Shown here piece after piece: positions 1 through 64,000 of a stretch of 64,000 nucleotides of DNA (the stretch's first letter is position 1; the number at the start of each line of letters is the position of its first letter). The notes under the pieces are model-generated. The model was given only the letters and a program-made list of their open reading frames with translations. It ran no database searches and was not told the origin of the DNA. The DNA comes from Paracoccaceae bacterium (GTDB taxonomy: Bacteria; Pseudomonadota; Alphaproteobacteria; Rhodobacterales; Rhodobacteraceae): contig JAIXPH010000065.1 in NCBI GenBank assembly GCA_027486345.1, positions 1 to 64,000 of the forward strand, written 5' to 3'. Position numbers and translations under genes: made by a program.

Positions 1-144
1 CCAAAATAAGTGCAAAAATTGTGCAATAATGCCCGCAAACCCCGCCCGACCACTCGCCCCAGCCTTGTGAACCGGGCGCTCCGCACGCCCCAATGCCCGA
101 GACGGACCCCAAGACCGGGTCCCGGCCATTGGAAGGGGAACGAC

Positions 145-483
145 GTGAAACTGATCATAGCAGCGATCAAGCCGTTCAAGCTGGAGGAGGTCCGCGAGGC
201 GCTGACCACCATCGGCGTGCGGGGCATGATGGTGACCGAGATCAAGGGCTTCGGCTCGCAGTCCGGGCATACGGAAATCTACCGTGGGGCAGAATATGCC
301 GTGAATTTCGTGCCAAAGGTCCGGCTTGAGATCGTCGTGAGCGACAGCCTCGCCGATCAGGTTGTCGAGACGATCCGCACCACCGCGAAGACCGACAAGA
401 TCGGAGACGGCAAGATTTTCGTGCTGGACGTCCAGCAGGCGGTGCGCGTGCGCACCGGCGAAACCAACGACGACGCGCTGTAA
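145..483 (+). CDS. glnK: P-II family nitrogen regulatory protein (GlnK/GlnB), GTG start
   Basis: MKLIIAAIKPFKLEEVREAL... with T-loop GHTEIYRGAEY; directly upstream of amtB. Confidence 0.95.
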   Translation: MKLIIAAIKPFKLEEVREALTTIGVRGMMVTEIKGFGSQSGHTEIYRGAEYAVNFVPKVRLEIVVSDSLADQVVETIRTTAKTDKIGDGKIFVLDVQQAVRVRTGETNDDAL

Positions 484-512
484 GGGCCGCAGGGTAGGGG
501 AAAACGAAGAAG

Positions 513-1997
513 ATGAACCGTATGTTGAAGAATTCCTTGATGGGTGCGGCGGGCGCGGCCTTGGCCGCGATGCCCGCGCTGGCACAGGATGCGCCGACAG
601 CGCCTTACACCTATGAAACCGTTGTCCATGGTGGCGATGTGGCGTGGATGTCGATTTCGACCATCCTCGTCCTATTGATGATCGTTCCCGGTCTGGCCCT
701 GTTCTACGGCGGTCTCGTGCGGACCAAGAACATGCTGTCCGTTCTGACGCAGGTCTTCGCGATCACGGCGGTCGTGGCCATCATCTGGGTGACCTATGGC
801 TATTCTCTGGCCTTCACGGACGGCGGCTCGTGGAACACCTTCGTGGGCGGCTTCTCCAAGGCCTTCCTGTCGGGCGTGGACACCACAACCCTGGTCGCCA
901 CGTTCACCAACGGCGTCTATCTGCCGGAATACACCTTCATCGCCTTCCAGATGACCTTTGCTTGCATCACGCCGGCTCTGATCGTCGGGGCCTTTGCGGA
1001 GCGGGTGAAATTCTCGTCCCTGCTGGTCTTTGTCGTGCTGTGGGTGACCTTCATCTACTTCCCGATGGCGCATATGGTCTGGTGGTGGGGTGGTCCCGAC
1101 TATCTGGCACAAGAGCAGACGGCCAAGCTGATCGCCGAAGCCGCCGGTGACACCGCCGCCGCCGAAGCCGCCGCTGCCAATCTGGCCGCCAATGGCCTGA
1201 TCTGGAACTGGGGTGCGCTGGACTTTGCGGGCGGCACGGTTGTGCACATCAACGCAGGGATCGCCGGTCTGGTGGGCTGCCTGATCATTGGCCGCCGCGT
1301 CGGCTACGGCAAAGAGAACATGACCCCCCACTCGTTGACCATGACCATGATCGGCGCGGCCCTGCTGTGGGTTGGCTGGTTCGGGTTCAACGCGGGCTCC
1401 AACCTTGAAGCGAACTCGATCACCGCGCTGGCCATCGTCAACACCTTTGTCGCCGCCGGTGCCGCTGGCGTGGCGTGGATGTTCGCCGAATGGCTGCTGC
1501 GTGGTCATCCCTCGCTGCTGGGTCTGGTGTCGGGTGTGGTCGCCGGTCTGGTCGCCATCACGCCGGCAGCCGGTTTCGCCGGGCCGATGGGGTCGATCGT
1601 GCTGGGTCTGATTGCTGGCGTCGCCTGCTTCTTCTTCGTGGCCTATGCCAAGAACGCGCTGAAGCTGGACGATACGCTGGACGTGTTCGGCATCCACTGC
1701 CTTGGCGGCATCATCGGCGCCATCGGCACGGGCATCCTTGTGAACCCGGCTCTGGGTGGCGCGGGTGTGCCGGACTACCTGTCGGTTCCCGGCACGCTGC
1801 AAATCGCGCCCTATGACTTTGGCTTCATGGTCACGGCGCAGATCAAGGCGGTCCTCTTCACGCTGGTCTTCTCGGGCGTCGGCTCTGCCATCCTCTTCTA
1901 CATCGTCAAGGCCCTGTTCGGCCTGCGCGTCAAAGAGGAAGTGGAGCGCGAAGGTCTGGACGTCGCGGAACACGGCGAGCGCGCCTACAACTACTGA
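513..1997 (+). CDS. amtB: Ammonium transporter with N-terminal signal peptide
   Basis: Signal peptide then PGLALFYGGLVRTKNMLSVL; Amt family multi-TM protein. Confidence 0.96.
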   Translation: MNRMLKNSLMGAAGAALAAMPALAQDAPTAPYTYETVVHGGDVAWMSISTILVLLMIVPGLALFYGGLVRTKNMLSVLTQVFAITAVVAIIWVTYGYSLAFTDGGSWNTFVGGFSKAFLSGVDTTTLVATFTNGVYLPEYTFIAFQMTFACITPALIVGAFAERVKFSSLLVFVVLWVTFIYFPMAHMVWWWGGPDYLAQEQTAKLIAEAAGDTAAAEAAAANLAANGLIWNWGALDFAGGTVVHINAGIAGLVGCLIIGRRVGYGKENMTPHSLTMTMIGAALLWVGWFGFNAGSNLEANSITALAIVNTFVAAGAAGVAWMFAEWLLRGHPSLLGLVSGVVAGLVAITPAAGFAGPMGSIVLGLIAGVACFFFVAYAKNALKLDDTLDVFGIHCLGGIIGAIGTGILVNPALGGAGVPDYLSVPGTLQIAPYDFGFMVTAQIKAVLFTLVFSGVGSAILFYIVKALFGLRVKEEVEREGLDVAEHGERAYNY

Positions 1998-2008
1998 GGT
2001 TTCCGGTG

Positions 2009-2029
2009 GGGGCCGGTTGGACCGGCCCC
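2009..2029 (+). other. Perfect stem-loop GGGGCCGGT-TGG-ACCGGCCCC just after amtB stop
   Basis: 9-bp inverted repeat, 3-nt loop, read directly. Confidence 0.7.
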
Positions 2030-2075
2030 TGCCTTCGACGCCGAAAGGGTCCTCCCCCCGGTTGGCGAAACTGCA

Positions 2076-2112
2076 AAGGCCCGTGCGTTCCTCCCCGCAC
2101 GGGCCTTTTTTC
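2076..2112 (+). terminator. Rho-independent terminator of glnK-amtB
   Basis: AAGGCCCGTGCG-TTCCTCCC-CGCACGGGCCTTTTTT: 12-bp stem followed by T tract. Confidence 0.92.
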
Positions 2113-2133
2113 TATTGAGGCAAGGGTTCGCTG

Positions 2134-4101
2134 TCAGCCGCGCAGTTCTGATGTGATGCGCACCGGGATTGGCTGGCCTTTCAGCTTGGCGCGGTAGATG
2201 ACAAGGCTTTCGGACACGCGCATCACATAGGTGCGGGTTTCGGTGAAGGGGATCATCTCCACCCAATCCACCACATCCACCGACGGGTCGCGCGGATCGC
2301 CCAGCGTCTGCATCCAGCGTGTCGGACGCCCCGGCCCGGCGTTGTAGCCCGAGGCGACCAGCGCGACCGAAGGCCCGAACTTCGACACAAGCTCTGCCAG
2401 ATAGCCGCTGCCGATCTTCACATTATAGGCCGGATCGTTCAGCCGCTTGGCGTCATAGGTCAGGCCCACGCGCGGGGCGACATGTTCGGCGGTCGAGGGC
2501 AAGACCTGCATCAACCCGCGCGCATCCGCCGCTGACCGTGCCGCCGGATCAAACTCGCTTTCCCGGCGCGAGATCGCCAGCGCGAAGGCGCGGCTGACGG
2601 CAAGGCCATCGGGCACAAACGCGGGCACCGGGAAATAGGCATCCGGCAGGATCACGCCGCGTTCCGCTGCCTGTTTGGCGATGACGACGGCGATATGCGG
2701 CTCATCGATCCGCAGGGCAAGGTCGGACAGTTTCGCAAGGTCGGCGTCCGACAGGCTTTCGCCCAAGTGCAGGAAAAAGCGTTTGGACAGGGTGCGATCC
2801 CCGGCCTTGTCCAGCAAGAGCGCGGCCTCAAACACGGAGGATTGCGCAAAGCTTGCGCCCTGCCAATCGCCGGGCTGATGCCTCGCCAAAAGCGCGGGGT
2901 CCAGCGACAGGCCCAGCGTTTCGGCGGCCAAGAGACCATAATAGGCCGTCTGGTTCTGTGCCGCCGCTTGCAGCGCCTGTACCGCGCCGGACTTGTCGCC
3001 CGCCGCCAGCAAGGCGCGGCCCTGCCAGTACTGCGCCCGTGCGATGGAAATCGGCGTTCCCACCGCCTGCCCCAAGGCGCGGAAGTGTTTCAACGCGGTC
3101 GCCGGATCATCCAGGCGCCGCAGCGCGATGAAGCCTGACAGGAATTCCAGATCGGCATAGGTCTGCCCGCCTTGCAGATGGTGGTTGGCCGCCACGCGAT
3201 AGGCCAGCTTTGGCTTGCCCTCGCGCATCAAGGCTCGCACCAGATCGGCACGGCGGTCGCCCCATGCGTCGGGGTCGCCTAACCCTTGGGCCGATGTTGA
3301 CCGCTCCAAGATCAGCGCCGCCGCGTCGTCCGTCCGGTCGCGACGCAAGCGCCAGTCAAAACGCTCAAAGGCCAGCCCCGGATCGTCCTGCAACCCGGCC
3401 GGGACGCGTTCGATCAGCGCGTTCACCCCATCGGCATCATTGCGCAGCGCCATCCGCGCCCGCGCCAGCGCCGCGCGTCCGGCATCGACGCGGGTCAGCA
3501 TCCGCTCGGCCTCGGCAAAGCGGCCCTGCCACAAAAGGGTGTCCAGACGCGCGGCATGGGCCTGTTGCAGCGCCGTGCCATAAAGCCCAAGCAAGGCGGC
3601 CTCTTCGTCCGGGCCGAAGGGCAGATCGGCCCAGGCGCGGAACGCCTCGGCCTCTGCCTCGGCCTCGCGTCCCGTGGCGCGCAGGGCCTTGATCGCGGCC
3701 AAGGCCCCTTGCGCGGTTTCGGGCAGGTCGGTGCCGAAATAGGCCAGAACCCGCGCCGGATCGGTGGATCGGGCCACCGCCTCTTCGCCCTTTTCTTTCA
3801 GCAAAGGCAGGCCGGGCCAATCCGGGCGGCGGGCCAGGAAGGCCTCGTACTCCCCCAGACGCCCTTCGCCCGCGCGCAGGCGGTGCCATTCGACGATATC
3901 ACCCGCGACTGAACCGGGCGTCACACGGGCCGCCGCCGCCGACCAGTCCTGCTGTGCGACGGCCCCAAGGGCTGCCTGCAAAGCGTCCGCACTGTCGGCA
4001 CGCGCGGGCGGGACCACCGCCAGCGCAAGGATCAAGGACAGGCCCAAAGGCCCAAGCTGCGCCCTGAGGCGTCTTTTGGTGTTTTTGCTCTGCTCGCTCA
4101 T
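2134..4101 (-). CDS. Soluble lytic murein transglycosylase (Slt family)
   Basis: Signal peptide, helical repeats, C-terminal [32 protein letters not shown] motif. Confidence 0.92.
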
Positions 4102-4272
4102 GCCGGGAATCTGCCGCAAGCCTGCCGGACGGGCAACCCACAACCCCGTCAACAGAGCCCGTCATCGGCAGCTTTGCGCCACGCTTGGCAAGTCCGGCCC
4201 GCACGGCTACAGAGGCTACGTTTGCAAATCGGGCGACTCATGCGTGTTGCCCACCATCAGGAGACGCGTTCC

Positions 4273-5145
4273 ATGATCAAAGGGTCCATTCCCGCGCTGG
4301 TAACGCCGTTCAAGAACGGCGAACTTGATCTGGAGACGCTGAAGAAACTTGTGGAATGGCAGATCGAACAGGGCTCCACCGGCCTTGTCCCGGTCGGCAC
4401 CACGGGCGAAAGCCCGACGCTTTCGCATGAGGAACATGAGACTGTCGTGGAAGAGGTGGTCAAAGCCGCCCGTGGCCGCGTGCCGGTGATCGCCGGGGCC
4501 GGGTCGAACAACACGGTCGAAGGCATCCGCCTGATCCAGCACGCCCAGCGGGTGGGCGCGGATGCCGCGCTGGTGGTGACACCCTATTACAACAAGCCGA
4601 CGCAGGCCGGGATGATCGCGCATTACACCGCGCTGCATGACTGCTGCACCCTGCCGATCGTGATCTACAACATCCCAGGCCGCTCGGTCGTGGACATGTC
4701 TCCCGAAACCATGGGCACGCTGGCCAAGTTGCCGCGCATCATCGGGGTCAAGGATGCGACCGGCAAGATCGAGCGTGTGTCGATGCAGCGCGCCTCCTGC
4801 GGGGCGGATTTCATCCAACTGTCGGGCGAGGATGCGACCGCGCTGGGCTTCAACGCGCATGGCGGGGTGGGCTGCATTTCCGTGACCGCCAACGTCGCAC
4901 CGAAGCTCTGTGCCGAGTTCCAGGCGGCCACCTTGGCCGGCGATTACCGCAAGGCGCTGGAGTATCAGGACCGCCTGATGCCGCTGCATGAGGCGATCTT
5001 CATCGAGCCGGGTCTGGCCGGGGCCAAATATGGCCTGTCGCTCTTGGGCATGTGTTCCGAAGAGGTCCGCCTGCCGCTGGTCGGCCTGACCGACGGCACC
5101 AAGGCAAAGATCAAGGCCGCGATGGAATTTGCGGGCATCCTGTGA
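4273..5145 (+). CDS. dapA: 4-hydroxy-tetrahydrodipicolinate synthase
   Basis: [19 protein letters not shown]..., [21 protein letters not shown] motifs. Confidence 0.96.
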
Positions 5146-6023
5146 CCCATCCCAAAGGCGCATCCGCCAATCTGACGGGTGCGCTGTGGATGGTGGCCGC
5201 GATGGCGGGCTTTGCGGTGGAGGACATGTTCCTGAAAGCCGCCGCCAAGCACATGCCCTTGGGGCAGGTGCTGCTGGTCTTCGGGCTGATCGGGGCGGCG
5301 GCCTTTGCCCTGCTGGCGTCGCGCAAAGGGGAACGCGTGTTCCACCCCGCCGCCCTGTCTCGACCGCTCTTGATCCGGTCGGGGTTCGAGGTGACGGGGC
5401 GGCTGTTCTATTCGCTGGCCATCGCGCTGACGCCCTTGTCTGTGGCCTCGGCCATCCTGCAAGCCACGCCGTTGGTCGTGGTGGCGGGGGCGGCGGTGAT
5501 CTTTGGTGAAACCGTGGGTTGGCGGCGGTGGTTGGCGATCCTGATCGGCTTTGCCGGGGTTCTGGTGATCCTGCGCCCCGGTCTGGACGGGTTCAATGCG
5601 CTGTCACTCTTGACCATCCTTGGCCTGATCGGCTTTGCGGGCCGTGATCTGGCCACCCGCGCCGCGCCGCCGGTGCTGTCCAACCTGCAACTGGGGATCT
5701 ACGGCCTGTCGATGCTGGCCGTGGCCGGGGCGATCCTGTTGGGCATCTCCGGCGGAGCAAAGGTGCCGGATGCGATGGGGGCGGCGCTCGTGCTGGCCAC
5801 CACCGCCTTCGGGGTGTTCGCCTATTTCGCCCTGACCGTGGCGATGCGGACGGGTGATGTCTCTGCCGTCACACCGTTTCGCTATACGCGGCTGGTCTTT
5901 GCCATGATCCTTGGCACGCTGGTCTTTGGCGAACACCCGGATGGGCTGACCCTGATCGGCTCGGCCCTTGTGGTGGGGGCAGGCATCTATGCGCTGGTCT
6001 ATGGGCGGCGGGCGGTAACCTGA
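5142..6023 (+). CDS. DMT/EamA family transporter
   Basis: 10-TM EamA-like protein; GTG start overlaps dapA stop (GTGA). Confidence 0.85.
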
Positions 6024-6436
6024 CCGATGCGGACCTGACGCAGCGCCTCGATCAACAGCGCGGTGATCAGGCCGAAGTTCAGAAAGCCATTGGTCGACGT
6101 CATTCCCGACAGGATGCGCCATTCATGCGGCAGGATCACGTCGCCATAGCCCAGTGTTGTGTAGGTGACGATCGAGAAATAGAGCGACTCCTCAAACGTC
6201 GGGAACACGCCCAACAGATCATAGGCCAGCGCCCAGACCCAGACCCCCGCCGTGATGGTCATCACCGCCCAGATCGACGACAGCATCACCAAAAGCAGCA
6301 TCTTGGGCCGGTGCGGCGGGCGGATCAGCCAGCCGTGAAAGCGCACGAAGGCACCTTCCAGCATCAGGGCCGAGGCCGCGCCAATCATCAGACTGACCAG
6401 CATGACGCCAGTCCCAAGTACGATCTGTGTCAGCAT
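5999..6436 (-). CDS. Two-TM potassium channel family protein
   Basis: TYTTLGYGD selectivity filter between two hydrophobic helices. Confidence 0.85.
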   Translation of the reverse strand: MLTQIVLGTGVMLVSLMIGAASALMLEGAFVRFHGWLIRPPHRPKMLLLVMLSSIWAVMTITAGVWVWALAYDLLGVFPTFEESLYFSIVTYTTLGYGDVILPHEWRILSGMTSTNGFLNFGLITALLIEALRQVRIGQVTARRP

Positions 6437-6534
6437 GAGCCCTCCTGTTCCAGCGTCGGGGTAGCAAAGCCTGTGCTGATGGCCAAGACCGCAATCTGGA
6501 CTTCGCCCGTCCCATCGCCTATCTGACAACGATC

Positions 6535-7014
6535 ATGGCACCCAAATCTGATCCCAACTCAAAACTCATCGCCGAAAACCGCCGGGCGCGGTTCGATTAC
6601 CATATCGAAAGCGATCTGGAAGCGGGCATCATGCTGATGGGGTCCGAGGTGAAAAGCCTGCGCCAAGGCGGATCAAACCTTGGCGAAAGCTATGCCAGCG
6701 TGGAAAATGGCGAGTTGTGGCTGATCAACGGCTATATCGCGCCCTATCTGCAGGCCAAGACTTGGGGGCATGAAGAACGCCGCCGCCGCAAGCTCTTGGT
6801 CAGCCGCAAGGAACTGTCGCGTCTGTGGAACGCCACCGCGCGCGAAGGCATGACCCTTGTGCCGATCAAGATGTATTTCAACGAACGCGGCATGGTGAAG
6901 CTGAAGCTGGGCGTCGCCAAGGGCAAGAAGCTGGCCGACAAGCGCGAAACCAGCGCCAAACGGGATTGGGACCGCGAAAAGGCGCGGCTCTTGAAGCACA
7001 GCAAGCGCGACTGA
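6535..7014 (+). CDS. smpB: SsrA-binding protein
   Basis: [34 protein letters not shown]...; [18 protein letters not shown]-terminus. Confidence 0.97.
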
Positions 7015-7027
7015 CGGCGGCAGGCGC

Positions 7028-7072
7028 CAAATTCGTTCAAACGAATTTGCAAATTTCTTCGAAGAAATTTGC
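7028..7072. repeat. Two abutting palindromes downstream of smpB
   Basis: CAAATTCGTT-CA-AACGAATTTG (7028-7049) and perfect 24-nt GCAAATTTCTTCGAAGAAATTTGC (7049-7072). Confidence 0.9.
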
Positions 7073-7189
7073 ACCGTCAATGCGCCCTCGGCATAACCCT
7101 TTCCGCCTTGCGCCCTTGCCTAGAGGCCCTGTTGCCGCTACGTGCCAGCCAGCACCGCTTGGCCGTGGCTTCAGGACCGGGGACGTCTC

Positions 7190-8038
7190 ATGACCGATGA
7201 TCCGAAAACGCTTGTGTCCACCGATTGGCTGGCCGCGCATCTGCGTGACCCGGATTTGCGGATTCTGGATGCCTCGTGGTATCTGCCCGGCACGGATCGG
7301 GACCCCAAGGCCGAATATGCCGTGGCCCATATCCCCGGCGCGCGGTTTTTCGACATTGACGAGATTTCGGATCAGCGCTCCTCCCTGCCCCACATGGCCC
7401 CACCGCCGGAAAAGTTCATCAGCCGGATGCGGGCGATGGGTGTGGGCGATGGGCATCAGGTGGTGGTCTATGACGGCTCGGGTCTGTTTTCCGCTGCGCG
7501 CGTCTGGTGGACCTTCCGCCTGATGGGCAAGACCGATGTGGCCGTGCTGGACGGCGGTTTCCCGAAATGGCGGGCCGAAGGGCGCGAGATCGAGGACCTG
7601 CCCCCCGTGGTCCGTGATCGCCATATCACCGTGCAGCGGCAGAACCAGTTGGTGAAGGATGTGACCCAGGTCGCCCACACCTCCAAGCTGCGCGAGGCCG
7701 AGATCATCGATGCCCGCCCCGCCGCACGGTTCAAGGGCGAGGCAGCGGAACCCCGCCCCGGGCTGCGGACCGGTCACATTCCGGGGGCGAGGAACCTGCC
7801 TTATACGCAGGTGCTGAACGCCGATGGCACGATGAAGCCCTTGCCCGAGTTGCGCGCCGCCTTTGAAGGCGCAGGGGTGGACCTGTCCAAACCTGCGATC
7901 ACCTCCTGCGGCTCCGGTGTGACGGCAGCGATCCTGTCCCTGGCATTGGAACGCCTCGGGCACCGCAATCACAGTTTGTATGACGGCTCTTGGGCCGAAT
8001 GGGGCATGTACGACGACCTGCCCATCGAGAAGGGATAA
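7190..8038 (+). CDS. sseA: 3-mercaptopyruvate/thiosulfate sulfurtransferase (double rhodanese)
   Basis: Two rhodanese domains; active-site loop CGSGVTA. Confidence 0.93.
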   Translation: MTDDPKTLVSTDWLAAHLRDPDLRILDASWYLPGTDRDPKAEYAVAHIPGARFFDIDEISDQRSSLPHMAPPPEKFISRMRAMGVGDGHQVVVYDGSGLFSAARVWWTFRLMGKTDVAVLDGGFPKWRAEGREIEDLPPVVRDRHITVQRQNQLVKDVTQVAHTSKLREAEIIDARPAARFKGEAAEPRPGLRTGHIPGARNLPYTQVLNADGTMKPLPELRAAFEGAGVDLSKPAITSCGSGVTAAILSLALERLGHRNHSLYDGSWAEWGMYDDLPIEKG

Positions 8039-8042
8039 GACC

Positions 8043-9221
8043 ATGTTCGACCAGCTGACGGCCCAGCCGCAGGACAAGATCCTGCAACTGATCCAGATGT
8101 TCCGTGAAGACGGGCGCGACGGAAAGATCGACCTCGGCGTCGGTGTCTACAAGGACGCGACCGGCTTGACCCCCGTGATGCGCGCGGTCAAGGCGGCGGA
8201 AAAGAAGCTGTGGGAGGTCGAGACGACGAAGACCTACACCGCGCTGGCCGGGGAACCTGCCTATAACGCCGCGATGACGAAGATGATCCTTGCCGACGCG
8301 GTGTCATTTGACCGTGTCGCCTCGGTCTCGACCCCCGGCGGGACGGGCGCGATCCGTCAGGCGCTGGAACTGGTCAAGCTGGCCTCGCCCGATGCCACGG
8401 TCTGGTTGTCCGCGCCGACCTGGCCGAACCATCCGTCGATCGTGAAATACCTCGGCATGAAGATGGCCGAGTATCGCTATTTCGACGCCAAAACGCGTGG
8501 TGTGGATTTTGCGGGCGTTCTGGAAGACCTGTCAAAGGTTGCCCCCGGTGATGTGGTCCTGCTGCACGGCTGCTGCCACAACCCGACGGGCGCGAATCTC
8601 GATGCCGCGCAGTGGGATCAGGTCGTGGCGCTGCTGGTCGCCAAGGGCGCGATCCCGCTGGTGGACCTTGCCTATCAGGGCTTTGGTGACGGGCTCGAGG
8701 CCGATGCCGCCGCGACCCGTCTGGTGGCAAAGTCCTTCCCCGAGGTGCTGATCGCGGCCTCGTGCAGCAAGAACTTCGGCATTTACCGTGAGCGCACCGG
8801 CATCCTGATCGGCATCGGGGCTGCGGATGGCAAGGGCGTGCTGCAGGGCAACCTGAACTTCCTGAACCGTCAGAACTATTCCTTCCCGCCCGATCACGGT
8901 GCGCGTCTGGTGACAATGATCCTTGAGGATGAGGCTTTGCGCACCGACTGGATGGCGGAACTGGAAGAGGTGCGCCTGAGCATGCTGGGCTTGCGCAAGG
9001 CGCTGGCCGATGCGCTGCGTCAGGCGACGAATTCCGACCGTTTCGATTTTGTGGCGGACCATCGCGGCATGTTCTCTCGCCTCGGTCTGACCGAAGCACA
9101 GGTGATCCGCCTGCGCGAAGAGCACGCGATCTACATGGTGGGTGACAGCCGCATCAACATCGCCGGGCTGAATGCGCGGACGGTGCCGATCCTTGCGGCG
9201 GCGATTGCCTCTGTCGCTTGA
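8043..9221 (+). CDS. Aromatic amino acid aminotransferase (class I)
   Basis: PLP lysine region AASCSKNFGIYRERTG; full-length AspC/TyrB-type protein. Confidence 0.93.
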   Translation: MFDQLTAQPQDKILQLIQMFREDGRDGKIDLGVGVYKDATGLTPVMRAVKAAEKKLWEVETTKTYTALAGEPAYNAAMTKMILADAVSFDRVASVSTPGGTGAIRQALELVKLASPDATVWLSAPTWPNHPSIVKYLGMKMAEYRYFDAKTRGVDFAGVLEDLSKVAPGDVVLLHGCCHNPTGANLDAAQWDQVVALLVAKGAIPLVDLAYQGFGDGLEADAAATRLVAKSFPEVLIAASCSKNFGIYRERTGILIGIGAADGKGVLQGNLNFLNRQNYSFPPDHGARLVTMILEDEALRTDWMAELEEVRLSMLGLRKALADALRQATNSDRFDFVADHRGMFSRLGLTEAQVIRLREEHAIYMVGDSRINIAGLNARTVPILAAAIASVA

Positions 9222-9241
9222 GATTACGCTGAGCTGAATGG

Positions 9242-9273
9242 GGGGCGTGCGGGGAAACCTGCGCGCCCCTTTC
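9242..9273 (+). terminator. Terminator after aminotransferase gene
   Basis: GGGGCGTGCGGG-GAAA-CCTGCGCGCCCC then TTTCT; 12-bp stem with two G-U pairs. Confidence 0.75.
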
Positions 9274-9641
9274 TACATCCCGTAGAGCGGCTTTTGCCGC
9301 CGCCGCCACTCCACCGCGGCCACGGCACCGGCGTGCACCAGCTTTGCCCAATCTAATAGGGCCTTCGGCAGGTCAGCATCCAGCGGAAGGGACAGGGTCA
9401 ATTCCGTCTCGCCCGCCGCGATCTCCAGCCGCCCCTTGGGGTTCGCCCGCATCCAGTCCGCGCGTTCGGCGTCGGTGGCGCGGACGGCGTAGCGGATGGA
9501 CAGACGGTAAAGATCATCCGCCGTCGCCTGAAACTCCAACGCATCGGCGGTGCGGGCGTAAAGTGTCAGGCCATCGGTTTCAACGCCGTCGAAACCGGCA
9601 GAGCGCAGGGCTTGGGCGAGGATGGAAAGCGGATCAGTCAT
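9273..9641 (-). CDS. Conserved hypothetical protein
   Basis: ORF MTDPLSILAQALRSAGFDGVETDGL... with GC-typical codon use; no confident family. Confidence 0.65.
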   Translation of the reverse strand: MTDPLSILAQALRSAGFDGVETDGLTLYARTADALEFQATADDLYRLSIRYAVRATDAERADWMRANPKGRLEIAAGETELTLSLPLDADLPKALLDWAKLVHAGAVAAVEWRRRQKPLYGM

Positions 9642-9803
9642 GGGGGTGGGTGTAGCGGCGGATGGGGTGGGCTGCAATCAAGGGATGCGTGAAGGCGACT
9701 TCTTGCCTTGGCGCAACGATAGGGATTGCCCCGATGCCCAAAGCATCGGGGCGCGCGCGCCCCTTGGCTGCCGGTGATCAAAAAAGGACAACGATGGCCC
9801 CTC

Positions 9804-12800
9804 TCACGCCACCAACGCCTCGGCCTTCTTCAAATCCACGCTCACCAACTGGCTGACGCCCTGTTCCTGCATCGTCACGCCGAAAAGACGGTCCATGCGC
9901 GCCATGGTCACGGCGTGGTGGGTGATGACCAGAAACCGCGTCTCGGTGCGGCGGGTCATTTCGTCCAGCATGTCGCAAAAGCGGGTCACGTTGGCATCGT
10001 CCAATGGCGCGTCCACCTCGTCCAGCACGCAGATCGGCGCGGGGTTCACCAAGAACACGCCAAAGATCAGCGCGAGGGCTGTCAGGGTCTGCTCCCCTCC
10101 CGACAACAGCGACAACGTCGCCAGCTTCTTGCCCGGCGGCTGGCACATGATCTCCAACCCCGCCTCCAGCGGGTCATCGGATTCGACCAGCACGAGACGC
10201 GCCTCGCCACCGCCGAAGAGGTGGGTGAACAGGGTCGAGAAATTGGCATTCACCTGTTCAAAGGCCGTCAGCAGCCGTTCCCGCCCTTCGCGGTTCAGAC
10301 CCGAGATTCCGGCGCGCAGCTTCTTGATCGCCTCTTCAAGGTCGATCTTTTCCTTGGCCAAGGTGTCGTATTCATCCGACACCGCCTTGGCATCCTCTTC
10401 GGCCCGCAGGTTCACGGCCCCAAGGGACTCGCGCTGGCGCTTCAGACGGTTCACCTCGGTGTCCAGCGCCTCGGCATCGGGCATGGAGTCGGGATCGACC
10501 TTCAGCGTGTCCAGCAACTGGTCCGGCGTTGCTTCGGTTTCCTCAAGGATGCGTTCGGCGGCATAGGCCACAGTCCCACGGGCGGCATCGGCGCGGGCTT
10601 CGGCACGGGCGCGGGCTTCGCGTGCCTCACCGGCCAGACGTTCGGCCTCGCGCTCGGCGATCTGCGCCTCGCGCAGCGCGGTTTCGGCGCTGGCCAAGGC
10701 CTCGGCGGCGGCGCGGCGGCGGGTTTCGGCCTCAAGGATGGCGTCCGACAGTTCCTCGCGCTTGATGGCGATTTCTTCGGGGGCGGCGGTGGCGTCCTCA
10801 AGCTCGGCCTCGGTTTCCAGCTTGCGCTCGGCCAGTTCGGCGATGCGGCGTTCCGCCGTTTCCAGCCGGTGCCGCCAACCGGAAAGCTCTTTCGTGGCCT
10901 CTTGCCGCCGCCGCACCCGTGCCTCGCCTTCGCGGCGGAGTTCATCATGCGACGAACGACGGGTCAGCATGGCCAGACGCGCGCCCTCGACCGCAAGTTT
11001 GGCGTCCTCCAGCGTCTGGCGCGCGGCACTCAGGTCGGGCAGGTCGGCCACCTGCGCCTCGGCCTCGCGCAGCCTTGCGCGGGCGGCCATCGCCTCGTCC
11101 TCAAAGCGCGTGACGGCCAGACGCGCGGCCTCCAGCTTGCCTTGCGCGATGGAGCGGTCGGCCTCGGCCCGTGCCGCCGCGCGGTTGGCCTCGGTCATGC
11201 GCTGGTCGGCGGCGCGGCGGGCGTCCCGCGCCATCTGGTCGGCGCGGGCAAGGTCGGCCAAGCGGGCTTGAAGCGCCTCATGCGCCTGACGCGCCCCGGT
11301 CGCGCGGGCGGAGACATCTTCCAGATCGCGCTTCAACTGCACCAGACGGTTGAGCTGTTGCAGACGCAGCGCGGCGGCAGAGGGCGCATCCTCGGCCCCG
11401 GTGCGGAAGCCGTCCCAGCGCCAGAGATCGCCGTCCAGCGACACAAGCCGTTGGCCGGGTTGCAACTGCGCCTGCAAGGCTGCCCCTTCGCCGCGCGCGA
11501 CAAGGCCGATCTGGCCCAGACGGCGGGACAGGACCGGCGGCGCGGTGACATGGTCGGCGAGCGGTGTCACGCCTGCAGGCAGGGGCTGGGGTGCGTCGTA
11601 ATCGGGCAGGCCGGTCCAGCCCGACCGCGCGGCGGCGTCCACCTCTGGCGCCCGCAGGTCATCGGACAGCGCCGCGCCGAGCGCCTTTTCATAGCCGGGT
11701 TCCACCGTCAGCCGGTCGAGAAGCTGGCTGCCCGCCAGTGCCTCACGCTCTACCAACTTTGCCAAGGCGGCGACTTCGGCGCGCAGGGCGTTCGCCTCGC
11801 CTTCGGCCGACGAGCGGGCGGCGCGGGCCTCGGCCTCGCGCCCTTGGGTTTCGGCGCGGGCCGCCTCGGCGGCTTCGAGCGTTTCTTCGGCGCGTTCTGT
11901 CAGGGTCTGGGCCTGTTCCTGTGCCTCTTCTGCGGCCTCGAAGGCCTCAGATGCGGTGTCCAACGCTTCGGCCGCATCGCCCACGGCCCCGCGTGCGGCG
12001 ACGGCCTGCGCTTCGGTGCGGTCCAGCGTGGCACGCGTGTCGGCCAGCATGCGCTGCGCCGATTGGTGGCGGGCGGCCAGACGGGCGGCGTCTTCGGTCT
12101 GTTCGGACAGCAGGGTTTCGCATTCCGACAGGGTGGCGGCGGCCTCGCGGGCGAGTTCCGCCGCTTCGGCCAGTTTGTCGTCATGGCCGTCGTGGCTGCG
12201 GGTGAGCTGGTCAATCTCCCACTCCAGCCGGGCGATGGTGTCGCCTGCGTCACGGTTCAGGCCCGCCTCGCGGTCCATGTCGCGCTGCAACTGGTCGATC
12301 CGGCCGCGCAGCGTGTCGATCATTTGCCGCGCCCGGTTTTCCTGCTCGCCCAAAGCGTCGCGCTGCACGGTCAGCCGTTGCAGGATGGCGGTGGCAATCG
12401 CCTCTTCCTCGCGGCGCGCGGGCAGGTGATCTTCGCGCGCCTCGCGGGCCTTGCCAGCGGCGCGGGCGGCGGCTTCGGCCTGCGAGGCCGCGAGAACCCG
12501 CGCGCGCAGGGCGGTTTCGGTTTCCAGCCGCGCGGTTTCCGCCTCGCGCCAGCGGCGATAGAGGAGCATCCCTTCGGCGCGGCGCAATTCCTCGCCGATT
12601 TCGCGGTAGCGGGCGGCTTGGCGGGCTTGGCGGGTCAGGGTGGACAGTTGCTGGGCCAGTTGTTCCAGCACATCATCGACGCGGGTCAGGTTCTGTTCTG
12701 CGCCGGTCAGTTTCAACTCTGCCTCATGGCGACGGGCATAGAGGCCGGAAATTCCCGCCGCCTCTTCCAGCACGCGCCGCCGCGCCTTGGGCTTGGCGTT

Positions 12801-13292
12801 GATCAGTTCGGAAATCTGGCCCTGCCGGACAAGTGCGGGGGAATGCGCGCCGGTGGAGGCGTCGGCAAAGAGCATCTGCACATCGCGGGCGCGGATGTCC
12901 TTGGCATTGGCCTTGTAGGCCGATCCGGCATCGCGGGTGATGCGGCGGACGATCTCGATCTGGTCGGCGTCGTTGAAACCCGAGGGGGCGAGCCGGTCCT
13001 GATTGTCGATGACCAGCGCCACTTCGGCAAAGTGGCGCGCCCCACGCGTGGCGGCCCCGGCGAAGATCACATCCTCCATCCCGCCGCCGCGCATGGCGGT
13101 GGGGCGGTTTTCCCCCATGACCCAGCGCAGCGCTTCAAGCAGGTTCGACTTGCCACAGCCGTTGGGACCGACGACGCCGGTCAAGCCGTCATGGATCACG
13201 AGATCCGTGGGGTCCACGAAGCTCTTGAAGCCGTTGAGACGCAGGCGGGTGAAACGCAAGGCGAAGGTCCTGATTCCGATATGGTCGGGCAT
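9804..13292 (-). CDS. smc: Chromosome segregation protein SMC
   Basis: Walker A GPNGCGKSNLLEALRWVMGE, coiled coils/hinge, LSGGEQTLTALALIF signature, Walker B CVLDEVDAPLDDANV. Confidence 0.96.
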   Translation of the reverse strand: MPDHIGIRTFALRFTRLRLNGFKSFVDPTDLVIHDGLTGVVGPNGCGKSNLLEALRWVMGENRPTAMRGGGMEDVIFAGAATRGARHFAEVALVIDNQDRLAPSGFNDADQIEIVRRITRDAGSAYKANAKDIRARDVQMLFADASTGAHSPALVRQGQISELINAKPKARRRVLEEAAGISGLYARRHEAELKLTGAEQNLTRVDDVLEQLAQQLSTLTRQARQAARYREIGEELRRAEGMLLYRRWREAETARLETETALRARVLAASQAEAAARAAGKAREAREDHLPARREEEAIATAILQRLTVQRDALGEQENRARQMIDTLRGRIDQLQRDMDREAGLNRDAGDTIARLEWEIDQLTRSHDGHDDKLAEAAELAREAAATLSECETLLSEQTEDAARLAARHQSAQRMLADTRATLDRTEAQAVAARGAVGDAAEALDTASEAFEAAEEAQEQAQTLTERAEETLEAAEAARAETQGREAEARAARSSAEGEANALRAEVAALAKLVEREALAGSQLLDRLTVEPGYEKALGAALSDDLRAPEVDAAARSGWTGLPDYDAPQPLPAGVTPLADHVTAPPVLSRRLGQIGLVARGEGAALQAQLQPGQRLVSLDGDLWRWDGFRTGAEDAPSAAALRLQQLNRLVQLKRDLEDVSARATGARQAHEALQARLADLARADQMARDARRAADQRMTEANRAAARAEADRSIAQGKLEAARLAVTRFEDEAMAARARLREAEAQVADLPDLSAARQTLEDAKLAVEGARLAMLTRRSSHDELRREGEARVRRRQEATKELSGWRHRLETAERRIAELAERKLETEAELEDATAAPEEIAIKREELSDAILEAETRRRAAAEALASAETALREAQIAEREAERLAGEAREARARAEARADAARGTVAYAAERILEETEATPDQLLDTLKVDPDSMPDAEALDTEVNRLKRQRESLGAVNLRAEEDAKAVSDEYDTLAKEKIDLEEAIKKLRAGISGLNREGRERLLTAFEQVNANFSTLFTHLFGGGEARLVLVESDDPLEAGLEIMCQPPGKKLATLSLLSGGEQTLTALALIFGVFLVNPAPICVLDEVDAPLDDANVTRFCDMLDEMTRRTETRFLVITHHAVTMARMDRLFGVTMQEQGVSQLVSVDLKKAEALVA

Positions 13293-13398
13293 GGTCTCGC
13301 GCAGGGCGGCATGAGTCAACGCTTGGCGGCGCGCCTATCGCGGTCGGGTGCGGCTTATCCCCAAGATGTTGCGTGATCTGGCACGGTGATCCGATTGC

Positions 13399-13524
13399 GC
13401 GCGCCAGAGGCGCGCAAGCGATGCGCCCTGTCCGCGCCAGAGGCGCGGTCAGGGCAGGCGGGGGCTGTCTGCCCCCGGTCGCCCGCAGGCGGGCGACTCC
13501 CCCGAGGATATTTTCGCAACGGGG
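13399..13524. repeat. Composite intergenic hairpin element, copy 1 (four hairpins plus CCCCCGAGGATATTTTCGCAACGGGG)
   Basis: Inverted repeats at 13399-13415, 13428-13452, 13459-13477, 13478-13497; motif at 13499-13524. Confidence 0.85.
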
Positions 13525-13529
13525 AAGGA

Positions 13530-14582
13530 TCAGAGGTTGGCGTCCACGCGGAAGCCTGCGGGGATGGCGCTGTCGTCGGCGGAAAGGATCAGGTCGGCCA
13601 TGACCTCGGCCACCTTCGGGGCCATGCCGAAGCCGATCTTGAAGCCGCCATTGGCGATGAAATGGCCGGGGCGGCCCGGCCATGGCCCCAGTATCGGGGC
13701 ACGGGTCTTGGCGCGGGGTCGGATGCCGGCCCAGCGGTCGGTGATCCGGGCGCGGGCGAGGATCGGCAGCGCGGCGCGGGCGCGGTCGAGGAGGGCGTCA
13801 CAGGCGGCGTCGATGCCGGTGGGGTCGTCCCAGGCGTTTTCCGAAGTGGAGCCGATGGCGATGCTGCCATCGGCATGGGGCACGATGTGCAGCGCATCGG
13901 CAAAGAGTTGCGGCAAGGCGGCAGGGTCAAGGTCGGGCAGGCACAGCGCGAGGGATTGGCCTTTGACGCCTGCGCCGACGGCTTTGCCAAAGGCGGCGTT
14001 CAGGTCTTGCAGGCCTTGGTATCCCGTGGCCCAGAGGACGGCGCCCTCGTCTGCATGATCGCCGATCACCACCTCTGCGCCCAAGTCGTGGAGGGCGGCG
14101 GTGAGGGCTTTGCCGGCGGCGCGGGGAGACAGGCGCGCGGTGAGGGTGTCGTGGATCAAGAGGCCGGTCGGGCTTTGAGGTTCCCATGCGGCGCCTGTGG
14201 CGGGGATGACCGACCATGTGGCGCGGCCTTGCCAGAGGATCGCGGCCTCAGCGATCCGCGCGCGGGCGAGGGTGACGGCATGGGCATCGGGCAAGGGTTG
14301 CAGGCGGCCGGACCGCAGGTAGCCGGGGTCCGTGCCGCCGATGTGGGCGACATCGGCCCAGAAATCCTCGGCCATCAACAGGCTGTCGAGTTGGAATTGC
14401 TTCTTGGGGTTCCAGTTTTCCGGCACATGCGGGGCCAAGGCCCCGATCAGGCCGCCCGACGATCCGGCCCCGATATGCGCGGTCTCGATCAGCCTGACCT
14501 TTGCGCCACGGCGGCTTGCGGTGAAGGCGCAGGCGAGGCCGAAGATGCCGCCGCCGCGCACTGTCAGATCGACCCTTGCCAT
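13530..14582 (-). CDS. FAD-dependent oxidoreductase (DAO family), possible stand-alone MnmC oxidoreductase domain
   Basis: GGGIFGLACAFTASRRGAKVRLIE dinucleotide-binding motif; C-terminal NGGFKIGFGMAPKVAE; divergent from mnmD. Confidence 0.85.
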   Translation of the reverse strand: MARVDLTVRGGGIFGLACAFTASRRGAKVRLIETAHIGAGSSGGLIGALAPHVPENWNPKKQFQLDSLLMAEDFWADVAHIGGTDPGYLRSGRLQPLPDAHAVTLARARIAEAAILWQGRATWSVIPATGAAWEPQSPTGLLIHDTLTARLSPRAAGKALTAALHDLGAEVVIGDHADEGAVLWATGYQGLQDLNAAFGKAVGAGVKGQSLALCLPDLDPAALPQLFADALHIVPHADGSIAIGSTSENAWDDPTGIDAACDALLDRARAALPILARARITDRWAGIRPRAKTRAPILGPWPGRPGHFIANGGFKIGFGMAPKVAEVMADLILSADDSAIPAGFRVDANL

Positions 14583-14631
14583 TCCGTCCGCCCTTGCCCA
14601 TGGATGCCGCGCATCACGGGGTTTAGGGCAG

Positions 14632-15306
14632 ATGACAGGCGGCGAACAGGGTGGGGATGGCTTGGACTGGCGCGACGGGGTGGTGCCGGTGTCGCGGCGG
14701 TTTGATGATCCCTATTTCTCGCTTGCCGATGGCTTGGCGGAAACGCGGCATGTGTTTCTGGCGGGGAATGGCTTGCCCGCGCGCCTTGCCCCCGAGTTCC
14801 GGATTGCGGAGTTGGGCTTTGGCACCGGGTTGAACCTGTTGGCGACCCTGATCGCGGCAGAGGGTCAGGCAGGGCCCATCCATTACACCAGCTTTGAGGC
14901 CTATCCCCTGACGGCGGAAGAGATTGCGCGGGCGCTGGCGCATTTCCCGCAGGCGCGGGCGGTGGCGGAAGATTTCCTGACCCATTGGGCGGCGGGGCGG
15001 CGCGCCTTTGCGCTTGGGCCGGTGCAGGTGGAGGTGGTGATCGGCGACGCGCGGGAGACGCTGCCCGCTTGGGGCGGTCGGGCGAATGCGTGGTTTCTGG
15101 ATGGGTTTTCCCCGGCCAAGAACCCCGAGTTGTGGTCTGATGCGCTGATGGAGCAAGTGGCGCGGCACACGGCGGCGGGAGGCACCTTTGCCACCTATAC
15201 CGCGGCGGGCCACGTGCGGCGCGCGCTGGCGGCGGCGGGGTTCACGGTGGAGCGGCGGGCCGGGCATGGGCGCAAACGGCATATGTCGGTGGGGGTGATG
15301 CCGTGA
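14632..15306 (+). CDS. mnmD: tRNA 5-methylaminomethyl-2-thiouridine methyltransferase (MnmD/DUF752)
   Basis: SRRFDDPYFS..ETRHVFL, ELGFGTGLN SAM motif, WFLDGFSPAKNPELW motif. Confidence 0.93.
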   Translation: MTGGEQGGDGLDWRDGVVPVSRRFDDPYFSLADGLAETRHVFLAGNGLPARLAPEFRIAELGFGTGLNLLATLIAAEGQAGPIHYTSFEAYPLTAEEIARALAHFPQARAVAEDFLTHWAAGRRAFALGPVQVEVVIGDARETLPAWGGRANAWFLDGFSPAKNPELWSDALMEQVARHTAAGGTFATYTAAGHVRRALAAAGFTVERRAGHGRKRHMSVGVMP

Positions 15307-16202
15307 CGGTGCAGGGCATGAAGGCGACGCAGAACACCCGTCTGGGCATCGCGCTGATGGTGGCCACCACGGCGGTCTTTGCCGCGCAGGACGGCGTGTC
15401 GCGCCATCTGGCGACGGAATACAATGTGCTGATGGTGGTGATGATCCGCTTCTGGTTCTTTGCCCTCTTCGTGCTGGCCATGGCGGCGCGATCCCCCGGA
15501 GGGCTGCGCGCGGCGGCGGTGACGCGCTATCCGGCGCTGCAAACCTTGCGGGCGCTGGTGCTGATCCTTGAGATTTGCGTCATGGTGCTGGGCTTTGTGA
15601 AGCTGGGTCTGGTGGAAAGCCATGCCGTCTTTGCCGGCTATCCCCTGCTGGTGGCGGCGCTGTCGGGGCCGGTGCTGGGGGAAAAGGTCGGCTGGCGGCG
15701 CTGGACGGCGATTGGCATCGGTTTTCTGGGGATGCTGATCATTCTGGAGCCGGGCTTTGGGGTGTTTTCGCCCTGGGCTTTGGTGCCGTTGGCTTCGGCG
15801 CTGCTCTTCGCCCTGTACAGCCTGTTGACGCGCTATGTGGCGCGGGGGGATGCGGCCTCGGTCAGCTTCTTCTGGACGGGGACGGTGGGCGCGCTGGGGA
15901 TGACGGTGGTGGGCATCTGGTTCTGGCAGCCGATGACGGGCCCCGATTGGGGCTGGATGCTGCTCTTGTGCTGCATGGCGGTGCTGGGGCATTGGCTGCT
16001 GATCCGCTGCTATGCCGTGGCCGAAGCCTCGGCGGTGCAGCCCTTTGCCTATCTGCAACTGGTCTTTGCCTCGGCCCTCGGGTTGACGGTGTTTGGCGAT
16101 GCCCTGCGGCTGAATGTGGCGATCGGGGCCGGGGTCGTGGTGATGGCGGGGTTGTTCACGCTGTGGCGGCAGCGTGTGCGGGAAAGCGCCACGCGGCCCT
16201 GA
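15303..16202 (+). CDS. DMT/EamA family transporter
   Basis: Ten-TM EamA-like; start overlaps mnmD stop. Confidence 0.87.
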   Translation: MTVQGMKATQNTRLGIALMVATTAVFAAQDGVSRHLATEYNVLMVVMIRFWFFALFVLAMAARSPGGLRAAAVTRYPALQTLRALVLILEICVMVLGFVKLGLVESHAVFAGYPLLVAALSGPVLGEKVGWRRWTAIGIGFLGMLIILEPGFGVFSPWALVPLASALLFALYSLLTRYVARGDAASVSFFWTGTVGALGMTVVGIWFWQPMTGPDWGWMLLLCCMAVLGHWLLIRCYAVAEASAVQPFAYLQLVFASALGLTVFGDALRLNVAIGAGVVVMAGLFTLWRQRVRESATRP

Positions 16203-16339
16203 GGCCGAGACCTGCGGTCGTGCCCAAACCGGGACACATGGGCAACGCCTATACTGAAGAATAGGTGCAGGGATCTTTCGTGCGGCCGGGTTTGCTGTAG
16301 AAGCGAAGGGGAAGCGCGCATCACAGAAAGAGGGCTGCA

Positions 16340-18406
16340 ATGACCGTCAAGGGACCGTTGCCTCTCAGCCGTTGGCTGTGGCGTTCCTATCTGCGGGCGG
16401 CGCTGGTGCCGCTGTTGCTGATCGAATTGTCCTTTGTGGTGATCTACTTCGTCACCACGGATGTGGTTTACGAACGCAGCGCCGAAACGGTGCGGGGCAT
16501 GGCCACCGACGCCCTCGCCGATGCCGCCCTGCGCGAGGCCGATGTCATCGCCCGCCGGTTGGAGACGATCAGCGCCCTGACCCGCGTCTATGCCGGAGAG
16601 ACCGGTCGCGCGCTGGCATCGGATGCCAATACGACGGCGGCGGAAAAGGCGCGGCATGCGATGTCCCCCGATGGCGTGTTCCACACCACGCGCGATACGG
16701 GCGGGTCGGCGGTGTTCTATTCCGGCATCGTTCCCGTGGGCGAGGCCGAACGGCAGAAGGTCTGGCGCACGGTCCAGCTTGACCCGATCATGAAAAGCAT
16801 CGTCGAGGCCGATCCGCTGATCCAGCAGATCTATGTGAACACACATGACAGCCTGAACCGGATTTATCCCTATTTCGATGTTCTCTCTGTCTATCCGCCG
16901 AAGATGGATATCCCCAGTTACAATTTCTACTACGAGGCCGATGCCGCCCATAACCCGTCGCGCGGGGTGGTCTGGACCGATCCCTATGTTGATCCGGCGG
17001 GGTCGGGCTGGATGGTGTCGGCCATCGCGCCGGTCTATGGCGCGGCGCGGCTGGAAGGGGTGGTGGGGCTTGATGTCACCATCGGAACGATCATCCAGCA
17101 GGTGCTGAACCTGCGGCTGGGCGGGGATGGCTATGCCGTGCTGATCGGGCGGGACGGGACGATCCTGGCCCTGCCCCCCGCCGGAGAGGCGGATTGGGGC
17201 GTCAGCGAGGTGATCAATCACAGTTACAACGAGGCGATCCTGCAGGACACGTTCAAGCCGGAAAGCTTCAACCTGTTTCGCCGGGCCGAATTGGCCGAGG
17301 TGGCCGCCGCGATCAACGAAGCGCCGAGCGGGCATCACGGCTTTGACTTCGGCAGGCCGATGATCGCGGCCTGGTCCCAGATCGCCGGTCCGAACTGGAC
17401 CTTGGTGGTCATGGCGTCGGAAAGCGCCGTGCTGGCCGAGGCGACCGGTCTGCGCGCGCAGTTGTCCTTTGTGACCAAGGGAATGCTGGCGATCCTCATC
17501 CTGTTCTACGCTGGTTTCTTCCTGTTTCTCTGGCGGCGCTCAGTCGCCATGAGCCGCCGTGTGGCCCAACCGCTGGCCGCCATCGAGGCGAACATGGCCC
17601 GCATCACGCAAGGCGGGCAGATCCCGGAAAACCACAGCTATGAGATTGCCGAGCTGCAGCGGGTCGGGGACCATCTTGTGCAGATGGGCATCGGCTTGCA
17701 GGCGGCGAACCGCTCCAAGGCGGCGTTCCTCTCGGCGATGAGCCATGAGTTCCGCACGCCCCTGAACGCGATCACCGGCTTTTCCGAGTTGTTGCAGACC
17801 GCCCGGGGCGAGGTGCTGGATGCCGAACGCATGCGGCAGGTGCAGGCGATTTCGGATGCCGGGCGGCAGATGCTGCATCTGGTGGAAGGCGTGATCGACC
17901 TTGCCCGCATCGAACAGGGCGGCGTGACGCATTCGCTGGGTCCGGTCGATGCGCTGGCCGTGGCGCGGCGGGCTGTCGCCGGTCAGGCCGAGGCGGCGGC
18001 GCGGCGGCATCTGACGGTCAGCGTGGTCGAACCGGCGCAGCCCCTGCCGCCCTTGCGCGGGGATGCCGATATCCTGACCCGCATTCTGGGCCATCTGATG
18101 TCGAACGCGGTGAAGTACAACCGGGACGGCGGGCGCGTCGTGTTGGAGTTCGTCCCCGCACCTGACAGCATGGCCTTCGTGGTTCGCGACACTGGTCACG
18201 GCATCGCGCCAGAGCGTCAGGCGCGGCTGTTCCAACCCTTTGAGCGTCTGGGACAGGAAAACAGCACCATTGGCGGGGCGGGGATCGGCTTGGCGATCTC
18301 GCGCCGTTTGGCGGACCAGACCGGATGCCGGATCACGCTGGACCAAAGCTCGCCGCAAGGCTCCAGCTTTTCGCTGCACGTGCCGGTGTTGCAGCGGGCG
18401 GGCTAA
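16340..18406 (+). CDS. Membrane sensor histidine kinase with extracytoplasmic Cache-like domain
   Basis: TM-periplasmic-TM, MSHEFRTPLNAI H-box, HLMSNAVKYNRDGG N-box, GIGLAISRRL G-box; no receiver. Confidence 0.93.
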   Translation: MTVKGPLPLSRWLWRSYLRAALVPLLLIELSFVVIYFVTTDVVYERSAETVRGMATDALADAALREADVIARRLETISALTRVYAGETGRALASDANTTAAEKARHAMSPDGVFHTTRDTGGSAVFYSGIVPVGEAERQKVWRTVQLDPIMKSIVEADPLIQQIYVNTHDSLNRIYPYFDVLSVYPPKMDIPSYNFYYEADAAHNPSRGVVWTDPYVDPAGSGWMVSAIAPVYGAARLEGVVGLDVTIGTIIQQVLNLRLGGDGYAVLIGRDGTILALPPAGEADWGVSEVINHSYNEAILQDTFKPESFNLFRRAELAEVAAAINEAPSGHHGFDFGRPMIAAWSQIAGPNWTLVVMASESAVLAEATGLRAQLSFVTKGMLAILILFYAGFFLFLWRRSVAMSRRVAQPLAAIEANMARITQGGQIPENHSYEIAELQRVGDHLVQMGIGLQAANRSKAAFLSAMSHEFRTPLNAITGFSELLQTARGEVLDAERMRQVQAISDAGRQMLHLVEGVIDLARIEQGGVTHSLGPVDALAVARRAVAGQAEAAARRHLTVSVVEPAQPLPPLRGDADILTRILGHLMSNAVKYNRDGGRVVLEFVPAPDSMAFVVRDTGHGIAPERQARLFQPFERLGQENSTIGGAGIGLAISRRLADQTGCRITLDQSSPQGSSFSLHVPVLQRAG

Positions 18407-19308
18407 AGCCCCAGCGCGGCCACCTTGGCGCGCAGGGTCAGATCAACCTCGCGCAACAGACGGTGCTGGCGCAGATAGGCCAGCGCGTCCGGCGTGGCGG
18501 TCAGGCAGCGGTGATAGAACGCGTCAATCTCTGCCGCATCCGCGGTTTTCAGGAACAGCGCGAGTTCGGGCTTCAGCACATAAGCGCCCCGTTCCAGCCG
18601 GAAGGGCAGGCGGCCCTTCCATGTCACCGGGTCTTGGGAATGGAAATGCAGCAGCGCCATACCGGGCAGGGGCGGGCCGGGGGGCAGCTTCTCGCCGCCC
18701 TTCGATGCGCCATGCAGCCAGGCTTGCAGACCCGGCACATCGGGGCGGAAGAAGCATTTGCCGACGGCATGGCTCATGCAGCCGGTGGGCAGCAGCGGCG
18801 CAAAGGGGCCAAAGATCGCCGCCCGATGCGCGGCATGGCTTTCGGCGTTCAGCGGCGCGCGGAAGGCCGTGGCGGTGAAGATGTCATCGGGAAGGCCGGG
18901 GCTGTGCAGCGCCTCCCATGCCTTGGCGCGGACAAAGGGGCGGTGGCGCGGCACCTCGGACAGGATCGAGGCCACGGGGGCATCGGCGGTCAGGAATTCA
19001 TCCACGTCGATATGCGCCAGCCAATCAAGCGCACCGTCCTGCCCGCACTCCCGCAGCACGGCTTGGGCATTGGCGGTCTGGCGGTTCTGGTGCCGTTCGG
19101 GCCGGGTGATGCCAAGCCGCGTCCAATGCGCGGTGTCGCAGCGCCGGACCGTGATGCGCGGATGGCCCTCCACACGGTCGGCTGCCGGGTCGTCGGGCGT
19201 GTCAAAGCAGAGCCAGATCCGCTCCGCCCCAAGGGCCAGATGATGCGCGACAAAGGCCAGCACGTCGGCCTGAGGTGCGGCAAGGGTGGTGACGATCCCC
19301 CAGCGCAT
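18403..19308 (-). CDS. Glycosyltransferase family 2-like protein
   Basis: AHIDVDEFL DxD-like motif and N-terminal VAHHLALGAERI typical of Glyco_tranf_2_4. Confidence 0.75.
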   Translation of the reverse strand: MRWGIVTTLAAPQADVLAFVAHHLALGAERIWLCFDTPDDPAADRVEGHPRITVRRCDTAHWTRLGITRPERHQNRQTANAQAVLRECGQDGALDWLAHIDVDEFLTADAPVASILSEVPRHRPFVRAKAWEALHSPGLPDDIFTATAFRAPLNAESHAAHRAAIFGPFAPLLPTGCMSHAVGKCFFRPDVPGLQAWLHGASKGGEKLPPGPPLPGMALLHFHSQDPVTWKGRLPFRLERGAYVLKPELALFLKTADAAEIDAFYHRCLTATPDALAYLRQHRLLREVDLTLRAKVAALGL

Positions 19309-19311
19309 CGG

Positions 19312-20478
19312 TCACAGACGGTCCAGAAGGTCCACCGTCGGCCAGGCGTCGGCGGGCAGCCCCAGCCGTTCCTGTTCCTTTTGCACCGCGACACGGGTCG
19401 AGGCGCCAAGGATGCCGTCGATCTTGCCCACGTCATGCCCCCGCGCTGCCAGCTTTTGCTGCAACGCGGTCATCTGCTCCACGCTCAGCGCCGGATCGGG
19501 ATTGCCCGCCGCATAGGGATCGGCCCCGGTCAGACGGGTCGCGAAATAGGCGGCGGTGGTGACATAGACAAAGCTCTGGTTCCATTGGAACAAGGTCTTG
19601 AAATTGGGATAGACGAGGAAGGCCGGGCCGTTGCGCCCCTGTGGCAGCAGGACCGAGGCAGGCAGCCCCATCGGCAGCATCCCCTGCCGCAACTGCACGC
19701 CCATCGCGGCCCATTGCTCCACCGGCATCTCCGTGCCCAGCCCGGTCAGCGACCATTCAAAGCTCGCGGGCAGCGTCACCTCTTGCATCCAGGGCTGATC
19801 ACCGCGCCAGCCGTGATGCGCCAGCATTTTCGCGCCCGACATCAAGGCATCGGGGACCGATGTTTTCAGCGTGACCAGCCCGTCACCATCGCCATCCACC
19901 CCGCGTTCCAGAATGTCGGCGGGCAGCATCTGGACCATGCCGATTTCCCCCGCCCAGGCCCCGGTGGTGGTCTGGTCAAACTCGCCCAGACGGAACAGCT
20001 CCACCGCCGCTAGAACCTGCGGCTGGAACAATTCGGGCCGGCGGCAATCATGCGCCAGCGTCACCAGCGCGTTGCGGGTGTTGAAATCGCCCTGCACCGC
20101 GCCGTAATCCGTCTCAAACGCCCAAAACGCCAGAAGGATGCCGCGCGGCACGCCAAACTCGGCCTCGGCCCGCTGAAAGACCGCATCCCATTCCTGTGCC
20201 TTGGCCAGTCCGCGCGCCATGCGGTCCTTGGAGATCAGGCTTTTCGAGAACTCAAGGAAACTCTTGCGGAACACGCCCTGCGACCGGTCCGCCTTCAGCA
20301 CGGCACCATCCTGACGCACCCCGTCGAAAAAGCGGTCCACCACATCGGCAGGCTGGCCCGCGGCGATGGCTTCGGCCTTCATCGCGGCGACAAAGGCGCC
20401 AAAATCCCCACCGCAGGGCGCGGCAGAGGCGGGTCCGGCCAGCACGGCAAGGGCAAGGATCGGCAAGGCAAGGCGCAT
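19312..20478 (-). CDS. MltB-like lytic murein transglycosylase with C-terminal peptidoglycan-binding domain
   Basis: AFWAFETDYGAVQGDFNTRNALVTLAHDCRR; C-terminal PG_binding_1-like repeat. Confidence 0.9.
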   Translation of the reverse strand: MRLALPILALAVLAGPASAAPCGGDFGAFVAAMKAEAIAAGQPADVVDRFFDGVRQDGAVLKADRSQGVFRKSFLEFSKSLISKDRMARGLAKAQEWDAVFQRAEAEFGVPRGILLAFWAFETDYGAVQGDFNTRNALVTLAHDCRRPELFQPQVLAAVELFRLGEFDQTTTGAWAGEIGMVQMLPADILERGVDGDGDGLVTLKTSVPDALMSGAKMLAHHGWRGDQPWMQEVTLPASFEWSLTGLGTEMPVEQWAAMGVQLRQGMLPMGLPASVLLPQGRNGPAFLVYPNFKTLFQWNQSFVYVTTAAYFATRLTGADPYAAGNPDPALSVEQMTALQQKLAARGHDVGKIDGILGASTRVAVQKEQERLGLPADAWPTVDLLDRL

Positions 20479-20600
20479 CAAGACCCCTTCCGAGGGCAAA
20501 ACAGTCAGAGCCTTAGACTGTCAGTCGCGCTGCGTTGCGGCAAGTCGCAAACGATCACTTTGCGTTATGCTCGGTCCAAAGTTCAAAACGGCCCACGCCA

Positions 20601-21509
20601 TCAAAGCAGCGCGAGTGCGGCCACCAGCGCCAGCATCAACGCCCAAGCCCGCCAAAGCGCCGAAACGGCAGCATCCACCGCATCGGGGCCGATGTCGCGC
20701 CGCCCTTCGGGCCAGACCCATGGGAAATCCCGCATCTCACCATGATAGCTGCGCGGACCGGACAGGGCGATGTCCAGCACCACGGCCATCGCCGCCTCGG
20801 GCCATCCGGCATTGGGCGACCGATGCAGCGGCGCGTCGCGCAGGATGGGGCGGGCGTCCAGCCAGCCATGCGCCAGCGCGATCAGCAGCGCGGTCAGGCG
20901 GGCGGGGATCAGGTTCAAAAGGTCGTCAAAGCGTGCAGCGGCCCAGCCGAATTCTTCGTGCCGTGGGGTGCGGTGGCCGATCATGCTGTCGGCGGTGTTG
21001 GTGATCTTGTAGATCAGGATGCCGGGCAGGCCCCCGATCAGGAACCAGAAGGCAGGCGCAATGACCCCATCCGACAGGTTCTCGGCCGCGCTTTCAATCG
21101 CGGCACGGGCGACGGCGGGTTCTTCCAGCGCCGCCGTATCGCGGCCGACGATCATCGCCACGGCACGGCGGCCTTGGCCCAGCGACAGGCGCAGCGCATC
21201 GCCCACGGCCTGCACATGCTGGACCAGCGACTTTTGCGCCAGAAGGATCGCGGCAACGATCACCTCCAGCACGCCGCCATCGGGGATGGCCGCGATCATG
21301 TGCCCGAGCGCCCAAGCGCCCAGCACCAGCACCGCCATGACCGCCACACCCTTGACCCGCCGCGCCGCCCCATCGTTGAAGCGTTGATCCGCCCAGCCGA
21401 TCAGCCGCCCCATCAGCACCGCCGGATGCGGCCAGCGCGACCACAGCCAGCGCGGCTCTCCCAACGCGGCATCCAGCAGCATCGCGCCGACCAGCAGACC
21501 CGCGCTCAT
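20601..21509 (-). CDS. cobD: Adenosylcobinamide-phosphate synthase CobD/CbiB
   Basis: [42 protein letters not shown] motif. Confidence 0.93.
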
Positions 21510-22444
21510 GCCAGCGCCCTGTGCAGACGGTCCCAGCCTGTGCCGTCGGGCAGGCCAAGCCGGATCAGGCGATCCGACCACGGGAAGATGCGGGTCCAGA
21601 TGTGGTGCCGCGCCAGACGGTCTTGCATCGCCGCCGCGTTGCCCACGTCATAGAGACGGAACAGCGAGGTTCCCCCCGCCACAGGCCACCCCGTCAGCGC
21701 ATCCAGCCTTGCGGCATCCTCGGCCAAGCGCGCGCGGGTGGCCTCGGCCCAAGCCGTATCGTTCAGCGCCATGGTCCCGGCGGCCAGCGCGGGGCCAGAG
21801 ACCGCCCAAGGGCCGATCAGCGTCTCCATCCGCGCGACCAGCGTGGGATCGCCGATCAGGAACCCCAGCCGCAGACCCGCCAACCCCCAGAACTTGCCGA
21901 AACTCTTCAGGATCATCACGCCGGAGCGGGTGGCATGGGCGATCAGGCTGTCATCGGGAGTGACGTCGCCGAAGCTTTCGTCAACAACGGCGAAACGGGT
22001 GGCGGGCAGGGTGTGCCGCCGCCCGTCGGGATTGTTGGGATGCACCACCACCGTGGCATCCGGGGTGTTGTCCGTTACAGTCCACTCCTGCGCGGCAAAG
22101 GCTCGGGCGTGTTCGTTGTAGGTGGGCTGCGGGATATGGACCCGCGTACCGTCCAGCACCGCAGGCATCCGCGCGATCAGCGCAGAGGCACCGGGGGCCG
22201 CCAGCACCGCCGCCCCATCTGGCACGCGCCAGAACACCTGCGCCGCCGCCTCAAGCCCCGCAAAGGCGGCACGGTCGGGCAGGGCGGTCCAAGCGTCAGG
22301 CGCAAAGGCGGGTAGGGGATAGGGGCGCGGATTGATCCCGGTGGACAGGTCCAGCCAATCGGCCCGCGCACCGCCAAACCGTGCCGCCGCCGCATCAATG
22401 CCGCCGCCATGGTCAACGATTGCGATTCGATGGGTGTCTTGCAT
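21506..22444 (-). CDS. cobC: Threonine-phosphate decarboxylase-like aminotransferase CobC
   Basis: [17 protein letters not shown]...[15 protein letters not shown]; start overlap with cobD. Confidence 0.9.
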
Positions 22445-22638
22445 CCGCGTGTTGAAGCGCGTTCCGCCGGGCATGGCAACCGAATTGGCCCGACCGAACC
22501 GCCCTCGCGCAGCGCAGCCTGCGGCAGGAAAGCCACGCTTTATGTCTCGGCGCGTTAACACTTCTTTCACCAACCGCCGTCTTATTGATTTTCAGGGGCG
22601 TGGGTTCAGATTGTTCTGTGGGGGAAGAGGGTAGGATC

Positions 22639-22992
22639 ATGCTGGAATTTCTGACCAAGGAAATCCGCGATGGGCTGGAGGCTGCCCGTCTGCGCGACCG
22701 CCGCAAGAAATCGCGCCTGCGGGTGCAGGTGGGGGACGCGGTCTTTCCCGTGCTGCGGCTGTGGGAGGATGGTTTGGCGCTGGACGCCAGCCTGACACCG
22801 CATCTGCGCGGGCTAGTCGATGTCTACGATGGCGCGACCCATATCCTGCAGTGCCTGATCGTCGCCAGCACTGCGGATGGCGGAGAGTTGGTCTGCACCT
22901 TCAAACGCTCCACCACCATCGGCGCCGACCGCCCCGCGCTAGACTACTGGCGGGACGAGTACGCGCCGGTGGGGTTGTTGCCGAAGGCGTGA
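22639..22992 (+). CDS. Conserved hypothetical protein
   Basis: MLEFLTKEIRDGLEAARLRDRRKKSRLRVQVGDAVFPVLRLW...; divergent from cobC. Confidence 0.7.
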   Translation: MLEFLTKEIRDGLEAARLRDRRKKSRLRVQVGDAVFPVLRLWEDGLALDASLTPHLRGLVDVYDGATHILQCLIVASTADGGELVCTFKRSTTIGADRPALDYWRDEYAPVGLLPKA

Positions 22993-23010
22993 TGCCTTCG
23001 GCGTGTCCCC

Positions 23011-24183
23011 TCACTGCAAATCCCGAAACGCCTCTTGCATCCGGCTGACCGCCTCCACCACCAGTGCGCGGGGGGTGGCGATATTGAAGCGCAGGAAGGT
23101 CTCGCCGCCCGCGCCGAAGCTGATGCCGTGGTTGCTGGCGATGCGGGCGGATTTTTCGACGCGGGCGATGAATTCGGCGGGCTCCATCCCGGTGCCGCTG
23201 AAATCGACCCAAGCCAGGTAGGTGGCCTCCAACGCCATCGACCGCACGCCGGGGATGGCATTCAACCCGTCATCCAGAATACGGCGATTGCCGTCGAGGT
23301 ATCCAACCAGATCATCCACCCAAGCCGCGCCTTCGGGCGAATAGGCGGCAGTGGCCATGTGCATGCCAAAGGAATTGCCCGAAATCCCCATCGCCATGAT
23401 CACGGCGGCGAATTTCGCGCGCAACGCCGGGTCTTGCACGATCACGTTGCCGATATGCGCGCCCGCGATGTTGAAGGTCTTGGTCGTGGCCGTCATCATC
23501 ACCAGACGGTCGCGGATATCGGGGCAGGCGGTGGCCATCGGGTGATGCTGGGCCCCTGAGAGGACCAGATCATGGTGAATCTCATCAGACACAAGGATCA
23601 GGTCGTGGCGGATGCAGAAATCGGCGACGCCGCGCAATTCCTCGGCCGTCCAGACCCGCCCGCCGGGATTGTGGGGTGAGCAGAGGATGAACATCGTCTC
23701 GGTCCCCGTCATCTGGGCGTCCCAAGCGGCGAAGTCCATCTCGTAGCGACCATTGGTGTTGGTCAGTTGGCATTCCACCACCTGACGACCTGCCGCTTTG
23801 ATGGTGCGGGCGAAGGCGTGATACACGGGGGTGGTCAGGACAACGCCATCGCCGGGCTGGGTAAAGGCTTGCAGGCAAAGACCCGTACCGTTGACCAGAC
23901 CGTGGGTGGTGAAGATATCCTCACGCGCCACGTCCCAGCCGTGACGGGTGGCCATCCACCAGCGGATCGCGTCCAGATAGGCCGCATCGTCGCCGAAATA
24001 GCCGTAGATGCCATGCGCGGCCATCTTGTCCACCGCCGCCTGCACGCAGGCCGGGGGGCGGAAATCCATGTCGGCCACCCACATCGCCAGACCGTCCTTG
24101 GCCGGAACGCCATAAAGACGCTCCATCATGTCCCACTTGACGCTGTGGGTGCCAAAGCGGTTGATCGGCTCATCAAAGCTCAT
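23011..24183 (-). CDS. MalY/PatB-type PLP-dependent cystathionine beta-lyase/aminotransferase
   Basis: WVADMDFRPPACV; LCSPHNPGGRVW; TTKTFNIAGAHIGN PLP motif. Confidence 0.92.
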   Translation of the reverse strand: MSFDEPINRFGTHSVKWDMMERLYGVPAKDGLAMWVADMDFRPPACVQAAVDKMAAHGIYGYFGDDAAYLDAIRWWMATRHGWDVAREDIFTTHGLVNGTGLCLQAFTQPGDGVVLTTPVYHAFARTIKAAGRQVVECQLTNTNGRYEMDFAAWDAQMTGTETMFILCSPHNPGGRVWTAEELRGVADFCIRHDLILVSDEIHHDLVLSGAQHHPMATACPDIRDRLVMMTATTKTFNIAGAHIGNVIVQDPALRAKFAAVIMAMGISGNSFGMHMATAAYSPEGAAWVDDLVGYLDGNRRILDDGLNAIPGVRSMALEATYLAWVDFSGTGMEPAEFIARVEKSARIASNHGISFGAGGETFLRFNIATPRALVVEAVSRMQEAFRDLQ

Positions 24184-24377
24184 GCCGGGGCCTTTCTTGT
24201 GGTCGGTTGCGGCGGTTTGTTCTGCCTGAGATGGATAAACCGGAAGGCTTTTCCATTTCAATCATACAATGCGAGACATTGTTCTGAAAAATATCCGAAT
24301 CCTGGAGAATTTCCCCAGCGCACCCGGTCATGCGCCGCCATTGCGCGGCGGGGGGGATTTGGGTAAATGCTTCCGCC

Positions 24378-24896
24378 ATGATCCGCCCTATCCTGATCCA
24401 TCCCGATCCGCGCCTCAAGAAGGTCTGCGACCCTGTCCCGGCAATCTCGTCGGAATTGGGCAAGCTGGCCGAGGATATGCTGGAAACCATGTATGACGCG
24501 CCCGGCATCGGCCTTGCCGCGCCGCAGATCGGCGTGGCCAAACGCCTGATCGTCATGGATTGCGTCAAGGAAGGCGCGGGCGACCCCCGCCCGATGGTGC
24601 TGTTCAATCCCGAGGTCGTCTGGTCGTCCGAGGATTTGAACATCTACGAGGAAGGCTGCCTGTCCATCCCCGACCAATATGCCGAGGTGAAGCGGCCGGC
24701 ATCCGTGGCGGTGCGCTGGACCGGTCTGGATGGCGTGGCGCAGGAAGAGCAGTTCGACGGCATCTGGGCGACCTGCGTGCAGCACGAGATCGACCACCTG
24801 AACGGCAAGCTGTTCATCGATTATCTGGGCCTGATGAAGCGGCAGATGATCACCCGCAAGATGGAAAAGCTGAAGCGCGAACGGGCGCGGGGCTGA
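24378..24896 (+). CDS. def: Peptide deformylase, canonical copy
   Basis: GIGLAAPQ, EEGCLSIPD, QHEIDH motifs all intact. Confidence 0.96.
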   Translation: MIRPILIHPDPRLKKVCDPVPAISSELGKLAEDMLETMYDAPGIGLAAPQIGVAKRLIVMDCVKEGAGDPRPMVLFNPEVVWSSEDLNIYEEGCLSIPDQYAEVKRPASVAVRWTGLDGVAQEEQFDGIWATCVQHEIDHLNGKLFIDYLGLMKRQMITRKMEKLKRERARG

Positions 24897-25387
24897 TGGC
24901 CGTCTTGGCCGTGCGGGTGTGGCCTGATCCGGTGCTGTCGCGCGTGGCGGAGCCGGTGACGGAGAGTGCCGCCGCGCGGGGTTTGGCCGCTGACATGCTG
25001 GACACGATGTATCACGCACAAGGCCGGGGTCTGGCCGCGCCACAGGTGGGCGTGTCCTTGCGGGTCTTTGTCATGGATGCGACGTGGAAAGAGGGCACCC
25101 CTGCGCCGCAAGTCTTTGTCAATCCGGTGATCGTTTCGCGGTCTGACGTCATGGCGACGGGGCCGGAAGGCTGTTTGTCCATTCCCGGCATTACCACCGC
25201 CATCGCCCGCGCCACTGCCATCCGGCTGCGCTGGACCGATCTTGACGGCATCGGCCAAGAGGCGGACCTGACCGGTTTTGACGCCATCTGTGCCCAGCAT
25301 GAAATCGACCATCTTGACGGGATCGTCACCCTTGACCGCCTGTCGCCCGAGGCCCGCGCAAAGGCCGAAGCGGAGTATCTTGCATGA
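24896..25387 (+). CDS. def: Peptide deformylase paralog 2 (motifs intact, no C-terminal basic helix)
   Basis: GRGLAAPQ, PEGCLSIPG, QHEIDH intact; TGATG overlap with previous def. Confidence 0.92.
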   Translation: MAVLAVRVWPDPVLSRVAEPVTESAAARGLAADMLDTMYHAQGRGLAAPQVGVSLRVFVMDATWKEGTPAPQVFVNPVIVSRSDVMATGPEGCLSIPGITTAIARATAIRLRWTDLDGIGQEADLTGFDAICAQHEIDHLDGIVTLDRLSPEARAKAEAEYLA

Positions 25388-25887
25388 CTGTCCGTCTCTG
25401 CCTGCCTTGGCCGCATCCCGTGCTGAAAACGCCCGCCGCACCCGTGGAGGCGATCACGGATGAGGTGCGCGCCCTCTGGGCCGACATGATCGACACGATG
25501 GACGCGATGCCGGGCTATGGCCTTGCGGCCGTCCAGATCGGGGTGCCGTTGCGTCTGGCCGTGGTGGATTGCTCTACCGAACGCGGGCAGGCGGTGCGGA
25601 TGGCGAACCCGGAAATCCTGCATGCCAGCGGGCAGTTGCGGGAACACGAGGAGGCCTCGCCCAACCTGCCGCTGGTGTCGGCGGTGATCTCGCGCCCTCG
25701 GGCAGTGACTCTGCGGTTTTTGAATGCCGTTGGAGAGATGGAAGAGCGTGATTTCGTCCATCTCTGGGCCACAAGCGCACAGCATCAGGTCGACCACCTG
25801 AACGGCAAGATGTATTTCGACCATCTCTCGCCGTTGAAGCGCAAGATGCTGATCGCCAAGTCGGAAAAGCTGCGCAAACGCGGTTGA
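25384..25887 (+). CDS. Peptide deformylase-like protein, active-site degenerate
   Basis: GYGLAAVQ retained, EGCLS replaced by EEASPN, HEXDH replaced by HQVDH; ATGA overlap with def2. Confidence 0.93.
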   Translation: MTVRLCLPWPHPVLKTPAAPVEAITDEVRALWADMIDTMDAMPGYGLAAVQIGVPLRLAVVDCSTERGQAVRMANPEILHASGQLREHEEASPNLPLVSAVISRPRAVTLRFLNAVGEMEERDFVHLWATSAQHQVDHLNGKMYFDHLSPLKRKMLIAKSEKLRKRG

Positions 25888-25888
25888 G

Positions 25889-25962
25889 AGTCAGTCGCAA
25901 CGGGTTTGCAGGATGAGTTTGCGAAGCGTTCGCAAGTCTGGTGGTTTGCAAGTCAGTCGCAA
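25889..25962 (+). repeat. Repeat-rich def3-fmt spacer (direct repeat AGTCAGTCGCAA x2 plus TTGCGAA-GCG-TTCGCAA hairpin)
   Basis: AGTCAGTCGCAA at 25889-25900 and 25951-25962; 7-bp hairpin between. Confidence 0.8.
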
Positions 25963-26049
25963 GTCGGAATTTGGCGTTTAAGTATCGGAAACTAAATGAA
26001 ATCTGCCCTCAGATCGGGGCGGGTTCGAAAACGGGGAGAAGGGCCGCGA

Positions 26050-26946
26050 ATGCGAGTGGTTTTCATGGGCACGCCGGAGTTTTCGGTCCCGGTCCTCGAC
26101 GCGCTGCATAAGAGCCATGAGGTTGTGGCCGTTTACAGCCAACCGCCGCGTCCTGCCGGACGCGGACAGGCCCTGCGACCCAGCCCAGTGCAGGCGCGGG
26201 CCGAGGCTTTGGGTCTGCCGACCCGCTACCCCACCAGTTTGCGCACGCCTGAGGCTTTGGCGGAATTTGCCGCCTTGGATGCCGATGTTGCTTTGGTGGT
26301 GGCTTATGGCCTGATCCTGCCGCAAGCCATTCTGGACGCGCCGCGTTTGGGGTGTTTGAACATCCACGCCTCGCTCTTGCCGCGCTGGCGCGGGGCGGCA
26401 CCGATCCACCGCGCGATCATGGCGGGGGATGCGGAAACCGGGATTTGCATCATGCAGATGGAGGCGGGGTTGGACACAGGCCCTGTGCTGTTGCGTTCGG
26501 CCATGACGATAGGGACGGAGGAAACCACGGGCGAGTTGCATGACCGTTTGTCCACGATGGGTGCGGCGCTGATCGTTCAGGCCTTGGCGCGGTTGGCCGA
26601 TCTTACGCCGGACCCTCAGTCCGATGACGGTGTGACCTATGCCGCCAAGATCGATAAGGCCGAGGCGCGGGTGGATTGGTCCCGCCCTGCGGTTGAGGTG
26701 GACCGTCTGATCCGGGGGTTGTCGCCCTTTCCGGGGGCGTGGTGCCAATTTGGCAAGGAACGGGTCAAGCTGCTGAAATCGCGGGTGGTTTCTGGTCAAG
26801 GTGCGCCGGGGCAGGTGCTGTCGGGCCTGACCATCGCTTGCGGCGAAGGCGCGGTGGACATCCTGATGGCTCAGCGTGAGGGGAAACGGCCGCAGGCGCA
26901 GGCCGATTTCCTGCGCGGGGCGGTGCTGCCCGACTGGCTGGACTGA
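26050..26946 (+). CDS. fmt: Methionyl-tRNA formyltransferase
   Basis: [40 protein letters not shown]. Confidence 0.97.
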
Positions 26947-26949
26947 CCC

Positions 26950-27317
26950 ATGCGCCTTGGCGATTGGGCGCGGGCGATCAAGCGCGATTTCGGGGTGCTG
27001 TGGATGGCCCGCAAAGACCCGCGCGTGCCGCGCGCGGCCAAGGTGGTGGCCGTGGCGGCGCTGGCCTATGCGCTCAGCCCCATCGCCTGATCCCCGATGT
27101 GATTCCCGTCTTGGGACAGGTGGATGACCTGATCCTTGTGCCCCTGCTGATCTGGGCCGCCCTGCATCTGATCCCACCGGACCTGCGTGCCGAACTCAGG
27201 GCGCGAGCCCTGCGCGATGGGCCGGGTCGGCTGCCCACAAGCCGCGTCGGTGCGGCGGTCATCATCTTGTCGTGGCTCTTGGCGGCAGGCGCGACCGTCG
27301 CCATATTGATCGGGTAA
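26950..27317 (+). pseudogene. DUF1232/YkvA-like membrane protein gene interrupted by an apparent 1-nt deletion
   Basis: Frame 1 reads ...AYALSPIA* (stop 27088-27090); shifting one base restores LIPDVIPVLGQVDDLILVPLLIW... to 27317. Confidence 0.85.
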
Positions 27318-27339
27318 CCGCAGGCCGGAGGCCGCAGCC

Positions 27340-27576
27340 ATGCCCATCCTTGCCCTTGTCATCATCGGTGCCGCCGCCGGATTTCTGGCCACACGCTTGA
27401 TGCGGTTGCAGACGGACGTTCCGACCACGGTCGTGATCGGCGTGGCGGGGGCCCTGTTGGGCGGCCTCGTGCTGCGCGTCCTCGTCACGGTCACCGGCAT
27501 GGCGGCCGGGTTTCTGGGGGCGGTGCTTGGCGCGGTGGCCCTGATCTGGCTGTGGAAAATCTACTTTTCTAGGTAA
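27340..27576 (+). CDS. Small hydrophobic GlsB/YeaQ/YmgE-like membrane protein
   Basis: 78 aa, glycine-rich TM segments. Confidence 0.6.
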   Translation: MPILALVIIGAAAGFLATRLMRLQTDVPTTVVIGVAGALLGGLVLRVLVTVTGMAAGFLGAVLGAVALIWLWKIYFSR

Positions 27577-28090
27577 GCCGCTTGGCCGCGTCCTTCACGC
27601 GAAAGCCCTTGCCCCCGGCGTGGAGCCACAGGAGTTGCCCCTGCCACGCGGCAAAGAGCATCGCCGCCGCCTCCGGCCCCTTGGTGCCGCCGCCAAGGCG
27701 CAGCGACAGGGTGGCTTCCAGTTGTCGGCGCCACGTCTCTGCCGCCTCGCGCAGGGTGGCGTCGCGCAGGGTCAGCGCCATCAACGCGGGATCCGTCATC
27801 GCCGCTGCAGGTTCGGCCAGTGACTTTAGCAGGGCTTGCGGCTGCGCCTCTTCGGATTCGGTGGTGCGGGCCAGCAGATCCTGCCAGCCGTCCAGAACGG
27901 CGGCGCGGATCATGCCGTCACGGGTGCCGTAGCGTTGCACCAGCGATGGCGGTGCAAGACCGGTCAGGCGGGCCACCGCGCCAAAGGCCACGGCCTTTTC
28001 ACCGTCCCGCGCCAAGAGCGCGCGGATCGCGGCATAGATGTCGGCGTCGGGGATGCTGCGCGGGCGGGCCATCGGGTTCCAGTCTGTCAC
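27569..28090 (-). CDS. TetR-family transcriptional regulator
   Basis: N-terminal HTH: ARDGEKAVAFGAVARLTGLAPPSLVQRYGTRDGMI. Confidence 0.8.
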   Translation of the reverse strand: MTDWNPMARPRSIPDADIYAAIRALLARDGEKAVAFGAVARLTGLAPPSLVQRYGTRDGMIRAAVLDGWQDLLARTTESEEAQPQALLKSLAEPAAAMTDPALMALTLRDATLREAAETWRRQLEATLSLRLGGGTKGPEAAAMLFAAWQGQLLWLHAGGKGFRVKDAAKRLT

Positions 28091-28132
28091 CGTCCGCCAA
28101 CCGTAACCGCGCCGTGGACAAAGGCAAGCCGC

Positions 28133-28792
28133 CTATCGTTTGGGCGCGCGCGGCGGACGGGGGCGATAGACCGGCAGCCGCCAACCCAGCGCCAGACTGC
28201 CTGCCCGCAAGGTCAGCGTGACCAGACCGCACAGCGCCAAGGCGACCGCAACCGGCAGGCCCAGCGCGGTCAGGCCAGAGGCGGCGACAGCCCCCGCAAA
28301 GGCGCATGAGACGTAAAGCTCTCCCTGCTTCAGGACCAGCGGCACCTCGTTGCAGACCACATCGCGCAGCAAACCGCCCATGCAGCCCGTCACCATTCCC
28401 ATCACCAGCACGATGGGCCAGGACTGGCCTTCGGCCAGCGCGACGCCCACACCCGCAGGCACCGCGACGGCAAGGGCAAAGGCATCCAGCCATTCCAGCG
28501 TCCGGTACCGGCTTTCCAGCCGATGCGCGCCGATGAACACCGCCACGGCGGCGACAGAGGCCACGCCCAGCAGGCCGGGGTCCGACAGCCACAGCGGCGG
28601 GCGGTCAAGGATCACATCGCGCAGCGTCCCGCCGCCGATGGCCGTCAGACAGGCGATGAAGATGAAACCCACGATGTCCAGTTGCGACCGGCTGGCCACC
28701 AAGGCCCCCGTCAGCGCAAAGACCGCAACCGAGGCATAATCGAGCAGCGTCAGCACGGTGTCCGCCGGCAGCATCAGGGCGGGCGCGATCAT
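28133..28792 (-). CDS. Trimeric intracellular cation (TRIC)/UPF0126 family membrane protein
   Basis: [13 protein letters not shown] and [20 protein letters not shown] repeats. Confidence 0.92.
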
Positions 28793-29247
28793 GCCTTGAC
28801 CTTGAACGGGGCCATGCCGGCCCGGGCCAAGGCATCGGCGCGCTCATTCTCCGCGTGGCCCGCATGGCCCTTGATCCAGCGCCACGTCACCTTGTGGGTC
28901 TTTTGCGCGGCGTCGATGCGCTGCCAGAGGTCCACATTCTTGACGGGGTCCTTGCCTGCGGTGCGCCATCCGTTCCGCTTCCAGCCGTGAATCCATTCGG
29001 TCACGCCGTTCTTCACATAGGCGCTGTCGGTGACGATCGTGATCTCGGTCGGGCGGGCCAGCGTCTCGAGGGCCGAGATTGCGGCCAAAAGCTCCATCCG
29101 GTTGTTGGTGGTCAGTGCCTCGCCGCCGTTCAACTCGCGCTCTTTCAGCACGGTGTCGCCATCGCGGGCGATCAGCAGCACGCCCCAGCCTCCGGGGCCG
29201 GGATTGCCGGAACAGGCACCGTCGGTATAGGCGAAAAGGTCGGGCAT
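28789..29247 (-). CDS. rnhA: Ribonuclease HI
   Basis: [43 protein letters not shown]. Confidence 0.97.
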
Positions 29248-29306
29248 GAGGTCTCCTTTGCCCTTTCCCTATGCGCGGGGGGCGGGCCGGTCAACCTCGG
29301 GTGCGG

Positions 29307-29774
29307 TCATTCGTAGAGGATCGGCACAGCCAGACAGGCCAGCACCACCGCCGTCAGGATCAGGCGCAGGCGCATCCACCATGCCGGGGCCAGGCCCTGC
29401 CGGGCAAAGCTGAAATCCAGCAGGATCAGCCCGGCGAACCCCGCCGCAAGGTTCACCGCCGCATCGCCGGGCTGACCGTTGACCATGAAGAACGCCCAAA
29501 GGGCCGGGATCACCGACAGCGCGTAGCCCGCCGCCGCCGCCGCCCCCTTGGTCTTGGTCGCAAAGCCCCACAAGACGCCCGACATGAAGGACAGGATCAC
29601 GGTGCCATAGGTCAGGCTGACATAGGTGCCCTTGAACATCGGCGGCACCAGCGTACCGCCCCAGACCAGCGAGGGCGGATAAAGCACGTTGAGCGCCCCC
29701 CAGACAAAGGGGATCAGACCGGCCAGACCAAGGATCAGGGCAGAGCGGGGGATCGTGGCGTCGCGGTTGGTCAT
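29307..29774 (-). CDS. DUF3429 domain-containing membrane protein
   Basis: Five hydrophobic segments; MSGVLWGFATKTKG motif. Confidence 0.75.
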   Translation of the reverse strand: MTNRDATIPRSALILGLAGLIPFVWGALNVLYPPSLVWGGTLVPPMFKGTYVSLTYGTVILSFMSGVLWGFATKTKGAAAAAGYALSVIPALWAFFMVNGQPGDAAVNLAAGFAGLILLDFSFARQGLAPAWWMRLRLILTAVVLACLAVPILYE

Positions 29775-30235
29775 GGCGTCTCCGTCAGGGTGGCGATCAG
29801 GGCGGCGATGCGCTTCATGCGGGTCGGCGCGGTCTTTGCCGTGTCGATCTGATACAGCAAGCCGCGCCGCTTGCCTGCGGTCAAAGCCTCCCAGTCGGCG
29901 GTCAGACCTGCCGCGCGCAGGGCCGCAGCGATGTCATCGGGCACATCCACGCGGTCATCCGGGGCGGGGCGCAAGCGCACCTCAAGCCTTTCACCGGGTT
30001 TGATGCCGATGCGATCAAGCAGGCTTTGCCCAGCCCACAGGAACAGCCCGTCGAGGACCGGTGCCCGTGTCAGGGCGAGATTGACGGGGTGGTCGTTGAT
30101 CTCTCCCTCCACCCGTTTGGCCCCTTGCGCCGACAGGGCGGCGGCGGCTTCGGGCGGCAAGGGCAGGACAGTGTAGGTCGCCTTGCCCCAAACCATCGGC
30201 TGGACCGAGGCCTCGAAGCTGACCCACTCTGTCAT
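29771..30235 (-). CDS. YdeI/OmpD-associated, DUF1905-containing protein
   Basis: DUF1905-like [12 protein letters not shown]...[36 protein letters not shown]. Confidence 0.75.
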
Positions 30236-31185
30236 GCCGGTTCGCGCAGGATGCGGGGCACCTTGAATTCCACGGTCTCCACGGCGGTTTCCACCATTTC
30301 CACAGTGGTGGCATAGCGGGCGCGGAAGGCGTCGATCACCTCGTTCACCAGCACTTCGGGGGCGCTTGCCCCGGCAGTGACGCCCACGGCGCGGATGCCC
30401 TGCAAGGCGCGCCAGTCGATATCCGTCGCCCGCTGGACCAGTTGCGAATAGGCGCAACCAGCGGCGGAGCCCACCTCGACCAGACGCTTGGAGTTGGAGG
30501 AATTCGGCGCACCGATCACCAGAAGCGCATCAATCTTGGGGGCCACGGCCTTGACCGCCGCCTGACGGTTGGTGGTGGCATAGCAGATGTCTTCCTTGTG
30601 CGGGCCGATGATGGCCGGAAAGCGGGCCTGCAAGGCCGCCACGATCCCGGCAGTGTCATCCACGGACAGGGTGGTCTGGGTGATATAAGCCAGCTTGCCC
30701 GGATCGCGCACCGACAGCGTCGCCACATCCTCCGCGGTTTCGACCAGCAGCACTTCGCCGGGCGGCAATTGGCCCATGGTGCCCACGGTTTCGGGATGCC
30801 CGGCATGGCCGATCATCACCATCTGCAAGCCGTTTTCGGAATGGCGCTGGGCTTCGTTGTGCACCTTGGTCACCAAGGGGCAGGTGGCATCGACCGCAAT
30901 CATCCGGCGCGCCTCGGCGGCGGCGGGCACGGATTTCGGCACGCCATGCGCGGAAAAGATCACCGGGCGGTCATCGGGGCAGTCGTCCAGTTCCTCGACA
31001 AAGACCGCCCCCTTGGCGCGCAGGTCCTCGACCACATAGCGGTTGTGGACGATCTCGTGCCGCACATAGACCGGGGCGCCCCATTTCTCGATCGCCATCT
31101 CGACGATCTTGATCGCCCGGTCCACCCCGGCGCAGAATCCGCGCGGCGCGGCAAGGTAAAGCGTCAGCGGCGGCAGGTCGGTCAT
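30232..31185 (-). CDS. ispH: 4-hydroxy-3-methylbut-2-enyl diphosphate reductase
   Basis: [23 protein letters not shown]; conserved Fe-S cysteines. Confidence 0.97.
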
Positions 31186-31379
31186 GGCATGGCTTCCGGC
31201 GAGAAAAGGACGGTTCCCCTAGCTACCGTGGATTGCCACAAGGCGCAAATGCCACATTTGCCGAAGATCTTGCAGGAAAGGCCAAGTTCCATGGTAAAGC
31301 CGTTTGCGATATCGTCGTCTTGCTACGGTGTGGGTCCGTTCGGCGAAAAGGTTCGACCGGGTGAATTGCCCGGGGGGGT

Positions 31380-33566
31380 GTGGTGTCTGTCAAGGATCGG
31401 TTGACCGCGTTTCAGCGCGCCTTCTGGGATGGGGGTGAGCTCAGCGAAGACGAATGGTATCGCGGCCTCGCCACGCGTGGCATGGGCATTGCCGTACTGA
31501 TCGTCGGGCTGATCTGGATCGGAGTCGGACTGGCCATCGACTCGCGGCTGATCGTCTTGCTGTCCACGGTGATGACCCTCGGGTCAGGGGTGGCGGTCTA
31601 TCTGGTCAGCTATGGACGCCCGACCTTGGGGCGCGTGCTGTGGTTCTGGACCTCGCTGATCGTCTTGATGATCGGGCATTTCAGCATTCACCCTTCGGCC
31701 AATGTCGATCAGCTTTATGCGCCGGTTCTGGCAGGGGTTTTCCTGAACTGTTCGATCCGGACGGAAAAGGCGCTGATCCTGTTCCTGATCGTGTCGATCC
31801 TTGGCTGTTGGCTGGGGGCAAATCTGTTGGGGGCCGATTTCTTCGGTCCGCCGATCATCGGGCATGAGATCGCGGAAACGGTCGTCGCCCCGGCGGCGAC
31901 GGCCTCTTCCATCCTTGTTGTCGGGGCCAATGTGCTGCTGTTCGCGCTGATCGCCGAGCGTTACAACGTCCGCATGGGGGCTGCCCGGCGCGAGGCCGAG
32001 GCGGCCAACCGGTCGAAAAGCGAATTCCTTGCCGCGATGAGCCATGAAATCCGCACCCCGATGAACGGGGTGATCGGGATGGCCGACATCCTTGCCGCGA
32101 CCGACCTGTCGCCGCAGCAGAACCGCAACCTCGGCACCATCCGCGATTCGGCGCTGTCCCTCCTGCGCATCATCGAGGACATTCTGGACATGTCGTCCAT
32201 CGAGGCGGGCAAGCTGCAACTGGTCGAAGAGCCGATGCCCTTGGCCGAGGTGATCGAAAGCACCTTGGACGCGCTGCGCCCCTATGGCGACCAACACAAC
32301 GTCATGGTGCATCTGCGGCTGCATCCGGGCTTGCCCACCATCGTGCGGGGCGATCCGGGGCGCATCCGGCAGATCGTGATGAACCTGCTGGGCAATGCCA
32401 TCAAATTCTCGCGCCGGCCCAAAGATGAACGGCCCGGGCAGGCCGCGCTGGTGGTTGCCCCCGATGCGGACGGCCGCATCAGTCTGCAATTCCGCGACGA
32501 CGGCATCGGCATCGCGCCGGATTTCCTGCCGCAGCTGTTCGAACCCTTCGGCCGGTCCGAGATGGTGACCACGCGGCGCTTTGGCGGCACCGGGCTTGGC
32601 CTTGCCATCGTGCGCCAGCTTGTGACCAAGATGGCCGGTGACATCACGGTCGAAAGCCAGCCCGGCCTTGGCGCGACCTTTATCGTGACCCTGCCCCTGC
32701 CGGTGCTGTCACCCGCCCCCACGGCGGCGAACCTGTCGGGCACGCGGGTGTTGCTGGCCGGTCTTGCCGATTGGCAGGCCGAGGATTGGCGCGCGGTTCT
32801 GGCCCCCACCGGCGCGCAGGTGCAGACCGCGACCTTGGCCGAAGCACAGGCCATTCTTGCCGATCCCCGGGCGGTCTCCCGGCGGCCGCCGATCCTTGTG
32901 CTGTCGGATTTTGACGGCGAGGGCCGGGAGGACGGTGCCCGGAACGCGGCCTTGGCTGTTGCGGCCCCTGATCAGCGCGTGGTGGTGATGACCCGGATGC
33001 GCAGCCGCCCGTCGGGTCTGATCGATCGGCAGATCCATCAGGTGCAGGCCTTGCCGATGCTGCCGTCGGAGGCGCTGGCGGCGGTCTTGTCCACGGCGGC
33101 GCTGTCACCCTCTGCCGATCCGCGATCCACCTCGGACGCGGCGCAGGGGGCGGCGCAGGGCGCGGCACGGATGCGTATCCTTGTGGCCGAGGACAATGAG
33201 ATCAATCAGGTCGTGCTGGCCACCCAGCTGGAGAAGATGGGCCATGATGCCGTCATCACCGGCGACGGGCTTGAAGCCTTGGCCGCGTGGCAAAGCCAGC
33301 GCTTCGATCTTGTGCTGACCGATTGCCACATGCCCAACATGGACGGTTTCGGTCTGACCGACGCCATCCGCCGCGAGGAACGCGAGCGTCGCCTGCCGCA
33401 GGTGCCCATCATCGCAGTGACCGCGAACGCGCAGGCAGGGGAAGGGGATCGCTGTCTGGCGCGCGGGATGACGGCCTATCTCTCCAAACCCGTGCGGATG
33501 GCGGATTTGCGCCGCGTGATCGACGGGACCCCTCCCGCGCAGCAGCCTTCGGCACGCCTGTCCTAA
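31380..33566 (+). CDS. Hybrid sensor histidine kinase/response regulator
   Basis: TM region, [14 protein letters not shown], HATPase, C-terminal [24 protein letters not shown]. Confidence 0.94.
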
Positions 33567-34012
33567 CCGATCAGGCCGCTGGCCACGAGGGCCAGCACCA
33601 CATATCGGCTGGTCTTGGCGATCCCCACCAGCAGGAAGAACAGGTCCAGCCGCAGCCGCAGCGCGCCCGCCAGCGCGCAGGCAAGATCGCCCCCGGGCAG
33701 CCAGCTCACCAGCAGCACCCAGCGGCCCCAGCGGGCGAACCAGCGCTCCGCCTTGGCCATTGCGGCGGGGTCAGGGCGCAGGCGGGGCCAGCGGTCGAGC
33801 ACCGGCTCGAACATCCGCGCGCCCCGGCCCATGGCATAGGTCACCCCGGACCCGGCCGTATTGGCGACAGAAGCGACAAGCACCAGCAGCCACAGCTGAT
33901 CCGGCAAAGCTGCCACCGCGCCGACAAAGGCCACCTCGGATTGAAAGGGCACCGGTGTCGCGGCCAGAAAGGCCGCAAGGGCCAGGCCCGACAGGATGGA
34001 CAGCGTCAGCAT
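33563..34012 (-). CDS. YqaA/DedA-like membrane protein
   Basis: [44 protein letters not shown]. Confidence 0.85.
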
Positions 34013-34025
34013 CGCGGCAACGTCG

Positions 34026-34628
34026 TCATCCGCGCTGCATGTGCAGCCGGTCTGCAAAGGCCCGCATCGCGGCGGACCCGTCAAACGCGGTCACCGGCAG
34101 GATCAGGCGCCCAGCGTCCGTCTCTCCCAGAATGTGCTGCCGCGTCACTGTCAGCCGATGCAACAGCCGCGGCCGGATGACCTTTGGTTTCGTCGTGCCT
34201 TCAGTCACGACCAGCCGGTCCGGCCACACCTCGACCTGCGCCGCAACAGGGCGGGGCAGGTCGCGCGACGCCTCGGCCATATGACCGCGCCGCCGCGCCC
34301 AGAGGGCCAGCCCGAGGGGCAGCATCAGGATCACCGCCGCCTCAAGCAGGGCAAAGCCACGACCGGGCGGCAGGGGCAGGCGGCGAGTCAGCACCTGCAA
34401 CCCCATCACGCCCGCCAGCAACGCCGAAGCGATCAGCCCCCGGCCCGCCCTGCGTTCGGCGCGGCGGGTGCTGATCCACGCGGCCACATCCCTGGGCGTC
34501 AGGGTGAAGGTCAGAACATGATCTGGCCTTGCGTCATTGATGAAAGAAGTGGCCGGCACTTCCCCAAGCGCCGGCCCGTCCGATGTCGTGAGTGGTGACT
34601 CGCCGACCAATGCCGAATTCCGTGTCAC
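34026..34628 (-). CDS. Hypothetical membrane protein
   Basis: Two TM segments, coding-like composition. Confidence 0.6.
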   Translation of the reverse strand: MTRNSALVGESPLTTSDGPALGEVPATSFINDARPDHVLTFTLTPRDVAAWISTRRAERRAGRGLIASALLAGVMGLQVLTRRLPLPPGRGFALLEAAVILMLPLGLALWARRRGHMAEASRDLPRPVAAQVEVWPDRLVVTEGTTKPKVIRPRLLHRLTVTRQHILGETDAGRLILPVTAFDGSAAMRAFADRLHMQRG

Positions 34629-35206
34629 TTGGCGTCGACCGTGACCTCTTCGCTGCGCGTGTCCATCGCGCGGGGTTCGCGGGGCGGACGCCCGATCACA
34701 TCGCGCAATTCGTCCAGCTCGATGAAGTTGTCGGCCTGACGGCGCAGTTCATCCGCGATCATCGGCGGTTGGCTGCGGATGGTGGACACGACCGATACGC
34801 GCACGCCCTGCCGTTGCAGGCTTTCGACCAGCGGCCGGAAATCGCCATCGCCCGAGAACAGCACGATATGGTCAACACGCGGGGCCAGTTCCATGGCATC
34901 GACGGTCAGTTCGATGTCCATGTTGCCTTTGACCTTACGCCGGCCTTGACTGTCGGTGTATTCCTTGGCGGGCTTCGTCACCATGGTGAAGCCGTTGTAA
35001 TTCAGCCAATCCACCAACGGACGGATGGGTGAGTATTCGTCGTTTTCCAGCAGGGCGGTGTAGTAGAACGCCCGCAACAACTTGCCGCGGCGCATGAATT
35101 CCTGACGCAGCAACTTGTAATCGATGTCAAAGCCCAGCGATTTTGCTGCCGCGTAGAGGTTGGAGCCATCTATGAACAGCGCAAGCCGTTCGTCCTTGTA
35201 GAACAT
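34625..35206 (-). CDS. NYN/LabA-like PIN-type RNase family protein
   Basis: LALFIDGSNLYAAAKSLGFDIDY; KGNMDIELTVDAM; ILFSGDGDFRPLVE. Confidence 0.92.
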   Translation of the reverse strand: MFYKDERLALFIDGSNLYAAAKSLGFDIDYKLLRQEFMRRGKLLRAFYYTALLENDEYSPIRPLVDWLNYNGFTMVTKPAKEYTDSQGRRKVKGNMDIELTVDAMELAPRVDHIVLFSGDGDFRPLVESLQRQGVRVSVVSTIRSQPPMIADELRRQADNFIELDELRDVIGRPPREPRAMDTRSEEVTVDAK

Positions 35207-35352
35207 GAAGGGTGTTCCTTTGAATAGGATGCTGCCAATCGGTTGTGTTTGAACGTAACGGGTGCATCATGAGAAAAAACGATTGACCAACGCTTAAGAG
35301 GTATCACCCGGACCATGGACAACAAGCGCCCCTATACCAATGGATACGACAT

Positions 35353-35934
35353 TTGACGCAAAGCCCCCCACGACTTCTGGTTGCCGCAGGCGGAAATCTT
35401 CCTCTTGGGGGCGACTCGCCTGAATTGACTATTCTGGCGGCGTTTCGCCGGGTCGCAGCCAAGGGAATCACCGGGCTGGTCGCCAGTCGCCTGTATCGCA
35501 CGCCCTGCTTTCCTGTGGGCGCCGGCCCTGACTATGTGAACGCGGCTTTCGCTGCGGATGTTCCCAGCGGCGTGTCACCTGATGCGATTCTGTCCTTGCT
35601 GCATGAGGTGGAAGCCGAGATGGGGCGCACGCGTGAGACACGGTGGGGGATGCGGACGCTGGACCTCGACCTGATCGCGCTGGGCGACGCCGTGCTGCCG
35701 GATGTGGCGACGCAGGACCGGTGGCGTGCCCTGCCGCCCGAAACGCAACGGCAGGTGGCCCCGGATCGGCTGATCCTGCCGCATCCGCGCCTGCAGGAGC
35801 GGGCTTTCGTTCTGGTGCCCTTGGCGGATGTGGCCCCAGACTGGTGCCACCCGCGCCTTAACCTGACCGTGGCACAGATGCTGGCGGCGCTGCCCGCCGC
35901 CGACCGCAACGAGGTGGTGGCGCTATCTGTCTGA
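35353..35934 (+). CDS. folK: HPPK, 2-amino-4-hydroxy-6-hydroxymethyldihydropteridine diphosphokinase
   Basis: AAGGNLPLG; RWGMRTLDLDLIALGD; LPHPRLQERAFVLVPL. Confidence 0.93.
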   Translation: MTQSPPRLLVAAGGNLPLGGDSPELTILAAFRRVAAKGITGLVASRLYRTPCFPVGAGPDYVNAAFAADVPSGVSPDAILSLLHEVEAEMGRTRETRWGMRTLDLDLIALGDAVLPDVATQDRWRALPPETQRQVAPDRLILPHPRLQERAFVLVPLADVAPDWCHPRLNLTVAQMLAALPAADRNEVVALSV

Positions 35935-35942
35935 TTCAGCGC

Positions 35943-35971
35943 TTGTCAAGGGTGTTGTGACGTCTTACATA
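35943..35971 (+). promoter_or_regulatory. Candidate sigma70-type promoter for rpoZ-rsh
   Basis: TTGTCA (35943-35948) N17 TACATA (35966-35971), 38 nt before rpoZ ATG. Confidence 0.55.
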
Positions 35972-36008
35972 GACGCTTCCATGCCCCCCTTCCAGATTGG
36001 AGCATCCC

Positions 36009-36362
36009 ATGGCCCGCGTGACGGTCGAAGATTGCGTTGACAAAGTCCCGAACCGGTTCGAACTGGTGATGCTGGCGGCCCACCGTGCGCGCGAAGTCGC
36101 CGCCGGATCGCCCATCGGCATCGACCGCGACAATGACAAGAACCCCGTCGTCGCCCTGCGCGAGATTGCCGAAGAAACGCAATCCGCCGAAGCGCTGCGC
36201 GAACGGATGATCGAAAGCCACCAGACCCAGATCGAGGTGGACGAACCCGAAGACGACCAGATGGCCCTGCTGATGTCCGGCGAAATCGACCGCCCGATGC
36301 AGGACGACATGTCGGAAGAAAAACTCTTGCGCGCGCTGATGGAAGCGCAGGGCGAGAACTGA
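36009..36362 (+). CDS. rpoZ: RNA polymerase omega subunit
   Basis: [31 protein letters not shown]. Confidence 0.97.
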
Positions 36363-36379
36363 GAACGGAACGCGGATAA

Positions 36380-36399
36380 AACCGGCAGTTTGGCCGGTT
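36380..36399 (+). other. Stem-loop between rpoZ and rsh (AACCGGC-AGTTTG-GCCGGTT)
   Basis: 7-bp inverted repeat without T tract. Confidence 0.6.
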
Positions 36400-36408
36400 G
36401 GCGGGGCG

Positions 36409-38547
36409 GTGATGATCGACGTTGAAGACCTCATCGCCCTTGTCCGCAACTACAACCCGCGCACAAATGCCGATCTGATCCGCCGGGCCTATGCCTATGG
36501 CAAGCAGATGCATGACGGGCAGTTCCGCAAATCCGGAGAACCCTATTTCACCCATCCTGTCGCCGTCGCCGCCATCCTGACCGAACAACGGCTGGATGAC
36601 GCGACCATCGTGACGGCGCTGCTGCACGACACCATCGAAGACACGCGCTCCACCTACACCGAGGTGGCGCAGTTGTTCGGCGAGGATGTCGCCGAACTGG
36701 TCGATGGCGTGACCAAACTGACCAACCTGCAACTCTCCTCGACCCAAAGCCAGCAGGCAGAAAACTTCCGCAAGCTGTTCATGGCGATGTCCAAGGATTT
36801 GCGGGTGATTCTGGTCAAGCTGGCCGACCGGCTGCACAACATGCGCACGATCAAGAGCATGAAGCCGGAAAAGCAGGCCCAGAAGGCGCGCGAAACGATG
36901 GAGATCTTCGCTCCGCTCGCAGGCCGGATGGGCATGCAGTGGATGCGCGAGGAGTTGGAAGACCTCGCCTTTCGCGTGCTGAACCCCGATGCGCGCAATT
37001 CGATCATCCGCCGCTTCATCACCCTGCAACGCGAAGCGGGCGATGTGGTGCACAAGATCAGCGCCGACATCCGGCTGGAACTGGAGCGCGTGCAGATCGA
37101 GGCCGACGTTTATGGCCGCGCGAAGAAGCCCTATTCCATCTGGCGCAAGATGCAGGAAAAGGACCTTGCGTTCAGTCGCCTGTCCGACATCTACGGCTTT
37201 CGCGTCATCTGCAATTCGGTGCCCGACTGCTACCGCATCCTTGGCGTGATCCACCAACGCTGGCGTGCGGTGCCGGGGCGGTTCAAGGATTACATCAGCC
37301 AGCCCAAGACCAACGGTTACCGCTCGATCCACACCACCGTGTCTGGCCGCGACGGCAAGCGGGTGGAAGTGCAGATCCGCACCCGCGACATGCACGAGGT
37401 GGCCGAAGCAGGCGTGGCCGCGCATTGGTCCTACAAGGAAGGCGTGCGCGCGGTGAACCCCTTCGCCGTCGATCCGGCGAACTGGATTTCCTCCATCACC
37501 GAACGGTTTGACGAGGGCGACCACAACGAGTTTCTCGAACATGTCAAAATGGAGATGTATTCCGATCAGGTGTTCTGCTTCACGCCCAAAGGGGATGTGG
37601 TGCAATTGCCGCGGGGTGCGACGCCATTGGACTATGCCTATGCCATCCATACGCGGATCGGGAACTCCTGCGTCTCGGCCAAGGTCGATGGCATCCGCGT
37701 GCCGCTGTGGACGCGGCTGAAGAACGGCCAATCGGTCGAGATCATCACGGCCGAAGGCCAACGCCCACAGGCCAGTTGGATCGACATCGTGACGACCGGC
37801 CGCGCCAAAGCCGCGATCCGCAAATCCCTTCGCGAAGAGGATCGCGGGCGCTTCGTCAAGCTGGGGCAGGAACTGGCGCGCGCGGCCTTTGACCACATCG
37901 GCAAGCGCGCCACCGACAAGGCGCTTCGGACAGCGGCCAAGATGCTGGGTCTGGCCGATGAGATGGACCTGCTGGCGCGGCTGGGCAGTGCCGAAGTCAC
38001 CGCCCGTCGGGTGGTCGAATTGCTCTATCCCGAACTCGCGCTGCAACGCAGCGATGAGGTGGACGCGCAGCGCCCCGTGGTGGGCCTGTCCGATGACCAG
38101 TCCTTCCGCCGTGCGGGTTGCTGCCAGCCGGTGCCGGGCGAGCGTATCGTGGGCATCACCTATCGGGGCCAAGGCGTGGTCGTTCACGCCATCGACTGCC
38201 CCGCGCTTGAGGAATTCGAGGAACAGCCCGGTCGCTGGGTCGATCTGCACTGGCATTCCGGGCGCCATGCGGCGGTGCACACGGTCAGCCTCGAGTTGAC
38301 GATTTCGAACGATTCCGGGGTGCTGGGTCGCATTTGCACCGTGATTGGCGAGCAGAAAGCCAATATCAGCGATCTGCGCTTCACGGATCGTAAACCGGAT
38401 TACTACAGGGTCATCGTCGATGTCGATCTGCGGGATGTCGAACATTTGCACATGGTGATGACCGCCCTTGAAGCAGAGACCGACGTGGCGCAAATCTTGC
38501 GTCACCGCGACCTGTCACGCAAACCAGCGACACGCGCGCAGGAGTAG
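36409..38547 (+). CDS. rsh: Bifunctional (p)ppGpp synthetase/hydrolase RelA/SpoT (Rsh)
   Basis: HD domain ALLHDTIEDT, synthetase YRSIHTTV, TGS and ACT domains. Confidence 0.96.
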   Translation: MMIDVEDLIALVRNYNPRTNADLIRRAYAYGKQMHDGQFRKSGEPYFTHPVAVAAILTEQRLDDATIVTALLHDTIEDTRSTYTEVAQLFGEDVAELVDGVTKLTNLQLSSTQSQQAENFRKLFMAMSKDLRVILVKLADRLHNMRTIKSMKPEKQAQKARETMEIFAPLAGRMGMQWMREELEDLAFRVLNPDARNSIIRRFITLQREAGDVVHKISADIRLELERVQIEADVYGRAKKPYSIWRKMQEKDLAFSRLSDIYGFRVICNSVPDCYRILGVIHQRWRAVPGRFKDYISQPKTNGYRSIHTTVSGRDGKRVEVQIRTRDMHEVAEAGVAAHWSYKEGVRAVNPFAVDPANWISSITERFDEGDHNEFLEHVKMEMYSDQVFCFTPKGDVVQLPRGATPLDYAYAIHTRIGNSCVSAKVDGIRVPLWTRLKNGQSVEIITAEGQRPQASWIDIVTTGRAKAAIRKSLREEDRGRFVKLGQELARAAFDHIGKRATDKALRTAAKMLGLADEMDLLARLGSAEVTARRVVELLYPELALQRSDEVDAQRPVVGLSDDQSFRRAGCCQPVPGERIVGITYRGQGVVVHAIDCPALEEFEEQPGRWVDLHWHSGRHAAVHTVSLELTISNDSGVLGRICTVIGEQKANISDLRFTDRKPDYYRVIVDVDLRDVEHLHMVMTALEAETDVAQILRHRDLSRKPATRAQE

Positions 38548-38552
38548 GTCCA

Positions 38553-39260
38553 GTGGTCTTCAAACGTCGCAACCCCCGCACGCTTTGGGAATGGACCCGT
38601 GAGATGGTCTATCCCACCGGCGGGTTCAAACGCGCGACCCGCTACGTCATCCACCGCATGCGCCGCCTGCCCGACACACCGCACCGCATCGCGCGGGGGG
38701 TGTTCGCCGGGTCGATGGTCGGATTTCTGCCGCTGCCGGGGATGCAATTCGTCGCGGCGTGGCTGGCGTCACGGGCGGTGAACGGCAACCTCTTGGCGGC
38801 GCTTTTGGCCACGTTCAACACCAACCCGCTGACCACACCCTTCTTTGCGGTGTTGGCGATGACGCTGGGCCATTGGATCCTTGGCATCCAACAACCCCTG
38901 ACGGCGGAATACATTGGCATGGCCTTTGCCAATGCCGGGTCTGATCTGTGGTTCAATGTGAAGGCGGTCTTTGGGCCGGAACATGCCCGCTGGGAAGGCT
39001 TGATCCAATTCTGGCACGAAATCTACGTCCCCTACTTCATCGGGGCGTTGGGTCCGGGCACCATTCTTTCGGTGATCTTTTACTACGTCACGATCCCTCT
39101 CGTCGTGGCCTATCAAAAAGCCCGTGCCGCCACCGCACGAGACCGCAGTGAGCGTCGGTCCAAGCTGCGCGCAACTTTGGCCGAAGCCGCCTTGCGCTTG
39201 AAACCAAAGGCGGAAAAGTCCGACTCCAATGGGGATGACGGGGGCAAGGGGGCGGCCTAG
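38553..39260 (+). CDS. DUF2062 domain-containing protein
   Basis: RIARGVFAGSMVGFLPLPGMQFVAAWLASRAVNGNL...FNTNPLTTP. Confidence 0.88.
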   Translation: MVFKRRNPRTLWEWTREMVYPTGGFKRATRYVIHRMRRLPDTPHRIARGVFAGSMVGFLPLPGMQFVAAWLASRAVNGNLLAALLATFNTNPLTTPFFAVLAMTLGHWILGIQQPLTAEYIGMAFANAGSDLWFNVKAVFGPEHARWEGLIQFWHEIYVPYFIGALGPGTILSVIFYYVTIPLVVAYQKARAATARDRSERRSKLRATLAEAALRLKPKAEKSDSNGDDGGKGAA

Positions 39261-39324
39261 ATTGCCCCTTGATGCGGGCGAATGTCGGCGCAACACTTTT
39301 GAACATGAGCAGGCGGGACTGAAG

Positions 39325-40083
39325 ATGGCAGGGCAGGGGCGGCTTAGGCTGGGCGTCAACATCGACCACGTGGCCACGGTCAGGAATGCGCGCGGGTCGG
39401 TCTGGCCCGAACCCTTGCGCGCCGCCCTGCTGGCCGAGGCGGCCGGGGCTGATGGCATCACCGCCCATCTGCGCGAAGACCGCCGCCACATCCGCGACGG
39501 CGACATTGCCGCGCTGAAGGCCGCTTTGTCGATTCCGCTGAACTTTGAATGCGCCGCCACCGATGAGATGGCGCGCATCGTTCTGGAAACACGGCCCCAT
39601 GCCGTCTGCCTTGTCCCGGAAAAGCGCGAGGAACGGACGACCGAAGGTGGTCTAGATGTGGCGGGCGATCAGGCGCGGCTGACCGAATACCTCAAACCCC
39701 TGCGCGATGCCGGGTGCCGCGTGTCGATGTTCATCGGCCACGATGCCCGCCAGATTGAGGCAAGTGCCGTGATTGGGGCGGCGGTGGTGGAACTGCACAC
39801 CGGGCGCTATTCCGAACTTCACGCCGAAGGGCGCTTTGATGAGGCGGAAGAGGAACTCGACGGTCTGCGCCAAGGCGCGCGCATCGCCCATGCGCTGGGC
39901 CTTGAGGTCCACGCCGGCCACGGTCTGACCTATGACAACGTCGAACCCATCGCCGCGATGCCCGAGGTGATGGAACTCAACATCGGCCACTTCCTGATCG
40001 GCGAGGCGATCTTCCGAGGCCTCGGCCCGTCCATCGAGGAAATGCGCCGCCGGATGGACCTTGCCCGCGGGGGGGCCGCGTGA
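39325..40083 (+). CDS. pdxJ: Pyridoxine 5'-phosphate synthase
   Basis: [40 protein letters not shown]. Confidence 0.97.
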
Positions 40084-40135
40084 TCGGAGCGCCCGCGTTT
40101 TCTGCAAAGCGTCGTCGCTGCGGGGCGGGCGCGTG

Positions 40136-40558
40136 ATGATCCTTGGCATCGGCACGGACCTTGCCAATATCGAACGCATCGCCGCGACGCTGGAGCGCTT
40201 TGGCGACCGCTTCCGCAACCGCGTCTTTACCGAAGCCGAACAGCGCAAGGCCGAAGCCCGCGCCGACATCGCCGGCACCTATGCCAAGCGCTGGGCGGCG
40301 AAAGAGGCCTGCTCCAAGGCGTTGGGCACCGGGTTGCGCATGGGAATCTCGTGGAAGGACATGGCGGTGACCAACCTGCCCTCGGGCCAGCCCGTGATGC
40401 ATGTCACCGGCTGGGCGGCAGAGCGTCTGCGCGCCATGACCCCGCCCGGCCACGAAGCCGTGATCCATGTGACCTTGACCGATGACCACCCTTGGGCGCA
40501 GGCCTTCGTCGTGATCGAGGCGCGCCCCATCGCAGTCCCCGGCACCCACGAAACTTGA
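40136..40558 (+). CDS. acpS: Holo-[acyl-carrier-protein] synthase
   Basis: [33 protein letters not shown]. Confidence 0.96.
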
Positions 40559-40639
40559 CTTTTCCCGCGCCCGCGGCGCAAAAGCCCGACATTCCCCCGG
40601 CCCGCATGGCGCGACCGGCCCAGCAGACAGGAAAGCCCG

Positions 40640-41446
40640 ATGGCGAAAAGCGGCACAAAGGAAGACGGCGGCATTGTCGAGACGGTCAAGACGATCGTCT
40701 GGGCCCTGTTGATCGCGACCGTCTTCCGCAGCCTGTTGTTCCAGCCCTTCTGGATCCCCTCCGGGTCGATGAAGGACACGCTGCTGATCGGCGATTTCCT
40801 GTTCGTCAACAAGATGGCCTATGGCTATTCGCGCTATTCCTGCGAAATCCCCTCCACGACGATCAGCCTGTGCCCCATTTCCGGACGCGTGCTCGGCTCT
40901 GAGCCGCAGCGCGGCGATGTCGTGGTGTTCCGCCATCCGGTGAACGACAATGACATGATCAAGCGCCTGATCGGCCTGCCGGGTGATACTGTGCAGATGA
41001 AGAATGGCATCCTCTTCCTGAACGGCAAGGAAGTGCCGCAGGAACCGGCGGGCACCTTCGAAGAGATCATGGAACCGCAAGGCCCGCTTGGCCAGCCGCC
41101 GCGCTGCGAGAATGCGCCGGTGGGCGTGGGTGGGGTCTGCACCTCGTCCCGGTCGCGCGAGACGCTGCCCGAGGGGCTGGTCCATGATGTTCTGAACATC
41201 GACACCAATGGCAGCGCCGACAATACCGATGTGTTCACCGTGCCTCCGGGGCATTACTTCTTCATGGGCGACAACCGCGACAATTCGCTGGACAGCCGCT
41301 TTGCGCAGGCGACGGGCGGGGTTGGCTTTGTGCCGGCGGAAAACCTGATCGGGCGGGCGGATCGGGTGATCTTCTCCTCCGCCGGGCGGTCGTTGTTCTT
41401 CTTCTGGACATGGCGCGCCGACCGCTTCTTCAAGGCGGTCGAGTAA
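40640..41446 (+). CDS. lepB: Signal peptidase I
   Basis: [42 protein letters not shown]. Confidence 0.97.
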
Positions 41447-41456
41447 GGGGCGCGCG

Positions 41457-42164
41457 GTGAAACCGGCGGCTTCCGGCACAAAGGCGCGATTGGCGGCAGA
41501 CCTTGCCGCCTTTGCCGCGCGCATCGGGCATGAGTTCCGCAATCCGGATTTCCTCGTGCGCGCGGTGACGCATTCGTCGCTGTCATCCGCCACCCGTCCG
41601 TCGAATGAGCGGCTGGAGTTTCTGGGCGACCGCGTGCTGGGCCTGTCCATCGCCACGGCGCTGTTCCAGACCGACGACCGCGCCGCCGAGGGCCAGTTGG
41701 CCCCGCGCTTCAACGCCCTTGTCCGGCAGGAAACCTGCGCCGAGGTCGCGCGGGAAATCGGCTTGGGCGAGGTGCTCAAGCTTGGCCGGTCCGAGATGAT
41801 GTCGGGCGGGCGGCGCAAAGAGGCGCTGCTTGGCGACGCGATGGAGGCTGTGATCGCCGCCATCTATCTCGACGCCGGGTTCGAGGCCGCGCGAGCCGTG
41901 GTCCTGCGGCTCTGGGGCGCGCGCATCGCTGCGGCGGGCAACCTGTCGCGTGACGCGAAATCGGCCTTGCAGGAATGGGCGCAGGCACGCGGTCTGCCGC
42001 CGCCGGTCTATGTCGAGGTGGGACGCTCTGGCCCGGACCACCAGCCCGTCTTCACCGTGCAGGCCCAGTTGTCCAGCGGAGAGACCGCGACCGGTGAAGC
42101 CCCCGGCAAACGCCAGGCCGAACAGGCCGCCGCCGCCGCCCTGATGGCGCAGGTGGGGGGCTGA
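41457..42164 (+). CDS. rnc: Ribonuclease III
   Basis: [14 protein letters not shown] signature; C-terminal dsRBD. Confidence 0.97.
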
Positions 42165-42273
42165 GCCCTTTGCGGCTGTGTCACTTGGCTGTCCTTTGCC
42201 ACAATGGCAGATGGAACTGGCAACCCGGCCCGCTTTGGGCTAAGCGACCCTCTGATCTTGACATGAGGATTCC

Positions 42274-43188
42274 ATGACCCCTGACACCCGCGCGGGCTTT
42301 GTCGCGCTGATCGGCGAGCCGAATGCCGGGAAATCGACGCTTTTGAACCGGATGGTCGGGGCAAAGGTGTCGATCGTGACGCATAAGGTGCAGACGACCC
42401 GGGCGCGCATCCGGGGGGTCTGCATGGAGGGTGCCGCGCAGATCGTCTTCGTGGACACGCCCGGCCTGTTCCGGCCGCGCCGCCGTCTGGACCGCGCCAT
42501 GGTGGCGGCCGCTTGGGGCGGGGCGGCGGATGCGGACATCATCGTGCTGCTGATCGAGGCACATCGTGGCCTGACCGAAGGGGTCGCGGCAATCATTGAC
42601 AACCTCAAAGACAAGATTCCGCGCGGCACCCCGGTGGCGCTGGCGATCAACAAGATCGACCGGGTGAAGGCCGAAGTGCTGCTCGGTCTGGCCGAAAAGA
42701 TGAACGACGCGTTCCCCTTTGCCAAGACCTTCATGATCAGCGCCGAGCGTGGCTATGGCGTGGACGACCTGCGCGAATGGCTGGCGGGGGAAGTGCCCGC
42801 AGGCCCATGGTTCTATCCCGAAGACCAGATCGCCGACCTGCCGATGCGCATGATCGCCGCCGAGATCACCCGCGAAAAGCTGACCCTGCGCCTGCATGAA
42901 GAACTGCCCTATCAACTGACCGTCGAGACTGAGAAATGGGAGGATCGCCCCGATGGCACCACCCGGATCGACCAGATCGTCTATGTCGCGCGCGACGGCC
43001 ACAAGGGCATCCTGCTGGGCGCCAAGGGAGAGACGATCAAGGCCATTGGTCAGCAATCGCGGGCCGAGATTTCGGCCTTCCTTGAGCGGACGGTGCACCT
43101 GTTCCTGACCGTCAAGGTGCGTCCGAACTGGCTGGAGGAATCCGAGCGCTATTCGGAGATGGGGCTTGATTTCAAGGATGGCGACTGA
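42274..43188 (+). CDS. era: GTPase Era
   Basis: GEPNAGKSTLLN; DTPGLF; NKID; KH domain GAKGETIKAIGQ. Confidence 0.97.
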   Translation: MTPDTRAGFVALIGEPNAGKSTLLNRMVGAKVSIVTHKVQTTRARIRGVCMEGAAQIVFVDTPGLFRPRRRLDRAMVAAAWGGAADADIIVLLIEAHRGLTEGVAAIIDNLKDKIPRGTPVALAINKIDRVKAEVLLGLAEKMNDAFPFAKTFMISAERGYGVDDLREWLAGEVPAGPWFYPEDQIADLPMRMIAAEITREKLTLRLHEELPYQLTVETEKWEDRPDGTTRIDQIVYVARDGHKGILLGAKGETIKAIGQQSRAEISAFLERTVHLFLTVKVRPNWLEESERYSEMGLDFKDGD

Positions 43189-43212
43189 GGTCTTTCGTCT
43201 GCTGACCGGGGC

Positions 43213-43271
43213 AGGGGGGCCGTCTGCCCCCCTCTGGCGCGTGCCGCGCCATTCACCCCCCGAGGATATTT
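43213..43271. repeat. Composite intergenic hairpin element, copy 2
   Basis: AGGGGGGC-CGTCT-GCCCCCCT, TGGCGCG-TGC-CGCGCCA, then CCCCCCGAGGATATTT (43256-43271). Confidence 0.85.
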
Positions 43272-43296
43272 GGCCAGAGAAAACCGGGGCAGCAGG

Positions 43297-43626
43297 ATGC
43301 GTCTGACGGCGGAGCTTTGGGTGTCGGCCTACCTGACGCGGCTGCGGTTGGCGGATATTGCGGTCTATGTGGTGGCCAAGGGCGATCCAACCGCCGGGGC
43401 GGTGATCGTCAAATCGGCCACTCTGGATGGCCGGGCGCGGGCGTTCCAGCGATCCTTTGATCTGGACAGTGGCGCGCGGGTCTGGGTGGTGCTGGCCGAC
43501 GGGCCAGAGGCCGAGGTGGACGCCATGCTGCGCCGCCAACGCGAACGTGACCGTGATCTCTGGGTGATCGAGGTCGAGGACCGGCAGGGCCGCACCCTGC
43601 TGGATGAGCCGGGATTGTCCGAGTGA
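43297..43626 (+). CDS. DUF1491 family protein
   Basis: RLTAELWVSAYLTRLRLADIAVYVVAKGDPTAGAVIVK. Confidence 0.85.
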   Translation: MRLTAELWVSAYLTRLRLADIAVYVVAKGDPTAGAVIVKSATLDGRARAFQRSFDLDSGARVWVVLADGPEAEVDAMLRRQRERDRDLWVIEVEDRQGRTLLDEPGLSE

Positions 43627-43665
43627 CGGCTTGCGCCGGTGCGGTGCGCGGCGGATAGTCGGGCC

Positions 43666-44388
43666 ATGTTGGAATGGCGCGACGAAGGTGCTGTCCTCTC
43701 CATGCGCCCGCATGGCGAAAGCGCTGCGATCATCGAGGTCTTTACCGCCCATCACGGCCGTCACGCCGGGGTGGTGCGCGGCGGTGCGTCGCGCAAGCTG
43801 GCGGCAGTGTTGCAGCCGGGCTCGCAGGTGGCGGTGGAATGGCGCGCGCGGCTGGAAGGGCATGTCGGGGCCTTTACCGTGGAACCCGTCCGATCCCGCG
43901 CGGCGGTCTTGGCGGATCGGTTGGCGCTGGCGGGGTTGTCGGCCACCTGTGCGCTGCTGCGCTCCGCCCTGCCGGAACGTGAGCCGCATCTGCCGCTGTG
44001 GCAAGGCAGCATGGTCCTGCTGGATGCCTTGGCCGAGGGCGGCGATTGGCCCGCACTTTACCTGCGCTGGGAGATGCAGATGCTGGAGGAGCTGGGCTTT
44101 GGTCTGGACCTGTCGCGCTGCGCGGTGACCGGTTCGCGTGACGATCTGGCCTATGTCAGCCCCAAGACCGGGCGCGCGGTCAGCCGTCAGGGGGCGGGGG
44201 ATTGGGCGGACCGCTTGCTGCCCTTGCCGCAGGGGTTGCTGGGGCAGGGGCCGGTCAGCCGTGCGGAACTGGCGCAGGGCCTTGCGATCACCGGGCATTT
44301 CCTGACGCGGGAATTGTCGCCCCTGATGGATGGCAAGCCCTTGCCCGAGGCGCGCGGGCGGCTTTTGGACTTGTTCGCCAAAGGGTAA
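43666..44388 (+). CDS. recO: DNA repair protein RecO
   Basis: MLEWRDEGAVLSMRPHGESAAIIEVFT; HAGVVRGG; AVTG. Confidence 0.95.
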   Translation: MLEWRDEGAVLSMRPHGESAAIIEVFTAHHGRHAGVVRGGASRKLAAVLQPGSQVAVEWRARLEGHVGAFTVEPVRSRAAVLADRLALAGLSATCALLRSALPEREPHLPLWQGSMVLLDALAEGGDWPALYLRWEMQMLEELGFGLDLSRCAVTGSRDDLAYVSPKTGRAVSRQGAGDWADRLLPLPQGLLGQGPVSRAELAQGLAITGHFLTRELSPLMDGKPLPEARGRLLDLFAKG

Positions 44389-44474
44389 GGAGTCTGTTCC
44401 CGACGCGGCGCTGTCGCCACCATCGCAGCGGTTGTGCCGGCGCTGCGGCATGATGCCCAAAAGTTAAGCGTATC

Positions 44475-45740
44475 ATGGCCACCAAGAACATCCCCCTTTT
44501 CCTGCGCCACAGCCCAACCCCCAGCGTGCGGGATTTCGCGCTATTGGCGGGGATTGAGGCGGCGGTGCGGGGCACGCTGATCTCGGCCATGCCGCTGACG
44601 GTCTATGCCGCCCTTGGCAATGCCGAGGATACCTCTGCCGCCTATTTCCACGCCGGGATTGCGGCGCTGATCTGGGGGCTGATGGTGCCGTGGTTCACCA
44701 AGGCCATTCCCCGGCGCTGGATGTATTCGGGCGGCTGTCTGATGTATCTGGTGGGGATGGTGCTGGCCATTCTGGGCACGGCCCTGACCGTGCAACTCGC
44801 GCTGATCTGCCTGTCGATGGCCACGGCGACGACCTTTGTTTGCTTCAACGCCTATGTGCTGGACTACATCGACCGCGCCGATCTGGGAAAAAACCAGTCG
44901 ATGCAGATGGTCTTTGCCGCCGGGCCTTGGGCCATCGGGCCGATGACCGGGGTGTGGCTGCATGGCGTGTCCGGGCCTGCGCCATTCCTGCTGGCGGGTG
45001 GCTTTGCCATCACGCTGCTGGCGGTGTTCTGGGTGCTGCGACTGGGCAACGGCAAGCAGATCCAGCGCGCGAAGAAACCGGCGACCAATCCGGTCGCCTA
45101 TCTGGGCCGCTTCTTTCGCCAGCCCCGCCTGATTGCCGGCTGGCTGTTTGCGGTGATGCGGTCCTGCGGGTGGTGGGTCTATGTCGTCTACTTGCCCATT
45201 TTCTGCATCGAAAGCGGCTTGGGCGACCATGTCGGCGGGGTGGCCTTGTCGATTTCGAACGCTTTGCTGTTCATCTCGCCCTTGTTCCTGCGCTTTGCGC
45301 GGCGCACCTCGGTCCGGCGGGCGGTGCGGGTGGCGTTTGGGCTATGCGGGGCCTGTTTCCTGCTGTCGGCGGCCTTTGCGCCGCTGCCTTGGGTTGCTGT
45401 CGTGGCGATGATGGGGGCGTCGATTTTTCTGGTGCTCTTGGATGTCGTGGGCGGCTTGCCCTTCCTGATGGCGGTCAAGCCGTCCGAGCGGACAGAGATG
45501 AGCGCTGTCTATTCCAGTTTCCGCGATGTGTCGGGCATCCTGACACCGGGGGCGGCGTGGCTGGTGCTGCTGGTGGCCCCTCTGCAGGGGGTGTTCGCGG
45601 CGGCGGGGTTTGGACTTTTGACCGCGTTCGCTGTGGCCGGGCGCCTGCATCCCCGGTTGGGCACGCCCCGCCCGTCAAGCGGTGGGATCAGCGCATCACC
45701 CAGCGCGCGGTCGCCAGAAGCGCCTCTGCCGGGGGAATAA
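44475..45740 (+). CDS. MFS transporter
   Basis: About 12 hydrophobic segments, MFS-like architecture. Confidence 0.85.
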   Translation: MATKNIPLFLRHSPTPSVRDFALLAGIEAAVRGTLISAMPLTVYAALGNAEDTSAAYFHAGIAALIWGLMVPWFTKAIPRRWMYSGGCLMYLVGMVLAILGTALTVQLALICLSMATATTFVCFNAYVLDYIDRADLGKNQSMQMVFAAGPWAIGPMTGVWLHGVSGPAPFLLAGGFAITLLAVFWVLRLGNGKQIQRAKKPATNPVAYLGRFFRQPRLIAGWLFAVMRSCGWWVYVVYLPIFCIESGLGDHVGGVALSISNALLFISPLFLRFARRTSVRRAVRVAFGLCGACFLLSAAFAPLPWVAVVAMMGASIFLVLLDVVGGLPFLMAVKPSERTEMSAVYSSFRDVSGILTPGAAWLVLLVAPLQGVFAAAGFGLLTAFAVAGRLHPRLGTPRPSSGGISASPSARSPEAPLPGE

Positions 45741-46689
45741 AGCGCATACCCATCCGCGTGACCGCCTTCGCGTTGCTGGCGGTTTCCACATAGCCCAGTT
45801 TCGGCAGGATCGACCGGATTTCCGGATCAAACGGCGCAATCAGCCGGATTATCCACGCGGGGGCGACATGGCGGGCGATGCGGCGGTCAGGATAGGCCGC
45901 GCGCAGGATTTGCCCCATTTCCAAGAAACGGAGCGATCCGGCCGAGGCGATGAAGCGGCTGCCCGCCAAGGCGGGGTCCTCGACCGCCTTGAGGTGCATC
46001 AGCGCCACGTCGCGGACATCGACGACGGGCAGGCCGATGGGGGGCTGCATCGGGTCTTTCGCCGACAACAGGCGGCGCACGACGCTGACGGAACTGCCCG
46101 CTTCTGTCCCGATGGGCGGGCCGAGGACGAGGCCGGGATTGACCGTGGTCAGCGCCAAGTCATTCGCTTTGGCAAACTCCCATGCCGCGCGCTCGGCCAT
46201 GGTCTTGGACAACGCATAGGGCGTCGCGGTGGGCGAGGCCGTGTCGCACCAATCGGCCTCGGTATGTTCGGTCCGGCGGCCGTCTTGCAAGATGGCCACG
46301 CAGGAAGAGGTCAGGACAACACGTTTGATCCCCGCAGCATGAGCCGCGCGCAGGGCGCGCAGGGTGCCATCGACGGCAGGGCGGATCAGATCATCGGGGT
46401 TCTTGGGCTGCGCGATGGGAAAGGGCGAGGCGGTATGGACCAGCACATCCGCGCCTGCCGCTGCCTCAGCCCAACCATCATCGGCGGTCAGATCGGCCTT
46501 GTGCAGCGTCAGGCGGTCCAGCGCGGCGGGATCGGTCAGATGCGGGCTGAGACCGGCGCGCAGGACATCGCCTTTGGCCGGGTCGCGCAGCGTGCCGCGC
46601 AGGCTGTGCCCTGCGTTCAGCATCTGCACGGCGCAGTGACGCGCGATGAAGCCGGTGATGCCGGTCAACAGAATCGTTTTGGACGACAT
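45688..46689 (-). CDS. NAD(P)-dependent epimerase/reductase, dihydroflavonol-4-reductase-like
   Basis: ILLTGITGFIARH; VLTSSCVAIL; YALSKTMAERAAW. Confidence 0.9.
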   Translation of the reverse strand: MSSKTILLTGITGFIARHCAVQMLNAGHSLRGTLRDPAKGDVLRAGLSPHLTDPAALDRLTLHKADLTADDGWAEAAAGADVLVHTASPFPIAQPKNPDDLIRPAVDGTLRALRAAHAAGIKRVVLTSSCVAILQDGRRTEHTEADWCDTASPTATPYALSKTMAERAAWEFAKANDLALTTVNPGLVLGPPIGTEAGSSVSVVRRLLSAKDPMQPPIGLPVVDVRDVALMHLKAVEDPALAGSRFIASAGSLRFLEMGQILRAAYPDRRIARHVAPAWIIRLIAPFDPEIRSILPKLGYVETASNAKAVTRMGMRFIPPAEALLATARWVMR

Positions 46690-46757
46690 CAAGGGCGCCT
46701 CAAACAAGACGGGCGGCGCAGGATCGCACCGCCCGCCCAACATAGCCCCGATTTGTG

Positions 46758-48425
46758 TCAGTCCAAGAGACGCCGCGCAATCACCTGCGCCTGAATTTCG
46801 GCGGCCCCTTCGAAGATGTTCAGGATGCGGGCGTCGCACAGCAGGCGGCTGATCTGGTATTCCAGCGCAAAGCCATTGCCGCCATGCACCTGCAAGCCGT
46901 TGTCCGCACAGGACCACGCCACCCGCGCGCCCAGAAGTTTGGCCATCCCGGCCTCAAGATCGCAGCGCTTGTCGTTGTCCTTTTGCCAGGCGCTGAAATA
47001 GGTCAACTGGCGGGCCATCATGATTTCCACGGCCATCATCGCCAGCTTGCCGGAAATGCGCGGGAAGGCGATCAGCGGTTTGCCGAATTGCTTGCGGTCT
47101 TCGGCATATTTCATCGACACTTCCAGCGCGGCTTGGGCCACACCGATGGCGCGCGCACCGGTCTGGATGCGGGCGGATTCAAAGGTCTGCATCAGCTGCT
47201 TGAAGCCCTGACCTTCGACGCCACCCAACAGGTTTTCGCCCTTTACGCGGAAATCGTCGAAGTTGACTGTGTATTCCTTCATGCCGCGATAGCCCAGCAC
47301 CTCAATCTCGCCGCCCGCCAGACCGGGATCGACAAAGGGGGTCTCATCGGTGCCGGGGGTTTTTTCGGCCAAGAACATCGACAGGCCGCGATAGTCGGTG
47401 GTGCCTTCGATGGTGCGGGCCATGACCGTCATCACATGGGTGCGGGCGGCATGGGTGATCCAAGTCTTGTTGCCGCTGATGGTCCAATCTTCGCCATCAC
47501 GCCGCGCGCGGGTGCGTAGGCTGCCAAGGTCAGACCCGGTGTTGGGTTCGGTAAAGACTGCCGTCGGCAGGATTTCCCCGCTGGCGAGTTTCGGCAGCCA
47601 CTGCGCCTTTTGTTCTGCCGTGCCGCCGCACAGGATCAGTTCTGCCGCAATCTCAGTGCGCGTGCCGAGCGAGCCCACACCGATATAACCGCGCGACAGT
47701 TCTTCCGAGACGACGACCATCGACGCTTTGGACAGGCCCAGACCGCCAAACTCTTCGGGGATGGTCAGGCCAAACACGCCCATGTCGGCCAGTCGGTCGA
47801 TGATCTCCATCGGGATCAACTCGTCCTTCAGGTGCCAGCCGTGGGCGTGCGGTGTGACCTGTTCATCGGCAAAGCGGCGGAACTGGTCGCGGATCATCTC
47901 AAGCTCGTCATCCAGACCCGTCGCACCAAAGGTGGCGCGGCCGTGGTTGTCGCGCATCAATTCCACCAGCCGCGAACGGGCGGCAGGGGTGTTCCCTTGG
48001 GCCATAAGGGTCACCACCGCCGCCCCCGGCTGGCCGGGTGTCACGCGCAGGTCCTGCAGCCGCGCGATTTCACCCTGACTCATCGGAATGCCGCCGTGAA
48101 TCTGTGACAGGTATTCGCCAAACCCGATCTGAAGGATCAATGCCTCCATCTCGGTGAATTTCCCCTCCGCCTGAATGCGGTGGGCCCAAGCGTCCATCTG
48201 GCGCAGGGATTCAGTGTAAGTGGCCAGCCACGCCAGCGCATGGGCGGCGAATTGGTGTTCTTCCAGCGCGGGGGCCGAGACCTTGCCCGCGATGGTGACC
48301 ATGCCGCGCAGCGTTTCGCGGGCGTCGTGAAAGATCGCCTCAACCTCTGGCAAGGCGGCGGCGGTCAGGGACAGAAGATCGGCCAAAAGCGGAGTCTGGG
48401 TCATCGGTTGGCCATCATGCGGCAT
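46758..48425 (-). CDS. Acyl-CoA dehydrogenase family protein
   Basis: FGLTIPEEFGGLGLSKASM; FTEPNTGSDLGS; C-terminal QVHGGNGFALEYQISRLLCDARILNIFEGAAEIQ. Confidence 0.93.
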   Translation of the reverse strand: MPHDGQPMTQTPLLADLLSLTAAALPEVEAIFHDARETLRGMVTIAGKVSAPALEEHQFAAHALAWLATYTESLRQMDAWAHRIQAEGKFTEMEALILQIGFGEYLSQIHGGIPMSQGEIARLQDLRVTPGQPGAAVVTLMAQGNTPAARSRLVELMRDNHGRATFGATGLDDELEMIRDQFRRFADEQVTPHAHGWHLKDELIPMEIIDRLADMGVFGLTIPEEFGGLGLSKASMVVVSEELSRGYIGVGSLGTRTEIAAELILCGGTAEQKAQWLPKLASGEILPTAVFTEPNTGSDLGSLRTRARRDGEDWTISGNKTWITHAARTHVMTVMARTIEGTTDYRGLSMFLAEKTPGTDETPFVDPGLAGGEIEVLGYRGMKEYTVNFDDFRVKGENLLGGVEGQGFKQLMQTFESARIQTGARAIGVAQAALEVSMKYAEDRKQFGKPLIAFPRISGKLAMMAVEIMMARQLTYFSAWQKDNDKRCDLEAGMAKLLGARVAWSCADNGLQVHGGNGFALEYQISRLLCDARILNIFEGAAEIQAQVIARRLLD

Positions 48426-48614
48426 GATCTGTCCCTCGGTCGGAATCGTTTCTGCAACTGCGAAAGACCTAGAGCGGTTTGAACGGCTGGGCAAGAAGAT
48501 TTCAAAAGACGTGATGTCTGTGAATGAAAATGTCGCAGGGAAATCCGCGTTGCCTGCGCCCTTGCCCTGCGCTGCGCCGCGTTTCACTCTGCCCCCACCG
48601 AGGCTGGAGGGGTG

Positions 48615-49382
48615 ATGGAGATGTTCGGTCTGGGTTTGACCCTGGGCGCTTTTGCGGCGGCGCTGGTCGTGGCGCTCTGCGCGGGTTTCGTCAAAGGCGT
48701 GGTTGGCTTTGCCATGCCGATGATCATGATTTCTGCGCTGTCCTCTTTCATGCCGCCCGAACTGGCCTTGGCCGGTCTGATCGTGCCGACGCTGGTTACG
48801 AACCTGTCCCAAGCCCTGCGCCAAGGGATCAGGCCCGCGATGCAAACGGTCAAGGACTACCGCCTGTTCCTGCGCGCGATGATCGTCTGCATCGCGCTGT
48901 CGGGGTTCGGGATGAGCCTGCTGCCGACCGAGGTGTTGTTTCTGGCCTTGGGAGTGCCGATCACCGCCTATGCCGCATGGCAATTGGCCGGGCGCAGCCT
49001 GACCTTCCGGGTGGAGCATCGCCCGGCGGCGGAAGTGACCTTGGGCGCGATTGGTGGGCTTTATGGCGGGTTTTCCGGCGTCTGGGGTCCGCCGATGCTG
49101 GTGTTCCTGCTGTCCACTGGCGCGGGAAAGGTGGAAACCGTCCGCGCACTGGGGGTGTCGTTTCTGGTGGGGGCCGTAATGCTGCTGGCCGTGCATATCC
49201 AGACCGGGGTGGTGACGCTCTGGACCTTCGCCTTTTCCTGCCTGCTGACCATCCCGGCGCAGATCGGCATGCAGGTGGGCTATTGGGCGCAGGACCGGCT
49301 GGACCCGGCGCGGTTTCGCTGGTGGGCGCAGGTGGTGCTGGTGGTGATGGGGCTGAACCTGATCCGCCGCGCCGTGATGTAA
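48615..49382 (+). CDS. TauE/SafE family permease
   Basis: VALCAGFVKGVVGFAMPMIMIS; GLYGGFSGVWGPPMLVFLL. Confidence 0.92.
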   Translation: MEMFGLGLTLGAFAAALVVALCAGFVKGVVGFAMPMIMISALSSFMPPELALAGLIVPTLVTNLSQALRQGIRPAMQTVKDYRLFLRAMIVCIALSGFGMSLLPTEVLFLALGVPITAYAAWQLAGRSLTFRVEHRPAAEVTLGAIGGLYGGFSGVWGPPMLVFLLSTGAGKVETVRALGVSFLVGAVMLLAVHIQTGVVTLWTFAFSCLLTIPAQIGMQVGYWAQDRLDPARFRWWAQVVLVVMGLNLIRRAVM

Positions 49383-49455
49383 GGCCTCGCCTGTCGCGTT
49401 GCATTTGATCAAATTCCGCGCCATAACGGGATCGACCGTCAGGGACCGTTGCAAG

Positions 49456-50823
49456 ATGACCACCGAGACCATCGCGGGCGTGCCGCGCCACCGTCTGGAA
49501 GCCCTCGCTGCGCGTGAGGCCGCGCGCTTTGCCGAAACCCGGCCCAAGGCGCTGGCGGCCTTGCAGGCGGGGGCCGGGCATTTCCTGAACGGCGTGCCGA
49601 TGCATTGGATGCGCGATTGGCCGATGCCGCATCTGCCTTTGGTCAAAAAGGCCAAGGGCGCAACGATCACCGATATCGACGGCAACACGATTGACGACTT
49701 TTGCCTTGGCGATACGGGGTCGATGTTCGGCCATTCCCCGGCCCCTGTGGCGCGGGCGATCAAGGAGCAGGCCGGGCGCGGGCTGACCTATATGCTGCCG
49801 ACCCCTGCGGCGTTGGAGGCCGGGCGTCTGCTGACCGACCGTTTCGGTGATTTCCGCTGGCAGATTGCGACGACGGCGACGGATGCCAACCGCTTTGCCC
49901 TGCGCGTGGCGCGGGCAGTGACGGGGCGGCCCAAGGTGCTGGTGTTCAACGGCTGCTATCATGGCACGCTGGACGACACGATGGTGGAGTTGCGCGACGG
50001 TGTGCCCGCCAACCGCGCGGGGCTGGTGGGGCAGGTTCAGGATTTGACCCGCGCCGCGACGGTATGCGAATTCAACGACCTTGCGGCAGTGGAAATGCTG
50101 CTCAAGACCGGAGAGGTCGCCGCGATCCTGACCGAACCCGTGATGACCAATTCCTGCATGGTGCTTCCGGCGCCGGGGTTCCTTGATGGCTTGCGCACTC
50201 TGACCCGCCAATACGGCGCGCTGCTGATCATTGATGAGACGCATACCCTGTCCACCGGGCTGGGCGGTTACACCGGCGTACATGGGCTGGACCCGGATAT
50301 CTTTGTGGTCGGAAAATGCGTGGCCGGGGGAATGCCCACTGCCGTCTGGGGTCTGCGCCCGCACGTGGCTGAGGCGTTCAACCGCTATGACGCCGCGCGC
50401 GAAGGCGGCCATTCCGGCATGGGCACCACCCTCTCCGCCAACCCGATGCAATTCGCCTGCCTGCGTGCGACGCTGGCCGAGGTGATGACGGCGGAGAATT
50501 ACGCCAAGATGGAAAAGGGCGCCGCCCGACTGGCCAAGGGGCTGGCGGAATCCATCGCCCGTCACAAGGCCCCGTGGCATGTGGTGCGCGTCGGCGCGCG
50601 GGTGGAGTTTATCTGCGCCCCCGGTCCCCTGCACAACGGGGCAGAGGCCGCCCATGCCCATCAGCCGCAGGTCGAGTGGGCGGTGCATACCGCGCTGCTG
50701 AACCGTGGCTGCCTGATCGCGCCTTTTCACAACATGATGCTGGTCAGCCCCGCCACCAAGGCTGCCCAGATCGACCGCCTCATCGCCGCCTTTGATGGCG
50801 TGCTGACCGAACTCTTCGCTTGA
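49456..50823 (+). CDS. Class III aminotransferase (glutamate-1-semialdehyde aminomutase-like)
   Basis: DTGSMFGHSPAPVARAI; LIIDETHTLSTGLGGYTG; FVVGKCVAGGMPTAVWG. Confidence 0.92.
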   Translation: MTTETIAGVPRHRLEALAAREAARFAETRPKALAALQAGAGHFLNGVPMHWMRDWPMPHLPLVKKAKGATITDIDGNTIDDFCLGDTGSMFGHSPAPVARAIKEQAGRGLTYMLPTPAALEAGRLLTDRFGDFRWQIATTATDANRFALRVARAVTGRPKVLVFNGCYHGTLDDTMVELRDGVPANRAGLVGQVQDLTRAATVCEFNDLAAVEMLLKTGEVAAILTEPVMTNSCMVLPAPGFLDGLRTLTRQYGALLIIDETHTLSTGLGGYTGVHGLDPDIFVVGKCVAGGMPTAVWGLRPHVAEAFNRYDAAREGGHSGMGTTLSANPMQFACLRATLAEVMTAENYAKMEKGAARLAKGLAESIARHKAPWHVVRVGARVEFICAPGPLHNGAEAAHAHQPQVEWAVHTALLNRGCLIAPFHNMMLVSPATKAAQIDRLIAAFDGVLTELFA

Positions 50824-50830
50824 GAAAACC

Positions 50831-52225
50831 ATGACCGATCCACGCAGCCGCTCGGGTTCCACCGTCGCCGAGGCCGAGGCCTTCCTTGCCGCCCATCCCG
50901 AGATTGAGGCGTTCGATATCGTCTTGCACGATGCGAACGGAATCGGGCGTGGGAAGATCATTCGTAGGCATGAGCTTTTGCCCTTTTTCAAGAATGGGCG
51001 GCATTTGCCCATTTCGATCCTTGGCCTCGATATCTGTGGCGAGGATGTGCATGAGACCGGGCTGATCTGGGATCAGGGCGATGGCGATCTGCGCGCATGG
51101 CCCATCCCCGGCACGCTGGTCCCGCTGCATGGCACCATCCCGCCGCGGGGTGAGGTGTTCATGTCAATGTATGACCTCGACGGCAACAAGATGACCTCTG
51201 ACCCGCGCCACGCGCTGCAAGCCCAAGTCGATGCGCTGGCGGTTGAGGGGCTGTATCCGGCGGGCGCCTTCGAGTTGGAGTTCTTCCTGCTGGCCAATGA
51301 CCGTGGCCCGGATGGCAAGGTGCAGCCTGCGCGGGATGTGCTGGACGGGCGCGGGTCGCACAAGACCGAGGTCTATAGCGTCGATCACCTGCACGGGATG
51401 CTGCCGCTGTTTTCCGACATCTACGCCGCTGCCGGAAAGGCCGGGATCACGGCAGAGACGATGATTTCGGAATATGCGCCGGGTCAGTATGAGTTGACGC
51501 TGCATTACCGCACCGATGTGATGCAGGCCGCCGATGATCTGATGCGGCTGAAGCGGATCGTGCGGATGCAGGCGCGGCTGCATGGGGTGACGGCCTGTTT
51601 CATGGCCAAACCGGTCGAGAAATATGCCGGATCGGGCATGCACTTCCATGTCTCGCTCTGCGATGCGGCGGGCAAGAACGTGTTTGTCGAGGATGTCGAG
51701 GGCGATTGGTCCCCCACCATCCTGCACGCGCTGGGTGGCCTGCGCGCCACGATGGGCGAATCGATGCTGGTCTTTGCGCCGCACGCCAATTCCTGGCGGC
51801 GCTTTGCCAGCCAGTCCTACGCGCCCGTCAGCCCTACCTGGGGGGTGAACAACCGCTCTGTCGCGCTGCGGATTCCGGCAGGCGACATCAAGGCGCGGCG
51901 GATCGAACATCGCCCGGCAGGGGTGGATGCCAACCCCTATCTGGTGGCCGCCACCGTGCTGGCTGGATTGCGCCACGGCATGAAGCACAGGATCGACCCC
52001 GGCCCGGAAACCAAGGGCAATGGATATGAGGGCGGGCAGGACGCCCCGCCGATCCCGGTGGATTGGCGCATGGCCATCGACGCGGCCCAGCGGTCAGAGT
52101 TCCTGAAAGAGGCGCTGGGTGCCGACATGCACCGCACCTTCACCGCGATCAAGGCGGCGGAATATGCGCGTGTGATGCGGACCGTGTCGGACGTCGATTA
52201 CGACCTCTACTTGCACACGGTCTGA
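50831..52225 (+). CDS. Glutamine synthetase family protein (gamma-glutamyl-amine synthetase-like)
   Basis: ELEFFL; GSGMHFHVSL; NRSVALRIP; 7-nt gap from aminotransferase. Confidence 0.93.
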   Translation: MTDPRSRSGSTVAEAEAFLAAHPEIEAFDIVLHDANGIGRGKIIRRHELLPFFKNGRHLPISILGLDICGEDVHETGLIWDQGDGDLRAWPIPGTLVPLHGTIPPRGEVFMSMYDLDGNKMTSDPRHALQAQVDALAVEGLYPAGAFELEFFLLANDRGPDGKVQPARDVLDGRGSHKTEVYSVDHLHGMLPLFSDIYAAAGKAGITAETMISEYAPGQYELTLHYRTDVMQAADDLMRLKRIVRMQARLHGVTACFMAKPVEKYAGSGMHFHVSLCDAAGKNVFVEDVEGDWSPTILHALGGLRATMGESMLVFAPHANSWRRFASQSYAPVSPTWGVNNRSVALRIPAGDIKARRIEHRPAGVDANPYLVAATVLAGLRHGMKHRIDPGPETKGNGYEGGQDAPPIPVDWRMAIDAAQRSEFLKEALGADMHRTFTAIKAAEYARVMRTVSDVDYDLYLHTV

Positions 52226-52238
52226 GGATCAGCGGCGG

Positions 52239-52850
52239 TCAGGGCGTCCCGCCCTTGCCGCCATCCCGCGCGATCATCGCGGCATGGGTGCGGTTCTTGG
52301 CCCCCAGCTTGCGCGACAGGGTCTTGACGTGCAGCTTGACCGTCACCTCTTGCAGGTCAAGGTCGCGGGCGATTTCCTTGTTGGACTTGCCCTCGCAGAT
52401 GCCGCGCAGCACATCCGTCTCGCGTTTGGTCAGGCTGGCCAATGCGCCTTCGGGCGGGTCCTCGTCCTGCAACAACGAGATCGGGGCGAACACCTCGCCG
52501 GAGGCCATGATCTGAACCGCCGCCACCATCGACCGTGCGGCCAGCGTCTTGGGCACGAACCCCGCCGCCCCTTCGCGCAGGGCGGCTTCGGCCAATTCCC
52601 GCTGCGTGGTGCCCGAGATGATGGCCACCGGGGTGCCCACGGCGATGGCCTTGGCCCGCGCCAGACCTTCAAAGCCGTTCATGCCGGGCATGTTGTAATC
52701 CAGCAGCACCAGATCGAAGCGCTGGTTCAGCAGGGACAGCGCCTCGTCAAAGGTGCGCGCGGAATGCACTTCGCCCAGGCCTTCGGCCAGCAGGAACGCC
52801 GCCAAGGTCTCGCGGACCAGATCGTGGTCGTCGGCAAGCAATATCTTCAT
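52239..52850 (-). CDS. NarL/LuxR-type response regulator
   Basis: MKILLADDHDLVRETLAAFL; LLDYNMPGMNG; C-terminal LTKREtdVLRGICEGKSNKEIARDLDLQEVTVKLHVKTLSRKLG. Confidence 0.95.
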   Translation of the reverse strand: MKILLADDHDLVRETLAAFLLAEGLGEVHSARTFDEALSLLNQRFDLVLLDYNMPGMNGFEGLARAKAIAVGTPVAIISGTTQRELAEAALREGAAGFVPKTLAARSMVAAVQIMASGEVFAPISLLQDEDPPEGALASLTKRETDVLRGICEGKSNKEIARDLDLQEVTVKLHVKTLSRKLGAKNRTHAAMIARDGGKGGTP

Positions 52851-52968
52851 CGGGTCAAAACCCTTGGCACAGTCCACCCCCACAACCGGTTCGCCCGGCT
52901 GCCTTCGCTCTATACGGGTTTGTTTCTGTCTGGAACGCAAGACCCTTCTGGTCTAGCCTCGACGCGGA

Positions 52969-55701
52969 ATGGTTGCATGGGGCACAGGTGACACCGTGAC
53001 AGCGTGGATCAAGCCAGCGCGATGGTTTGACAAACCGCAAGTGTCGCGGCTTTGGCGGCGTGGTCCGATTGCCCTCGCCATCGTCGTCTGCGTGGTGTCC
53101 ATCGTCATGCTAGTGTCGGATGTCCGCCACCGTCTTGGCGCGCTGGAGGCCGCCAATTCCGACAACCTGCAATGGAACGTCATGCAGACCGAGGTGGAGG
53201 CCCTGCGGCTGCAACAGGCGGTGGAGGCGGCGATCCTCAGCCGTGGCACCCAAGATGCTGCCGACCCCGCGACCCTCGATGAGGTGCGGCGCTGGTTCAA
53301 CGTCTATTTCAGCCGCATCGCGATGCTGCAAAGCAGTGACATCCACGGCGATCAGTTGAAAAAGCCGGAGTATCAGGAGGATGTGAAAACCATCCGGCGC
53401 ATCCTTGATACCTCCGTGCCCCTGATCGACGGCGGAGATGCCACCTTGGCGTCCGATCTGCCGCGCCTGAAGGCGGATGCCGAAACCCTGCGGCAGGCGT
53501 CGCGGTCGATCACATTGAAATCCTTGGCGGAATTTTCGGCGCGCTCGGATGGGGAACGGGCCGAGATTTCGGCCACGCTGCTGCGACTGGCGGCGGTGAC
53601 GACCTTGCTGATGCTGCTCTTGGTGACGTTTTCGGTGGGCACGGCGCGGCTTTACCGCACGGCGGCCCTGCGGGCCGAGGCCTTGCGCGAAACCGGGGGG
53701 CGGCTGTCCACCATCGTCGCGAACTCTGCCGATGCCATCGTCGTGACGGACCGCACCGGGATCATTCAGGAGTTCAACCCCGCGGCGCAAAGCATCTTCG
53801 GCCTGTCGCGGGAAACCGCCCTGGGTCTGCACGCGCTGGAACACCTCTTCGCCGCCCCGCGTGGCAATGGGCAACGCCGGATGCTGATCGCCGCTTTGGA
53901 GGAAACCGCACTGGCGGGTCGCGGGTCGCTCCGGATCGAGGTGGACGGTCGCCGCGCCGATGGCAGCGCCTTTCCCGCCGAGGTGTCCATCGCGGTGACC
54001 CAACCCGACGATCCGCGTCTGATCGTGGCCTTCGTGCGCGACATTTCCGACCGCCGCCGTGCGCAAGCCGAGTTGGAAGAGGCACTGGACCGTGCCCTTG
54101 CCGGGGAAAAGGCCAAGGCAAGGTTCATCGCGGTCATGAGCCATGAGATGCGGACACCGCTGAATGGCTTGCTCGGGTCACTGACCCTGCTGGCCGATGG
54201 CACATTGACCCCCGACCAGCGCGATCTTGTGCACGCGATGGAAAACTCCGGCAAGATCCTGCTCGGGCATGTGAACTCGGTGCTAGACATCAGCCGCGCC
54301 GAGGCGGGGGCGATGAAGGGGGCCACCCAATCCTTTGACCTTGAGGGCCTGATTCAGGAGGTCATCGCCAATCAGGCCGGGCTTGCCGCCGCCTCGGGCA
54401 CGGGGATCGCGCTGTCCTCGCTCAACGGGCCGGTGGGGATGGTGGCGGGCGATCCGCAACGCCTGCGGCAGGTGTTGCTGAACCTTGTCGGCAATGCGGT
54501 GAAGTTCACCCGCGATGGCCAGATCACGGTCGAAACCGAAGCCCTGCCGCCGGTCGAGGCGTTGCAGGGCAAGCGTGCCGTCGAAATCCGGGTCATCGAC
54601 ACCGGCATCGGCATCCGGGAGGATCAGATTGACACGATCTTCGAGGATTTCGTGACGCTCGACACCCGCTATGAACGCGCCACCAGCGGCACGGGACTTG
54701 GCCTTGGCATCGCGCGCCGTCTGGTTGAGGCGATGGGCGGTGAAATCGGCGTCGAAAGCGAAGAGGGCGAAGGCAGTCTGTTCTGGCTGCGTCTGCCCCT
54801 TCCCGCCGCCACCCAACCCACCTTGGCCGCGCAGCGGGAGATGTCGGCGGCCTCCCCCCCGATCACAGGGACCGAGGAGGATGTCGTCCCGGTGCCGTCG
54901 CCGCCGGTCCCGCCCGCTGCGCCCGCCCTGCCGCCCAGCCAGGTGTTGGTGGTTGAGGACAATGAAATCAACCGCTTCCTCTTGCGCCGCTATCTGGAGG
55001 GGTCAGGTCACACGGTAACTGAGGCCGTCGATGGCGAGGAGGGCGTCGCCTTGGCCACCGACCGCGCCTTTGACGTCATCCTGATGGACATCTCCATGCC
55101 GCGCATGGATGGGGTGGAGGCCACTCGGCGCATCCGTGCGGCGGGCGCGTCGCGTCACGCGCGCATCCTTGCCCTGACCGCACATGCCCTGCCCGAAGAG
55201 CTGGCGCAGTTTCGCGCGGCGGGAGCCGATGCCACCCTGACCAAACCCATCGGCCGTCTCGATCTTCTGGCCGCGCTGGCGGGCGATGCGGCCACCACCG
55301 CGCCGCAGGTGGATGCTCCGCCCGTTGCGACCGCGCCCGAGGGCGGGGTTGTGGACCGGCGTGCCCTGTGCGACCTGCGCCAGCAGATCGGCGCGATGGC
55401 GGCGGCCGGGCTGGTCAAGCGGTTGATAGCGGATGGCGATGCGACCCTCGACCTGATCCGCGCCGCCCCGGTCGCAGGGCGCGAGGCGGAGATCGCCGCG
55501 CAGTGTCACCAACTGGCCGGTACGGGGGGCGCCTTCGGCACGGTGCGCCTGCGCGAAACGCTCGTCACACTGCAACAGCGTCTGGACCGGGGTGACCTGA
55601 CCGGGCTGGAGCGTGACCTTGCCCGGCTGGAGCGGTTGTGGGCCGAGACCCGCACCATTCTGGTGCAGGATGCCGAACAGATGGTGGCCGAGGCGGTTTA
55701 G
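52969..55701 (+). CDS. Hybrid sensor histidine kinase with PAS, HisKA/HATPase, REC and Hpt domains
   Basis: MSHEMRTPLNGLLG; REC VVEDNEINRF..LMDISMPRMDG; Hpt CHQLAGTGGAFG. Confidence 0.95.
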   Translation: MVAWGTGDTVTAWIKPARWFDKPQVSRLWRRGPIALAIVVCVVSIVMLVSDVRHRLGALEAANSDNLQWNVMQTEVEALRLQQAVEAAILSRGTQDAADPATLDEVRRWFNVYFSRIAMLQSSDIHGDQLKKPEYQEDVKTIRRILDTSVPLIDGGDATLASDLPRLKADAETLRQASRSITLKSLAEFSARSDGERAEISATLLRLAAVTTLLMLLLVTFSVGTARLYRTAALRAEALRETGGRLSTIVANSADAIVVTDRTGIIQEFNPAAQSIFGLSRETALGLHALEHLFAAPRGNGQRRMLIAALEETALAGRGSLRIEVDGRRADGSAFPAEVSIAVTQPDDPRLIVAFVRDISDRRRAQAELEEALDRALAGEKAKARFIAVMSHEMRTPLNGLLGSLTLLADGTLTPDQRDLVHAMENSGKILLGHVNSVLDISRAEAGAMKGATQSFDLEGLIQEVIANQAGLAAASGTGIALSSLNGPVGMVAGDPQRLRQVLLNLVGNAVKFTRDGQITVETEALPPVEALQGKRAVEIRVIDTGIGIREDQIDTIFEDFVTLDTRYERATSGTGLGLGIARRLVEAMGGEIGVESEEGEGSLFWLRLPLPAATQPTLAAQREMSAASPPITGTEEDVVPVPSPPVPPAAPALPPSQVLVVEDNEINRFLLRRYLEGSGHTVTEAVDGEEGVALATDRAFDVILMDISMPRMDGVEATRRIRAAGASRHARILALTAHALPEELAQFRAAGADATLTKPIGRLDLLAALAGDAATTAPQVDAPPVATAPEGGVVDRRALCDLRQQIGAMAAAGLVKRLIADGDATLDLIRAAPVAGREAEIAAQCHQLAGTGGAFGTVRLRETLVTLQQRLDRGDLTGLERDLARLERLWAETRTILVQDAEQMVAEAV

Positions 55702-56402
55702 AGCCCGGCCCGCAGCGCTGCCGCGATCAGACCCGGCACACGCGGATCAAGCCCCACCGGCGGCAAGAGCGTTCCCTCGAACCCGGCCTCGGCCAGCGCC
55801 TGTGGCAGATCGTCGATCACATGCCCCCCGCGTGCCGCGAAGAAGGGCAGCACCACCCCGCCCGGGGCAAAGCCCGCCGCCACCTCGGCGATTTGCGGGC
55901 TTTGGTCTATGAAGCCCGCCTCTACCCGCTTTACCCCGGCCTCGGCCCGGATGCGGTCCGCCATGCGAAAGGCGATCTCTGACGGTGCCGGGCTGCGAAA
56001 GGACCCATGCGCGGCAAGGATCACCTCCACCTCGGCCGGATCACGGTCCCCCGCCGCCTCCCGTGCGAGGGTGACCGTCAGCGCCTGCACTGCGGCATCT
56101 TCGCCGAAGGGCGGCAGGATGCGCCACGTAGCCCCGCCCGCCTCGGCCAGACGGGCGGGCAGGTGGGTGCGGGTGAACCACCCTGCGGCCATGAACATGG
56201 GATAGACCACGCCGTCGGGCCCAAGCTCCGCCACCCGGTCGGCCAAGGCGCTGGGCGCGGCCAAGGTGGCCGATGCCACCCGCAACTCCGGCATCAGCGC
56301 CTGCACCTTGGCGGCGAGCGCGGCGATCTCCGCCTCTGCCGGTTCCGGGTCGGACGGCTGGCCATGAGCAACGATGAGGGCGGCTTTGCGTTCGGCGGTC
56401 AT
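55698..56402 (-). CDS. CbiX/SirB-like (sirohydrochlorin chelatase fold) protein
   Basis: ALIVAHGQPSDPEPAE; ILAAHGSFRSPAPSEIA; VVLPFFAARGGHVIDDLPQAL. Confidence 0.85.
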   Translation of the reverse strand: MTAERKAALIVAHGQPSDPEPAEAEIAALAAKVQALMPELRVASATLAAPSALADRVAELGPDGVVYPMFMAAGWFTRTHLPARLAEAGGATWRILPPFGEDAAVQALTVTLAREAAGDRDPAEVEVILAAHGSFRSPAPSEIAFRMADRIRAEAGVKRVEAGFIDQSPQIAEVAAGFAPGGVVLPFFAARGGHVIDDLPQALAEAGFEGTLLPPVGLDPRVPGLIAAALRAGL

Positions 56403-56451
56403 GGTCTCTCCTGTCGTCCCGGAACCTATGCGCGGCGGCGGCGGGGTCAAG

Positions 56452-57390
56452 TCATGCCTGCGCTTTGGGCGTGGCAAGGCCGGGCAAGAGATCGGCGGTC
56501 ACGGTCTGGCGGCAGTGGTCCAGAAAGGCCGCGACGGCGCGGCGCTGCGGTCCGGCGGGCAGGATCAAGCCCATCCGCATCGGGCGGAAGGGCGGTTCCA
56601 GCGGGACATGCACCATCTGGCTGCCATCAGGCGCGCGGTCCGAGCCGAAGCGGATATTCGCGATGGAATAGCCAAAGCCATTGGCCACCATCGCCCGCAT
56701 CACCCCGATGTCGCGCGTGCGTTCGGCAATGCGGGGGCGCAGGCCGTTGTCGGTGAACAAGGACAGGAAATAGCCCGCGCTGAAGGGCAGATCCAGCAGC
56801 ACCATGGGATGGGGCGCCAAGGCCGCCAGACTGACCGAAGGCCCCCCCGCCAGCGGATGATCCAGTGGCAGCAGGGCATAGGGTTCCAGCGTCAGCAGGG
56901 GATGAAAGGTCAGATCGGCGGGAATCTCCATGTCATAAGACAACGCCGCATCCAGCCGCGCCCCGCGCAAGCCGTCGAACAGGGCGGCCTGATCGCTTTC
57001 GCTCTGGCGAAACTCCACCGCCGGATAGCGGGCGGCAAAACCCCGGCGCAGGCGCGGCAGCATGACCTGCGCAAAGGTCAGAAGGCAGCCCACGGCCAGT
57101 GGCCCCCGCACCTCGCCGGTCAGTTCGGCGGCGGTGTCAGTCAATCGGGTCGCGGCGGTGATCACCTCGCGCGCGGCCTCGACGAATTGCCGCCCGCCTT
57201 CGGTCAGCGACAGGCCCTGCGCGTGGCGGCGGATGAAGAGTTGCAGGCCGAACTCCTCTTCCACCTGCGCCACGGCGGCGGAAACGGAGGGCGACGAGAC
57301 ATGGCACCGCTCTGCCGCCAAGGCGACGGAGCCGCATTCCGCGACCGCGATCAGGTATTCCAGTTGGCGCAGGGTGACACGCAGCGGCAT
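56452..57390 (-). CDS. LysR-family transcriptional regulator
   Basis: LRQLEYLIAVAECGSVALAAERCHVSSPSVSAAVAQVEEEFGLQLF. Confidence 0.95.
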   Translation of the reverse strand: MPLRVTLRQLEYLIAVAECGSVALAAERCHVSSPSVSAAVAQVEEEFGLQLFIRRHAQGLSLTEGGRQFVEAAREVITAATRLTDTAAELTGEVRGPLAVGCLLTFAQVMLPRLRRGFAARYPAVEFRQSESDQAALFDGLRGARLDAALSYDMEIPADLTFHPLLTLEPYALLPLDHPLAGGPSVSLAALAPHPMVLLDLPFSAGYFLSLFTDNGLRPRIAERTRDIGVMRAMVANGFGYSIANIRFGSDRAPDGSQMVHVPLEPPFRPMRMGLILPAGPQRRAVAAFLDHCRQTVTADLLPGLATPKAQA

Positions 57391-57421
57391 GGCAGCAGGC
57401 TAACGCCGGATGGTCCCGGCG

Positions 57422-58108
57422 TCACGCGGTTCCGTCATCGCCGGGAACGCCATAGGACGGGGCCTCACGCGGGTCACGGGCGCGTTGCAGATAGGCGGCC
57501 ATTTGGGGGGCATAAACCTCCCACGCCAGCGCCACGGCCTCAATCGGGCAATCGGGATCGGTCCAGTCGGCGCGGAGCTCGGCGCAGGGCCATGTGTCGG
57601 CATCCACCATCAAAAGCCCCGCCGAATGCACCGGGCCAGCCTCGCCCCCGGCATCACGACCGGCGCGCAGGGCGGCGATCAGACGGTCGCCAAGGGCACC
57701 GGAGCCGGCGGCAAACCCATCCACCATCGCCTGCGGCACATCGCGGTTGGCCAGCAGGTTGCCGCCCGCCACCACCCCGTCACCATGTGCCAAAGCCCAG
57801 ACGCCCAAGGTCTTGCCCCCCGAATGCGTCGCCACCCGCCCCTGCGCGTCCACGCAAAGCAACTGGCGGTAGTCCACATGCGGTGCCGTCGCCACCACCT
57901 CGGCCATCGCTTGGTCCGCACTGGCCCCGGCCTGCATCAGATCGAGCAGGCGCGGCCCCAACGTCGGGTCGGTGATGTTCTGCGTCGCCGCCACCCCCAC
58001 CCCCGCCTGCGCATGGGCGCATCGCGCCGCCACGGCGGGGGAGGAGGACGAGATCACCATGCCGAAACGCCCGGTCTCAGCGCAGCGGGCAAGCAGGGAA
58101 AAGGTCAT
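57422..58108 (-). CDS. DUF1028 family protein (Ntn-hydrolase-like)
   Basis: MTFSLLARCAETGRFGMVISSSSPAVAARC...GVGVAATQNITDPTLG. Confidence 0.92.
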   Translation of the reverse strand: MTFSLLARCAETGRFGMVISSSSPAVAARCAHAQAGVGVAATQNITDPTLGPRLLDLMQAGASADQAMAEVVATAPHVDYRQLLCVDAQGRVATHSGGKTLGVWALAHGDGVVAGGNLLANRDVPQAMVDGFAAGSGALGDRLIAALRAGRDAGGEAGPVHSAGLLMVDADTWPCAELRADWTDPDCPIEAVALAWEVYAPQMAAYLQRARDPREAPSYGVPGDDGTA

Positions 58109-58167
58109 CAGGCGGCACTCCTTTTGGCGAACGCCTGGGACTTTGCGTCCCCCGGCGTCGGGCAAGG

Positions 58168-58581
58168 TCAATCCGGGATCACGGCGGTCGCGTCGATTTC
58201 CACCAGCCATTCCGGCCGGGCCAAGGCGACCACCACCAGACCGGTGCAAACCGGATGCACGCCGCGGATATAGTCGCCCATGGTGCGATAGACCGCCTCG
58301 CGGTGGCGGACATCGGTCAGATAGACCACGAGTTTGGTCACATGCTCCATCTTGCCGCCGCATTCCTCGACCAGTTGGCGGATGTTCTGCATGACCTTGT
58401 GGGTTTGCTCCACCGGATCATGGCTGTCGATGTTCTTGGCGGTGTCCAGATCCTGCGGGCATTGGCCGCGCAGAAAGATCATCGTGCCGCGCGCGACGAC
58501 GGCCTGGGCCAGATCATTGTCCAGCTTCTGTTCGGGATAGGTGTCCTTGGTGTTGAACTTGCGGTGGCGGGTATGGGCCAT
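58168..58581 (-). CDS. RidA/YjgF/Rid family protein
   Basis: RGTMIFLRGQCPQDLDT; ECGGKMEHVTKLVVYLTD; VVVALARPEWLVEIDATAVIP. Confidence 0.93.
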   Translation of the reverse strand: MAHTRHRKFNTKDTYPEQKLDNDLAQAVVARGTMIFLRGQCPQDLDTAKNIDSHDPVEQTHKVMQNIRQLVEECGGKMEHVTKLVVYLTDVRHREAVYRTMGDYIRGVHPVCTGLVVVALARPEWLVEIDATAVIPD

Positions 58582-58613
58582 GTTTGCTTTCTCTGTCGGT
58601 TTGGCGGAGCGCG

Positions 58614-58661
58614 CCGGGGTTTTGCACCCCCGGACCCCCGCAGGATATCTCAGCAACGGGG
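58614..58661. repeat. Composite intergenic hairpin element, copy 3
   Basis: CCGGGG-TTTTGCA-CCCCCGG hairpin then CCCCCGCAGGATATCTCAGCAACGGGG (58635-58661). Confidence 0.8.
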
Positions 58662-58669
58662 AAGGGATG

Positions 58670-59821
58670 TCAGGCGGGCATCATCCCCGCAAGATACTGG
58701 GCGAATTCGAAGTTCGGGCGTTCGAGGTGTGACAGCGGGCCGGGGGCGGACATCGCGGCCAGCAGGCCGCGATAGACGCGTTCGGTGCAGCCCTTGTCTT
58801 CGACCTGCACCTCATCCAGCAGAGCCTTGACGGCGGCCAGATGCGCGGTCGCGTCGGGATCGGCCATCCAGTCCGCGCTCATGCCGCCGCCGAACAGCAC
58901 TTTGACATGGCCCGGCCCATCGGGCGTCAGCGACAGATACCAGAAATAGCCCGGCGTCAGCGTGATCAGCAGCGCGGGATAGATCGCCAAGAGCCATGTG
59001 ATGCGGCGGTCATCACCCGTCAGGCGCGTGTTGGACGGATGCGCCAGCGCCAAGGGCACGAGGTCATTCTTGACGATCCAGTGATAGTTGAAGGCATCGG
59101 TGCCTTCGGGGCATTCCATCAGCGCCAGATCGCAGGTCCCGCCGATGGTGCCCGCGTGGCAGGCGGGCAGGTGGTAGGATTCCATGAAATTCTCGGCCAG
59201 CACCTTCCAGTTGGTGGCCCAGCGGAACTCCTCGCGGAAGGTCTCGGAATAGCTGGCCATGTCCAGATGGCCGACCAGCCGTTCCACGTCGCGTAGGCGG
59301 TCGTGGACCTCTGGCGCGTCGGGGTTCAGCGTCACCATGATCCAGCCGTGCCAATCGCGGACGCGGATCTGCGGCAGGTGGACCTGATCCTTGCAGAAGG
59401 TCTCGTTCAGAGCCATCGCGGGGGCACCGCGCAAGCTGCCGTCGAGGTTATAGGTCCAGGCGTGATAGGGGCAGACGATGGCGCGGACGCGGCCCCGGCC
59501 CTCCAGCAGGGTGGACATGCGGTGGCGGCAGACGTTGGACAGGCCGCGCAATTGCCCGTCGCGGTCGCGCAGGATGATGACGGGCTCTCCCGCGATCTCC
59601 ATCGTCAGGTAATCGCCCGGCTCCTTCAGCGCATCGACCCGGCCCGCGCAGAGCCAGTCACGGGCGAAGATGTGGCGCTGTTCGGCCTCGGCAAAGGCCG
59701 GGGAGGTATAGACCGATTTCGGCATCGCCTGCGCGCGTTCGAAGGGGACCGAGACATTGGCGCGCAAGTCGCGGATCGCGTCTGCGGCGATGGCGTTGGG
59801 GGCGGGGTCATGCACGGTCAT
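58670..59821 (-). CDS. Rieske non-heme iron oxygenase alpha subunit
   Basis: Rieske CRHR-x-CPYH; mononuclear iron motif AENFMESYHLPACH. Confidence 0.93.
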   Translation of the reverse strand: MTVHDPAPNAIAADAIRDLRANVSVPFERAQAMPKSVYTSPAFAEAEQRHIFARDWLCAGRVDALKEPGDYLTMEIAGEPVIILRDRDGQLRGLSNVCRHRMSTLLEGRGRVRAIVCPYHAWTYNLDGSLRGAPAMALNETFCKDQVHLPQIRVRDWHGWIMVTLNPDAPEVHDRLRDVERLVGHLDMASYSETFREEFRWATNWKVLAENFMESYHLPACHAGTIGGTCDLALMECPEGTDAFNYHWIVKNDLVPLALAHPSNTRLTGDDRRITWLLAIYPALLITLTPGYFWYLSLTPDGPGHVKVLFGGGMSADWMADPDATAHLAAVKALLDEVQVEDKGCTERVYRGLLAAMSAPGPLSHLERPNFEFAQYLAGMMPA

Positions 59822-59898
59822 GGCGGATCGGTCCTGTCAGGGGATGGCCGGGATGTTCGGTCAGTGGCCCCCGGTGGGAAAGCATCTTGTTCCGCCCC

Positions 59899-59923
59899 CT
59901 TGATTAGGAGTAGCCTAATCAAG
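59899..59923. promoter_or_regulatory. Perfect dyad CTTGATTAGG-AGTAG-CCTAATCAAG, candidate operator
   Basis: 10-bp perfect inverted repeat with 5-nt centre, contains LysR-type T-N11-A core; 77 nt upstream of Rieske ATG. Confidence 0.7.
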
Positions 59924-60862
59924 CCCCGCATCGCTGGTGCCCGTCGTGATCATGCCGACCAGCCGTTGTGCGGCGGGCGTCAGGATCGTGCCGCTGCGGG
60001 TCATGAGGCCGAAGGGTTCCACCACGATGCCAAGGTCCAAGGGCAGCACGGCATAGGGCGCATCCGGACCGGTGCCGAACTGGTCGCAGACGGCCCGGGC
60101 CAGGGGGGCGATGGCATTGGATTGCTGCACCATGGCCAAGGTGAGCAGGAAAGAGGCCGTGGCAAAGCGTTGCGGCGGTTGCGGCAGGCCCAAGGCCGCC
60201 AGTCGCGCCAGAACGCTGCGGGTCAGGATCGCCTCTGGTCCCGGCATCACCCAGTCGAAATCCATCAGGTCCTGCACCGTCAGGTTCGCCATCCGCGCCA
60301 GCCGGTGCCCGCGCCGCACCAAGAGCCGGACCGGTTCGCTGTCGATCGGGGCCGAGAGTGTCAGTTGATCCGCCATCCCGGCGGGCATGCGGCCGATGGC
60401 GAAATCCAGTCGTCCCTGCACCAGCTGCTGGCCAAGGATGTCCGAGGTTGCCACCACCACCTCGGTCGTCAGGCCGGGCAAGGCAAGGCGGGCGGTGCGG
60501 AGCGCGGGCAAGACACGCTCCAACGCCGGGCCGGTCACCGCGCCGATGCGGATGTGCCCGGTGCTGCCCGCGCCGATTTCGGTGATCTCGCGCGCGGCGT
60601 CGCGGATTTCATTGACCACCCGCGCCGCCCGCTGGGCCAACGCCTGCCCCATCGGGGTCAATGCGATGCCGCGCCCTGTCCGCAGATGCAAGGGTTGGCC
60701 CGCGATCCGCTCCACCTCGGCCAAGAGGCGCGAGGCGGCGGGCTGGGCGATTCCCATCTGTGCCGCGGTCAAGCCGATCTGCCCGGTCTCCGCCAACCCG
60801 GCCATCAGGCGCAGATGGCTGAGTTTCAACCCTTTTCGCAGCAAATCTGTCGGGCCAATCAT
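59915..60862 (-). CDS. gbpR: LysR-family regulator, GbpR-like
   Basis: LSHLRLMAGLAETGQIGLTAAQMGIAQPAASRLLAEVERIAG; divergent from chvE-like gene. Confidence 0.88.
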   Translation of the reverse strand: MIGPTDLLRKGLKLSHLRLMAGLAETGQIGLTAAQMGIAQPAASRLLAEVERIAGQPLHLRTGRGIALTPMGQALAQRAARVVNEIRDAAREITEIGAGSTGHIRIGAVTGPALERVLPALRTARLALPGLTTEVVVATSDILGQQLVQGRLDFAIGRMPAGMADQLTLSAPIDSEPVRLLVRRGHRLARMANLTVQDLMDFDWVMPGPEAILTRSVLARLAALGLPQPPQRFATASFLLTLAMVQQSNAIAPLARAVCDQFGTGPDAPYAVLPLDLGIVVEPFGLMTRSGTILTPAAQRLVGMITTGTSDAGLD

Positions 60863-61008
60863 ACCAAAACCGCCATGTATTCATGTTGAAACATTCTTTG
60901 ACGGATATGCCATAAGATTGCAACGTCCGCGCACGGCTTCACCGGGGGACACCCGGCGATTTGACCGGCTTTGGCCGCGCACCCGGCGCGGCATTGGGAG
61001 GAACACTG

Positions 61009-62085
61009 ATGCAAATTTCCAGACGTGCGCTCTTGGCGCTCGCATCCGCTACGACCGCGCTTTCCCTCGTCGGCATGCCGGCTTTCGCCCAGTCCAAGGG
61101 CACCATCGGCATCGCCATGCCGACGCAATCCTCGGCGCGCTGGATTTCGGACGGCAACTCGATGGTCGAGCAGTTCAAGGCCGCTGGCTATGACACCGAC
61201 CTGCAATATGCCGAAGACGATATCCCGAACCAGCTGGCGCAGATCGAGAACATGATCACCAAGGGCGTGAACGTCCTTGTCATCGCGGCCATCGACGGCA
61301 CCACCCTGTCGAACGCGCTGGAAAACGCCGCCGCCTCGGGCATCAAGGTCATCGCCTATGACCGTCTGATCCGTGACAGCGCGAACGTCGACTATTACGC
61401 CACCTTCGACAACTTCAAGGTTGGCGTGCAGCAGGCGGAATCGCTGGTCAAGGGCCTGAACGAGCGCTTCCCCGATTCCAAGCCGTGGAACGTCGAACTC
61501 TTCGGCGGCAGCCCGGACGACAACAACGCCTTCTTCTTCTACAATGGCGCGATGTCGGTCCTGCAACCGATGATCGACGCGGGCGACATCGTCATCCCGT
61601 CGGGCCAGACCGGCATGGACGTCGTCGGCACCCTGCGTTGGGACGGTGCGGTGGCACAGGCCCGCATGGACAACCTGTTGTCGGCCAACTACGGCGACAA
61701 GCAACTGCATGGCGCGCTGTCGCCCTATGACGGGCTGTCCATCGGCATCCTGTCGTCGGTCAAGGGCGTGGGCTATGGCTCGGGCGATCTGCCGATGCCG
61801 ATCGTGACCGGTCAGGACGCCGAAATCCCGTCGGTCAAGTCGATGATCGCGGGCGAGCAGTATTCGACCGTCTTCAAGGACACCCGCACGCTGGCCGGTG
61901 TGACCGTCAAGATGGTCGATGCGATCCTGTCGGGCGGCGAGCCCGAGATCAACGACACCTCGACCTATGACAACGGCGTCAAGGTCGTGCCGTCCTACCT
62001 GCTGGAGCCGGTGTCGGTCGATGTCTCGAACTACGAAGAAATCCTCGTGGGTTCGGGCTATTACACCGCTGACCAACTGAAGTAA
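61009..62085 (+). CDS. chvE: ChvE-like multiple sugar-binding periplasmic protein
   Basis: Signal peptide; [38 protein letters not shown]. Confidence 0.93.
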
Positions 62086-62100
62086 GCGCACGTCGCTTCG

Positions 62101-62135
62101 GGCCCGTTCCCGTATCGTCGGGGGCGGGCCTTTCT
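62101..62135 (+). terminator. Intergenic stem-loop/T tract between chvE and gguA (partial terminator or mRNA-stabilising hairpin)
   Basis: GGCCCGTTCCCG-TATCGT-CGGGGGCGGGCC (12 bp with 2 G-U) followed by TTTCT. Confidence 0.75.
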
Positions 62136-62151
62136 GGGTTCGGGGGAACCA

Positions 62152-63684
62152 ATGCCGACGCTTCTTGAAATGCGGGGGATCAACAAGGTCTTCCCCGGTG
62201 TCCGCGCGCTTGACCAAGTCAACCTGACGGTCGAACAGGGCGAAATCCACGCCATCTGCGGAGAAAACGGCGCGGGCAAATCCACGCTGATGAAGGTGCT
62301 GTCGGGGGTCTATCCGCACGGCAGCTATGAGGGCGAAATTTTTTACGAAGGCGCGTTGCTGCAAAACCGTGGCATTCGCGACTCCGAAGGCAAGGGCATC
62401 ATCATCATCCACCAAGAGCTTGCCTTGGTGCCGCTGCTGTCCATCGCCGAAAACCTGTTTCTGGGGCATGAGGTTGCCAAGAACGGCGTGATCAACTGGC
62501 CGCAGGCGTTCCAGATGACGGGCGCCTTGCTGAAGAAAGTCGGTCTGGATGAGGTGCCCACGACGCAAGTGGGCAAGCTGGGCGTCGGCAAGCAGCAACT
62601 GATCGAGATCGCCAAGGCGCTGGCCAAGGATGTGCGGCTGCTCATCCTCGATGAACCCACCGCCGCGCTTCAGGAAAACGACAGCCAGAAACTGCTGGAC
62701 CTGATGCTGGAGTTGAAAGCGCAGGGCGTCACCCAGATCATCATCAGCCATAAGCTGAACGAGATTTCCCGCGTTGCGGACCGGATCACGATCATCCGTG
62801 ACGGCACCACGGTTTCCACCCTGCGCAAGGATGAGATTTCCGAAGAGCGCATCATCCGTGACATGGTGGGCCGCGACATGGCGCACCGCTACCCGGACCG
62901 CGTGCCCAACCCCGGTGACGTGTTGATGAAGGTTGAGGGCTGGAATGTCTGGCACCCGGAGCAAACCGGGCGGCAGATGATCAAGGACGCCGCCTTCCAT
63001 GTCCGCAAGGGCGAGATCGTTGGGATCGCGGGCCTGATGGGGACGGGGCGCACCGAACTGGCCATGTCGATCTTTGGCCATTCCTACGGGCGCAATATCT
63101 CTGGCACCGTGAAGATGGGGGGGAAGGTTGTCGATACCTCCTCCGTGACCCGCGCGGTCGATGCGGGGCTGGCCTATGTGACCGAGGATCGCAAGCATCT
63201 GGGGCTGATCCTCGAAGAGCCGATCCTGAAGAACATCAGCCTTGCCAATCTGGCGGGCATTGCCGCCAAGGGCGTCTTGAACAAGGCGCGCGAACAGCAG
63301 GTGGCCGAAGAATACCGTCGCGCCATGTCGATCCGCACGCCGGGGGTGTTCCAGAAGGTCGTGAACCTGTCGGGCGGCAATCAGCAAAAGGTGGTGCTGT
63401 CCAAGTGGCTGTTCACCGATCCGCAGGTGTTGATCTTGGATGAACCCACGCGCGGCATCGACGTCGGCGCGAAGTTTGAAATCTATTCGATCATGAATGA
63501 CCTGGTGGCCCAAGGGCGCGGCGTCGTGATGATCAGCAGCGAGATGCCCGAACTTCTGGGCATGTGTGACCGCATCTATGTGATGAACGAAGGCCGGATC
63601 GTGGGCGAACTGACCAAGGCCGAGGCCAGTCCGGAACGGATCATGGCGCTGATTTTGAAGAACGAGAAAGCGAAGGTGGCGTGA
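62152..63684 (+). CDS. gguA: Sugar ABC transporter ATP-binding protein (two ATPase domains)
   Basis: [28 protein letters not shown]; second domain [15 protein letters not shown]. Confidence 0.95.
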
Positions 63685-64000
63685 TGGCGGAAACCCAAAA
63701 AGGGATCGGGGCGCATCTGGGCGGGCATCTGCGCGAAAACGGGATGATCCTGGCCTTGCTGGCCATCGTCGTGTTCTTCACCGCAATCGTCGGCATGCAG
63801 GACATCGATTTCCTGTCGGCGCAGAACATCACCAACCTGTTCTTGCAGAACTCTTACGTCATCATCATGGCGCTGGGGATGCTGCTGGTGATCGTGGCGG
63901 GCCATATCGATCTGTCGGTGGGGTCGGTCGTGGGCTTTACCGGCGCGGTGGCGGCCGTGCTGACCGTCAACATGGGGTGGCCGGTCTGGGCGGTCATTCC
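63684..64000 (+). CDS. gguB: Sugar ABC transporter permease, truncated by window end
   Basis: [33 protein letters not shown]...; start overlaps gguA stop (TGATG). Confidence 0.9.
   Translation, partial: MAETQKGIGAHLGGHLRENGMILALLAIVVFFTAIVGMQDIDFLSAQNITNLFLQNSYVIIMALGMLLVIVAGHIDLSVGSVVGFTGAVAAVLTVNMGWPVWAVI

Follow-up and report, generated by a model that had tools for sequence, protein, structure and literature searches.

An apparently non-catalytic peptide deformylase paralogue conserved in the def clusters of Rhodobacteraceae

The third peptide deformylase (PDF) gene of the def cluster in Rhodobacteraceae encodes a protein, Def3, that has the character of a pseudoenzyme, in that its catalytic residues have been lost and the residues replacing them are held by purifying selection. 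Def3 is very probably not the product of a broken gene but a protein that serves a purpose other than catalysis, perhaps on the ribosome. The specific reading favoured here, to which we give an even chance, is that of a dead Def1-like paralogue under purifying selection, which would dock at the ribosome exit and there either hold N-termini or compete with Def1 and methionine aminopeptidase (MAP). The clusters in which def3 lies are the same as those described by Lamberioux et al. 2025 (PMC12690207), who report that PDF genes are clustered in 98.1% of Rhodobacterales species, with triplets making up 62.5% of the clusters, and who call the rationale of this clustering "elusive". Thus the cluster is already published. 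A description of the inactivation of Def3 was found neither in the main text of that paper, which discusses inactive type 3 PDFs of other bacteria and in which no mention was found of a uniformly inactivated, better-conserved accessory cluster member, nor in a literature search combining pseudoenzyme and deformylase, which returned nothing relevant.

The def cluster and its distribution

The window analysed is a stretch of 64,000 nucleotides from a Paracoccaceae bacterium (assembly GCA_027486345.1, contig JAIXPH010000065.1), in whose open reading frames def1, def2 and def3 follow one another head to tail on the + strand, with the methionyl-tRNA formyltransferase gene fmt behind them. The first gene, def1 (24378..24896, +), encodes a canonical PDF with intact GIGLAAPQ, EGCLS and HEIDH motifs and a basic C-terminal helix, def2 (24896..25387, +) an accessory PDF with intact motifs and no such helix, and def3 (25384..25887, +) the apparently non-catalytic paralogue of 167 amino acids. 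All three match PF01327 well over its cut-off, and at the threshold used no further PDF match turns up in the genome. The original prediction of three coupled PDF genes before fmt is borne out by a TGATG stop/start overlap between def1 and def2 (24894..24898, +) and an ATGA start/stop overlap between def2 and def3 (25384..25387, +), the latter −4 overlap occurring likewise in 106 loci, with the refinement that fmt (26050..26946, +; likely ATG start at about 26050) here begins some 160 nt 3' of def3, as measured from the canonical fmt start. In relatives the median gap between def3 and fmt is −4 (190 loci), the usual 4 nt overlap, and the dose of Def3 could therefore be tied to formylation. The def3-fmt gap of the window (25888-26050) holds direct repeats, consisting of AGTCAGTCGCAA twice and a 22-nt pair. 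On the 3' side of fmt a DUF1232-like gene (26951-27317) appears to be interrupted near 27085 by a frame change, its N-terminal part reaching a stop and the DUF1232 match going on in another frame, and this could reflect either a genuine lesion or a fault in the assembly.

Of 150 genomes sampled across 74 genera of the order, 147 carry a Def3, and no Def3-level score was found in a class sample of about 284 Alphaproteobacteria genomes outside it; the best match outside the order (178 bits) was to a Def1-like PDF whose motifs are intact. The 20 loci examined outside the order for QHQxDH turned out to be chance matches in non-PDF reading frames. An origin from mobile elements was also rejected: no viral contig matching the Def3 patterns codes for a relative, phage PDFs do not exceed 43% identity, and among plasmid records a strong match occurs only in a Pseudorhodobacter turbinis replicon of 1.58 Mb.

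With regard to the make-up of the cluster, the loci were gathered via def3, such that the share of them without def2 is meaningful and the share without def3 comes from genome searches alone. The genes run def1-def2-def3 in 128 loci and def1-def3 in 64, with def2 missing from about a third of def3-carrying loci; def2 is therefore optional, and def1 and def3 represent the constant core. Six Rhodobacteraceae genomes are without def3, each with a single PDF match. That def3 nearly always adjoins def1, often with stop/start overlaps, and that W32 and M42 are fixed only in Def3, where they could make a new surface, would suit Def3 as an obligate non-catalytic partner of Def1, in a heterodimer or as a stabiliser, comparable with the TldD/TldE heterodimeric protease. 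Nevertheless, we consider such a partnership rather unlikely, given that the six genomes without def3 get by with a Def1-type PDF on its own and that the conserved C-terminal helix is already accounted for by the proposed ribosome docking.

The active site of Def3

What, then, has become of the catalytic centre? Def1 and Def2 both read GxGLAAPQ, EGCLS and HEIDH, as first described, whereas the corresponding motifs of Def3 are GYGLAAVQ, EASPN and QHQVDH. In the altered motif II, E90-A-S-P-N94 (25651..25665, +), which replaces the canonical EGCLS, the metal-ligand Cys has become Ser and the equivalent of Leu91 has become Pro. In the altered active-site helix, S131-A-Q-H-Q-V-D-H138 (25774..25797, +), which replaces CVQHEIDH, both His are kept with Ser at E. 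coli C129 and Gln at Glu133, so that the CxQHE of a canonical PDF is SxQHQ in Def3. The absence of the motif II Cys and the catalytic Glu from EASPN and HQVDH, the core of the original prediction, is thereby upheld and enlarged, since a position-by-position alignment in E. coli numbering gives G89A, C90S, L91P, S92N, C129S and E133Q. In E. coli PDF Glu133 is the general base, and in complexes of the enzyme the backbone NH of Leu91 acts as a donor to the formyl oxygen, a role that Pro is unable to fulfil. The motif II Cys of PDF is a ligand of the metal along with the two His of motif III (PMC5591237). With no Cys to bind the metal, no general base and no backbone NH available at residue 91, Def3 would be expected to be catalytically inactive.

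These changes were followed through 200 Rhodobacteraceae def3 loci, made up of relatives, GTDB genomes and a further 60 loci picked as the likeliest exceptions to the substitution pattern, since they had no exact match to the EASPN DNA pattern or were the lowest in score; because some genomes entered via two collections, the loci encode 184 distinct proteins. C90S, L91P, C129S and E133Q are present in all 200, where motif II always reads E[AG]SP[NC] and motif III HQxDH, and neither EGCLS with its metal-binding Cys nor HExxH with its catalytic Glu occurs in any of them. The possibility raised beforehand that orthologues might mostly retain the Cys and Glu thus fell away (0 of 200), and no intermediate keeping one catalytic residue was found among the loci, while both residues are kept by every Def2 and every intact Def1 in the collection. 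Substitutions so invariant are neither chance nor sequencing error. Motif I conforms to GxGxxAxQ with its active-site Gln in all 200 copies, both metal-binding His and the equivalents of Q50 and E88 are invariant, and the pocket equivalents of Q50, E88, R102, L125, A127 and T128 are the same in Def3 as in Def1.

Retention of these residues, together with Ser in place of both active-site Cys, is what might be expected if Def3 were still an enzyme, either a Cys-free deformylase or a hydrolase with another chemistry (Ser, Gln and two His), perhaps with a different metal under oxidative stress, a condition in which type 3 PDFs may use other cofactors (Lamberioux et al. 2025, PMC12690207). Remaining activity of this kind is nonetheless unlikely, as every copy carries Gln in place of the general base and has lost the Cys ligand, Pro at 91 removes a backbone NH, and not a single Def3 sequence keeps one catalytic residue. 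Conservation of most of the substrate-side pocket and the frequent overlap of def3 with fmt would also fit a protein that reads formyl-Met N-termini and signals failed deformylation, for instance under PDF inhibitors. This function appears decidedly improbable, however, as L91P is expected to weaken formyl recognition and no signalling domain or partner gene was seen.

The position of E. coli Arg97 is occupied in Rhodobacteraceae Def1 by Tyr in 163 of 195 sequences and by Phe in 31 of 195. An Arg97Tyr change is reported to lower susceptibility to actinonin in Vibrio (PMC12690207), and by analogy Rhodobacteraceae Def1 may therefore be naturally tolerant to this compound.

Origin and selection

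Def3 forms one clade in the tree (support 100) on a long stem of 0.91 changes per column, from which it follows that the active-site changes fell once, on one ancient branch, and then froze; Def3 arose once, near the base of the Rhodobacteraceae. It groups with alphaproteobacterial Def1-like PDFs in this tree, which took in no type 3 sequences and resolves the deeper branches around Def1 too poorly to settle the parent copy. Two deeper-branching Def3 copies, with EGSPC/HQIDH and EGSPN/HQLDH and 52% identity to the Def3 of the window, already carry C90S, L91P, C129S and E133Q. The deepest copies (loci L229/L238 and L230/L237, genomes G019 and G022) score midway between the Def3 and Def1 profiles, with the Ser, Pro and Gln already there.

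The median dN/dS (Nei-Gojobori, 50 independent pairs) is 0.139 for def1, 0.150 for def3 and 0.277 for def2, the value of def3 being about half that of the catalytically intact def2 (p = 6e-8 for def3 versus def2), and the relaxed selection that had been named in advance as counter-evidence is not seen. Ser90 of Def3 is encoded by AGY and by TCN codons in 100 loci each, a distribution that needs at least 25 switches of codon class on the tree with Ser lost in none, which suggests that selection acts on the replacement Ser itself. A pseudogene or sequencing error is ruled out by the invariant orthologues and the low dN/dS. For all that its catalytic residues are gone, the chance that Def3 is a decaying duplicate is vanishingly small, as this reading is refuted by the conservation of the protein: the low dN/dS, the invariant replacement residues, the ancient single origin and a frame that is intact in nearly all genomes.

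Fold, C-terminal helix and proposed role

Def3 belongs to the PDF family on the basis of its PF01327 match (125.7 bits, cut-off 22.8), and is confidently predicted to adopt the full-length PDF fold, with an AlphaFold2 model (pLDDT 95.7) that ends in a long C-terminal helix at 150-166 and superimposes with TM 0.90-0.93 on solved PDFs, including E. coli Def and V. cholerae Def1 (Foldseek). The helix, LSPLKRKMLIAKSEKLRKRG (25825..25884, +), is the equivalent of the uL22-docking helix of E. coli PDF, in which positions 150 and 157 contact uL22 and position 160 contacts 23S rRNA (PMC12690207). Lys or Arg is found at all three positions in 200 of 200 Def3 sequences, and the median net charge of the C-terminal tail is +7 in both Def1 and Def3 but −1 in Def2, such that the resemblance of the Def3 tail to that of Def1, and its absence from Def2, noted from the outset, agrees with the published ribosome-binding positions. 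The C-terminal helix with uL22-contacting basic residues that marks a type 1B PDF is accordingly seen in both sequence and model. Against docking through this helix, the E. coli R153 contact is Met in Def3, as it is in most Rhodobacteraceae Def1, and the residue at 163 is basic in only about 60% of Def3.

Compared with type 1B PDFs (E. coli Def; PF01327 / TIGR00079), Def3 shares the fold, the Gln and Gly of motif I, the Glu of motif II, both motif III His, several pocket residues and the basic C-terminal helix, but differs in that every copy has the metal-ligand Cys replaced by Ser, the catalytic Glu by Gln, Leu91 by Pro and C129 by Ser. With type 3 PDFs (those of Archaea and trypanosomatids, and the inactive accessory PDFs of S. 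aureus and S. pneumoniae), whose activity is weak or absent, it has in common that it is a paralogue with substitutions in the catalytic motifs; it differs from them in its type 1B-like helix, its one fixed set of substitutions and its grouping with alphaproteobacterial Def1-like PDFs in the tree described above. Def3 scores 112.6 bits against TIGR00079 (cut-off 103.95), and since this NCBI equivalog model accepts it, Def3 would be named an enzyme. Because its motifs II and III are not those of the enzyme, Def3 is filed here in the PDF fold family and not as a peptide deformylase.

E. coli PDF docks via its C-terminal helix at a site that overlaps that of MAP, with which there is competition at uL22, and it lets go of the deformylated chain slowly, such that it possibly serves as an early chaperone (PMC8712518). 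With the helix and most of the pocket kept and the chemistry gone, we infer that docking and holding, or competition, are what remain for Def3. Having retained the PDF fold, the substrate-side pocket and the helix, it would most likely bind where the nascent chain leaves the ribosome, at the uL22 site of Def1 and MAP, which it would either share with them or contest, and would perform the non-catalytic half of PDF action: by holding or shielding nascent N-termini it could in turn determine how fast or how selectively Def1 deformylates them. The fuller proposal, that Rhodobacteraceae have in Def3 a fixed and dedicated component of N-terminal methionine excision that is itself non-catalytic, controls access to or holds nascent N-termini at the ribosome exit and is under stronger constraint than the active accessory deformylase, is put forward tentatively, at somewhat less than an even chance. 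Set against a docking and holding role, L91P and the loss of an R97-like residue, if they abolish the binding of formyl peptides, may leave the Def3 pocket for another ligand or for none, and six genomes of the family manage without def3. The def genes are unnamed in the main text of the published R. sphaeroides Tn-seq essentiality study (PMC5513736).

The nature of Def3 bears on why Rhodobacterales cluster their PDF genes, a question posed as open in 2025, as what stays constant in the cluster is a pair of PDFs, one active and one apparently dead, with the second active copy being optional. It also means that TIGR00079, a curated equivalog model, would give an enzyme's name to a family-wide protein that is apparently non-catalytic. 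If Def3 does work at the ribosome exit, then the chaperone-like holding proposed for PDF would be parted from its chemistry in a natural protein.
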